From: Rhynochetos jubatus
Lineage: Eukaryota; Chordata; Aves; Eurypygiformes; Rhynochetidae
Direction of reading: 5' to 3'
NCBI GenBank assembly: GCA_027574665.1
Contig: CM050659.1
Location: 23,909,001-23,973,000, forward strand
DNA: 64,000 nucleotides
Part shown: one piece after another, positions 1-64,000 of the stretch
How positions within the stretch are numbered: the first letter of the stretch is position 1
Layout: every line of letters begins with the position of its first letter
Notes under the pieces: model-generated
The model's input: only the letters and a program-made list of their open reading frames with translations
Told to the model about the DNA's origin: nothing
Database searches by the model: none
Program-made: the position numbers and the translations under genes

Positions 1-896
1 TTCTTTTCAGGCAGTTTTCCCTTTTTCTTTTCCTTCTCCCCTTTCTTCTTCCATCATTTTTTTCTGTTCACACAAGGTACAGATTTTTGGTTTAGAGATG
101 CTCGATATTTATGATTTTTTCTATTGTTCCTCATCACAATCAGACAGAACCTTTTCCTTGAGCTTCATGACTTATTGTTACTGCTTAAATACAATTGTTT
201 TGTACTCATGGACTATTATGCATCAGAGACTGCTCTGTCGCTGTATTAGCTGATGTGTTACCATGGATCTTTGTATTCCTGCATATTCTGGGAGCTACTG
301 CTACAAAGTGAAGCAACCCTTTCCATATCAATCCTGATTTTAAAGCATTGGCTCATTCATCTTATAGATCTCATTTCATTTCAGTGTTCAGAGAGGTTGT
401 TTCTAACACAAAGGCTTATTTCCAGCCCCCCCTACTGTATATATTTCACTTGAACTTTTCATATGTACTCTAAAACTTGAGGAAAATAAGCAGAGTATAG
501 GTGGTTGTGAAATACAATACTTCCATCGGGATTTCTTTCTGCAGACATGCTTCATTCCCTTCTCTAGGACTCCTATTAAAAGCAATTATTTGATATCACT
601 ATTTTTTAAACATATCTGAAGTGAAAGCACTTCACTGTCAAAGGACGTGGCTTTTCATTAGCCTCATCATTAAAGGTCAAGCAAGAAATATAAGAAATAG
701 TCAGCTGACCAAAACCAGCATCCAACAATCAAACCACTATTTCACTGCTAGGAAGAGAATCCTTCAGGGGAACTAGGATCTTCCTTTGTTAAACTGTACG
801 CTGCCCTCTAAACAGGGAACCTGGCAAAAAGGACCCCCAACAACTGAAAAAAAAAGTGAAATCTCTCCTTAGCATAAAACCTCTGTGCCCTCGTAC
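1..896 (-). other. CDX4: CDX4 intron 1 (proximal part, runs off left edge)
   Basis: This is the 5' part of the first CDX4 intron, starting at the exon 1 splice donor (GTACGAG read on the minus strand from 896). No homeobox-encoding frame appears in these 896 bases, so exon 2 and the homeodomain lie beyond the left edge. Short open frames here are serine- and lysine-rich and look like chance. I see no repeat or obvious element inside. Confidence 0.85.
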
Positions 897-1329
897 CTGT
901 AGAAGTGGATTGCACTGTTTTCCTCATCCATTCGTAAGAGCTGTGCCTTTGGCTGTTGGGAGAGATGTGCTGTGCATTAATTGTTTCTGCGGGAGGTAAC
1001 CCCCCAGATCCAGCGGCATGGAGGGAGCTGTAATCAGCAGAACTGTAGGAGACCTGTCCAGGGGACGAGCCACTGATCTGTGCAGCAGCCACCGTGCTGG
1101 AAGGTCCTGGGCCGTAAGCGTTCCAGTCCTCCCTCTGTGGGCCATAGTGAGATCCCCAGGTTCCCGCGGGCTGTCCATGGCTGTCCAGAGTTGGCACATG
1201 ATGATATCCCATGTAATCGGAATAGGGTGGAGTAGACACAAAGTTTTGCACCGGCAAGTTGTTGCTGCTGCACCTTGCAGATCCTGGATACATGCTGGTT
1301 TCTTTATCCAAAAGATAACTCACATACAT
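897..1329 (-). CDS. CDX4: CDX4 exon 1: N-terminal activation region of caudal-type homeobox 4 (partial gene)
   Basis: First coding exon of the ParaHox transcription factor CDX4, a nuclear DNA-binding protein. The family activates posterior Hox genes, controls axial elongation and contributes to blood specification. The exon encodes 144 codons plus one base. Residues 1-16 carry the conserved CDX start (MYVSYLLDKETSMYPG). The middle is rich in Ser, Pro, Gly and Tyr, as expected of the caudal activation domain. The hexapeptide YEWMRK, a PBX-contact type motif, is at about residues 132-137, and the exon ends in STSTG, just before the homeodomain linker. The donor is ACAG|GTACGAG in phase 1, which fits the known CDX join into GKTRTKEKY. 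The frame is open a little further upstream only through a GTG codon, so the ATG at 1329 is the start. The homeodomain is off the left edge. CDX1 and CDX2 are less likely from the N-terminal wording. Confidence 0.96.
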
Positions 1330-1446
1330 GATGCTCACAGCCTGGCTTTGTCTTGCTGGGACATCCTGCTCCTCACAGTGTTTGTTTGATCTCTCTTCCC
1401 CTCCTCTTTCTTTCTCTCTTTTCTAGCCCTGCCTGGCTCTATAAAT
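1330..1446 (-). promoter_or_regulatory. CDX4: CDX4 5' UTR and core promoter
   Basis: Read on the minus strand, the bases before the CDX4 ATG form a GA-rich leader (about 1375-1425). Before that lies an A/T block at 1440-1446 reading ATTTATA on the minus strand and TATAAAT on the plus strand. This may be an imperfect TATA element or a CDX-type TTTAT site, which would allow autoregulation. The transcription start is not determined by sequence alone; I infer it lies about 1400-1420 from the TATA position. Confidence 0.5.
1335..1364 (-). other. upstream ORF in CDX4 leader (9 codons)
   Basis: An ATG at 1364 opens a nine-codon frame (MSQQDKARL) that stops with TGA at 1335-1337, five bases before the CDX4 ATG at 1329. 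Both ATGs have A at -3 and T at +4, so their contexts are similar. If the mRNA starts near the TATA-like block at 1440, ribosomes would meet this ORF first, and the very short spacing would disfavour efficient reinitiation. Function is inference. Confidence 0.5.
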
Positions 1447-1486
1447 GACTCATGCTAGCCCTGATGTCCCTTTACTACACATGATT

Positions 1487-1494
1487 AACAATGG
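1487..1494 (+). promoter_or_regulatory. SOX-type site upstream of CDX4
   Basis: AACAATGG on the plus strand (CCATTGTT on minus) is a full match to the SOX HMG-box consensus. It lies about 160 bp upstream of the CDX4 ATG. A match of this length is expected by chance every few tens of kb, so position is the main argument. Confidence 0.35.
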
Positions 1495-1570
1495 TTTTAC
1501 CAGGTGCTGGTGGTAACAGTTTACTAAGGTCCTGCCTGATGTCACAGATAACTGCCTGCCCCAAAATTGC

Positions 1571-1578
1571 ATTTGCAT
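1571..1578 (+). promoter_or_regulatory. POU octamer upstream of CDX4
   Basis: ATTTGCAT is a perfect octamer for POU factors such as OCT4/POUV. It sits about 240 bp upstream of the CDX4 ATG, inside a run of related half-sites (ATTGCATTTGCATTC). CDX genes act in early mesoderm and neuromesodermal progenitors, where POU and SOX factors are expressed, so a role is plausible but unproven. Confidence 0.4.
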
Positions 1579-4500
1579 TCAAATGAAGGGCTGACCATGC
1601 AGGCAACCCCACCTTGCTGCTAGTTCTAGTGCTTCCTTTCTCACAGCCCCTTTATGTATTACCATCCTGGTTCTATACTTTCTGAATGTAGTTTGAAATC
1701 TCGTGGTCTTCAAGCAGTCGCATACATGGTTAACCAGTAACTGTTCACACAGCAGCAGTAGTATTTCACTTGATCAATACACGTCAGAATCTAACTTCAG
1801 GCACTAGGTTATAGTTAAATCTTGGTATCTGCTAGTCTGGTTGTTCTTTTCTTAGAATGTGCTATACTATTTTTTTAAAACTGCAAACAAAGGACCAGTT
1901 CAGTCTTTAACTGCAGCTCTTAGATAGTTTCTCACATGAGCACTCTTCTTGACTTCAGCTCTTACTCCATGTGGGAGAGCACTTAGAAACCACAGTAATC
2001 CTACTGATTTTAACATTACAAAGGGTATACAAGAAGTCTCATAGTCATTTTGAGCATTTGTTCATACGAATAGTCTTGTTGATGTTAGCAAGCCTATTCA
2101 TGAGCTGGCTGCTTGCCACAGTGATTGAAGTTTCTCTATTCTAACTTACAATGTTAACAGAAAGAGAATCTCTTACTGAGAGAATGCAAAATTTGTCACT
2201 TTCCCTATGCTTACGTCTGGTTTGTGATATTGAAATGAGGCGTAGTTTTCCCTAAAGGTTTTTCTGTTCTCATTGCTGTGCTTGTTCACAATAAGTAACA
2301 CCTTTTCTTAGAAATATGGGAACAACAACTAGGTTTTTAGCTCAAAAAAAGCAGTTTCAGGAAAAATCCTATGTTTGTAAGTAACAAATTCCTATGGGAT
2401 TATCTATAAGCAGGAGCGAGGAGAGAAAGGGGTGATTTCTTTTATTTGTAATGAGATAGGTACCTTAGCATTGTCTCTTAATGAGAATTTACTCTGTTTT
2501 CATTCCTGTTCCTTTAATGATGTGATACTTAATTGCACCTTTATTAATGAACTAACTTGTTAAAAGGATTTTTTTCTTAAACAGGTGCAAAGTATAATGA
2601 GTTTTTTCTTTGTTCAGAGGTGCATTTTTTCTTTGAGGGTCTTTTACACTTAAACACCATTAAACTTACAGGTTCCTCCTGGTTCTCAGAAGGAAGGAAT
2701 AGTTTTGCACACCTGACAACACCGTTGTTTCCTTTAGCAGGAGAATGGTGACCTTAGGCTCTGTTGACTAGATGGTTTGTAGCTGTGCAAAAACCTTTTC
2801 CGAGTGCTAATTTCCAGGCTATGAGAAACACAGGATGCCTTCTCTGGGTATTTAAGATTTTCCTGCTGTGCACTTTGGTAAAACTTGCACTCTTTCACAT
2901 CTTGTTTCTTGGGAGTTTTTGGAGGATGATGTTTTGCTGGCATTATTGTTGAAAGGTATTTTAAAAATCATCAGGTAGAGGGAGGCTGGCAGAAACTTTC
3001 GACTGCTCGCATATGTGATCTTATTCAGTTGCAATTTACACATCTGTGACAGCCGGCGTTCAGAATGACCCTAGAGCTGCTGGTACAGGCTCCTCAAATC
3101 CAGGGCAGTCAGTACTCAGTACATCATGTATCTGAACAGCTTCGTTCTCCTATATCAGCAAAATAAATCCTATTCGTCTAATGGAGAATTGGGTGTCTCC
3201 CCAGGTGGTATCTAATTACCAACGCAATGGGATTTAAATGTAGCATGATCTATATCCACCTCTTTGTTACTGGAGTGTTTCACTGCCTTTCTCAGTCACC
3301 TGGAGCAGTGTGGTTGCTCGGTAACTCCCAAGTTCAGGCTGTACTCGAAAAAGTTTCAAAGAATGATTCTTCACAGCCTTTTTGTGGTAACTTGATTTCT
3401 ATTTCCTTTCCTCCAAAATGGTTGAAGGTTTGTCCTTTAAACATTCTGTACCTCTCGTTAAGGCAGGTGTGCCAATAAATCAGCCAGAGGAAGAAGCAGC
3501 ATTTGCTCATTTACAGTAGCATTAGTTGTAGCCCTCCGGCAGTCTGGAAGATGTTCTAATTATGCTCATTCGACAAACCTTTTCCTGCGGGCCTTAGCTA
3601 CCCAGCACACCAGCACACAGAACGCTGCAGAGGGGCTGGCTCTCCTGGCACAGTTTGGATCTTGACCTGCCCTTCTTCAGCGTTGTGGGGTGTTGGATAC
3701 ACCACGCTACAGTCCTACATTCGTTCTTTAGCCTCGTGCAACACTGTCACATGAGAAACAGTTTGATTATTTTTTTTATAATGGTATAATTTGGTTCATG
3801 AAGCTACTGAAAGTAGTAAAATAGTGTTTTGTCAGGTTTATGAAAACAAAATTAGTAATCATGACATAAAAATACCTTTTTGATGCTTTCAAGTAGTATG
3901 TGTCCATACTGACATGGATGGAGACAGTTTTTCTTGTTCCATACTGCTCAAAGAAAGTACTTTACACTATGTGACTGTTAAACTGACAATACTTTACTCC
4001 CCTGGCCTCATGCTGTGGGCACTAAGCAGGAAACCGCCTCCTTGGATTCCCAAGTACCCTAAGCTGGTCTGATTTCAGCAAGCTGTATTCTGTTTTCAGT
4101 TAGTCCAAGGTTTTTATAGTTGGTATCACTTGAATCTGACCTATTAGTTGAACCACAGTCTCTAGACTTAGGGTTGGTTTTTTTATGGGGGGTATGTGAA
4201 TAATCACATGCTGATACAGTTTGTTTGAACTGAAATATTTTCATAGGTTCTCAAACACAAAGTGTAAAGGGATTTGGATTTGCGTCGCTTTTCATGCTTT
4301 CTAGCAAGAATATGTGTTAGTAACAGGTGTCGTCTTGGGGAGATCATTCTGTCTGTATAGCCACTCCTTTATAAATGCGACATTCTTCAGGCAAAGCTGC
4401 TTCTGGGAAAAAAATCCAGTAGTTTCTCCAGCCAGTTGTTACATCTGTGAAGTGGCTGTACACAGTACTGTATGCACTGTGCTTGGAGCTACTTATTTTG

Positions 4501-7500
4501 GTGAATAAAGGTTGAAGTCTTTAGGATGCACTAATACAGTGCGTTCACATGTGAAAAACAATCGCAGTTCCCCCACGCATTCAGCAGGCAGCCTTTTCGT
4601 GTCCACTGATACTGCATACGGCAGAGTTCAAAATTTGGAACTAAATTGTGGATTTCAAACTGAGAAGAGTTTTGGTTCCGGATTTTAGCCCATTTTAGAG
4701 AAAATTGCTAATATATTTTTATACTGTGACCTTTTCCTCTCCCAGTAGGAGAAATGTAGAACTCACATTTTACTTCTTACATAATTTTGCTAATACTTGT
4801 GCACTGACAATTCTGAATTTCAGTTGCTGTTCTGAATGGAGCCCTCTGCACACATTTTGGTTTAGTGCATCACGCTTTGACGGGCAGCAATGACAGCTGC
4901 AATGATAGCTGCTGAGCAGAAGCGAGGTCCTTCCACAGCAGCAACTTGAGCAGACAAAGCAAGAATCTGTTGCTCTTCCCTGAGTATGTTTTCCTTAGAA
5001 CTATATTTTGAAGGATCTAATAATCTGAACTTCTGCTACCCTTCTCATCTTGGCCCGACTGTACCATAGCAAAGAGAATGGGTAGATTCTGATTTACATA
5101 GCTGACTCGAGTGACAGCTGCCCTTGCGCAACGTAGGAACACATTCACTGTCTAGAGGGGTGTACTGGGGGCCTGGCACAATAGAGATGACTTTGCCTTG
5201 TCTGATTTTTTTATGAGCAAATATTATAGAGCAGGTAATAGATCTGATTTACAAAGGCTGAACAAAAAGCAACAAATAACATCCAAATTCATAACATACA
5301 TTTTATTAAGCCTATGCAGACTTTAATAATTCTTTTGTGAGTAGCAGCATTAAGGTTAAAAAAGCAATTAAGGTAGAATTAATTGCCTTGTAAAATATAT
5401 TTCTGCCTTCTTAATAGCATCTACTATGTGGTAATAAATCCCAACCATTATCAATATGAAATGAGATATCTCCAAGTTGATTTGTGAAGAGATCAAACTT
5501 GAGATCTTGTAGCTCTAACAAATCTAGTGGCAGTTCTGTGTTCTGGGCTTATGTTGAGAAGACAAATGCTGAATGGAAATGAGAAATTGTCCTGAATTCT
5601 CATGAGAGGAAAGAACTTTATGGTTTTGAGGTGACCCTAAAACACCTTCACCTTATGGTCTCTCTGATATGCATTTTTCCAGTTCTAAATTGAAATAGTT
5701 TCTGTGTTCTGAGGCTATAGGACGTAGTGTCCACCATAGGTACTGGTTCGGAAAAATCTCTTAAGGTGGTTTTGTCGGATGCTGCAGATGATGCTGTTGT
5801 ACCTGTGGTCAGAGGCTGGGCAGGAACATTGGAATGTTCCAGTCAACTTTGATTACTCCTATTCTGCTACATGAAGGTGTCTCCAGGGTTTTCCTCTGTC
5901 ATGTCATAAAGCTATAGATCTGCTAAGATTGTATCCGTAGCTTTCCATACTGATGTGGTCTCAGATAGTAACCACATGATTGTCCTGGGATGTAGGTCTT
6001 CTCCGACACACCCATTTTCATATCTTCAGACTTAAAGAACTGTAGTAGCTCGTTTTAATTTTTCTCAGCTTGCCTCTCCCCCGTTTTTGGAGGCATGTCT
6101 CGTTCCAGTTCCACCACCGCTCCTTACTCCGGTGAAGCAATGGGGACAGCTAGTGGTCAGCTGGCTGAATGGCAGGAGAGGTTAAAACTACGTTTTTCAG
6201 CCGTATGTCCTTGCTCAGATTTCAAAGTTTCTGGTCTGTTCTGTTCATTATGGAATAGGAGTGCCATACGTGACGTAACCGTGTCTGTCACATGCCCGGA
6301 TGCAGGAAGCAGCAAAGCTGGTGAAGAGTCCAGACTTAATTTTGGTTATGTTGCAGGGATTTTTGCTATGCTATTGAACTAACTGTAACATTTGTCTTTT
6401 GAAACCTGAATACTATTATGGAATATGCCAGGCTTCTTAAAGTTAACTTTTACAAGTAATTTTCTGTTTAACAGAGTGCTTAAAGGTCTAAAATGTGCTG
6501 CAATACAGAGCTGAGTGTACAGGGCTGGTCTCTGTTCCAGTGGTACCTTGCTGCTCATGTAATCTGATGAGGCATCTTACTCAGAACGCTGGTATTTCAC
6601 GCCCACTTCACACTAGTAGCAATGTCTTACAAGGTGATGACAGTGAAGAACCAAGAGCAGGACTGTTGTGTTTTAATCTTGTATTCTGTACGGAGTAGCT
6701 GTGTTTCTAATGCATTTTCTTTGTCAATCGGTATATGTAATTCTACAAGAAAGATACCAACTGCCAGGACGGCAGTGCGTAGCTCTTTGTTGCGTAAAGA
6801 GAGAACTGACATACTGGAGTAGCATGTAAGATGTAGCAGTGGGGTAGAATGAACACCGACATAGATGGTGCTCAGAGCCACTAGTTTGTTCCGTTACCTT
6901 GCGCTAACCAGACATTGTGTTCCATATTAATCTGTAAAATAGAAGTAACACTCCTGACCTCATGTGATTTGATGGAATTTAATAAATGCCACAAAAAAGA
7001 TCCTGTATGAGGAGTGCAAAACATGAATTCTCTTCCACCACTTGTGCAATGAATTAGCGAACATGTTGACCTGTGTTTAGCCTTTTGGATGGCTAAAGTG
7101 AATGACCTCTCATAATCACACTGAAAACCTTGCTAGTTCTGAAGAGAGTATCTTTTCCTAACTGTTATTTTCAGGATGCTCTGTGCTTTGGATTTTTAAC
7201 ACCTTGCAATGCTCTGGATCTCCTCGGGCTATGTGAGTCATGCCGCTTATGCAATGGGATTGCAAGTGGTGAGATGCTTGCAGCCCAACCTGATAATTCA
7301 CACCCAACCATAGGAATTCACCAAAGGGGGCTGCTCAATAAGCTTTCCAGAACAAAGTCCAAACAGATTCCATGTCCTTGTTCGCTACTTGCACGCTGCC
7401 ATTGTTGCAGGACCTCAGCTCATCATTTGGCTGCCCACAGGAATGGGAGAGAAAACTTGTCTCATAGACAAGAAGCTGTCTTCAGTCAGTTCCTACCTGA

Positions 7501-8099
7501 CATAGCAGCAGACCTGATGTGTAACAGAAGGTTTTCAGTCCCTTACATCAATTGTAAGGTGAATGCTTGGTATGAACTGAGTGGTAAGTAAGTTAAGTAA
7601 AATGATCCCTGGCATTCCAGCAGTTTGTTTTGTGTGTGTCTTCTGCTGGTGGAAACTCGCGTGTCTGCAGCTCTTTGAAATTTAGAAGAAAAACGTGTTA
7701 TTTTTAGTATATGGTAACACTAAATTAGGGCTGCTAAATCCTGTCTGATGAAGTCCTTTTATCTTAGATAATGGTATGAACACAGGCCTCCAGGAGCACG
7801 TTCTGTTCTGTGCAACGCAGGTACTACGTTAGTTAGCTGCTGCCAGAGACTGTATGTGCATTATTTTAGTCTAATTCTAACCATCATCAAGGATTGTTTT
7901 TTTCTCTTGGGGGGGGATGTTGCCTGCTCCTTCTCCTTCCCTACCGGCTTTCTCCTTTAGTAGGGAAAATATCCCTGGATATGACAGAGTGTCTCGGTGT
8001 GGGTGACCGAGTGATCTACAGCTACATTTCACATAGCTGTATAGTCACTCATGAATGAAAAATAGTCACAGAAATAGCCTCCCATTAAAGTGGTTTTTT
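1579..8099. other. CDX4 5' flank, no gene seen
   Basis: About 6.5 kb with no supported exon, RNA gene or recognisable young repeat. Open frames are short and low in charged residues. The most notable part is an A/T-rich block at 5210-5460 described separately. Confidence 0.6.
5210..5460. promoter_or_regulatory. A/T-rich block with clustered homeodomain cores (candidate conserved non-coding element)
   Basis: About 250 bp with several homeodomain-type cores, including TTTTATTAAG, TTTAATAATT, GAATTAATTG and TTAATAGC, plus CDX-like TTTAT. It is about 4 kb upstream of CDX4. The texture resembles ancient non-coding enhancers of developmental genes, but A/T-rich DNA produces such cores by chance and no alignment was possible. 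Confidence 0.25.
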
Positions 8100-8114
8100 C
8101 CACTAGGTGGCACT
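8100..8114 (+). promoter_or_regulatory. CTCF site (near-perfect core)
   Basis: CCACTAGGTGGCACT matches all 15 positions of the CTCF core consensus CCASYAGRKGGCRSY. It lies 6.8 kb upstream of CDX4 in plus orientation. Such a complete match is rare by chance in 64 kb and makes this the best insulator or loop-anchor candidate in the window. Binding depends on methylation and cell type. Confidence 0.7.
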
Positions 8115-8269
8115 TTCAATACATAGCACAGACAAAGCCCACATGGCTGATTAGGTCCCCCTATTAACTGCTATTCAAATCTGTAGTTAGTAATTGACCA
8201 AGCTAAAAAACGATCAACATAGTGCTGCCTGCAGCAAGTTTCACAGCTCCTCTTAATACCAACATTGAT

Positions 8270-8410
8270 TAAATCCCCACCCCCACCTCGGTGTTAAAGA
8301 GAATTACCTCAGAAATTATCCCCTCTCCAAATCCCTGCACCTAGCCTTCACTGCCCCACCAATCCCTCCGCCTCCAATAACCCAACTAATAACTTCTCCC
8401 CCTGGAAATT
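8270..8410 (+). other. C-rich, G-poor strand-asymmetric tract
   Basis: About 140 bp in which the plus strand is dominated by C, T and A with very few G, including several CCCC and CCCACCCCCACC runs. The minus strand is correspondingly G-rich. Such tracts can form i-motif/G-rich structures or bind KLF/SP proteins (CACCC boxes). It begins about 155 bp from the CTCF site. Confidence 0.45.
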
Positions 8411-11400
8411 AAACATAATAATGCTGTTAAAAACCCCCAAATCTATTTCAAGTTGCCAGATACCACCAAAACAAAGTACTGTTGTATTTCCCCACTGCTA
8501 ATAAACATGAGCGGGCATCGATCATCATTGTGTTGCTCCCTGCTTCCTCCTACCCAGCTCACCAAGCTCCATTCCCATTGCCATTCGCTGTGCTACTCAG
8601 TGGTGCCGGAGGATGGGTACACACAAATAAATAGGCCAATAAGCAAGGACACAGGGGACACTGGAAGTCAAGGGCAAAGAAGTAAGTGACTTGGAGAAAA
8701 ATGGGAGTTGCAAAGGGAAAACTGCTTAGGGACACGAGTAGCACTAGTTGTTATATTTAGAGAACAGTTGTTTGAACTTTCCTAATGTTTCATTTCTGGT
8801 TTTGGGGCACTTTACAAAAATGGTTCTACCACATGCCCTTGCTATACGTGAGACAGGTGGCCAAAAAATGACACAGTGTTGAGTTTAGTTATGCTAAGGC
8901 TTTGTTCTCCAGCTCTTGCAGTTCCCAGGAACTGTTGGAACTGCTCAGGAACTTCAAGAAAAAAATTGAAGAAAACACAGGAATTGTTGCTCTCTTTGTT
9001 TTGAGGTGAGTGAGTTGTAATCTAGTCAGGATGGAATACAGGCAAGATCTGAGACTGAGAAGGTCCTCAGTGAGGCGACTGCCCAAGCTGAAAGCTGCTG
9101 GGGAATGGAAAGCGGCATTGAAAGGCTTTAACCATGCTTGTCCGTAGCAGAGTCGTGTTGGTATGAGTGCAGTGGTGATCACACATCAGTTTACTACCAA
9201 TAAGTACACTACTCACTGCTCCTGATCATGCTTATTACCCTAAATTTCTGAGTTTACAGCTGTTTGGTGAGAGCAGAAACAATAAAGATACAAAGCTAGA
9301 TTCATTTTTCAGTTCAGATCCCTAAGTTCAGTTTTGCTGTTGGCACATTTTTAATCTATTTAATTTAGTCCGTGCTGAGTCTTGAACTGTTCAGGGGTGC
9401 AATGATGAAATCCTGTTCTGCACCGTGAGTTCTGAACAGATGAGCTCAACTCACGGAGAGGACTGAACTGAATTGCATCTCTTCCAACGGTTCTTGTTAA
9501 GGATGCAAGTACATTTGCCACAGATGAGATATGTGGTTTTGAGTATTAAGCTTGCACATGGTCTTCTGAGTGGTTTATAGGGTTCAAAATGATTCAGTAA
9601 ACTCAAAAAGAGCCTTAAAGCTATATATGTTGACTGTGCCCTTTTGAGGGAAGCTACTTTAAGTAGTAGGCTTGCAATTAGCAACGTTAAAAATTCATTA
9701 TGAACCAGATGAGATTATTAAAAATAAATCAAATACTTTTGGTTCACTTGTTCTGATTAGCTGAATGTATTTCTGCAAATCCCAGTATAAACCCCTGAGT
9801 TGAAAACATTCGAGTTTGGTGTTAAAAGCAGAGCTTCCAATGTCACCCGGCAAGCAGCTCTGGAGTCTGGTGTGGGAGGTTTGTAGCTGTACAGCTGTTG
9901 CTCAGAGTGCACAGCATCTGCAAGGCTGAAGCGAAAGATGAGTTTAAAAATAGAGATGTGTGGGCTCTGTGTCTGCTTGTTTGGGAAGGTGCCATACCTG
10001 TCATTGCCCAGTGAGTGACCTTTTTCGTTGTAGCCTTAATATGTTAAAGAATCTGTAGCCGGGAGGCTGCTACTCAGGTCTGTACCTCAGGACCTGAGGG
10101 GAGTTATGCAAGCAGAGATACAGTGGCAACTGTTTTCTAAACGAGAAAGTGCATAGGTGCTCCCCTCTGCTGTTCTTCAGAGGGTGCTGAGTGGGAGTGG
10201 CTCTCATTTTCAGGCAAGGACAAATGGCATCTGCGATTCACTGCTGCAAGATAGTATTCAGAACAAAGAGCTTAGAAAGATCTGGATAAAGATGCGGTAA
10301 TTACATGAGTCATAGGAATACAATGTTTAAAGAATCTCAATCCTTGTGCTTCAAGGTACAGATTGTCAGGGGTAGTTTTCCAGGGCTGTGCAGTGTGTGG
10401 TTTACTGCAGTTTTCTGTGAAGTATCCGAGTTTCAGTTCTGATTATTTGAAAGGCAGTATACTAGAATAAATGCATCATTGCATTTGTTTTGCGTAACAA
10501 TCCTTGTTTCCATGATTACAGCTGTATAATAGTATTTCATACATTTTTTAGTGCCTTATATTCATAAAGATCAAAGTGTTTTGCAGATATTTTCCATCTT
10601 TATACTTCTAGCAGCTGGATAAGTATTTTTGCTCAAATCTAATCTGTTACACTGCCACTTCTATGGCTGCTAAACTGAGCATGAGATAGTTTGGGGGTAG
10701 ATGATTATCTGCACAGATACTTCTACGAACTATTTATAAATCACTCGGCATAATTATATGGAGTAAGGACATTTTGAGAATAAGGAGTCATAACTAACAA
10801 TGTTTGTTTGCATGGTTGCTGAGCCTAATATCCTACATACTCTTTTCCTGAATACCTAGTGATTTACATAGCTACCACTAGTGGAACACAGGATCTTCTC
10901 ACAACTAGGTTAGCCTCAAATAAATATTTGAGGTAAAAATAGGTAGGTATGTAAAAAATAATATTCACTTTCTATAGGTTGAGAAATGAGGCAGAGAGAA
11001 TTCATCCAACAAGAGCTCAACGGTACAGCAGGAACTTTAAGTACAAATGGAATATATCTCTTAAAGCAGAACCCAATGTCTTACCTGCTGTACTATTCCT
11101 TCTCCTCCTTTATACTTGTGAAATTATCACTGAGCGCAGTACCTGATGTGTGTGATGTGTTGAAGCAGGGAAACTAGGATTTTGAAGTCAGTGGCAATGT
11201 CAGAACTGGAGGAAAAAAACCCCCAAAGGCGTGTCAGGACTCATTCCACTTTTTTTGCAAATAATCCTTTTGAAGAGACACACACACAGTTCTAGTCTAT
11301 GGATTCTGGAAAAGTAACTGAAGAATACCCTCTTGATATATATTTGTTTTTAGTTACTCCTTGGATTGCACAGGTGGTGGGTCTCCAAAAGATACAGGCA

Positions 11401-13266
11401 CTAAAATTAGAAGTTAATCTAAAGCGGTATAAATCTTCCTTCGGGCCTCTCCAGGTCTTTCAACACTTCAGTGCAGAGCTGTGAAGAGGAAGGCAGTATT
11501 CCATTCGCCTCACTGGACTGAACTTCAAAGTTGATGAGGGAGTGTCAGCTGGCATAATTTACATGCAGAGATGCTAAATGAAGGTGTAAATTACATCAGT
11601 TTATTCTCGTATTTCAATCTCTGTAGCTGTTGATGGACACGTGAGTTTAGGTTTTGGAAGATGCTGCTTGTGTATTAACAAGACACATAACATAACTTTG
11701 TAGTAGGTTCTTTCTTTCCTAGTGTGTCTGCAGTAATTCCTCCCTGCCTCAAAAGGCTTTAAAATGGATTGTTACGACTCAACCAGGCACAGCGCTGTGC
11801 CGAGTAAGGCAGAGATACCTTTCAGTTTTGAAACCAGCACAACTGGGCTGTTGCCAGTGTGGCAGGAGATCAAAAGGTTCCATGTGACTAAGCAGAGCTT
11901 GATGTTGCTATGGCAGAGATTTCTCAAAAGCCATCAGTCATACACAGGAAACCTCCCCAAACCAGAGTAAACAGGGTTATGGTACCAGCACTGTTAGTTC
12001 CACATAGGCTGTGGGACCGAAAGGGTGTTTGGAAGTGGCTGGCTGTCTTGGTTCTCTGGTTGTCCTTAACTGAGTCCTCTGAGCAGTGATCCACCAACAG
12101 GGGTCCATAAAGGGGTGGAGTGAAAAGTCCTATGGGGGTTGGAGAGGAGGGGTACAGTAAGGTTTAAAATCGAGGTGAGGTTTAAAGGTGATTATCACTG
12201 TGCTAGCAAAGCTTTTCCAAAACCAAGCTTGGAGGCCACAATAAAAGCCCCTGAGTATCCCACTGACTTATTTTCCACTCATTCTTAGGTGCTTATTGTT
12301 CTGAGCTTTTGGTGACAATGACGGAAAGGGGAACATGCATGCAGGTAATTGCTGTATGGTTGCTATGCAAAATCCCTTCTGGTATTTTTGGAGTCTAAGG
12401 CAGTGGTAATCTGCCTGCCAAAGAATATGTGCTGTCTTTGGAGAGTAAAAAACCTTACCCACACAGGGAATAATTTTATTAAATGATTTAGAGAGCTGCT
12501 CAAGTAATGTGGCAAGTCCAAGAATCCCTGACTGCTTTATGGATAAGTGAAGGGTGATAGTGGTCTCCAATGTGTTAAATACCTGCTGTGTTGTATCCAA
12601 GAGCTTCCAAAAAGCTTTTGAATAAGCATCACGAGTCTAAGTGTTAGCTGCTTTTTTCAGATGGGAAGATGGGGTGCTCAGATTGGCCTGTGGTCACACT
12701 GTGGTTCTGGAGCAGAACCAGGAATTTTCCCAGGAGTTTTGATTCCGTAAACTGGCTGTATTTTTTTCCCCGTATCATTTGCTTTCTGCTGTTTTTCAGA
12801 TTGACACAATTCACAAACGTTCACCCATCTCCCTCTGAGTCATGTCCTAGTTGTTCTCCTCTTTAGCATTTCGCACGATCCAGCTGTGAATATCACCCAG
12901 TAACCTTATTCTGCTTTCCTCAGAAACACAAACCAGGATGTAGCAGACTAGTTTTAGTTGTATACGAAACGTCAAAATGTCATTCTCATTCTTGTATCAG
13001 CACTCTGAATCTTCACAGCTAGCCGGGCTGGACTAGGGAGGTCTTTGTGTGTGTTTACAACTTCAATAGCCTGGACAGACTGACCCTGTGGCGTGGGTCA
13101 TGCTTACAGAATTATTTTTCCCTTCACATTATAAATAGCTGTGGAGTTTTTGATTTTCCTTGTATTTCAGGGTTCAGGTAATAAAGGATAGCAGTGTTAG
13201 TGTTCTCTTGTTCTCATCCTTTGCAAGCAATCTGTGTGCTTTCAGTTACTGTAAAGATTTTGGAGA

Positions 13267-13294
13267 GGGGGGGAGCGGGAGCTGGGGATGGGGG
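13267..13294 (+). other. G-quadruplex motif
   Basis: Four G runs (7, 3, 4 and 5 G) are separated by loops of 3, 4 and 2 bases, fitting the G3+N1-7 rule for an intramolecular G-quadruplex on the plus strand. It is not near a recognised promoter. Confidence 0.7.
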
Positions 13295-15893
13295 ATTCTG
13301 ATTATTGAAAAAGAAACTGATTTTTTTTTTCTTATGGAAACGAGAATTTCTTCTAGTCCCACATAAGCCTTGCACAAAGTGGTTGCTAAAAAGAACATTA
13401 GGACAAATGGATGATGATTATTCTAGTTTTGTGATAAAATTCAACTGGTATCTTTGATATAATTTTTTTTTTTTAAACTGGCTAAATTAAAAAATCTCTG
13501 TCATTAACATCAGGGGTTCTGTCTTACAGTCTTCATTCCCGTATTCTGATATACTGGGCATTCTTGAATCTTCAAGCTGCAAACCTAATATGACTCCAAC
13601 ATATTTTATCTTTTTAAAACAGAGTTTAAAAGATACCAAGGTGCAGTTTTAGTAATTACAATGCATTGATTTCATTACATATAATACTAGAAGACATGGC
13701 GGTAGAGGCCCATGTTCAGGCAGCTGGATCTCCCTCTGAAAGACATGAGCAAAACCTCACAATTTCATTTCTCCTGTCAGTATTTCACCCCCTGCCTTGC
13801 TCTATAAGGCTAATGCGGAAGCTGCTTTGACTATTAAAAGTGTAGAAAAATACTACTGCAATAAAAATTAAGGACCCTGTGTGGGAGATGACTATAGAGA
13901 TGGCTGTCTGGAGCAGGCCCACTTATATTTAGTGAAGGTTCAAAACTTTTCCAACTGATGCAGCGAAAGGATGCTCTGTTTGTTCTGCTCCAGCTAAAGA
14001 ACAATACACTAGGGTCTAGTCCATGAATGGGGCTCATACGGTTCCTGTCAGTGTTTTACTCCAAGTTTACATTATTGAAAGGGGGCTTTATACGCACTGT
14101 GTAGGAACTTCCATGGAAAAATAACCATTTATATAATTATAATTATTTCTGTACTCTTTATTCCTCAAGTATTGCTCTGACAGTAACTCCTGAGTGTTTT
14201 TTCCTGCCATATTTCCTTTTTTGACTAGAACTATTTCTTTATTTCTCTTAAGGTACAGGAAGGAGTACTTGAGGTCCCAGGCTCAGTATGTTCTTTCTTT
14301 TTTTCTCAAAGCCTTCTAACAGGATATCCCATTTTCAAAATAAATACAGCATTTTGTTTTTGGAAAACAGGAAGGGCAGGCCATGGAATGGATGGCAATA
14401 AAGATTGTTGCTGAGATTTCCAAACTTGGATCTCAAATTTTAGCAGAAAGCGTACTGGAAAAAAATTCATGTACCTTCCCTTTTGAAGGTTTTTGAGGAA
14501 AAGAAGTCCTAGCAGGAAATGCTAGATGGAATCCGTTTTCAGTCTTTTGTCTAAAGATATATCTTATCTGCCAACAATGCCACTCGAAACAGAGACCTGC
14601 TCGTAACCCTGAGCAGAATTCTTTTGTAAACTCGGTTTAGATACTAAGTCTGCTCATCAGCGTGTGAGTACAAACTGAAAAAAGCTTGTATTACACAGCA
14701 AGCAGCCAGTGCATCTTATTCCTCTTTCTGGTGTGGGCTTGTTTTTGGTTTTCTTTTCTTCTGCTACAGTCATGGTGCAAAAATTTAATGAGCCATCTGC
14801 TGAAATACAGTTTTGCTCTGTAAATCAACAGGGAAAAATAGCTGCCTCTTCCTAAGAAGAGCTACTCCTTAAACATGTTCCAAGGGGTACCTTCTCACTT
14901 CTGTGACAAACTTTTTCTTTTTGAATTCCTTTTAGATTCATAGAGCCTGAGAAACAGCTCTTGAATGATCTGTTTTCTTTATAAAAGAAACTGTTAAGCA
15001 TCCTGTTACACAGACTGATCTTGTCTTCAGTCATACCTGTGAGGAACTCTGTCGAGGTTACCATCCGGGCCAGCTCCCATGCGAAACAGCCTATTGCTCT
15101 GCAAATTTCTCAGAGGAAGTTTGTGGTAGTGGTGGTGCTTAGATGTTACTGATGATTTTGTTTTATGACATTTTAATAAAATCACTTTTCAAAATACAGC
15201 AATAATATTAACATTGAAAGGAATTGAAAATACCAGACTTAGGTAAAGCTCTTGTTTGACTATATGTAATGGGTAGGAGTTTTTCTACCCATTTTTTCAG
15301 GATACTAGATGCGGCATTACGGGGACACATTTTCAAAGTCTTTTCTGAGGTTTTAGAAATTACTCCATTGTCAAATGTTACCAGTTGCAAAGGATGACAT
15401 TTCATAACAGTCAGTTACTTTTTCATTAGCATAGATATATTATGCTTATGCCATACCTGCAGACTGAGATGGAAACATGCTTCTCATAGTCTGCACAGAA
15501 ATATATCTCACTACAGCTACATGGATCTTGATATGTCATCAGTTGCACACGTGTAGGTGTTTTCTTGCCTTGAGGTAAGGACGGTCTTTATCAACAGCCT
15601 TGTTCCTCAGGAATTTATGATGAGGATATTGCTACTTAGCAGAGTGCCTCCATTTGGGCTACCATTTTTAATCCCCAAACCTCATCTTATGTAAAAAAAG
15701 TTTACCACAACTAGGATTTTATCCTATCTCATCCAAAAAGTTTACATTTTGTAAGACCTGGCCTAAGATACTGCCTTGGGTGATTGATCCACCAATACAC
15801 CACCTCCTGCCCCAGCCCCCAAACAAGAAAGGTGTGGTATAGAAATACCTCTGCAAGCCTGAGTCTGCGTGTGACGACCCTTTTGTTTGTTTG

Positions 15894-15937
15894 CTGGACA
15901 GAGTACAACACAAGTCTGGACAGAATACAACACAAGT
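15894..15937 (+). repeat. 22-bp tandem duplication
   Basis: Two adjacent 22-base copies beginning CTGGACAG and ending ACACAAGT differ at one base (G versus A at the ninth position). This is a simple, fairly recent duplication with no sign of function. Confidence 0.9.
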
Positions 15938-18900
15938 CCAGTATGGTGAGGTCTTCCTTGCTCCAGAAATTGTTGGGAAGGAAATAGTAAAGCTGCTTTG
16001 CTATGTTTAGGTAGTCCTGAACAAGGCTATTTAGGAGCTGCAGCTTCTACTTCTGGATCAGTGTAATGACTGTTGCTAATTATATTACTAATATTACTGT
16101 TGTAAACAAGAAAAGAGTTGCATCTTTCTCCGGTGTGTAGCTGCTAACTGATTTATGAAGACATTAACTACAGGGGTTGCCATTTGGTTTCAAGGGATGT
16201 CAGAGTGCTATTCCAGGTCCACTGAACGCATCTGATCTTGACTAATGAATTGGCAAGAACAAAAAATGCTCCAGCTGGTGATCACTGCTGCTTTTTCAGC
16301 AAATGATGCTGTTGCTATGAGACAGTGGGGAATCTCAGCTAGCTGCAGCGGTGTGGTTTGATCCAAACCCAATATAGAAGGCTTGTTCCTGCCAGATGAT
16401 GCAGTCTAAGTGAGTTTGGGTATTTACAGGACCTGCCAAAGACTTGTTAATATAGTATTTTTTCTATTGGAATCTCACTAGAAATAGAAAGATCTGGACT
16501 TATTTGTGATGTAGATTTACAAAGAATAATGGCAAATTAAGGGTTGCCTTTAAAATGAGAAGATTATGGATAGGAGAGAATCCCTGAGGTTTTGCATATC
16601 CTGCATGCCTCATGGATCAGGGAGGAGAAACAGGCACAAAGACCTGCAGGTCTGTACAAAGATCTAGTTAAACATCAAAGGGAGAGGCTTTTATTTATTA
16701 ATCATTCTATAAAATGCTGGTATACAATAGGAAGAGATGAAGGAGATGCTCTGTTTGCCTCCATGTGTAGGCATTAGGCCAGAGAATACTGTAAGAGGTC
16801 TAGGAGTCTTTGAGCCCGGTGTACTCTGAATCTCTAGTTAACACCAAATGCTTTGAAGGTAATGATAAAACCAGTATATGTATCAAACCATGATGTCTTT
16901 AGAAGAGGAAGGTGAGCATGTATTGTAGTTTTTAGTGTCACTAGAACTAAAGTGTTTTTCCTGCTTTCCAGTCCCATCAGTTGAAGGTCTAAGCAAACAT
17001 TGCTTTGTGACAGGGTCTCTGAGCTTGTAATGCACAATTTTAGAACTGTTGCATCTTTATTCTAGTATAATCAGTGTTAGCTACTTCAGATGCTTCTTTG
17101 GCCATGGCTTATTCTGCTGGAATCATAAAATAATCTTGTGCATAAAAGTGATGAGAGAGGTATTCTGCACCAACCGTTCCTGGGTGGTATTCGTGTCAAA
17201 GGAAGACGTTTTATAGCTTTAAAGCACATCTTGAGTGCTCAGCTCAGGAAACGGCTCCCTTGTGCTTCTCTGTTTGTAGTCACACTGAAATTCAAACATA
17301 GAAAAGCTGGACTGATTTAATACACTCGTTTGATTGTTTGCAGCCTGCACATCTCCAGATGTTACCGTGTCAACAGAAATGCTGTCGGAATAACCGATCT
17401 GTGACAAGGCGAGCGTTTGAAACAGAGACGCAAGTTGTCCTCTCTGCAACGTTTCTAGCCCCAACTCACCTGCACAGTGCAACTGCTCTGAAACAGGCTG
17501 GGGGGTTGGGGCAGCGGGAGGAACTCTTACAGAGATGTCCCTTCTCATTCCAGCTAATACAAATGCTGCTTAGGGTGTGTGAGAGAGGAGGTGAAACCTT
17601 TGCAGACTGCCTTTCTTTTTCCTCCTTTTTTTTTTCTCCTTTTTTTTTTTCCCAAGGATGGCATAAATAGTATCGAAGGAAAAAAAAAAGGCACATTATT
17701 TTGAGCAGATCTTCATTTGACATTAATTAGCAACATCTTAAGCCAACTCTAATGTCCTGTTTGAAAAAACCCCACTTCCATTCTGTGTGATTAGAGGAGC
17801 TCAACAGGAGGATGAAGGGAGAACAGAATTGCTTTCCTTGCACATTTGCTACATCATAGAGGAGCTGGGAGCTATTTTTGCTCCCTTCTGGTGGTACTGT
17901 AAGAAACTAACAGAAGCAGAATGGATCTTGCAGGTCCCATATTGCAACACAGTATATCGAAAATACAGCTTCTAGCTTAGAGCTTAGTAATCCTTAAAAG
18001 GTCTGGAAGGATAGCCATAGTCCACACCAAGCTACCAGCCGCCTTCTGGAAATGCAGCTTATAAGAGTTATTTTTCAGGTATAATCTGAACCAGTGCTCA
18101 AAATAGTGCTCTGCTATTTATAGCAAAAAAATACTTTGCTATTCTATTTCAAGTCAGGCTATGTTTGTGTGGGGTTTGTGGAGTTTTTGGGGGTCACTCT
18201 CCTGACACTTTGTTAGTTTAGTGAAATTTGAATTTGAAGTCTAAGTCTCACAGGTTCTTGTTGCAGCTCCCACTGGACAGCAGTTACAATCGGGTCCTGA
18301 CACGTAGCACCACGTGATGGGAGGGAGCGTGCAGGTTTCACAGTGCTGCTTTGCGGTGACGGGGGGGGCAGTGAGAAACGTGTACAAGCAGATCTGGTCC
18401 AGTTCCAGGTCAGAGGAGGGCTTGTTATCTGGTTTGAGCTGTGACATCTTCCAAGTCAGTAACGAGGGCTAGAGTTCAGAGCAGCGCTGGGGAAAGCTCG
18501 ATTTGAAGGAGTAGCCAGCAAAGCCCAAGCAGTGGGGTTGTGGGCTGGTGTTATCTGTTACACATACTTGCCAAAGCAAGTTCCTTAGGTTGTATTTTCA
18601 CGTCATGCCAATGATCCTTTAAAGACCAGAATCAGACTGTTTGAAGCTCAGTAGGATTCAAGTTCAGCTGAGCTATTTGCTTTTCTCAGTCGAGGCACCT
18701 CCATATCCAGCCTCTCCCTTTGCTGCAACTAGAGTGCAGATGGCTGTTGCTGGAATTAGCCAGGCACTGTACCACCTGCTGCAAGTTTCAGTATGTTCAT
18801 ATCTCTGCAGCCATTTTTTCACAAATGCCAGGGAGGAAGGGCTAGAAACTTCTTTCCTGCTGCATCGCACTATGTAGTATCTCTGAGGAATGGGGTTCCC

Positions 18901-19624
18901 TTCGTTGGGCTCAGCAGGCACCATGCTTTCCCCACTGAAGAACGCACCAGAGAACAGGCAAGAACAGGGGGCTGCCTTTAACCCCATACTGGATTCCACA
19001 GGAGCATCATGTAATGGAAAGTGACTGCTCCAGACCAGCAGGCACTGCTGTGGTATCAGATCGCTTTGCAGGATCCCCTCTGGGATCTACCCAGGTGGAA
19101 CTGACAGTCACGGGCAGTGCTCGGGGACTCATCTCCCCCTTTGTTTGGGAGCACCGTCTCCCATTCCTGTCATTACAAGGCACGAGGAGCCAGCAGAGAT
19201 CCTGCTGATCTTCAGAAGGGCAGAGGTGGCATACACCATGGATAACTCCATGTCATTTTAATCCTCATCCTACTAGATCCTCCTCTGCTAGTAAATAAGG
19301 ATACATGGGGGTTCCTGATGGGTAAATAAATGGAGCAGTGTCTCCTGGTAGGTTTGGGACTGTGTCACTCTGTTTTGTTCACGTTTGCCAACTCTGTCTC
19401 CACAACCAAGTGGACTGGGAGTGTGTTTGTTTTCAAAGGAGACCTTGTGGCTGTGGTGTGATCATTTGACTTGCAGAAGTAGTTTCTAGACGCTTCTTTG
19501 TAGAGCAAATATAGCCTGTTTTTTATGTACTGAGTAGTTGTTTGCCACTCTCTACAGTGAGATGACTTTTGTGATATTCACATGTTCCTTATCAATTTTA
19601 TTCCCTTTCTTCAGGTAGAGTAAA

Positions 19625-19752
19625 TTTAGGCACAGAAAGGCTAATTGTCTCTTTAGAATTTAGGAACTACAATCTTGCAGGCCTACTCCGAGTCCACAAG
19701 ATTTCATTGCCTGGTTACACAGCTAGATGGGAACAGTGCTGATTCTAGCTGA
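19625..19752 (-). repeat. MIR-family ancient tRNA-derived SINE (degraded)
   Basis: The plus strand reads like the reverse complement of the MIR consensus. GGCACAGAAAGGCTAA resembles the AGGCACAGAGAGGTTAA segment, followed after an interruption by TTACACAGCTAGATGGGAA and GATTC, resembling the CACACAGCTAG..GGATTC segment. Both blocks are in the right order, with an extra stretch of about 45 bp between them. MIR elements are known at low copy in birds as relics from before the amniote radiation. Confidence 0.5.
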
Positions 19753-22700
19753 GGTTTCTTTGAAGAGAAAGCATTAAGGTGCTGCTGTCCCTTCCCTCTC
19801 TCTTCACCTATACGGGCAGTATGTGTCTTCCCTGAAGGGGATCGCTATTTTATCAAAATGTAGACATCTATGAGCAACTGCCCTCATCATTCCAAAAACA
19901 CATCTGACTTTGTAATTGCAGGTTGTTAAGGAATAACGTACAAACCATATTGTGACCAGTATCCCCTGCTCCCTACCCCTGGACTGAGCTCAGAAAAATA
20001 ATAGTTAATCTCTATTATTATCATCATCTTCTGTTCCGCTGACTTGTTATTTTGGGCCATGCAAAAAAGAATGAAACTGATTGCCAACCGTCTGAGTCTC
20101 TGCAGCTATTTCTTGGTAGTAAAATGTTTTATTCTGTACTAATGGTGTGCAGAAATGCTTAGTAACACCCTCACACTGACAGCAGGAGACACAGCTTGTA
20201 TTATACATTATGGCTTTCAATATTTTATCCAGTGCTCTTGTGTAACCGGAACTTTTACATTTGTGGTTTGTGGCCTTGGGGTTACAAATTATATGGCTTA
20301 AGCTTGGTGTAGATTGCCGAGAAGTGTTTGTATCTTTTGTTGTATGGAGTAGAGGTTCTGCTAAACATTTATTATGTAATTATGGAGGTAATTGGCTACA
20401 GCAATTGAAGTGATGTTTCTCAATTGTACCTTTGTGTTTGTGTCTCTCAGCCTTTCCACAGAGGAACCAGCTTCTCTCAGTGATTAGCCATTATAGTGAG
20501 AGGTTAACAGATCTGCAGTTGCAGCTCGAACAGTTAGCAGTTTCAAGTAGGGGACCCAGTAATTCAGTAATTTGTCTGATGAAAGTGGAATTCAAAGCTG
20601 GGACAAGTTTGGAAATCCCTGACTTAAGTGTTTTCTGCCTTAACATTAATTGATCTTTTCCTTTGATGTAGCTATCATAAGCATTTCTTCTTTGTGCCTC
20701 AGAGTGCTGCTCACCGCATACGCAGATGGTAACTTTCCTTCCTTTTGCCAAAGAGTTTACAGTCTAAGAGATAATGCAGCCAAAATGTGGGAGGAAAAAG
20801 GAGAGAACAGTATTTACTGAGTATCACTTATCAGGGTAGCAGAAGAGCTAGAACAGAAGCATCACCTAGGAGTTGGGTGGGAAGGACATCACCAGCTGGT
20901 GGGTGTATAGGGAATGTGCCAGGCCAGGGCAGAACTCAGGCCTTCAAAGCCTTGGAATGAAATCCTCCTATATCTCCAAAGAAAACCAAAGGAAAAACGA
21001 TCATTTGTTTACGGTTAAGGATAGTCAGCCTTTTCAGTAGAAAATCGAATCAAACCAGCCTCCCTTTGGAATAAGATGGACTGCTGGTTTCTGACCTCTT
21101 GTGGTCAGCTATGACACTGTGGGATTCTTTTGTAAGAGTAGAGCTTGTTATCTTACTTGAATTTGAAGTCCTGGCTGAAATTCAAGTGTAGAAAACATAG
21201 GCTTTTATTTACCTATATTCAGTCTCAAGAGGGAAAGTTATTCCTATATGGTCATTGAGAGCTGTGGGCTGGTTTATGCGGCTTCCTTCCTCTGTTGCTA
21301 CCCGTGCCATGAGCCTTGTAAAATACTGGTACCACTCCTATAAATGCTTATACCTAACCTTCCTTTGCATTAAAAGTTTGGGGTTTTTTTTCCCCACCAG
21401 GTCAGTAGATAATAACCCCAACGAGTCCTCTAGGTTTGTATGTAGTGAGATGGATGTTGGATAATACATGAGGATTATTACGTTTTATTCCCACATAGTA
21501 TGGGAGCACAGTTGCCGTCATCTTTTTCGGGCAGAATACCTGCAGTCATGAAATATTTTCAGTTTTTAGAAAAACAAATTCTGATCTCACTACAGGGGAT
21601 TTTCTGTTTTGCACAGTCTTCTGCACAGTGTGTGTGTTCTTCATGTTGTCTGACCGTGGTGAACACAAGTAAGCACTGATCCCAAAACGTTGTCATCAGG
21701 AAGAATCCCTGAATCTGAAAACAGTCCTTAGCCTGATGCTTGCCTACGTCAGGCTGTCTTGGAGTTCAGGTGAAGAGAAGTCAAACTGTAGAAAGGACTG
21801 TACCTGAGCATTGATTGCAAGTACAAAGTAAGTTTATTTGGAGATTTATAAACATATAACTAATACTGAAGGTCTGGCTAGGTATCTTTTAACTTAGTTT
21901 TTTCAGGTAACATTGTAGTTGAGATGATCTGTAACAAAGGAACAATGATTAAGCAAAGTCCACTACTTATTTTGATTAATATCTTCTCTAGAGCAAGGTG
22001 CTTTCTTCTTGCATACTGAAACACCTTCCCACTTTGCATCTGTTATTCTTAACACCACTACTGTTGTTACAAAAAATAATGTAAAAAAAATCATAAGATT
22101 AAAAAACCCCTCAATTTTCAGACTTGAGATAAGTCTAAATTCATGTTTTAAAATCTTTAAAGAAGCAGTGGATTACGTTGATGTAAAGCAATAAAGAACA
22201 TCCATGCAAAACAATTTTTCATGCAAAATTACTCTGATCAATTCTGAGTCTTCAGGACAAAAAGAAAAGTTGTGAAGTAGATGCTTCATGCTTGTCACCG
22301 TTTGGCACCATCACCCGCCAAGGAGCTGATGTCATTCCCCAAAATCATCTTCTCATCCATCTCCTTTTAGAAAGCCTGCATGGCTCCACAGAGAGAACAG
22401 CCAGGAGTGGTGGCATGGCTGTGTGGAAGCTACTCAGTGTACAGGTACGCGTTGACCAGTCAGTGTAGAAACCTCTTCAGCTGAAACGATGGAGACAAAG
22501 AGGATCAGGAGTCAAGACCTGCAGGGTTTTTCTCCATTTAGGCAAGTGGTTTTTTAGGAAGCAGTACCATTTCCCTGCATTGCTCACAGGACTTGTTTCC
22601 GAGGCAGAACAGCCTCATCATTCACCTGTTCACAGAGGTGGACAATGAGATACATCTTTTGTTGGATGAGGCTCCAGAACAGGCATTCAGGAGGAGCAGC

Positions 22701-25700
22701 TGAGGCAAACACTGTACCTAGGCTTAAATTAAAGCTTGATTAACTTGTTAACAGGATTATGTACAGGGGACTGCACTCAGTGAACCAATGATGTCCTTTC
22801 CAATCTTGTGTCCCCAAATCCTGGAGCATGTGTCACCAGTAATTGCCAAGTGCTTACAGAGGGCACAAAAATGCTTGTAAAAATAAACTTGTGATGGCAC
22901 ACAGATTACATAATGACAATGTCCATGTCGGGGGCTGTAAAGACCTGTGTCACTCATGACTCTGCTGCTTCAAAGTCAGATGTCATAGCAATATAACAGT
23001 ACTTTCATCTCTCTCTGGGAGAGAGGAAGCAGGAATTGCCAAGAGCATTATGCCTGAAGAATTCACAGTTTGTATCTTTATGCAGTTTGACAAGGCCCAG
23101 ACTCCCTTTTTGGGGAGTTTCCCCAGTGAGTTGCCTTTCTTCTCCCTTGTGTAGTATTGAAAGTGAGGACCCGACTCTCACAGCCACTCGCCGCATTCCC
23201 TAGCTGTTCCATTACAAGTGCAGGAAGACGCTTTGAGAGGAGTGAACGGGGAAATTCTGGCTGTGCTGCAGCTACTTGCTGGCAGTGGAGCTGACCTGAC
23301 GTGGCAGCAAAGGTGCTCTAAGGCTTTCGAGAAGAATACTGTGGCTTGAGGAACATCACAGTGGGGGGATGTCAGATTGGTATCTTCAGACTGCAGGAGA
23401 CATGCCGATGGCCCATCAGACATGGAGAACACATTAGATACTTTCATACCTGATTTGTTCCCCAGTACTACGGTGGTGCGTAGGATCACTGCAGTTGAGG
23501 ACATACCAAAGCATCTCTTGGTGCATCTGTGATTTAAAGTGGATGTCATCTTCCAGATGCAGGTATAGTGCCAGGATACACATATATCTAAGCCACGAAC
23601 TCAGTGCTCATCTGTCCCAACAGACTGCTTGATGGAAAAGCTTGGTTCAGACAGTAATATTCAGTGAATTTTGATACCTGTAAAAGGAGATGAAGGTATT
23701 TAGGAAACAAAGGTGATGTCCTCCCGCAAGGACTAGGCCTTGTTGAGTTCATATACTTTACAGTGCAACAGAAGTGCCAGAGGCTTTCCAGGACTGGCTA
23801 CTGTATTGCCTCCTACTTTCAAAGCAATATGCAAATGCTAAAACTGTTAGCCACCTACTTGCTTCTGCTCTGTTTGCCTTTAGTACGTGAGGAGCCTCAG
23901 TGGCCCATAGTGCAGAAGTCCATGCATTCAAGTCCTCTGGTAAAACCATTTGCCATCCTTTCTGCTCTTCAAAATCTTGGTGTGGTAACTCCAGGTACTA
24001 AATCGTTTGGGCATTACAGAGTTCAGAACTCATTCACAGCCTGAAGCATGCTTAAACACACAGTTCTGAGTGGGTCCCACTAGAGATAAGCACAACTCTG
24101 AAAGTCACATCTGACACAAAAGGAAAAGTGGTTTATTTCAGCAAGTTCAATACATTTTTAAAGCAAACCCAAAATTTCATCTCAATTTTTAGCAGAAAAG
24201 CATCAGCACTGCAAAACTCATCTGCACATAACAGCAGGTACATCTTCATTACAGGACTAAACAGATCACTAGGTCTGGAGACGATTTTCTTATGGTGACT
24301 GACAGGTGGTATTTCTCAGCCAAGTCTGTACCTGCCGGCTTCCTGAGCTGAATGCATTTGGCAGACGGACATAATCGTTGCAAGAGAAAGAGCAGATCCG
24401 TTGTGGGAAGTACAGGGCAAAATTACTGCTGGATATATGTGTGCAACACAACAAAAGCTCTGAGCTAGTTAATTTTCCAGCATTTACTTTTTCCTAGTAC
24501 AACTAGTTGCTTAAGCTTATTTTGAACTAATCCTAGTCAAATGCTGACCCTGCCTGAAAGAAATATTTTTTCTATCAGCTCCTTGAGCATTTTGAAGCTA
24601 ATTTTGGTCACTAATTTAAGTCTCTGTATACATGATAATATATGCATAATGTCTTTTGGAGAAGCATTTGTTAAGGCTCACAATAGTAACTGCCAGATAC
24701 GTTGTAGGTGGAGTTGTTTGGAGCGTTTCCCATCCTTTCTAGGGAAAATAGCTTCTACACTGCTCCAGACGAAGAACTTCATTAATAACCTTCATTTAGG
24801 AACTACATAGCAAGAACAGGAATACAATAGAGAACAGAATTCCCAAAGTGCAAAATCCTAATCCATTGGCCCGGGCATCAAATCCCCTTAGCAGAACAGG
24901 GTGTGTAGAGGTCTGGAACAGTTCTTACTCCTCTCAGTAGGAAAGTAGACAAACACACTAGGCAGGACACTGGGTGATTTTAGAGGTGAGAACTGAGTAT
25001 TTGCATGACTTTTCTTTTTTTGCCTGCTTCCTGAGGGTATCTGAATAAATTCTAGTAAATTATCGACATTTCTTCTCGCTTCCATCCTCAATTCTTAAAT
25101 TTCATCTAAGAAACTTGCCACAGTCAGATTTGTGTCCATTGATCTAACACTCCCTCATCTGTCTCCACTTCCCTTTTAATCGCTACAGAATGCCAACGCT
25201 TTTAACCATCTTAAAAAAACTAAACCTTTCCTTTAGAGCAATTTACAGCCTGGACCCTGGATATTGCTGGTTTACTAGCACGTTCATTTGATGATAACTG
25301 TTTTTCTTGTGCTTTGACAGAAGGTACAATCCTGGGTAGTGTTACAGGGTGGCCTGGCTGTTTCGGCAGGCACGGGCCCTGCCTTGCTTCTCTTTTATCG
25401 GCTGCCCCCTGGTTGAGACTAATCAGGCAGCAGAAAAGCCAGCAGGCTGCTCTGCTCGAGAGAGAGGCCAGGAAAACTCTGAATCAAGGACTCTGGGAAA
25501 CAAGTGATTACCCACGGCTGGCACAGTGGCAAAGCACGGACCTTACAAGTCAGTTTGGGAGAAAAGGCTATTTGCATGAGGATCACTTGTTTACTTTTTT
25601 CTGTGTTTAAGGAAGAAACGAAGCACTGAGGTTAAAGAACTTACTTAGCCTTTCCTGGGACAGAGGCCCTGGCAGCTGCGTTCCTCTGGTGTGAACTGTA

Positions 25701-28700
25701 GCCTCAAACTCGCCAGCATGCAGTGCACAGGCTAGACAGCCACGCTTACTAGGGGCTGGGTCACTACTGAGCTGAGACTGCACTGCCCCCATGAAAAAGT
25801 TTGCTGGCCAAACACCCGCTGAAGGCAGTTTGGGCTCCTGGATGAGAGGCGAAGAAATAAGGGGCTGCAGGCATTTTCAAACTCCTGGTTCACTCTTCAG
25901 CTTGAAATCTTCTATCATTGCTCCACAGCTGAATGAGGAATGAAGCTGAACCAAGAGAACTGTTTACAAATGCAAAATGAAGGGTGTGGAGGCAAACCTT
26001 ATCTGACTCTCAAACGTGCCGTGTAGGTAAAATGCAGCCACATGTCTGACCAAATGACATTAACTTGAACTAAATATAGTGCATCAGCAGCTGGCTTGCT
26101 GTGCTGGTGATGCTGAACGAACAAAAGGGAAGACAGTGATATCTCCCAGGGTTATCTAAACTGCCACGTCTAATTCTGGCCTCCCCAGGTTTCTGGCGGT
26201 TGCTGTTAGCAAGAGGCAGCTGCGCAGTGGTGGGTGGAGCGGTTCCCTTGGCAGGTCAGCCAGAGAAGCCCGTGACCATGCACGTCATCACCCAGCTCTA
26301 GGGCTGCCACACAGGTGAGCCAGCTGGATGCCACGCAGGAGGAAATTCCTGCAACCTTTGCTAGGGAGAACCTTTAAATAACTTTCCCTTTTCCTGTTAT
26401 GCCTTCAGTGTTTACATGATGGGAGGACAAATCCGACTAATCCTGAGGGGTCTTCAGGTGCCATTTGGAAATAGCTCAGCAGTCTTAGTGTTGGATGACC
26501 TTTAACTTGCACAGCTCTGTGCAGTTGCTGAGTGGTAGAAGTGAAGCTTCAACTACTCCAAATCTGGCCCTGCAAGGGAAGTGTGAAACACTGAGTTTGC
26601 TTAGCCCTCAGAAGTTCATCTCGATGTCCTCTCATTTTCCTCCCTCCTAGTTTGTGGAGGCAAGGAAAATGGGTGGGCAGGGAAAGGCAGAATTAGCTGG
26701 AGAAGGGGGGTGTGCCTAAAGGGGTGGGTACATACAGGTCTGTGCTGACACCCTTTGAAGAGTTCATTGTATCCACTGAACTGGTTTGATAGTTCATGTG
26801 ATTTTGGTCTCAGAAGCCATCAACTTCCTAAATTTTTAAAATTGTGTCTTATTTCCACAAGTTCTCCCCTATTGTTTTAAAGGGGAAGGCAAGGGCTGGC
26901 TTAGAATTGTCAAATAAGTGGTGATTTCTGGTTACATAAGATCCAAAATAGTTTTAGGAGTTCATAAAAAAAAAAAAAATGTAAATGGTTTAATGTTAAA
27001 AACTCTGAAGAACTGCTGCCAATCTTGCCAAGTATACAGTGTGGTAGTCTGCTGGGACTGTTAGACAGAATGACATAAAAGTCTCCTTTAAAATCAGTTT
27101 AAGTTTTACATCATAGATGGTGGTCAAAGACACAGGATTTAGGTATTAAAGTTGTGTTGTTAACCAACAGGATTGTAAGGAGTTAGCAGATGTCTTAAGT
27201 TTAAACTGATGCAGTTCATTCCATGCATAAATATTTTAAAACCATCCTCCCTTACTTGAGGAAGCGTCGTCCCTTTTAGGCTGGAGTTGGAGAAGTAGGA
27301 AGGCAAGCACAGTTATAGTCAGAGTTTCCTTATGTCCCGATACAGAATAAAAATCGATTTCCAAACCTCAAAAGGTGTTTGTGAATCAAGTTAATGTTCC
27401 AGCAGCTCTGTCTGTTCCTTTGGTCAGTGTTATTTGTAAAGCTTCTCATTTTCAGGGGGCATCCCTTCACCCCAAAATAAACCCTGTACTGCAGTAATCG
27501 GTGGGGGCAGAGTAGAGCAATTTATATTTCTGTTTTGTAGAAATTACCTGTGTCCTCTGCTTTAGTATCTCCCAGATCCTTCCTGGGTGTCTGTGCTTGA
27601 GAAGATTGCTTTTGTCCTTCCATCTCTCTTTATGAGACTTGAACCCAAAACTCACAGTGCAGTTCAGAGACCTGACAAACAATCTTCCTTGCTTATCAGC
27701 TTAGCAACGTGAGGCACAAACAAAGCACTCCAAAGATGTTCTCGTAGCCCAGCATGACTCAGTGCGTTGCTAAAGTCTCTCCTACATCAGAGCCTCAAGC
27801 TAACCCATGGAAAACAAAGTGTATCTTAGAAGGTTCATTTCAGAAGCTGATAGAGTCTGGGAGCATTCCAGAATTGGTTTAGTTTGCCTCTGGGAAGGCT
27901 TCAGTACCAGTAGCTAGGGAACAATTCAGCTACAGCAACAGCTTGTTTCTCAAAGATTTAACTCTGTGTTTGTGGTGTTTGCAGGGATAAGGAAATAGCT
28001 TCTCCTGATCACTTTGAATAAATGTTTCATGAACACATAAATAGGTAGTGGAAACGGAATTTAATTGTGTTATCCAGAAACAATTCACTGTTACTGAGTC
28101 TGAAATAGTAAGCAAGAGGCAACAGAGCCACACTGTAGTTAAAAATACTGCAAGCAATGATGTGCGTCTGCACAGAAGATACTACAGGTGCTTGTGTTGG
28201 CCACGCATCCATTTATTAACATTCTGTGCCAGGAGCGTTGTCGAATCAGTTAAGTTGCCTTTTAAAATTACACTGTAAACATTAGACTTCTGATGTATTC
28301 TCTCCTATTCACGTGCTCCAGCCTCAGATAAACGGTACCTCTCATGCATCAGGCCTCTTTCTCTCCAGGATGCAAAGTACCACACCTGCTTCGGCCAGTA
28401 ATACGGAAGGCGCAAACCCAGGATAAACACACTGCTAATCTGTTAGTGCATGAAGGCTGGGGCCTTCCGAGAAGGCGTTTAGGACTTAAACATAGTAATG
28501 GTATCAGCAGGGGAAGAACACACTGTTGCCTGCTGTCTCCAAGAAGGAATTTGATCTGCTATCTGGTGCTGCATCTTCTGATGGGGACCTTTAGCTTACT
28601 CAGTGGAGAAGAGGACCTTTCTGATTCTTACTGAGTTTTACCTCATATGGCAGCATTTATTTAATTGTGAACGATACGGTAGGGTCAGACAGGGGGACAC

Positions 28701-30193
28701 AAAATTAACAGTACAACTAAGTGATGCTAATCAAGACAATTAGTTTCAGTATTCTGGGATCATAGGTAAAAACTGATACCCCAAGTTTAAGTTTTCCTCC
28801 CTGCTGTAAGACTTCTTTGTGGACATAACCAGGAAGAGAACAGTACCGGTACCCAGTATATAATAACTGCTTTTGCACCTTGCTCAGTCTGAAGTAAAAT
28901 GATCCGAAGAGAGTACTGGTAGAATGTTAAATCTGCCAGATCACTTCAATGTACCTCTTTTTAACTGGGGAAGTAATTCAGATCATTAAGGGGAGTAATA
29001 GTAAAAAATCTCCAGATAGAGCAACTTTTCTCAGGAAGACATTAATCTTGAAACAGGGAAGCTGTGGAACTGGATGAATTATATCATTGACAAAGACCTT
29101 GTTGAACTCGGTGCCTGGAAACATTCAGAAATTAGGCAAGTGACCCATTTTGATTTCACCAGCGGATGAAGTAGCTGCCTAGTCAGTCACCTCTGTGCAG
29201 AACTTGTCCTGATTAACAGGCGTCGCAGTGGGGGCAGCTGGAACTACTGCTGAACTTACTGCGCTCTACTGGAACTGCTTTGTCAGTGGCAGCATTTGCA
29301 TTCCAAGGAGAAAGTCAGACAGCTGAATGGCTGCAGTGCTTCCGAAGTACAAAGACAGCATTAACGGCTGAAAAGAGAAAACAGCAATGCCTACCCAATT
29401 CTACTGCCACGTCTGGAATATTCACCTGTAGAGACAGGCCCTCTTGTTACTTGAACTGTAACCCATATCCTCAAAATACGACTCGGTTCCTATACAAGAG
29501 ACCTTACCTTCCTACTCAAGCAACAAAATTTTAAGCTCCCCTTCTTAATTTTGTCAATTGTTAAATGACAGGAGGCCAGTTTCAGACAGAAAGTCTTCAG
29601 CATCTCAAAGGTTATTTTTAAAGAATAAATCAGCAAGGACTGATGGGTGACCAAGTACTCAAACCGTGACCATTTAAACTGCATATACCCAAGCATTCCC
29701 AAGTGTAGCACCTGACATGTAAGGCCTGCAGAAGCACTAGTGTCTTTTTGTCTGTTTACTCCTGTTTATTCACGGTCACCATGTGGAGATCACTTGACTT
29801 GAAACCTTCAGAAGAGTGTCAGCATCAAAGTATTAAAGTGCTGGTGCCATATACTGCCTTTGCGAATATTTAAACCCTTTGACTTCCCCCTTAGGGACAG
29901 ATGATGTGTAATATAATTGCATACTTAGAGATGAAAGGCTAACCAGTGATTTATTTAACAGTCTAGATAGTACAGTGAACCCAACTGTTGGGTTTTTTAC
30001 CTCTAACAACTTGGCTCAGCTGTAACTCCACATCACTCTAATATAAAAGTTACTCTAAGGTGATCATGGCAGCTTTTCTAAGCAGATTAGGGTTAAACTT
30101 GACAAGCATTCTCTAGTTTGTGCTCAAGAAAGCTAAATGACAAAGCCAGGAATATTTCTACCTAGACAGATTAAAGTAGTTTTGAACTCTAAT

Positions 30194-30210
30194 GGGGGGG
30201 TGGGGTGGGG
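30194..30210 (+). other. G-quadruplex motif
   Basis: G7-T-G4-T-G4 in 17 bases. The long first run can supply two G-tracts, so this meets the quadruplex rule with single-base loops, the most stable type. Confidence 0.7.
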
Positions 30211-33200
30211 TGCAAAGGAAGAGTGCTGAGATGACACCTGCCCATTTCCCATGACCTAAGATATGTGCCCCTAACACTAAATCCATGTCCTCCAACAGCT
30301 TTAAAGACTCTTTTTCTAATGGCTTCATGTACATCTTACCTTTGAAGAGCATCGATTTGGGATCTGCTATGGAAGTAGAAGTGGTACACTCAATACTAAA
30401 ATAGCACCTGCCACCTGGAAGCTGCAGGTGTATGGAATATACAGTTTAGATGGAAATTAGTGTTCAGCTCTATGCCAAAGTGAAAACTGCTCAGTCAGCA
30501 GGCGGACATGTCTGAAGGAACACAGGCTAACACTGTAGCGTTCAAATTCAGACCCAGAGGAAATCAGATAGCATCAGCTTGCATGGATTCAATAGGGCTT
30601 TGTGTAATTAACTGTTCCAGAAAGGAATGGGAAAACCTGATTGTTTGCAGAAGTAACTTAACACATCTTAGACTGCATTGGCTTCTCCCAGAGATTGAAA
30701 GAAATTTCTGCAACTTCAGTAAGGAGTCGCTTCAGCAGATAGCTTTAACACTCAACATCAGGAATGGAAGAGGCTACAACACACATTGTCCTCTCTAGAG
30801 GGAGGAGGTTGATTTCCAGCCTCTGAGGCCCATTATAGTTCAAAATTCCAGATGGCCTGTACTTTGCTCAGTCAAATTCAGTTTCTCTGCTTTGCTCAAA
30901 GTCTATTTTAAGTCATTCCATCTTTGAGGAAAAATTTCCTCTGGACTTTCACAGAGGTTAGACCCAATGAACTGCCATTAGAACAACCCTACCTGTTGCA
31001 CGAGTGGATTCCCTAGGATTGTAAAATCTTGTAACTTATTTCAAGGACATAAAATAGAAAGAGATATCATACGTGTTACTGTGAGGACTGGAGAAAATGC
31101 TAGAATCGCCAAAAGAAAGCAACAGCTGTTCTGTAGAGAGGCACTGATTATTAGCAGTATTCCTCGGGCCATTTCAGTTTAGTTACATTTCATTTTAGTG
31201 GCTAACATTCTGATGAAGTAAATTTAGGGACAACTTTATATTTTTTCAAAAGCCATAGAGCTCAATTAACAGGCTTTGCCAAGACTTGGACTTCAAAGTC
31301 CTGGACAGAGTAGTTCAGAAACTGAAATAAAGAGCCCATTGTAAACTACAGAAAGCTGCAGCATCCTCCTGAACTTTCACTTGGCCAGCTTAGCAGGTCT
31401 TTGGTTGTCATTTTCATTACTTCGACTATTCTCCTATTAAACTGCATTAGTCAGCTGGAGTGTGCACTTTAAATCCCATCCCAGAACGTGCAAATAAAAT
31501 GTTATACATCAGTTTTCTGCAAACCACACTCCGAAACAGAAAGATCTTCTGAATTAAAAAAGTATTTCCTCCCAGCTCAGACTCCTCTTTCCTCCCTACC
31601 TCTCCACAGGGGAGTCCAGAGGTTAACAAACGTTCAGGGATGAGGTTGTCTTTTAAAATTTTTTGTCCATAGTAGCATAAGCACCTGCAATCTCAAAGAT
31701 GGACATTTAGACATAGAAATGGAGGAATTATTGAAGTTACTGACCTGGATAATACAACATTTTGTTACACCCAGAACGCTACACCCACAGGCTAGCTCTG
31801 TAGCAGAAAGGCAAAGCCCTTGGCCCTGGGGAAATTGGGTTATTGGCTTTTCCTCCCCTTAAAGCCACCTTACGAGCATGCTCATGCAGGGAGAGAGCTG
31901 GATTTTCTGACTGAGTCAGCAAAAACATGGCAAAGAACGTATTTCTAAACCTATAATTTAATTCCTACTTGTTTTCACAAAAGTTTTGAAAGACACAGTT
32001 AAAGCAGAGAACTTCTACAAAGCTCCAGCAGCAATTAAGCCTTGGGTGTCAGTTGCCTGTGCTGTGCAGAGCTGTGGGAGGAGCAGGCTATAAAGCTTCT
32101 GTACCAGGTGGGTGGAATTTGTTTGAATGAGGGCTCAGTAACAGGCTTGGGCTGCCTCGCATCAGGCAAGAATTCTTATTCCTACCTTTCTTTCTTTTTG
32201 TAATTTTTATTTTTACTTTTTCCATTTAGAAATTGGTATCTTGTAAGGGATGTAGAATGGATAACCTGCTAGGCTTCTCTCTCTCTGGTTTCTCAACCAT
32301 TTTTCTTTGCTTATTTAAAACACTTCTGTCTATCAAGAAGGGCTATCATCTGTCGGCTCTTTCTTTTGAACTGCTAGACACTAATCTCATGTCTGGATCG
32401 CACTGACTCATGAAGAGAGATAAAATTATCACCTTCGAGTCACTTGACTGAGCAGTGGCCTAGTGCGCTGGGAATACAGTTTAAAAGGGTGCTGAGTACC
32501 AGTTGTTGAGAAGCCTACATGGGCTGAGCAAACAGCACGGGTCACAATAGGCATGGAAATCTAGCCCCAGCGTTTAGACAGTAGTCATCCTGGTGGGTAT
32601 GGGACATTCCCGTGTGTTTGTTCAGCCTGAGCCAAGCACCTGGAAGCCTACTATAAAAAAATGTTCTTGTGCTTTTTATTTTGCTTTTTTCTTGGCCCGT
32701 GCGATGCTTCCCTGACCTGTCAGTACCGGTTTGCAGCTCTGCCTTCCACCTCGAAATAGCTAAGCGAGTCGCCCATCTAAAGACCCGTGCTCTGAAGCTC
32801 TCCTCCGGTTGTCTTCAAGAGCTCTGCTAGAGATGCAGAAACACTTTCACTTCACTAATTTCACCATTAGATGTCTCTGACCGATCATTATTACTCCAGC
32901 CGGTCCTGCCTTTGCGCTGCAGGCAGCACTGCGCCAGGTCTGCATCCAGTGCCACGGCAGCTCTGGAGAACTTCTGGGGTGTAGGGGAGGTGGCCAAGAC
33001 AGAGGATTGCCGATTTCCTTCCCTGCTGCGCAGCTGGGAAGCAAAGGGGCAGTTCAGGAAAGCGGCAAACTTCTTTGCCAGTCCATGTTACCAACATATT
33101 ACCCTAGGTGCATGGCATTTGGTCCTCTGTTTAATACAACCTGCTTTGCTTAATTTCGTCTCCTTGATGCTCTGACCATAAGAAGTGCTGAATGTGATTG

Positions 33201-33899
33201 TTTTTATGTAGTACCCAACCACCTTTTGAGTATGAGTTTGAGTATGCCCGGATTAAGTTTACGTCATATAGTGATTGGCCTGAGTACAGGCAGAAGCAGA
33301 AAGAACGTGCTTATTGGTGAGGAAAAACAAGGGGTTCTGGGCAGGATTACAGACTGCATTTTGCAGAGATCTGCTGTGTTATCTAGAGATGGGAGCTGAT
33401 GCAGGGCTGCCTCCTCCATGCCTCAAGCCTTTGGGGAGACCTCGCTGTGCTGTTGGGGCACGAGGCCTCTGGCTACTCTTGCTGTTTGCTAGTTGCAGGC
33501 TGCTGGATGCCATTCTGGGTGACTGTAGATGCAATTGAGAAAATGAGATATTCCCTTTAAACCTGTAATGACACGAACATTTACCTTTCACTGTTGAGAC
33601 TCTGGCTTGTCAAAACTACTTAAGCTGTAACAGAGTCCTGGCTGGTGAATACTGTTAGTCCAGTGGCAGATTTTGGAATACAGCTTCACGTCCCTGAATT
33701 GCATTTGTTGTCTTCTCACTGAAACCAATCTGGTTTAACTGTTTCTATATATGCGGTGAACCTGTCTGCATTTGTTTCTGTAATGACCCATTAGCTGCGT
33801 AGTGCTGTGCATGTTAATAACAAGACATTGGTTACAGGTCAGCATTCACTTCAGTAACGACATGGGTTATTTTCTAGAGAGCTGAGTGACAATTCTGAC

Positions 33900-34330
33900 A
33901 AATATTTATTCTATGAGCAAACACAGAGAACAAATTCAAATTCAACTTTCGAAATGAAAGAAAATGGGAGGAAATATCTATTTATAAGTGTTAACATAAA
34001 TGCACATTCTGAGTGAATGTTGCCTTTATGGTAATGTTGCTGTTTGCCTTTGTAATCAGGACTATTTTTATATAACCCACTTCATTTTTTTTTACTCTTT
34101 GGTTTTTCAAATATTGCTCGGACTGTTTAAATTTGTATGTATGAGACCATGTATATGGCCACATACATAGTAATGCAGAATAAAGGGTTGAGAGATTTGC
34201 TGGGCAGAAGATAAGAAATTTGCTGTTATTCGTCTGTTAAAATAAGATGATAAAATAGTCCTAAAGAAGGCAAATTCATTTTATTCCACATGCCTTTGTG
34301 CCATTCACCTTGGGGAAAATGAAATGGAAT
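33900..34330. promoter_or_regulatory. A/T-rich block with MEF2 and GATA motifs (candidate enhancer)
   Basis: About 430 bp of A/T-rich sequence with a full MEF2 consensus CTATTTATAA at 33978-33987 and an AGATAAGA GATA site near 34209, plus several TTTATT cores. MEF2 and GATA factors act in cardiovascular and blood lineages, which fits the flanking genes, but motif content alone is weak evidence. Confidence 0.25.
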
Positions 34331-37300
34331 GTTCTTATGATTATAGAAATAGCAGAGGTGTAGGATTGCTGTGGTAGAACTTAAACTTATGCCACTGTAA
34401 TTCGAACCTCTTCTTTTCCCTTTTCATCTGATATTTCTAATTTACAGTCCAAGTAGGCTATAAACACTTGGAATTGTTTATCAGTGAAGTCATCACCAGA
34501 ATGGCCACCTCATGGAATTAGTTCCTAATGAGATTATTAGGCCTATGTTTATTTTGTGGGCTCTGAATAGCTGACATAAACTTAGACATTGTTATTTTGC
34601 TGTCAAGATTATGTCCGAAGGTCTTTTTCTTTTCCAAGACTTTAAACCTAATACAGCAGAGCTCCCAGAAAGTAACAGGCCTATCTGTCTTGTAGAAATC
34701 TTCATTATGCACTGGGGAAAATGATCTTGGCCAAGTTGCCAGCCACCTGCGTGCTTTGTACTGATCAGACAAGTAAAATACAACACAAAAATCAAGGACA
34801 GGAGTGGGTTCTTCTTTTTTGATGCATTTCATAGAGCCTAGTTCTAAATGTGCAGATTTTACCTAGAAGAATAACTTACTTCACCAAGGAGGTGAAGTCT
34901 TGTATGGATGAACAGGGTTATGCAAGAATTGTGCATGATGGTGATGATGACCAAGTGGAGCACAGTAGTGTTTGAAAAAATCTGACAATGGCACTGTTCG
35001 GCAGTTTAGATGAGGAAGTGATGAAAGATTCTGTCTCCGTGTAAATTCACGGGGGAAATTGTGCAAAGCCAACGTGTAATATACAAACCGCAGTTTTCAG
35101 TGCCGTTTCTCCTTAATGCGTTTGACTTGTCTATGGAATTTTTTAAATGCAGTTGATCAGAATGCTGTTTAGGCTGAATCTGAATGGTTGTATACACTCC
35201 ACGCTCTGTGATATGACACTGGGACGTTACAGGCTGTGTGGAACATAGGAGTTGCCATGCTGTGTGAGACCTCTGGGTCTGACTTCCATTAACGTGTCTC
35301 TGACAGATCAGAACTGGATACCTCAGAAACCACAAAATCATAATTGACCAGAGAGGTTGTTCTATCAAATAAAGCACCAACTCTCTGTGGTTATGCTCTA
35401 GAGTTTGAATATTTAGTTATCTCTTAACTGTATCCTTACTAACACAATAGTTCTTGGTTCCTGAGAAAGTTTGGCCCTCAGTATCGCTGAGAGACATTGA
35501 GTTCTGCAGGCTTCTGTACGAAGCTATTACCTTCTCTTGGAGCTAAATTTACTTTCTACTGCTCCACTGAATTGTAGAAGAGCAAGCAAATATTGATACT
35601 TCTTTTACATGCTTCCGACCCTGTTCCTGTCTCACCTCCTTAAACCATGCAGTGTACTTTAATAAAATGGGCTGGTAAAGAACCACCCCTCAGAACTTCC
35701 TGTGCTAATTGTTGGAGCATGCTGTTTCACAAGTATTTCAGTTCCTATCAGCACTGTTACCTGCTGGGTCATAGCAGACGTATGGTATCATCCCCAGGGC
35801 TGAGCTTTAACCAGGATTGATTCGGTCCATTAGGTACTAATTTGTTTTGCAGAGCATTTCCTTAGCCAGATGTCCTTGAAGGAGGTCTCACTGGCAGTGC
35901 GGGATAGGCAGAGATTTGTGCCTAACCAAAAATTCCCTTGGTTATTTTATTCTGTCCTGATGTGGGAAAGCTCTTTGAACTGTTTCTCACTAGAGCTGAG
36001 TTACTGGAGAATCAAATTCACATCAACCAAAAGCCATAGGTGACTTCTGTTCCACTTTTTCCAGGCTCTGTTTTGCTTTCCTAGGCCCTGGGCATGCAAA
36101 GAGCAAAGTTAAAGGAAGTCCTCAGCACAGTGTGAGTATCAAGTCATTTATTCAAGCTGGGATTACATGTCTGTCCAGACAGGGATTAATGGTCATACTG
36201 GTGTAACGCCACATCCTCCAGTGAGGTTTATATTGGTGTAAAATGAGCACCTTGATTTCAAAGACATGCTGTTTCTACCACTTGTTGATCGGTTTTGTAT
36301 CGTTTTGTGTTACTGTTTCCTTTAAGAATGAACTTGGGAATAATTATTGCCCTTCAGCACCGAGTTTCCTAGTAGATTTTTTCTTTATCTTTTTAAAAAA
36401 GAGAAGTATTTAGTGTAATTGTTGTGAGACCAACAGGCAGGAGAAGGAGATAAATAAGAGATAATGTTCGTATTTATAAAATCTTTAGACAAGCTTGAGT
36501 GAGTTCTCTAATTGACCGCAGGAAGACTATATGGTTGCTGAATAAGTTAGCAGGGAAAAAATAACCCCAAAACGTAGTTGATTAGAATGCCTGAAACCAG
36601 GTAATATATTGATATATTGTTGGTCTTGCTAAAAGTGTTTACACTGGACAAATGGTCAGGAGAATGTAAAACGAAGGTCTATTCCTTTTTTGCTTGTGTG
36701 AGCATACTGCCCCGCTGTGATTTACAGTGCTGAAAGAGGAAATCGGGTCTACACTTTTGGCAAACCGAAGACAGTCCATTAACGCTCTTTTAGCTCAGTA
36801 AATATGTTCTGTTTAATGATATTTTAAGCCAGTTTTAGAAATAGGAAAACCCCCAGGGGATCACTCTTTAATGAAGGCAGTATGAGAATTTTTGGGGACT
36901 GAATTACCACGCTATGTGTGCTGTGCTAACAGACCACTACCTGAAAAGCACCCACACTGCCATTTCTGGTATAGAGATTTGCTGTGTTACGTTTACGGAC
37001 CCCTTCCTCAAAATTCTGTGTCCGAGGCATTATAGGTACGGCAATTTCCTTAACGGCTTCTTGTCCCCTGGAAAAAAATTGGAACTTGAAACCCATCAAG
37101 AAGATGATTTGTAGTACAGTTCCTGAGCATCAGTACGTTGCAGTTCTATCAGACACAACTGTGGTAGTTACTGCATCAAGTGTGCCTGGGAAGCTGCCCA
37201 AATTAATATTCAGCATCTCGGAAGAGCTGAAATGGCCACTGTAATCAAATGTCTCAGGATGATGCTGCCTTTCCTGGCCTTTGGGTGTGGAAAAGAACTT

Positions 37301-37950
37301 TTACTAGGCAACTAGGAGAGGCATGCACGCGTTGAAAGAGCAGGAATGTCTGTCTGGATTGCTTACCTGTATTTTGGGAGCAAGTCAGAGCTAGAGAAAT
37401 ATTCCTGTTTGGAACCAAGCCCTAGAAATGCCACAGAGTCGATGATACTAAAATGGCTTTGTGTAGCTGAGTCTTCACTATGAGATGGGATTTTCTCATC
37501 ACAGCGTAACTCTTGTATGCTTGATCTGAACAGAGGGGAAGAAAGAAGTGAATCAGGGAAACATTGTCATTAGAGGTGGGATATACCATCATCATGCCCT
37601 GTGCTCTACTTCTTCCGTGACCAAAAAGGTGGCCTCCAGTTTTAAGAACTGTTAGTGAAGTGGCTTTGAGGCAGTATGCTTAAGAAATTGTGTCTATCTC
37701 TGTGCGATAACAGGGAAAATGGAGTGTGTAATGCACTTTTGGTATTACAGATCAGTGGGACTGGGAATGTACCTGGATTATTACGTGCTTTGCAGATACC
37801 TCCCAGATACTCTACCGGGCAGAGAACTCACAGTGGCTTCTGAGAAAGGTTGTTCTTCAAAATCTGTTTGTACGGGTGAGGAACTCTCAGTTCTCATTTC
37901 ACAATGAGGCTGTTTGAAATCATTTGTTGCATGAGAACACAGGGTGCCAC

Positions 37951-37965
37951 CTATGAGATGGCGCC
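37951..37965 (+). promoter_or_regulatory. CTCF-like site (core intact)
   Basis: CTATGAGATGGCGCC keeps every position of the CTCF core AGRKGGCRSY but departs from the upstream CCASY at three of five positions (12 of 15 overall). It has plus orientation, the same as the site at 8100. Confidence 0.35.
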
Positions 37966-40709
37966 TGCTGCTACGTTTAGTACCCAGCATTTTGTAGTAC
38001 CAGAGATTTCAGAGAAAGGTGCAAAAAGTTGCAGAGAGGATGAAAATGTAATAAGCAGTTTTTGGGAAAGTTTCTCTCGCGTATGCTGACTTTGAACCCC
38101 AAGGGCTTTCTATTTCCCCTTTAATACTGTATTTCTTTGACCCCTTCTAAATGTGGCTATTTTAATTATCCACGCAAATGTTCAGTTCGCTTTTGGCTCT
38201 GACTGAATTCCTGCAGGTCACCAGGTCTGGCTCATAATTTCATGAGTCACTGCTGAGTGTGCACAACCGTTTGTCGTTAGGACAGTCTGACCCTTAGCTT
38301 CCAGCACAACAATGTTCCAGTCGCTCTTTTAAGAGATTGCTTCAAAGAATCCCTTTCTATTGGATATCCCATGCAGTTTTGCCACTATTTGAAATTATAA
38401 ATGTATTGACCTTTCAAGATGGTTTGGTGAGGCAGTGAGTTTACTCTTGGAGCAGTGGAAGTGCAATCCGCATTCCAGGCTTGCTCAGTATGAGCAGCAA
38501 CAAGCGATGGAGCTGTACCTCTCATTGCCCTTTGCCTCTCCCTAGAGGACCTCCTCTAAAGCTGCAGGTGTAGCTAATGCAGAGTCACTACATTTCACAG
38601 GATCTTTGGAAAGGAGGGGTTGGCTCTTCAGTACTCTTCAAGCATGACCAGACAGTTCTGGAAGACTGTTCTGCTCAGGCGCATAGTAGAAGTAAGAATC
38701 TGTATCAGCATTATTGATATTATTAGTGATGGGACAGTAAGAAGCTTATACTGTTATCTGTATTACGTGGGGCTATAGACAGAGGGTGTAAACCTTGCTG
38801 CATGACCAATTACACTCTTTCATCAGTCATAACTTCCACTAGAAGCTTCTTACTTAATTTCAAAACATTTCAAACACTGTTTAAGAGATGCTCTTGGTTA
38901 TTAAGGGACACAGAGGGATTTTGGGGCAGATTTGGATCCTGTGCCTGGTCAAAGGACTGTCTGACCTCAGACCGTTAAATTTCTCTTTCTTTTGTTTATG
39001 ATGACAACCAATTCCCAAAGGCAAAGCCATTGTTTGTATTATTTTGCTGAGTAGTTCTAGGAGACACATAACCAAGCTGATATACCAGAAGTAGCTGTAT
39101 ATATTTAGTATATTGCTGTAAGGTTTCAGTCAAGTGGATTCACTTGCTGAGCAGCAATTGAAAGTGTTTCTAACCTGTGGTCTTGTAGGTATTAGAAGTA
39201 TGTGGAATGAAGGTGACAGTCAATCAGATATTGCCCTTCAAGAGTACTTTCAATTAAGTCTTTGAAAATAATATATTTTTTCAGTGCTTTACAGACTGCA
39301 GCACTCTTCTCTCCAAAGTTCCTTACAGAAAAAACGGTAATTTGCCCTGCTCTGGAATGCAGCCTCTTCTGGAGTGCAACATGGCTTGAATTACTTACTC
39401 TGTGGCAGTTGTTTGAGGAGAGTAGGTGAAGAAAGTGGTTTTAACTAGAAATGCAGGGGGAGGATGTGATCGTAAGTGTGGCTGATCCTAGAATCACTTG
39501 ACTGCCATGGTGTATCACAGACCCTGGAATTCGCAGGTGCCGTGATCTGCCATGTGGAGTTAGTTGGACGAGCTGGGCTTCAGACAAGAAATGGCCAGGA
39601 CCCAAGATGAGTGATGATATTTAGGGAAGGCGCGTGCGAAGCAATGGCCCAAGGCAGAACCTGTCACTGTCATCCCTCAACAGAAGATTTGCTGTGCGAA
39701 GCGAATACCCCTCTTTCCTTCTTGGTCCCAGGCAGCGGCAATGAAGTTTGCTGAGGACAACTGCTGTTCTGCGTAGTTGCTGTGGATCTTGGTAAAAGCC
39801 AAGGCCACCTGGGGGTTGGTGGTTTGGTGGGGCTTTTTAATCCCCTCTCACACTGTGATGGGAATGTAGCTGGCAGTGCTGTTTGAAATTTAGTAGCGAG
39901 CTCATTTTACTCTGCATTTTATGAGCTTATAACCTTAACAAATCTGTAGGAGCCATTTGCTGTCAGAAAGAGATAAAATTATCATTCGTAGAGTTAGTAT
40001 TTAAAAAAAGTGGGTTTTTGGTCCCCTTTGCTACCTTTTTATAGCTCATAAAGAATGATTTGTTTTTCCTCCTTTGTTTCTGTTGTAGTTTATGAACCTG
40101 CCAGCTAATAACATTTCAGGAAAATCTAATTCTATTGAAAAGTTCAATTCAATTTTTTTAAGTAGGAATTTTATTTGAACACCCTTGTTTTAACATAGCT
40201 GCCAGCAACTTGAGCAGTTTTAGGGTTTGCTGGAGAACACATTTCATTTCTCATTCAAAAGATGTGCTGGATTTTAATAATTTCCAGGGGCAGGAGTTGA
40301 TACTGAAATGGCATACTGCTGTTGCTTGCACAAAAGCCTCTAGGCACCCTAACAAAAGCATTGCCAGCAATAAGATTGCAAGCAAGGACACTGTGCTTTT
40401 GAGTCTCTGTGCTGTGGAAGCAAAGAAAAATAATGAAATTCTCTCACACCTATTCTTGCTTGGTGTACACCAGCCTTCTGAGTGTGAATAGAAATTACTT
40501 TTCCATTGCAGAAAGACCCTTATGAAAACCAAGAATTCCCCAGCACAGACTCATCTCAACATTTACTGTCAATTTGGGTGTCCTGAGAAGGCCAGAATGC
40601 ACTGCATGCTTCATGCTCGCCGTTGTTGTGGATTATCTTCTGCTGTCCACTGTGTTCACAGAGAAGTTGCAACAGCCATGAGGCTGCCAGCTCACAGGTA
40701 AGTCAGAAG

Positions 40710-40808
40710 TCACAGAATCACAAAATCATGGAATGGTTTGGGTTGGAAGGGATCTTAAAGATCATCTGGTTCCAACCCCTGTGCCATGTGCAGGGACACT
40801 TTCACTAG
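40710..40808 (-). mobile_element. CR1 LINE fragment (5'-truncated 3' end)
   Basis: The plus strand shows the reverse complement of the CR1 3' end: a CACAGAATCAC head, then GGTTTGGGTTGGAAGGGATC, ATCTGGTTCCAACCCC and GCAGGGACACTTTCAC. The element therefore lies on the minus strand with its 3' end at about 40710 and only about 100 bp retained, the usual severe 5' truncation. It is diverged from consensus and certainly inactive. Confidence 0.9.
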
Positions 40809-41120
40809 AAGCCATGGTTTTGTTTGAACTGATGGACAACGCAGAAGTGACTTACAGCTGGTTTTGCCTTCCCTTTCCCCTTGTCCCATTCCAACTGTGA
40901 TCTTGAACTGATGCGTGCTTTTGGTCCAAGATTTTCAAAGAATACTCAGCTGAACATTTTATAAAATGTTTTTGGTACGATGTGTGTGTGCTGAGGGTGG
41001 TATCCTGACACCTGGCAGGGGACTGCACATTTCAACAGGTCAGAAATGATGACATAATTAACAAAATTAACAAAATACTGAAAATTTTCACTCAAGTTTC
41101 TCCTATTTCCAAATGCTTAA

Positions 41121-41145
41121 AACCTAACCCTAACCCTAACCCTAA
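41121..41145 (+). repeat. short interstitial telomeric repeat
   Basis: Three perfect CCCTAA units preceded by one truncated unit, 25 bp in all. It lies in an A/T-rich spacer between two CR1 fragments about 0.5 kb apart. Short interstitial telomeric tracts are usually scars of double-strand-break repair. Confidence 0.9.
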
Positions 41146-41240
41146 AAGAAATTAGTTGTTTTAAGATACTTTGGACTTTCAGAATATATATGGTCCCATC
41201 TATAGACTAATTAGGCGTTTGTTCATTTCACCTAGTGCAG

Positions 41241-41330
41241 TCACAGATTCACGGATTCACAGAGTGGTAGGGGTTGGAAAGGACCTCTAGAGACCATCTA
41301 CTCCAACCCCCCTGCCAGAGCAGTCTTACC
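41241..41330 (-). mobile_element. CR1 LINE fragment (5'-truncated 3' end)
   Basis: A second reverse-complement CR1 3' end: CACAGATTCACGGATTCAC (the terminal ATTC-type repeats), then GTTGGAAAGGACCTCTAGAG, CCATCTACTCCAACCCCCCTG and CCAGAGCAG. It has the same orientation as the fragment at 40710 but different divergence, so it is probably an independent insertion. Confidence 0.88.
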
Positions 41331-42001
41331 TCCCGTTTCCTTTACACATCCCTCCTGGCTTTCTAGAGCAGTCTGACTGGCTCACCAAGCTGATGTCTTG
41401 GTGCTTTAATAGTCAAGTTTGCATTTATTTATTTTTGGGATAAAACTTTTTGTTAGAGTCGATTAGTAACAGAATTTGTGTTGTCCAGTGGTTGGTAGGA
41501 AAATCAGCATATACCATGCGTTGATGTCACCAGTGATTTCTACAGCATCAGTGTAAGAAGTTCAGCGAGTGCTTTCCTCTCAGACACGGGGAGTTGGGGG
41601 GTGCAGCTTCTTGTATGGAAAGGATATGGTAAAGGTTAATCTTTTGGGATTAACCTCTGCCTTAGGAACCAAGCACGGTTAAATGGTGCTTTCTCTGGTG
41701 TTGGGTGAAAAAAAGAATTCTTTGCATGCCCCACCCTCAATAAGCTCAGAAACCCCAAAAACCTCCAGGCTGTGCCCCAGAATCCTGCCTGGTCCTTGGA
41801 TCGCTGCGGTGCATAAGCTGAGTCGGAGGATAGAGACCGTTTGTGGTCACAGCCACCGTGTGTCTGTCTGCTGTCATCCGTGTTCCTTCCAGGGCACATA
41901 CACACCAGCCTGGTGTCATGGGTTGTTCTGTACAATGCACATGGAGTAGGAAATGGAAATTTCTTGTTTCTCTTTTTGCATCTTGCTCTCTCTTTTCCAC
42001 T

Positions 42002-42464
42002 TCATAAATCATGGAAACTTTCAACAATCACTTGTGTATTGACTTCTGGCACAATGTCAGGGTGTTCCCACAGTTGGCTGTATCGCTTTCTGCTTTCCCT
42101 GGGGGTTGTGCTAGATGCACAGACATCAATTTGTGGGGCTTCTTGGAGGGAGGCTGAAATGAACCTTAGCATTGACTGGCTTGAATCCTGGAGGATGTTG
42201 CAGCATCTTAATGCAGAATCAATGATACGCTGTTTCTCGGCTCCTTCTGCCAATACTTTCATATCTGGGATCGGGGAATTAAGAGCTGTCAGTGAACCAC
42301 TGAACCTGCCATATCTGCCAAGATCCTCGTGCTGTGAGTCCCACAGTTTGAGCCTGTCTTGCAATCTTAAACAGTATTTAATGCCTCTTAAATAATCTGC
42401 CTGAAAGCTTTGGATCAGCTCCTTCTTTGCGGTCTGTGTCACCCCCATGTCCACGGTGCAAGAT
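42002..42464 (-). CDS. candidate exon of an unidentified minus-strand gene (154 codons plus stop)
   Basis: An open frame runs leftward from a good splice acceptor (TACTTTCAG|A at 42465-42464) for about 154 codons to TGA at 42002. I do not recognise the protein. It is rich in Lys, Arg, Glu, Asp, Gln and Leu, with stretches that would form amphipathic helices (around AKKELIQSFQADYLRG and AEKQRIIDSALRCC). It lacks the Cys/Ser/Leu bias of the opposing plus-strand frame over the same bases. It could be a terminal exon, or an internal exon with a weak donor near CACAA|GTGATT. No partner exon is secure; a frame at 46583-46753 on the same strand is a possible one. Against it, an ORF of this length is expected a few times by chance in 64 kb, so this is a candidate gene or pseudogene, not an established one. 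Confidence 0.3.
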
Positions 42465-45400
42465 CTGAAAGTACATTCTTACTCTTGATATGCCAGAGAT
42501 TGCCAAAAGCTCCTTAAATTAAAGCCTTAAACCTTTACAGGGTGGTACATGTTTCTGAGCCATATTACCTGTGCTTCTCCAACAGGGATGTGGTGCAACA
42601 CTGGTCAAACTTCCAGCACTGCATTTTAATAGTGTGAAAACTAGGAGTAATTATTTGTTGGAGGGTAAACTTCTTTCGCTTTTGCATGCTGTAGGTGGGG
42701 GATGAATTTTGGCAAGTCTGCTAATGGATACTTCTCATATTCCATCTCCTTTTTCTGAAGGCATTGTCAATGAGAACAGTGATACTGTGTGTCCTTTTAT
42801 TCCTCAAGTGTGTGGTTTCTTTGTTTGTTTATTTTAAATAATACATTGAGAATCAGCCAGGGCAAATATCCCTATCGGTGCAGCGGCTTACATATGTACA
42901 TCAAAATAAAGCATGCCGACATAGGTAATCTGAAGAAACCCCCTTGCCACAGGGTCATCCGGGAGTGACAGTGCTGTTCAAGGAAACATGCTTCCTCCTC
43001 ATATTCCTGTTCGATTTTCCATTTGACTGGTAAGTAGCAGCAATAGATTCAGGCCATGAATGGTGTTTAGGCCTGGTTCGATCAAACCAGCTGTTGAAAT
43101 CACAGCTAATTCTCAGAAGGCCTATTCAGCACACCCTGTTCGTGCTAGCAGGAAATCCTGGAGGTGAGCAAAGTTACCCTGAGAACCTGACATAAGGCCA
43201 GATTTCCCTGTTCGTCAACACCCCCGGTGTGGTTCAGCTACTGAGCTACAGGGTTCCGTACTTCTGTTTGTATGTCAGATCTCTGCATGTCACGTGTTGG
43301 GGAGTGAATGACACCCAGTGCAAGATCTGTAGTTCCTTGTGTGTAGGAAGATGTGTTCGCTTGACAACAAATTTGTCATGTTTTGCAGAGGTGGTCAGTG
43401 TTATTTTCTTTCATAGTTACAGAAGTAGTCAGCAATCTCTGCCTAAAAGATTGGAAGCAAAAGGTAAATGGGATGAATGTCTCGTGCTACTTCACCATCA
43501 GGACAAGTATTGCTAGTGAAATGTCTAAAACTGCAGTGACACGTAGTTCTTCACTGTAATTAGCACAAAATAATTGTGGTCAGGATATTGTGGTGATGGT
43601 TTAGTGGAGTTTTGAAATATTTTTTTACACTATAGTTGGCTCTTGGGTGCATCTTTGCCATGGCCTTCTTGCAAAGGAGAGCAGTCAGCAGTAAGTGTTT
43701 ATAAATGACCAAAACCTGTTCAAATATTAAAAAGCAAGGTAACAGATCTGAGAACAAAGCTGTTTTAAGGGAGGAACTTCCAGAATGGTGGCATGTCCTG
43801 GATCAAGAGCATTCTCTCCAGGGTTTGGGAATCTGCCCCAGTCTGAACTGACTTCTTTAGTTCCAACTGTAAATCCGGGCAGTAATTGTCAACATCTGGG
43901 TCAGAAGCTGTGGGGAAGAAAAGTAACACAAGATCACAGGGTTCTTTAATGCCTTAAATCCTTTACATCAACACCCAAATGAGTCTAACAGAAAGGGAAT
44001 TGTATTTCGGCAGCTCTCACAGTTTACATCTCTGGTAGTATGATTTCTCAGCTGGTTTAAATGAAGTGGTCCAAGCCATTGTGTGGCACATTTTTGAGCC
44101 TTTCTTGTCCGAAAACAGACAGTTAACTGAGTGTATACAAAGGGACTATCTTTCCCTTTAGGTGTGCATTGAAGTGGTTGAGATGAAGCCTTACACAGAT
44201 TTAAAAAACTACGAAAGTCTTAGAAATTTAGTAAATCCACATCGAAAACTTGTCCAGTTCTGTGGACTGTGACCATTCTTCTGTCTTGTGAGGATGAGTG
44301 CCGCACCTTTTCAAGCAATCTCTACTCTGAATTGATCAAACTTGCCCGTTTACTAATTTTCATAGTTTCTTCCCATTTTCTCAGCTCTGTAAGACACACG
44401 AACCAGTGATGATAGATTGAAATGATTTTGCAAATGTATACACATTTTTATCTGTGTGGCAAAGCAAAAATATTGAAATATGAAGTGTCATTGTTACCTT
44501 TCCAATCTTTCTGTGGGCGAATTATGTTCACCAGTAAATGTAAATATTGAAGCTGTGTTAAAATTTCATTGACTATCTTTGCAATCCCTTTCATCCTCAT
44601 TAAAATAGAGTCCTAACAAGCCTTTTTTGCAGGTATATGTACACACTTCTTTTAGTTGTCTGGGGAATGCTTTTCTTTCATTTTCATACTAGAAATATTT
44701 CACATGATGCTTCCATGGCACTTTTTGGGACTCAGATTTTAAAATGAAAGTACAATACTAAGGAGTTCTTCCTTTTATGGCAATTTTTCTTTAGCTGGAA
44801 TATAGCTTATGCTCATTTCATCATAAGTATATAACCATGCTGGAAAAAGAACACTTTCCTTTACAGCTTTGTCATCCCATGCCAAAAATGCTAGTTTAGA
44901 GCTTTTACTTTCTATAAATAAGAATTGGGTTTGCGAACCTGGTTCCAGTTGTCTACCCACAATATCGTTTTCATAATTTCATTTCGGTAGGACTTCATAA
45001 TGACATCTTGATGATGGTGGAAAGAATTAACTAGCTGCAAAACTGCCTGGGACTTCGCTAGAAGCCTGCTAATAGCCTCAGAACAAACCTGGAGGCAGAT
45101 GGGGACCCGAATGGGATCTGCTCTGGCTCCTTGTCCTGCTTGCCTTGCTTTGGAGCAGTAGCACTGCTCAAGTGTGATTTCACCTTCTGTCTCCCCAGCT
45201 CGGGGCTCTTTTAGTCTAAAAGGTTTTTTGGTGGTTCACTGCTTCTGTGAGAGCCCTCCAGGCATTTTAACTTTCTTGCACATCAGAAGTGACAGTATTT
45301 CGAAAGTTTGGTTTGTACCTGTTCCAAAAGCCACCTGTGCCATGCATGGACTGTCCTTGGTCTAGGTCTTCCCATACCTCCTAAACTTTTCTGGGCCTGG

Positions 45401-46582
45401 TTTTGTTTGTTTTCGTTTGGGGTTTAGTTTTAGGGTTTTTTTGGTTTTGTTTGTGGGGTGGTTTAGGGTTTTTTTTTGTGTGAATACAGATTATGTATTA
45501 AGCATAGTTTATGTGCTTGGAATATCAGCACAGACCAGGAGAGAATCTTTTACCTATTAGTAAAAATATGCCTGATCCCTCCAGAGCAAGAGCTAAGTCC
45601 AAACCGAACCCAAATGGAGTAACTGGGAATAGTGAGATGGGATCTGAACTGTGGGAATGTAAACACCAGCAAATAAACTCCCATGGAAGGCAGCCTGTTC
45701 AGTATTTCTTCCCAAATTTCAGGCTTCCATTGAAAAGTCTTCAAAACCAAAGGGATTTACACTGTCCTTTGCTGGGCATTTTTCACATATTTTGACATAA
45801 CTTGCACTGTGTTTACAAAATGATTTGCAGCCTTTGTCTGCCTTTAGAACAAATCAAGCATGCGCCCTACATAGTAATTTGGTTTGAATTTCCTAAACCC
45901 CCAAATACATGGCAGGGAACTAGACTGATGAAACGGGCTAACGGTCTGCTTCTTTTGGATGTCTTTATTCTTCCTCCAGTCGTGATCTTTGCCATATACT
46001 TTAGAGAAAGTGGTAACCTCCCAGAACCCGTAAAAACACCAGGGAGAAGACCTGGGAACTGAGTGACACACTGCCTCAGCTTGCGTTTTCCGTGGTTAGG
46101 CCGGCAGTTTCAAAGACTAGAATAACTGCGGAGTTAGTTTTGTCTTCATGTTTTGGAGGTAAGGCTGTGCTCAATGGGTGCTGATCAGATACTTGCCATC
46201 ACATACCTGGGCTTCCATGATTTGATCTTATGAAATACAGAGATGGAGTTTAAGCTATTTTGTTAAGTGTTATGCTACATAACAGGGAAATGGTTTACTT
46301 TGGGCATAACAGGGTCCATCCCTATCAGACCTTTATAAATCTCATTTAAACCTTTCTTTGTTGTTTTGTCCTAGTAATGGCATGCTGTGGCGGTATTTTC
46401 TGGTTTTAGGAGAACAATATTCTACAGAACAAAACAAAACTTAGTTATTCATTATCAAGACAAGAATGTTTATGTTAGATGTTGGAAAACAGAGAAAATA
46501 TTCATTACCTTGGAAAGGCCTGTGCAGTATTCCCCCGTCTGTCTTGTTGCACTGAGAACGCTGTCAAGTGTTTAAATGTCAT
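42465..46582. other. interval between two exon-like frames, no other element seen
   Basis: About 4 kb. If the frames on either side belong together this would be an intron; otherwise it is intergenic. A minus-strand frame at 44775-44960 is open for about 61 codons but has no usable splice acceptor. A T- and G-rich low-complexity tract lies at 45390-45480. Confidence 0.4.
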
Positions 46583-46753
46583 TTAAAAAAACCCGTGATC
46601 GACAAAATCCTCTGGAAACTTGATACAGTCTTTGATGAACTGCAATACATCATGGTGCACCAGCAAGTACCCCATAGCAGGGATTTCACTGACCATCCCC
46701 AGGCTTGCGGAGGTGGGCATGGGAGGACTTGAATTGGAAATAAAACAGGGTCT
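46583..46753 (-). CDS. weak candidate exon, unidentified (56 codons plus stop)
   Basis: Minus-strand frame following a pyrimidine-rich acceptor (AAATTTTCTCTAG|AGA). It ends at TAA 46583-46585, and its second half (HHDVLQFIKDCIKFPEDFVD) has a protein-like mix of charged and hydrophobic residues. There is no good donor, so it would have to be a terminal exon, which conflicts with joining it to the frame at 42002. A 56-codon open frame is not significant by length. Listed because strand and composition agree with that frame. Confidence 0.15.
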   Translation of the reverse strand, partial: RPCFISNSSPPMPTSASLGMVSEIPAMGYLLVHHDVLQFIKDCIKFPEDFVDHGFF

Positions 46754-49700
46754 CTAGAGAAAATTTCAAGGCACTTAAGCAAACGGGCTTCTTGTTTTCT
46801 GATGCATGACAGACTAAACATTCTCATCTTGTTAATGTTGTCTTGACACTGAATAGCCTATAGTGTTTTGGGTTTGTATGGTGTTCCCCAGACCTCTGTT
46901 GTGCCCTACATTCACATACCTGCACAAGTCTGCTACAGAATCATTCCTAGTTCATAGACAGCCCCACAGCCATGAAGCTTTCGTCACCGCTTGCTCATAA
47001 ATACGTTTACATGAATGTGGTGGGGTTTTTGTTTTGTTTATTTGTTTTTGTAGTTTAATTGCTGGTCTTTTACTTTCCCATAGTCCAACAGGAACACAAC
47101 CCTGTTACTGTTTATGTGTACTCTCCTCTGAACCACTCTTTAAGTACTTTCCACTGTTCCTGGCAAGCACTGATAAACGGCTGCCATCAGTTTAAGTAGG
47201 AAGCCTTGCTATTGGAAAAGGAGCACCAAAACGGATGGGAATTCTCAGCTGAGGAAATAGTCGGGAGATGTTTCTGAGTTTCCCTTTAGATGACATCCTT
47301 TCTGCTGCAGTGTTGCTGAGCAGTTTGCACAGGAACAGCACAGAGGGAATTTCCTGAAGGGCAAATGATGGACTATGTCTGGGAGAATGAAGTGGTCTGG
47401 CTCTACACTGATCCAGGTATCAGTGCAGCTTGGTCTGCTGGGTGTCAGCGGGACTTCACTAGGTCTTTGATGCAAGCAAAATCGATGAGTGTCACAGAAT
47501 CAAGATTCTTCTGCTTTTGCACACGTTTTCAAGCTACCATGAGTACTTACTTTCCCTTTTGAGGTCTTTTTCCATTATATCAGATTGGGATAGAGTAATA
47601 TGAGCGGGGTTTGCATCCTCCATTCCATTTCTCTTTTTACTTACAGACTGCTCAGTTGTTCCTTAGTTATTTAAGCCTATTATAAATATCACTCTTCACT
47701 GAATGGGGTTGAAACAGCAAAAAAGGACATTAGTCTTGCTTAAATGAAAACTTCCCTGCTACCTAAACACTTACGGAAGTCTTGGGAACTAGATTATTGG
47801 TAATTGTGCCACTCTTGGGATAATGTTAGGAGGAGGGAACTACTTACCATGATTTAGGGCAGCATTACATCACATTTTTTGCTTAAAGCGCTGTGGTTTG
47901 CTCAAGTCTGGGGGAAATTTCGGGCTGTACTTTGAATAAGTAAGATTTGTTCTTGGGTACATCTGCAATCTAGGTTTCTGTCTTTATCAGCTGGGGTTAT
48001 TCTTTCTTCCCTTGCCTCAGATGTATGTAAGGCTATCAGAGGCACAGAACAGAGAACTGCAAAATCAGTGCTTCTCTGTGATTGGGTAGAAGTTCCCTCA
48101 GGAGGCTTGATGCAGCAGTGCAGGACCTGGCACCAGTGAGAAGCAGATACTCACAAAACCAGGAAAAGCAATGCATCATGGCCAGCTCCAAAGCTGTCCT
48201 TAGCATCATTTGAAGAAAAGCACGTATTTTCTTCTCAATTCCTAGCTTTTCCTTTCTGGAAGGAAATAATGGTACAAAGGGAAGGAATGATCCTGAAGAT
48301 GCCTTCAGTTTTTCTTTGCAATCTGTTGGCATGTCCCATTTATTACAAAATCCTGAAGGCATCTGGGATCTCACAACTTCAAAGATTTGCATCAAGGCAA
48401 AACAGCGTCACATCAGCACAGACGAAAATATCCTTCAGCAGTGGGGGGATGCTGAGTCCATGGGTGTCAGTGCAATGGTCTGATCCATTTCTAAGTCAAC
48501 ATGACAATAGGAGGAATTATTGATGTAACCTCTAGTGCAGCTCAGAGTTCAGAAACAATCCATCAGACAGACAAGAAGTCATTTGTGACGTTCACATTTT
48601 GATCTAGCTATTTTAGTGCTTGGGAAGATAACGTTCTGGCTTCAGTCCACCATCCTATCTTTCTTTCATGGGGTTGCAAAGTCATGTTACACTTGTATCT
48701 TGACATCATATCATGAGGGTGGTTCCTTGCTTGTTTTAGAAGCTTTGGGGAACGACAGGGAAGTAATTCTGTACATCCCAGATGGTTTAGTAGGCATGAT
48801 TAAGGAAGGCCATTACCTTGATCCACCACATTCATGATTCTCACCCCCTTCCACCTGCTCTCCTTGCTTTACCCCTGCTTGTCTTTGTAGTTCTGCTCCC
48901 TGCTAAGATGGCTTGTGACATTCTAGCTCGGGGCGTAAACAGTGAACGACAGGATTTGAAAAATATACATGCATAAAAGGTCAAAACTCTCCCAGAAAGA
49001 ATAAAGTTCTTGGTGGATATATATTTTTTTTTAATGCATAGTTATGAAAAGCAAATTAACCTTTGGGATTTTGAGGAATTCACTGTGACAATGGTCCAGC
49101 TTAAAAATAAACAACTGCTACTCCAAGTGGTGTGTCCAGAGATGCCCAGGTCTGTTCTGTTGGCCCTGAGGACCACCAGGTGTGTAGTCCTACTTTAAAA
49201 AGTCATGCTAATATTGCTTGTCCACAGCAGCCTGGAAGGGCAGAAGGCACAGACCTACATGTTGGAGTTGCGGGGCTAAATTTTTTTAGTTCAGCGGGAA
49301 AACAAGGACTTCATTATGCTGCTGGTCTCTTTGATCTTACCTGCTGTCAGGTTTGAATTTTTCTTTAGCAATGTTACAGTGGAAGAAAGAAAGCAAAGGA
49401 GAAAAACTGTAAATTACAAGGTTTTTGCAGTAACAACTGTGAAAAGAAAAAATTATGGAAAAAAGAGAAACACTCTTACCATGTCCAGCTCAGTCAAGGA
49501 ACAGTGTGTTATTGACAGATGCATGGTCCTCTTTCCCCCACGTGTCCTGGAGGAAATAAAATTCCCGCTTCATTCGCAAAGGAGCATACTGTCTTCTTAG
49601 GTTCTGAAAAGCTTTTTGTGATGATTTTTAGAAATTTGATCTGATTTTGGAGACCTGCCCTTCCAGAGGATTGTGGCAAGGATGCGACCCTGAAAGAAAT

Positions 49701-50224
49701 TCAGGGAAACGGGAAGTTCACTGTTAATAGTGGATGTGATTAGCTAGTGACTGGTATCCCTGCTTAGGTGTGATAAATGGATAGATTACGGTGTGAAAGC
49801 CCACTGAGTACCGTCTGTTTTCTGACGAGTGGAGTGGAGTAGCGTTATGAAAACATAAAAGGCAGATGTCTATATATGAAGCCATGAAATAAAATTGCCT
49901 GTAAGTTTTCTTAGAGTAGCCAACATACGCTTACTTTTACACAACACCATTTGTTTCACTTCCGTATGTGAGACCAGTGTTGCCACATCTTTTCTTTTGA
50001 TGCAGACAAAATAGTCATTAACTATTAGCTGATGCCACTTTACCCCTGATTCCCAGAGCTCTGCTGCGGCTCAAGGTGAATCACTCACCTGGTTAGTAAC
50101 TAATCACTAATACTTTGGAAGGCTAGACCTGTCGGTGGGGAGGTTTCATGCTGGTAATTTGACTGCGTAGACAGATATAATTTACATGCAGAGAGGCTGT
50201 ATTAGAATGAAACAATGAGTCAGA
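46754..50224. other. intergenic, no gene seen
   Basis: About 3.5 kb without a supported exon. A minus-strand open frame at 48036-48395 (119 codons) has no convincing splice signals at either end. Confidence 0.5.
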
Positions 50225-50500
50225 CTTGAGCGCAGGATAATTCAGGTTGGAATGGACCTCCCGAGGTCTGTACTCAACCCTCCTGCACAGAGCAGGCTCT
50301 GGGCCTATCTGAGCAACCTGCTCCACTCCTGGAGTGTTGTCATGGAGCAAAAGTTCCTCTGTATGTCCATATCTGCACCTCTCTGGTTTCAATTTGTCTT
50401 TGACTTCTCTTCCTTCTGCCACGTACCACTGTGAAGAGTCAGGGTGCTCCTTGACAGCCTCATCATAGGTGTAGGTACAGAGCATATAAAAATCATGGTA
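50225..50500 (-). mobile_element. CR1 LINE fragment, longer and older
   Basis: Reverse-complement CR1 running further 5' than the other two: TTCAGGTTGGAATGGACCTC, GCACAGAGCAGGCTC, ATCTGAGCAACCTGCTCCA, CTGGAGTG, GTTCCTCTGTATGTCC, TTTCAATTTGT and ACCACTGTGAAGAGTC appear in the order of the CR1 3' region. The terminal repeats are missing and divergence is high. The right boundary is uncertain, because similarity fades after about 50450. Open frames on both strands here are by-products of the element. Confidence 0.75.
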
Positions 50501-53500
50501 TTTTCCACTCTTGCAGAGCCGTTGCACTTTACAAACCCTGGTAAGTTAAGTCTCATTATGGGAGGAAGGAAAAAAGACCTGACTAGAAATCAACTGGATT
50601 CTCAGCTTCCTTATGTGATCACCACAAAACCTGTTTATCTTAATCCTAAGTCTTTCTCTTCCTAGTCCGTGTTTTCTTGCTGGATTTTTATCACCTCAAA
50701 CCACCGAGTTTCAGTACTTCAGACTGAGATTTTTCTGGTCTTGCATCTCTAGATGCTGCTACGGTAAAACCAAAAATCTTTTACATCGTGTATGCCAGAC
50801 GTAAGGGACAGAGAAGTTACGTACCCTGGCCCAGACCTAAGAGAAAACCTTGCATTTCTTGATTCCTAGTGTTCTTTTTTCCCCACAAGTTCTTGTCCAA
50901 GGCGTGCCATGACAGAGTACCTTCCACAAGTGTAACTCAAGCTGTGTGGGATTAATAATTCACATTTTGTTCTAAAAGCAAATCAGAGTTAATTTTGTAT
51001 ATTTTCCTTCCACCATCAATACATTAGTTTCCCCATAAAGGAGACTCTCTGTTGCCTAGCATGCAGTGACTCATGCGTTATATAAGTAACGGAATCGTTT
51101 TATCGTTTACAGAGAAGAATGTTCTTGCTCATTATGTGGATGAAAGGAGATTGCTGCATTTCAAATGACATGTATAATTTAGACACTTATTTCTAGGACT
51201 GTTTGGAACAGGGAATGAAGAGAAACTAAAATGTTTGAAGTGACTTGAGTGCTTCATAGTTTTTAATGGGACTAGCAAAATACACAGACCAATAACTGTT
51301 AAGACTGTGCTAATGGAAGAATGGCTCTGAAACTTTAACACACTTTTTTTGTCTAATTATTTTAAGACATAAGTAGAAACTAGTATTTGACAGTCAGTAA
51401 AAACCTGCAAGGATCTCATATTTTTTTCTGCCAGCAGTTACCTGCTGTGCCACCAAAATGGAAAGAGAAATGGGAAATAGTGTTTCAGAAAGATTAGCCA
51501 GCTGGTACGGAAAGGGGCATGCCTGCGGCACTTGGCTCTTGCTGGGAGATTTTCTTCCTCACCTTTCTAAACGTTACACCTTAACTACAGAGTAAGAGCA
51601 TGGACTATTCTGTACTTCAGCAGTGCAGAGTTTATTCAAGTGAGAATTCAACCTCATCATTGTGGCTGTGTATTGAGAATTATTTAGTTAATTGTGTTCT
51701 TTTTAGCGTATAATGGTCAGCTAAATGAAACATGATTTCTGGAATTTTGAATCTGAACTACCCTCAAATGTTGCCATCTTCTGCAGATTAGCTTTGCAGG
51801 GAACATGGGTCTTCTTTAGAAAGCAGAATTCAGAATTTCTGATTCTATCTTCTCTCTCAGCCCAGTTTATTTATCTATTTACAGTTTAACAAGACAGCAG
51901 TCTCCATACCTCATGGACTGTTCATGACGGCAGCTAAATTTGTGTATTTCTCCAGCAAACTGGGCCAGCATTTTCTGAGATCTATGAATCTTTTAAGCAA
52001 ACGAATGGTCAGATACCTCTGAGCAGTGAGAGTGTGGCAGGCTCATATCCTAAATTTCGAACCCCCTGTAGAACTCAAGGAGAGATCTATGCCTTGTAAC
52101 AACCTCTCAAAACTGTCGCATTATTTATTTATATTCTGCTTCAAGGACAACACTTTTCAAGCCAAGAGATGACACAAAGGAGCCCTGGGCTGTATAAATA
52201 TAGAATCTTTTTATTTTTTTGGTTAATAGATACAGTACAATTTTGGACTACATAAGAAAGCGTTGTTTTCAGTGCATACATTCTTCAGACAGACAGGAAC
52301 AGGGCAGACAAACATTCCTTAGTGAGTATTACATGGCACTTAGTTTATTTCCTCCGAGTCCCAAGTTACTGGGTTTCCCCAGTTTTCATTAGCTGCTTTG
52401 ACAACTCAAGGTCTAAGGAAGAACGAATTGAGTAATAAGGATGTGCTGGCTCGTGTGGCACAGGAGTGTTGGGCAGGACAATGGGATGCTGCTCAGTTCA
52501 TGCCTGTAACCACGGCCCTCATGGCATCATATTGCTGGGCGGTCCGGTCCAGCAAGTTTTCCTTCTGTGTTCTCACAACATGAAAACAACATTCATCGGA
52601 CAAACAAGCCAGGCTTGGGCTCAACGCTTAGATCCTATACAGCGACTGACTCTGGACAGGGTCAAATCCAGAAGCCCTCCCTGAATTTTACTTGCATAAG
52701 ATGGTGCTGGTGTCAGTACTTTGGCAAAAATCTTCTTAGTTTTTGTGGCCTAGTATGAAACCAGAAAAATGGATTCCAGGGTTTGGCCATCGCTATTTGC
52801 AGGGAGGGACACAAGAATTATTGCTACCTTCTGTATTTTCCATTCACTTTATGATAAGAAAAAACACGATAGGCTGATCTCAGAATATGATACTGATCCT
52901 GGCTGATTCCTGTCTTCTGGAAAGCCCACTAATGCTTTAGCTTGTTATGTAACTATTTGCTAGAGACGTTTCCCTGGTGGTGTCCAGTTGGTGCTGATGA
53001 GAGCTAGAGACCATTGACCCAAGACCACATCCTTACAGCTGGAATAGGGCCAGATCCAATTTGCAAAGCAAGACAGGACCTGACAAGGCAGTGCCAACGC
53101 TCGACGTGAAGGATGGTTGAGAAGATAAGTCATAACCTGTTGACTGGCCAGTTACAGGCTTACAAGCCATCTAACATTCCTACAGTGTACAGGAGCAGTA
53201 TACAGAGAGTAGTGCCTGGGCAGTGGGTTATCCCAGGCATTTGCCAAGCAGGCTAACTGTGGGGTCGTGTCTGTGTTAGTGGGATGTCTTCAGCACAGCA
53301 GTTTATGCCTGCAGGCAGCCTTAAATGCTTAACACACTTAAACACACTTCAGCATTCAGTGGGTTCAAATGTCAGTGGCTGTGTTTGAGACTATTGCTCA
53401 GACTTTTTTTTTAATTTGAACTTCCTTGATAGCCTCAGTAGGGCATGTGGGCCCAGCATCCTGGTTAGGACCTCCTTGTCAGGGTAACTTGGAAGAAACC

Positions 53501-56500
53501 TAATTGTCTGAGCAAGGACTAGGAGAAAGATGAGATTCACGTAGATAATCACCAACCTTTGTTTTGTTCCAGATACCAATATTGAAAAATCAGTAGATTA
53601 AAAAGCTTCTCACATTTGGGGAAGGAGTCACAGAGGCTTCCAGCAAACAAGATAAACTACTTTCTCTTGCCTGTTTTGGATTTTTTTAATGTGGAAAAAC
53701 TGCCTTCAGATTATCTAGTTCAGCCTCTGCAAGAGCAGAACGTACAGGAAATAGCGGAGTGAAATGACTCCGACACCCAATATTGTTTAGAAAGCAGAGA
53801 AAAGGGATCCAAAGGGACTGTGAAGAGCAAATATCAAGAAATAGATGAAAAGAAGAGATAGGAAACCAGATAGGTAAAAACTCCAATAACATGCAGGTGA
53901 AGGCACTTGGACATCTCCGTGACAGAGAAGACAACACATTTCTGTGGTGAGCTCTGAGTTCCTTCGCCCTCGTTCTCTGGGGTTACAAGAGGACAAAACC
54001 AGTAGGAGTAAGCACCGTTAAAGAAAACAAAGGTACGTGTGTTAATAGAGATACCACTGAGCTCAGTCAGGTTAGATAAAGCAGGTGGCTGACAGGAGTC
54101 GACTAAGAATCCCTGAGAAGTCTGAAAAAATAATAAACATCACATCATTTAAACAATTTGGCCCTTCTGGTCCTCTAGCCAATATATCAGCCTGGAGTTA
54201 AAACAGGGGCAGTGAAAATTCCTCGCCTTTACCTTGAGCCACATGGCGATGCTTCCAGGAATGAGATTAACCTGCCAAATTCCTCCAGATCCCTGTTTCC
54301 TAACTGAAACTAAATAACACGGAGAATAAGTGAGAGCCAGAGATACTCACAGCCGAGGGAACTGCTATGGCATGGCACTAGTGGGGTACTGTAAACTGGA
54401 GCCTGGCCTGCAAGCATTAGTGAAATGTTTAGTAACAATACGTAACTGTTATGTTTGGGTATCTCTCTTTTGACTAAAATGTTACAAATTTTACCATATA
54501 AATGAATCACTATATTTGTTTCTACTGGGTAAACTATATACATCATTGTAATGAAAGAACAATAATTAAATTAAGGGAGGAGAGAAAAGGACAAACAAAA
54601 TATTAGTAAATAAAATAGAAGACATATGTTCAGTAATACTTTTCAGGCAATACTTTTGCTTGTTACATTTACTATAAGGAGGGAAAATATCTTCCACTCA
54701 GAATAAACATTGGAAACACAGCTGCCCAAATACGAGTCACTTGCCATTTCCAGAACACTTGAGGGCCATACCGTGGGTTCTGCTCTCTGAAGAAATGGCC
54801 ATCCATACTGCTTGAGGAGGCTGGTGACTCAGCCACCGCACAGGAGCCCTCAGTTTTTGTGGGGCTGTCAATGCAACCAGTGTTTTAGAACGTGTCTCGA
54901 GCACTCGAGCTTCTGCTCTGTTCCCACATCATCTCAGGCGATGCAGAAAGGCTGGTGGGTGTCACCGAGAGCCAGCATGCGACCTGGCTGCCAGCGCTCC
55001 TTTCGAGTGTCCGCTTGGGTCCTGCTCCGGAAACAGGCTTCGTGTTCCTCCGGTCTCAGAGAAACCTCCACAGTTCATCCTTGGTACAGTGGAAAGGTGA
55101 TACGCTCAGCTCTCTGAGAAGCAGAGAGTTCACCCAGCAGTGTTTCCCATTCTTTTTCAGAACACAGAGCATACTTGCAGGGTTTTTTCCCTATATGTAC
55201 TTCTTTTAAAGTTTATAAGCAAAGGTCTTTAAACATTGTCATTTTCTCACCCTACAGAACAAGGCACAGTAACAAACCATCTCACACTGATGCCATTAAC
55301 AGCTGAGACAGACAAACTGTCTGCACCTTCTTCTATTTGCCACATGAATAAATTATTTCCAAATGAAGTGATTGATTATCTGATCAGAGCTATGGATAGT
55401 TAATGTACTGTTTGCTGAAAAAACAATCCAATGAGCTTTCTGGGGCTCATCAGATGAATTCTTTCCCAGTAGTTTCTTCTGTGATCAGCTCTACTTAATA
55501 CACAGGTACTAAAATACAAAGAAGTGCAAAAATGACCCCTGTAGTAAAGCCACTAGAGACCACAGCTAGCTGGCAGGTCCACTATGAACAAGGGGCTCGG
55601 GAGTCACTGCAGGTGATTTTCTTAACACACCGGATTGGAAGTCAAGGAGAACAAGCAGCGCAGTTCCCAAGAACCCGTACTTCAGCATTCACAGTTAACA
55701 TGGCTTGGGGTTTGGAGATTTGTTTCCCCCTCTGTTAATACCTGAGGCTTGTTTGTGTTTAATTCAATGGAACCAACTGTAACCGATCACCTAGAAGTGT
55801 TTTCTTCAGTGCTGCGAGGGTGTTGAGGAGGTCTTTGCCAAGGTAATGGAATTTTGGGGTTTTTCTTTACTTTGTAATCATGAAGAAAAACACTTTTTCT
55901 CTGAAGAAGTCAAATCAGTGTTGTGCAGACCTGGGAAGAGACTGTACAGAAGTCATTTACAGGTCTAGCTTATAACGTAGGAGGTCTTTTTGGTCAATGA
56001 GCATCTTTCTTATCATCGCTTTTTGTACTTGCAACCTAGATACTTTTTCCCTTCCCAGATCTCTGAAGTCAGCTCTGATTGTTACATAGCACATTGACTG
56101 ACCAGGACTATTTGCTTGTTTATGAAGTTGTGAGCATGTACGGGGCATGCATGGCACTGGGTGCACACGCTTGCAGACCAACTGTCCCTGCCACACAGCT
56201 TTTGGGGGGGGGGGGGGGGGCAACACGCTTCGAATTTCTCACGTGAGAACTTGTGACCCACCCAGTCTTGCATGATTTAGGCTACAAAAAAGCGCTTTGG
56301 ATTGCCATGAGCCCATGGAGGGGTTAGATGCAGAGGGCATTGCATATCATACCAGTATCGACCTTGGCAAGACACTCAGTGACAAACATATGTCACATAT
56401 GCTTACAGTTTGGCCTGGGCTAGCATTCCCGGGGTGGACTGTTGGGCATCTGCCACTGAATCCAAAGGAAATGCCTTTTTTTTTTCTTTTTAGTAAATAG

Positions 56501-57268
56501 CCTGTGTGCAGAAAGAAAACCTAGAGATGCTGCTACCCTGCTAGTGCCTCAAGAGTGCATGTGCGTGTGTGTGTAGCTCTCACGTTGTCAGTGTCTGATG
56601 CACATCCACACTAACACGTGCACGCGCGGTGGGGAATTCTGTCTATCCAAGCTTAAGGAGGTTCTTATTCAAGGCATTGCAGTCATTACAGATGCACCTC
56701 CATCAAGGTTCCCTGTTGCATGTCTGCTAACTAAATTGCTGTTTGAACACGGAGAAACCCCAGGGAACCAGATTTAACCACACTGTATGCCCTGGAGGCA
56801 CAAAAGACCAGCTGCCTCTTGGTACATAAGTACTATCTGCTTTCCCTGTGCCATAGCCTTTCCAGGAGTGTATCCTCTAGGCAGTGGAAATTACCAAAAT
56901 TGTAACCAAAGTATTTTGGATTTCAAAATATCTCAGAAATATTCATGGGAGGAGAGATCCCAAGTTAAGAATGATGCTTCCATTTCAGACTTTCTCCAAA
57001 AGCAAAACATTAGTGTGGGTGGCTGTTTCTTCCAACTGATCCCTTACAGCATCATACTAAACAATCCCTGCAGGATGTCTGCAGGATCAGTAGCGTGATC
57101 TTGTTTTCACAACTAGCTTGACATGACTCTTGGTGACTTTTATGGAGTAAAATGTGAATGGAGGAACTTGTAAATCTGCAAATGCTGATGACCAGTCCTA
57201 GGGAGGGGAGGAAGGAGTGGAGGCAGCTCTGGGTTTCAGCTCCCACTTAAAATTCTGAGAGACAGAAT
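50501..57268. other. 3' flank of KDRL, no gene seen
   Basis: About 6.8 kb lying downstream of the KDRL stop. It contains a G17 homopolymer (56204-56220) and a TG/CA-rich stretch at about 56555-56630. No supported exon. Confidence 0.55.
56204..56220 (+). repeat. G17 homopolymer
   Basis: Seventeen consecutive G on the plus strand (C on the KDRL sense strand), about 1.3 kb beyond the KDRL stop. Long G runs are unstable in replication and sequencing, so the exact length may vary or be an assembly estimate. Confidence 0.95.
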
Positions 57269-57274
57269 TTTAAT
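57269..57274 (-). terminator. possible KDRL polyadenylation signal (ATTAAA)
   Basis: TTTAAT on the plus strand reads ATTAAA on the minus strand, about 220 bp after the KDRL stop codon. It is the commonest variant poly(A) hexamer, but other sites further downstream cannot be excluded. Confidence 0.3.
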
Positions 57275-57492
57275 TTACTGCATATGTTGCAATAGGCCTT
57301 TAAAGATAGCAAAGAAGAGGCTCTTAATATGTTTCTATTCACTTCAGAGAGGTGCCAGCAGAAACATATAAACCGTTGTCCTGTCAGATTCCCCTCCCGT
57401 TTTTACCCAGCCCCTTTATCCAGGCATGGAGGCTTGTAAGAATCTAGCAGGGGTCAGAGAGCTTCAAGACGCCCTGTGCCGGGTTGGGCTGA

Positions 57493-57703
57493 TTACACTG
57501 GAGGGGCTGAGTAGTGAATGACGGAGTTGTAATCTGGAGGTGGGCTGTGGCATTCCAGGTTTGGATCCATAGGAAGGAGAACAGAGTCTTCCAGTGTGAA
57601 GTCCATGGTGTCCTCATCTACCTGTACTGACGGCTGGTATTTGACAGCCTCGCGCTCGTGATCAGATAATATGGACTCCTTGCTCTTGGTGACTGCTCTC
57701 CGC
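57493..57703 (-). CDS. KDRL: KDRL (VEGFR4) last coding exon: C-terminal cytoplasmic tail
   Basis: Final coding exon of a VEGF-receptor tyrosine kinase, a plasma-membrane receptor acting in endothelium; this part is the intracellular tail after the kinase domain. It starts after a strong acceptor (TTTGTTCTCAACAG|G, phase 2) and encodes 69 full codons plus TAA at 57493-57495. Near its start [12 protein letters not shown] parallels FLT1 VTSKSKESGLSD, and the C-terminus [17 protein letters not shown] parallels the FLT1 ending ([16 protein letters not shown] from memory). The two tail tyrosines are conserved in place and are candidate autophosphorylation/SH2 sites, by analogy with FLT1. The middle is acidic ([12 protein letters not shown]). 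Neighbouring CDX4 favours KDRL over FLT1, which sits beside CDX2/FLT3. KDR and FLT4 tails differ more. The kinase domain is off the right edge. Confidence 0.88.
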
Positions 57704-59459
57704 CTGTTGAGAACAAACAGCACAATTTGTTGACCCTGTCTCCATGTGTAATTAATGGTAAAACTATTAAATTAAAATCTATATAAAGCATTTTAATTTA
57801 CCATTGCAGCATCCTGTAAGACAGCGACGTTTTACAGTTTGGAAGGGAATGGAATTAGGTATTTCAAATAACTTGGTGTTTTGAAAGTAGATTCAGGACT
57901 GAATCCAGCAGTCCTGTTGGCCTGTCTTTTTAGCTTACCACATTTCAGTGCACTCTATGTATCTTAGTTATGAATGCACCTGTCCTCTGCATACAGTAAT
58001 ATCCTCTCTCATTGTTCTGACACAGGTCAGTAAAAATTTGACTTTTCTGAAAGCAGAGCTGAAGGCTATGACTTTTCTTTAAGTATAATAAAGGATGATA
58101 TAATGAATAATCTATGACAGACTCTAATTTAAAATGATACTGAAAGCAAGAGTGCGTGTTGAACACACTACTGCAGTGTAGGGCAAAATCTCTCTTCTGT
58201 TCTCTAGCCCTTTAAAATTACTGAGCAGCACGCTAGCGAAGGGCAGCGCTTTTCAACATGACAACTGCTGGCCTGTACCTGATGCTATGAAAGAGAGCCA
58301 ACTTTCATTTTCTGCTGTCTTCCCCTATTAGCTGTGATGAAGGCGGTGGGAGAGAATCAACTTACGTCACATGGAGCAACCTGAATGTTAAAAGTAGGAG
58401 AACCCTGGAGAGGATTTGTATCACAAGGTGACCTTGAGGAACAGCATGTGTTGTGGAGATAAAAAAAGGTACTTTCTGTCTACACTACCTTAAAAATAAT
58501 GTTTTGTTAAGCCTGGTTTCTTCCATCTGAAGAATTAATTGGAAGAGGTCCGGATAACTTAGGGTTGGTTCTCCAAAGGATCCCAATGTGAGAATGGCTT
58601 TTGAACTTCTCCGCTGTGCTTAGGGACCCTTTAACACGCATCCCGTGGGAATAAGCCTCTCAGACTGATTATGGCATTGCGCATGTCTCAATTCAGAACG
58701 GCTTACGCATGAGTCTGGGAGAAGTTAAAATCAGGCCGTGCTCAAGCACTTTGTGTGTATAGTTCATGTGTATCTAAAGGAGCATAAAGCTACATTCTAA
58801 TGACCCTAAATCAAAAGTGAATAGTCAACAGTTCATCAAATGTTTGTATAATTCATGACGCTGATTTTCTCTGTGCTGCTGCAGTGCTTCCAGTCCCCAG
58901 CAGTTGATCAGGGATTCAGCGTGGTGCTTAGGGAGAAAGCAATGTTCCTGCTCTAGGAAACAAAACAATAGCTAAGGACAGATACAGTAATTGGAGGAAG
59001 AGGAACAAAAATCATGAATAGGAGAAGCATCAGATCCAAGACACCAACTGTGTGCTGTCATGTTTTTGTGATGGTACAGCAGAGAGCGCCGCTGCAGGCT
59101 GAAGAGCAGGCTGATGCTTGGCTTGACACAGCTGTACTATAGAGCAGGCCCAGCTCCTTTCAGCTGTGAAAGGGTAAATATGTCCTGCTAGGTTATGCTA
59201 CTGTGACTTTAGAAGTGGTGGTAACTTGCCTCTGAATCTGGAATCTGACAAAAGCTCCAGTTTTCCCCCAAAGCTGCAGATATGCTCAGTCTGGCTGACA
59301 GAACGAGTGTCAGTATCTTCACTTACAGTTTTTGCTAATTCTGAAAAGGTCATGAGTGTGCATGGCTAGTGCAGCCCATCGGCTAGAGCAGAACACTGGT
59401 TTATGATCTGTGCACAACCACACTGAACAGCCTGCAGGGTCCATCTGTAAATTACATAC
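57704..59459 (-). other. KDRL: KDRL last intron
   Basis: The intron lies between the predicted penultimate exon (donor GTATGT at 59459) and the last coding exon (acceptor AACAG at 57704). It holds a CTCF-like site at 59076 and otherwise no recognised feature. Confidence 0.55.
59076..59090 (+). promoter_or_regulatory. CTCF-like site in KDRL last intron
   Basis: ACAGCAGAGAGCGCC matches 13 of 15 positions of the CTCF core consensus, failing at position 1 and at one G of the GG pair. Plus orientation, as at 8100 and 37951. Confidence 0.35.
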
Positions 59460-59570
59460 CCCTTGGGGGAGTATATGGAGTAGGTGAGACTCCGCATATC
59501 GCAGTCCATGAAGCCAGTCATTCTAAGCCACGAGCTGGTATATTCAGCCAAATTCAGATGTAACAAACAG
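59460..59570 (-). CDS. KDRL: KDRL predicted penultimate coding exon (tail)
   Basis: A 111-base exon predicted from splice signals, phase and weak similarity. The donor CCCAAGGG|GTATGT is strong and leaves phase 2, exactly what the last exon needs. The acceptor is less certain: GTTGCAG|C at 59571 is used here, but CCAG|C and TTAG|A sites further in keep the same phase and would shorten the exon. The 36 full codons end in TYSIYSPKG. SSWLRMTGF and the following Asp/Arg-Ser stretch sit where FLT1 has SPMLKRFTWTD, immediately before the KSKES block. If correct, the join reads [14 protein letters not shown]. Membership could fail if the frame is open by chance. Confidence 0.55.
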
Positions 59571-59639
59571 CTGCAACTCTAATCAGCTGCAGTGGGAGGT
59601 TGGCTGCTTTGTCATTGGCCTGATTTTAGTGTCCTGTGG

Positions 59640-59750
59640 TGGCTTTCCACAGCGCGTTTGCACCTCCAGCTTTGTCTCCAGGAAGTGAACCCAGGAGCCC
59701 TGAGCTGTAAGAGCCAGCCCACCATGCCTGCACAGCTAGAATAAACGTGG
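59640..59750 (-). repeat. possible tRNA-derived SINE relic
   Basis: The minus strand contains CCTGGGTTCACTTCCTGGAG, close to a tRNA B box (GGTTCRANNCC) and its MIR-type surroundings, preceded by a GGCATGGTGGGCTGGCTC block. No clear tail; low confidence. Confidence 0.25.
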
Positions 59751-62394
59751 GTCCTGTGACTGCTAAAATGCAAAGGCAGGGATTACAGACGAAAGCCAAC
59801 ATTACCATGCTTTTAGAGCTGCACAAGGCACTGAAACCGGTCGAGTGGCAAAGCAGAAATTCTAAAATAAATAGTAACCCTGAGAACATCAACAAAAATG
59901 TAGCACACTCTGCTTTCACAATCTCAGTTTTTGCTCTTTGTCCAGAGAAAAACGTGAGTGGAAACTTCTGCATAGTGCACATTTGGCAGCTGTCCCTGTC
60001 TATACGTACACACTTGCTCTGTAGATAAATTCTTCCCTGGCATGAGCAATGGGAGCACAACTTTGCTTCTCTGTTTATTTATGAATTTTTCTTTCTGTTG
60101 CTCGGTTCTATTGACTCGTGTCAGACAATTCCATGGATGCCAGGTATTAAAGTTGTCAGTGGAGACAGAGAGAAGCTTGAAAGTATCTGTTTAACTTGGC
60201 CCCTAGCCTGCATATCTCAGAGTGCTGGAGAAAAATAAATGGTATTAGGGTTTAGTCTGGCCACAGAATGGGAAATTTTGAGACCCATGTAGACTCCCAG
60301 CAAGCGTTCTTGTTAGGTTTCTAACCCTGTAGGTCCAGAGACTGGATATCTGGGAATGACTCTGCCTATCACTGACATCATGCTGGTGTTTGCAGAAGGA
60401 CTCAAATACTGGCATCTAATATTTGCTCCAGAGACAGAAAGCTGATGAGTTAGGGCAGAAGCAAGTTTGTCATTAGCTGTCTTATGGCAGACTAAACTGT
60501 AATTAACTGTCAAAACTATTCCTTTCATCTAAATGCATTTCCCAAATTAAAGCTATCCAAGGGTCTTTGCATTTTTCCCTTTAATGCTCCAGACACTCCA
60601 GTCTGCTCTTTTCATGGCGGCACCGGGGAAACGTACATATGCTTGGACCGTATATTGAAAAACGAGTCTGCAGCCTCCCTTTTCTCTCTGTCCTTGAAAT
60701 CTCAGCTGCCACACTGCATCAGGTAATCAGTCCATCTGTATCTTGCCTCCGCCGTGGTCAGTACTTGATGCCTCCGAGGAGAGCAAAAACCCCTCTATGC
60801 TCCCTTTATGCCAGTTGTACTCCCCAGTATAAGTCAGAAAAATTCTCCCTGAGCCCCACTGATGAAACTTTTTCTGACTAAAGGCATTAGATTTGATTAA
60901 TCAGACAATTATGAAGCTACAGAAGTTAAGAATGGTTATGTAATTAAATAATTTCATGAAAACCTAGCCATTACTTGGTTCAGTGCTCCTCCTGGGTTGG
61001 CACTGCCAGTACCCAAAAGGTATTTCCTTAGTGACTTTGCCTCTGCCTGACTTCGGCGTGCTGCAGCTGCAGAGAGATGTTCAGTTTCGATAAATCTGCT
61101 CATAACTGTGAGCGCCTCAGCCCAGTCCCACGTGACTGTCGGGATTCTCACCGCGGCGCAATACTGAGGATTAGGCATGTGAATACCGTGACGTTCAACT
61201 GAAACATGTTTGCTCGCTGACCCACGCTGGTCACGTTTCACACAATGACCACCTGAAAACTCGTCTGTCCTTGCAAAGCTGTGTGCCGTTTGAGGCAGGA
61301 TAAGGGGAAGGATGGGAATCTGAGCGCTGCCGTTTCCTGACCTCAAGCAGGTTTTGTACCTAAAGGACCCGCGTTCACAACGTGCCTGTGTCTGTGGGGT
61401 GCTGGCTGGGGAAACGTTTCGCACAGTGTGGTGAGCTGGCTTCAGCCTTTGTCCGTAGGCAGAGCTGAGACTAGAGTTAGCCGAGGCACAGCACTGGCCT
61501 CCTCTCTTTCAGGAGGACACCTCCAAGCTAGGAGGTTTGTGGGGGGAGCACAGAAGTGAGAAAGCACTGAAGGAAACAATGCTAGGAGATTAGAAGAATG
61601 CAAATATTTGCTGTGCTATGTCAGATTTCGGGGTACAGGTGAAGCTGAAAAGTCTAGGATTTCAGCTCGATGAAGGAAAATGTAGCCTGAATAGTAATAA
61701 TTTTTCACAATCTTTTTTAAGTTTCCTGAAGAGGTGTCAAAGTTGTTTAGAAGATTCCACAGAGGAAAAATCCTGTAATAACTAGGAGGCCTAAGTGACC
61801 TGATGAGGCTTTTTCATCCTACTGTATGAACCAGAGATTTGGGTTAGAGGTAGAAAAATAGTGAAATTGTCAAAGAGCTGGGAAATCATTACTGAGCTGT
61901 TTATTTTACATGAGAAGGAGCCAGTTTCTATCAGCCTAAGTCTCAGGGTCAATGACTTGAAGAGGAGCATGAAGAAAGAGAGGTGACGGTAAGAAAATCA
62001 CCCTATCAGCGAGGGACGGCAGTACCAGGTGTAGCACTTACTCCCAGCGCTGTGGGCAGCTCTTAGTGCTTTGCAATAAGGTGCCCAAGTACCTTGCCCT
62101 CAGCAGGGAAAACTAATAGGCTATTGTGTCCGTGTAGAAATTCCGGCCTTGTGCAGAAGCTGTGTTTAGGGAAAGATGAGAAATTGGGCTGAGCATTGCC
62201 AAGTGGAGCAGTTTGTCTCATGACCACATCTCATAATAACATGTGGGAGCTTCAGGGCTTTATAACAGCTTTCATAGGTGTTTAATGAGGCACAGAGAGA
62301 TTAATTTTGTTTAATTTTTCTGCAATGAAAGAAATAAAAGGGTTATTTTTTCTTCTAATAGCTATGACTGATTCACAGTTTGTGTTAATATGTT

Positions 62395-62470
62395 TTAGAT
62401 GGGGTGCTGCGCACTAGGAAAACAGGCCTGGGTTCGCCTCCGGCAGTATCAGTGTGTCAGTAGTCTGCCG
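62395..62470 (+). repeat. possible MIR/tRNA-derived SINE relic
   Basis: GCCTGGGTTCGCCTCCGGC has a near-complete tRNA B box (GGTTCGNNTCC) within a MIR-like context and is followed by a GTGTGTCAGTAG stretch. The rest is too diverged to confirm a family. Confidence 0.3.
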
Positions 62471-63533
62471 AGAACTCAAGGGGATCAAGAATTTATTGTT
62501 TTGAAGCACTTCTAAATGCAAAGGACAGCTAGAATACAGTTTTAACAGCCCAAAGTAACCCGCTCACAAGTACACATCGCCGTGCACGTATGGCGAAGCT
62601 GGTCAGCTGTCCCTGACACTAGCTCCAGCACTCCACATGCAGTGAGGTGAAAAGCGCTGCAGCCAACACCAGGCTGGGGACCACAGCCTGTCACAATTCT
62701 TTTAGTCCTTGCCACTGTACGCAGATAGTATAATCCTAGAAAGAAAGGTGGCTTACATAACTCCTGAGTAGCTACTCAAAGTTACTTGTATTTTGGAGAG
62801 CTTAAGTCAGGTCATAGTGCAAGGTGCAAGTACATTTGCTATCTCAGCGTGCTTGTCACAGAATAAACTTCTGAAACTAAGCTCTGCTACGGAGCACACC
62901 TCATTTCCATGCCTCATTTTTCTGAGATGGTGCGAACGGATTCTAACCCGATCAGCTGGGCTGCACTTCTGTTGGGTGCCTTGCATTTGGACATGATGCT
63001 TGATGCTGCCGAGTAAAATCAGTCTGTTGCAGTATTGTTGACTTGCCGTAGGCCCAGCTTGGCTTTGGCAAAGGCAGAGCCCTCGGTGATGGGATCTGGC
63101 TGGAGCATCCAGGGCCCAGGGCGTATCAGCTGAGCCTCAGTCAGCTGGTGTCATGGGACCTGGCCAGGACCAGAGAAGTAATTTCAGAGCAACTGAGGAT
63201 AATTGGGCTGGGGGGGTGGAAGAGAAAGGCACGGAGGGAGGACAACTGAGCAGATACCAAACCTATTAGAATTTTAAACAGTAACTTGATTATAGAGTCT
63301 CTGGGAGAATTTTCAAGCAGTGCTTGGCAGTAGCCTGTTAATATTATAAAGAAAGCTGACACCAGAGTCATCGCAGCATTAAACCCCTCTACGCTGGATG
63401 TGCTTCCTTGCATGCCGACTCCAGTGTCATTGTCCTGGTCTATGTTCCTGTCTCTCACTGCAGCTGCTGTTGTGACTTTATACTTGGGCTGTATGACATG
63501 CTTAGAGCTCAGAAATGGTTAGTCCAGTCTAAC

Positions 63534-63621
63534 AGTGGTCCCAGGCCCAGAGTATCAGATTCATCTTCAATGAACTCTTGACACTGACACTCCATGGTGT
63601 CTAGTGTTGCCAAATTTTGAA
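63534..63621 (-). CDS. KDRL: KDRL predicted antepenultimate coding exon (post-kinase tail)
   Basis: An 88-base exon predicted by phase and similarity: two bases, 28 codons, two bases. It starts after TTCTTTTCTCTGTCGAG (good pyrimidine tract, unusual GAG acceptor) and ends at CCACT|GTTAGA (weak donor), so both splice sites are non-ideal. The encoded QNLATLDTME...FIEDESDTLGLGP aligns without gaps over most of its length with the KDR tail segment [25 protein letters not shown] and with FLT1 around FDDYQGDSS. The acidic Glu/Asp-Ser-Asp block falls in the same place. It leaves phase 2, matching the exon at 59460. A read-through would hit TGA 10 codons after the last full codon, so splicing is required. 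Earlier exons, including the kinase domain, lie beyond 64000. Confidence 0.5.
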
Positions 63622-64000
63622 CTCGACAGAGAAAAGAATGCGAGATAAATAAACAGCAAGATTTTGGCAAAAATAATAGATGCAGCCACCCTGGCTTAGA
63701 AAACATGCTAAGCCTTTGAACAGTTTTGTTTTAGAAAAGAAAGACTATTTGAAAAGGATCCAGGGTAAATGTTTTTGATAGAGAGATACACAATTAACAA
63801 GGGTGGCTTTATCTCCCCTGTTAAACCAGCACTCTGTTTTATATGCTCTTGGGGCTTGTTTTTCAAGTTAGCCACGCAGGAGCGCCAAGGGGTGTCACGT
63901 CCTCAAATGGGAGGACATCAGGATGCTCTGCGACTATGTAAAAGATGTTATTTGTGCCAACGATAGTCTGCAAGGTTAACAAAAAAAGAAGCAGACAAAA
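63622..64000 (-). other. KDRL: KDRL upstream intron (partial, runs off right edge)
   Basis: No exon of the kinase domain is recognisable here. A strong-looking acceptor (TTTTGTTAACCTTGCAG at about 63970-63986) opens a 34-codon frame, but no donor in the required phase 1 follows and the residues do not resemble a VEGF receptor. Confidence 0.5.

Follow-up and report, generated by a model that had tools for sequence, protein, structure and literature searches.

The VEGF receptor gene at the locus

The window, a stretch of 64,000 nucleotides from Rhynochetos jubatus (contig CM050659.1, positions 23,909,001 to 23,973,000), carries on its minus strand the last coding exon of a VEGF receptor gene of the kdr-like class, KDRL, and the first coding exon of a CDX4 gene. 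To the right of its last exon, the receptor gene continues on the same contig and the same strand for at least 94 kb. Positions are counted from the first letter of the window, and negative ones lie to its left.

57493..57703, minus strand: final coding exon of KDRL (kdr-like, 'VEGFR4'); open frame, splice acceptor, and a weak similarity, at the collinear position, to the terminal exon of KDR
57704..64000, minus strand: probably part of the last KDRL intron, no further coding exon assigned
about 66.5, 69.8 and 70.2 kb, minus strand: KDRL tail exons, outside the window, rightward
71.9-87.6 kb, minus strand: KDRL kinase exons, outside the window
88.9 kb, minus strand: KDRL transmembrane exon, outside the window
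89-147.8 kb, minus strand: KDRL Ig7-Ig1 exons, outside the window
151.8 kb, minus strand: early coding exon of KDRL, outside the window

The TAA stop codon of the last exon occupies 57493-57495 on the minus strand, and the frame is open from there back to the splice acceptor TGTTCTCAACAG at 57703, the peptide beginning after one split codon. About 56.2 kb separate the CDX4 start codon (1329) from this stop, in agreement with an earlier note on this DNA that had placed a receptor exon on the strand of CDX4 and about 56 kb upstream of it. The FLT1-like KSKES block on which that note relied is present, but it has a counterpart in KDR too and is hence not specific to FLT1; the PPPDYNSV ending, as we take it, resembles the FLT1 C-terminus. 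No Pfam family was matched by the last exon, and no KDR frame matched it in the collinear exon search at E <= 0.01. When the tail peptide was compared with the 80-kb KDR region, the top match (E 0.008, 32% over 40 columns) fell at about 70232320-70232201 of C4, on the right strand and 3' of the preceding matched exon, where the last exon of KDR should be. Since the KDR gene of this genome is matched, in unchanged order and on a single strand, by 23 further exons (frame search, E <= 0.01; short matches out of order, repeats and rows in another frame had been discarded before the count), the last exon, together with its tail match at the expected place, is confirmed at the sequence level as more than a chance resemblance.

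Among these 23 exons, five are weak matches, at E 8e-4 to 0.005. Splice phases agree in all 15 neighbouring exon pairs with both sites resolved; donors are GT at 20/20 places checked and acceptors AG at 15/19, the other four being placeholder coordinates, and these sites were picked for GT/AG, so that the counts are no independent test. From one splice site to the other, the reading frame stays open in the matched exons as well as in those identified by eye. Beyond the last exon, the next assigned coding exon sits near 66.5 kb (E 3.7e-4). A second coding exon in 57704-63621 was considered and rejected, as KDR frames gave there short weak matches only (one at E 0.004 in the collinear exon search, others at E 0.002 or weaker in a loose search), none convincing; the stretch looks like intron, in which a diverged tail exon could hide.

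Extension to the right, which the earlier note had proposed as a check, revealed the exons of the VEGFR kinase as well as those encoding seven Ig domains. Ig1-Ig7 were assigned to their exons from the collinearity with KDR and from matches in PDB and Pfam, with one Ig5 exon missing from the set and the Ig4 junction inferred. In the joined extracellular exons, Pfam recognized six stretches each of Ig_3 and I-set, and the VEGFR-specific models PF22854, PF21339 and PF22971 cover the first, second and fifth Ig domains. These are followed by a single VEGFR-type transmembrane segment (PF17988 VEGFR-2_TMD, 3.8e-18) and by a tyrosine kinase (PF07714, 1.1e-94), which is split and aligns with that of VEGFR2, a portion of the kinase insert included, and in which the motifs GHGAFG, VAVKML, HRDLAARN, DFG and APE were read by eye as intact. 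An exon carrying DGKDYIPLNITLG was found as well, and the tyrosine of DGKDYIPLNITLG / DYIPLN is presumably a docking site of the PLC-gamma type. The signal-peptide exon was sought with no convincing candidate and one Ig5 exon was sought and not found, while tail exons have perhaps also been missed in the search. The missing exons fall in poorly conserved parts, among introns reaching more than 10 kb.

Receptor class and ParaHox neighbourhood

Four VEGFR loci were found in the genome, FLT1, KDR, FLT4 and KDRL, one in each ParaHox neighbourhood, where they adjoin ParaHox genes and class III kinases, as the earlier note had stated for the other ParaHox loci. FLT1 lies on C2, and KDR on C4 beside KIT, PDGFRA and GSX2. 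KDRL sits in the CDX4-CHIC1 neighbourhood; the exon beyond CDX4 on the same strand is taken to be CHIC1 exon 1, the gene being named from this first exon. The arrangement of one VEGF receptor per ParaHox neighbourhood is cleanly shown here and fits an origin of the family by genome duplication.

The kinase tree comprised 6 sequences, without kdrl of any named species and without human VEGFR3, so that orthology rests on exclusion and position. Bird FLT1 pairs with human VEGFR1 (98/94) and bird KDR with human VEGFR2 (87/90); only one of the three inner branches, that of the FLT1 pair, passes the tool's mark. KDRL stands outside both pairs, its position nearest KDR being weak (69/75), and the single partial FLT4 row falls with the FLT1 pair, apart from KDRL, also with weak support (69/75). 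In identity, bird FLT1 reaches 94% with human VEGFR1 (144 columns) and 83% with KDRL (143), bird KDR 93% with human VEGFR2 and 83% with KDRL (210 columns each). Because the bird-human identities exceed those to KDRL, KDRL split off before birds and mammals parted. To bird FLT4, KDRL is 85% identical (177 columns), a value for which human VEGFR3 is lacking as comparison.

An extra copy of FLT1 or KDR arisen within birds, in place of an old fourth class, could draw on the mixed affinities of the protein: its extracellular part scores highest with VEGFR1 (299 bits, against 238 for VEGFR2), and its kinase with VEGFR2 (644 bits, followed by VEGFR1 at 601 and KIT at 398, among the best solved relatives). 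A likeness to FLT1, which the earlier note saw in the last exon, holds for the extracellular part; the kinase is nearer KDR and does not group with FLT1. Such a recent copy is very improbable and was rejected on the kinase tree and the identities, although the place of FLT4 in that tree is less settled, and KDRL is moreover the only VEGFR in its own ParaHox neighbourhood. Equally slight is the chance of a decayed receptor pseudogene, or of a tail exon left over as an isolated relic, for which one might cite the exons that were not found (exon 1, one for Ig5 and perhaps some of the tail). The exons not found belong to poorly conserved parts amid long introns, the matched exons keep open frames and the catalytic motifs are intact; an isolated relic was rejected on the collinear exons and tail match, receptor exons being present rightward.

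The exon is best explained, with a probability of about 0.95, as the 3' end of KDRL, the fourth vertebrate VEGF receptor, whose recovered parts bear no mark of decay, and the assignment to the kdr-like class made in the earlier note is supported. KDRL is predicted to be a membrane receptor that would dimerise on a VEGF-type ligand via its second and third Ig domains, would phosphorylate its own activation loop and may signal in endothelium through the PLC-gamma-type docking tyrosine (DYIPLN). It would descend from the early vertebrate genome duplications, as published (PMC2367445).

Both the class and its conserved synteny had been published before (Bussmann et al. 2008, PMC2367445). There, kdr-like (kdrl, formerly flk1/kdra) is described as a fourth class of VEGFR whose synteny block is conserved; it is reported from teleosts, Xenopus, chicken, platypus and opossum, and placental mammals have lost it. 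The zebrafish receptor is endothelial, and VEGF binds and activates it. No structural difference from that kdr-like was found in KDRL. CDX4 is unnamed in the text of that paper (its figure with gene maps apart); here the sequence itself shows the gene to lie beside CDX4. FLT1, most like KDRL in the extracellular part, differs in its activation loop (KNPDYV against KDPDYV in KDRL) and in its ParaHox neighbourhood, being itself present on C2; KDR, most like KDRL in the kinase and collinear in its exons, is a separate gene on C4.

Tandem CDX4 genes and probable gene conversion

The earlier note had suggested that the window preserves an ancestral CDX4-KDRL pair. The linkage is present, but the neighbour is a tandem pair of intact, diverged CDX4 genes in direct orientation and not one gene.

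897..1329, minus strand: first coding exon of CDX4 copy A (277 aa), start codon at 1329
-8968..-9113 and -12799..-13053, minus strand: exons 2 and 3 of copy A, left of the window
-21502..-28388: CDX4 copy B (260 aa), left of the window
925..1256, minus strand: 332-bp exon-1 stretch of copy A identical to copy B (-21903..-21572), putative gene-conversion tract
1484..1658, minus strand: element upstream of copy A that has a counterpart at the equivalent position ahead of copy B (78% identity, 175 bp)

Both copies have three coding exons, a caudal activation region and a caudal homeodomain (Caudal_act 1.3e-55 and Homeodomain 1.4e-20 in copy A, 3.6e-52 and 3.1e-22 in copy B), as well as a YEWM motif, presumably the hexapeptide-like W motif. 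With dS at about 0.9 in exons 2 and 3 combined, and introns that align in short blocks only, the possibility that the two are one gene or a haplotype duplicate was rejected.

Between the copies, synonymous differences number 0/76.0 sites in the tract, 11/31.5 in exon 2 and 27.6/42.7 in exon 3, and within exon 1 itself 4/13.0 just before the tract and 6/7.3 just after it; at the pre-tract rate the chance of 0/76.0 is about 7e-13, if sites are independent. From this pattern, gene conversion is the preferred explanation of the 332-bp identity. Another account would be an assembly error or extreme purifying selection, and the intron-1 element shared by the copies lends it something, since that element contains a 116-bp identical run and regulatory elements can be highly conserved. 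This account is nonetheless improbable, given the zero synonymous change in the tract against the many differences directly flanking it in the same exon, and the short-block alignment of the introns argues against a doubled haplotype.

Gene conversion is also part of a broader reading, which we hold at even odds: that birds, at least this lineage and probably chicken, possess two intact tandem CDX4 genes between KDRL and CHIC1, from an old duplication giving a fourth Cdx, and that conversion keeps most of the activation-domain exon and the intron-1 element the same while the homeobox and C-terminal exons diverge freely. No description of the duplication was recognized in the literature searched, which was mostly without subscription journals. 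As far as the available parts of these sources go, jawed vertebrates, chicken included, typically have three Cdx genes (PMC4522105), and a table in a chicken paper lists "CDX1/CDX4B" at chr4:12.06-12.12 (PMC13064311), so that a second copy may be annotated already in chicken. The accessible sections of Elisaphenko et al. 2008 (PMC2430539) likewise link CDX4 to CHIC1, in the Cdx4-Chic1-Lnx3 group of the proto X-inactivation centre, and place Cdx4, Chic1 and Lnx of zebrafish chromosome 14 at two places, one with an inverted duplication; in contrast to the direct tandem pair here, a second chicken Cdx4 is absent from that account in those sections.

If true, this would be a ParaHox expansion undescribed in the literature searched, in which a single functional module alone evolves in concert, and the tandem pair matters more than KDRL, a known gene. 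The patterning of the posterior body is set by Cdx genes; were CDX4 duplicated in a bird, chick CDX4 experiments would have to be read differently, and the pair would allow gene conversion to be tested on a single module of a developmental regulator. The element upstream of copy A is a possible promoter or enhancer.

A VEGF receptor gene to the right of the window

The last coding exon of KDRL (kdr-like, the fourth VEGF receptor, 'VEGFR4'), claimed in an earlier note, lies on the minus strand at 57493-57703: a TAA (57493-57495) closes a frame that is open from the splice acceptor at 57703 onward. The distance of about 56 kb from KDRL to CDX4 was also given correctly, the CDX4 start codon standing at 1329 on the same strand. 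Between 57704 and 64000 only short, weak matches from KDR frames were obtained, and no further coding exon was assigned. In the assembly (1.33 Gb, 148 contigs) the window is C14:23909001-23973000; the analysis also covered its flanks, 120 kb on the right side and 40 kb on the left, and 80 kb around KDR on contig C4. When the KDR region was translated, its frames matched 23 exons on C14, all on one strand and in the same order, from 151778 to 66515; 5 of the 23 have weak E values of 8e-4 to 0.005, and other-frame rows, repeats and out-of-order short matches were dropped. The VEGFR kinase and the exons for Ig1 to Ig7 that the note had led one to expect are found on the minus strand.

KDRL exons right of the window (minus strand; coordinates from the window start; by KDR-frame match, or, where marked f, by reading of frames)
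151.8k, 147.8k: Ig1
134.0k, 129.7k: Ig2
127.8k, 126.2k: Ig3
within frame 125322-125777 (f): Ig4, first half
123.5k: Ig4, second half
112.0k (f): Ig5, first half
99.9k: Ig5, second half
93.3k (f): Ig6
90.9k, 89.1k: Ig7
88.9k: transmembrane segment
87.6k to 71.9k: kinase
70.2k (f): exon with DGKDYIPLNITLG, presumably a PLC-gamma-type docking site
69.9k, ~66.6k: tail

Neither the signal-peptide exon nor one of the Ig5 exons was found, and exons of the tail may be missing as well. All 20 donors checked are GT, and 15 of 19 acceptors are AG; the other four are placeholder coordinates; splice phases agree in 15/15 neighbouring pairs with both sites resolved, an agreement within KDRL rather than with KDR phases, for sites picked with the KDR alignment in view.

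Membership of the VEGF receptor family is evident from the joined Ig7-to-kinase region (Pfam PF07714, 1.1e-94; VEGFR-2_TMD, 3.8e-18) and from the extracellular part, in which VEGFR-specific Pfam models match the N-terminal, second and fifth Ig-like domains, and generic Ig models match six stretches. Against solved structures, the joined extracellular exons score higher with VEGFR1 (299 bits) than with VEGFR2 (238), but the kinase prefers VEGFR2 (644, against 601 for VEGFR1 and 398 for KIT); the FLT1 likeness that had been noted therefore holds for the extracellular part and not for the kinase.

The last exon found no match from KDR frames in the stricter translated comparison that gave the 23 exons, and no resembling family in Pfam. 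In a looser comparison with the 80-kb KDR region, its best match (E 0.008, 32% identity over 40 columns) lies on the same strand as KDR and directly follows the match to the 66.5k exon, the expected place of the last KDR exon. Strand, order, acceptor and this 40-column match together tie the exon to the receptor. The KSKES block, described as FLT1-like, is present, but by the same match it is common to KDR; the PPPDYNSV ending we take to be FLT1-like.

Orthology of KDRL

A kinase tree was built over 212 columns from six sequences: KDRL, bird FLT1, KDR and FLT4, and human VEGFR1 and VEGFR2, the two FLT1-type rows and the FLT4 row being partial. Bird FLT1 pairs with human VEGFR1 (support 98/94, the only pair to pass the tool's support mark) and bird KDR with human VEGFR2 (87/90). 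KDRL is not grouped with FLT1 but falls outside both pairs, weakly nearest KDR (69/75), and the partial FLT4 row is weakly nearest FLT1. KDRL is 83% identical to bird FLT1, 83% to bird KDR and 85% to bird FLT4. Because the bird-human identities are 94% for FLT1 and 93% for KDR against 83% for KDRL, its split from these two predates the parting of birds and mammals.

KDRL is thus confirmed, as an already known gene. The kdr-like class was named by Bussmann et al. 2008, who reported a conserved synteny for it in teleosts, Xenopus, chicken, platypus and opossum and stated that placental mammals have lost it (PMC2367445); according to Elisaphenko et al. 2008, the Cdx4-Chic1-Lnx3 linkage became the X-inactivation centre (PMC2430539). 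On these two sources, the reading given in the note is supported and already in print.

A tandem CDX4 pair

Two CDX4 genes, copies A and B, occupy the CDX4 locus, and only exon 1 of copy A is in the window, negative coordinates lying to its left.

CDX4 locus (minus strand)
1329-897, -8968..-9113, -12799..-13053: CDX4 copy A, 277 aa
-21502..-21931, -26890..-27035, -28182..-28388: CDX4 copy B, 260 aa
-37637..-37807: CHIC1-like first exon (MSVLLPNMADFDTIYELEEEE; locus L024), beyond CDX4B

In both copies the frames are open and the splice sites GT/AG, and each encodes a caudal activation region and a homeodomain. The CHIC1-like exon, which we take to be CHIC1 exon 1, has no match in Pfam. Read along the minus strand, the genes run KDRL, CDX4A, CDX4B, CHIC1; the adjacency and shared strand of the proposed CDX4-KDRL pair therefore stand, but the CDX4 neighbour is two genes and not one. 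A genome search with the CDX homeobox (150 of 156 candidates scored) gave four CDX-type homeobox exons at 85-98% identity, the next being at 63-66%. PMC4522105 gives three as the typical number of Cdx genes, also for chicken.

Divergence and probable gene conversion

Over exons 2 and 3 the copies differ at 38.6 of 74.2 synonymous sites (dS ~0.89; 0.47 for exon 2 and 1.49 for exon 3), and blastn aligns only six short blocks between the two loci, exons included. Exon 1 contains a 332-bp run identical between the copies, with 0 of 76.0 synonymous sites differing; in its flanks within the exon, 4/13.0 differ before and 6/7.3 after. With sites taken as independent, the chance of such an unchanged run is at most 7e-13 at the outside rates tried. 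These comparisons are best read as an old tandem duplication, after which exon 1 underwent gene conversion. The protein sequence of human CDX4 exon 1 is quite unlike that of this bird, which would count against ultraconservation. Gene conversion perhaps extends to a shared element of intron 1 as well.

That element has a 116-bp identical run (-4464..-4579 and -25121..-25236) within a nearly identical block of ~220 bp, whereas the rest of the two introns aligns just in short blocks. It is a candidate enhancer, whose two copies either gene conversion or selection would have kept alike.

Records of the pair elsewhere

The tandem, partly homogenised CDX4 pair is real in this assembly, and is not described in the literature found by our searches on CDX4 duplication in birds, ParaHox gene conversion and names such as cdx4b. 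It is perhaps annotated in chicken: a 2026 chicken selection scan lists an asterisked "CDX1/CDX4B" at chr4:12.06-12.12 Mb, its methods naming unannotated genes by BLAST against bird proteins (PMC13064311). Judging by this entry, there would be bird records that carry such a label, and it may mean one gene or two; chicken may have a second CDX4 copy, and the interval may or may not be the chicken CDX4 locus. A second copy there would fit, without proving, the large synonymous divergence. In zebrafish, a duplicated Cdx4-Chic1-Lnx stretch of an assembly is mentioned in PMC2430539, and Cdx4 is counted as one gene in PMC2543028.

VEGF receptors and ParaHox neighbourhoods

The genome was queried with two kinase exons (150 of 234 candidates scored). 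Among the matches listed, the catalytic-loop exon has four loci at at least 91% identity (98, 91, 91 and 95%), the others being at 74% or less. The same query placed class III-type kinase exons close to the VEGFR loci on C4, C2 and C17.

Placements by the kinase-exon query (receptors; KDR, FLT1 and FLT4 named by signature and neighbourhood) and the CDX homeobox query (names by position), in Mb
C14: KDRL; two CDX4 homeoboxes, 23.88 and 23.90
C4: KDR, 70.24; GSX2, 69.96
C2: FLT1 (has KNPDYV), 112.79; CDX2, PDX1, GSX1, 112.95-113.02
C17: FLT4, 18.10; CDX1, 17.90

These placements therefore give one VEGF receptor per ParaHox neighbourhood, in 4/4, among the matches listed.

With names given by position, the four ParaHox neighbourhoods are recognisable at C2:112.79-113.02, C4:69.96-70.24, C17:17.90-18.10 and C14:23.88-24.06 Mb.
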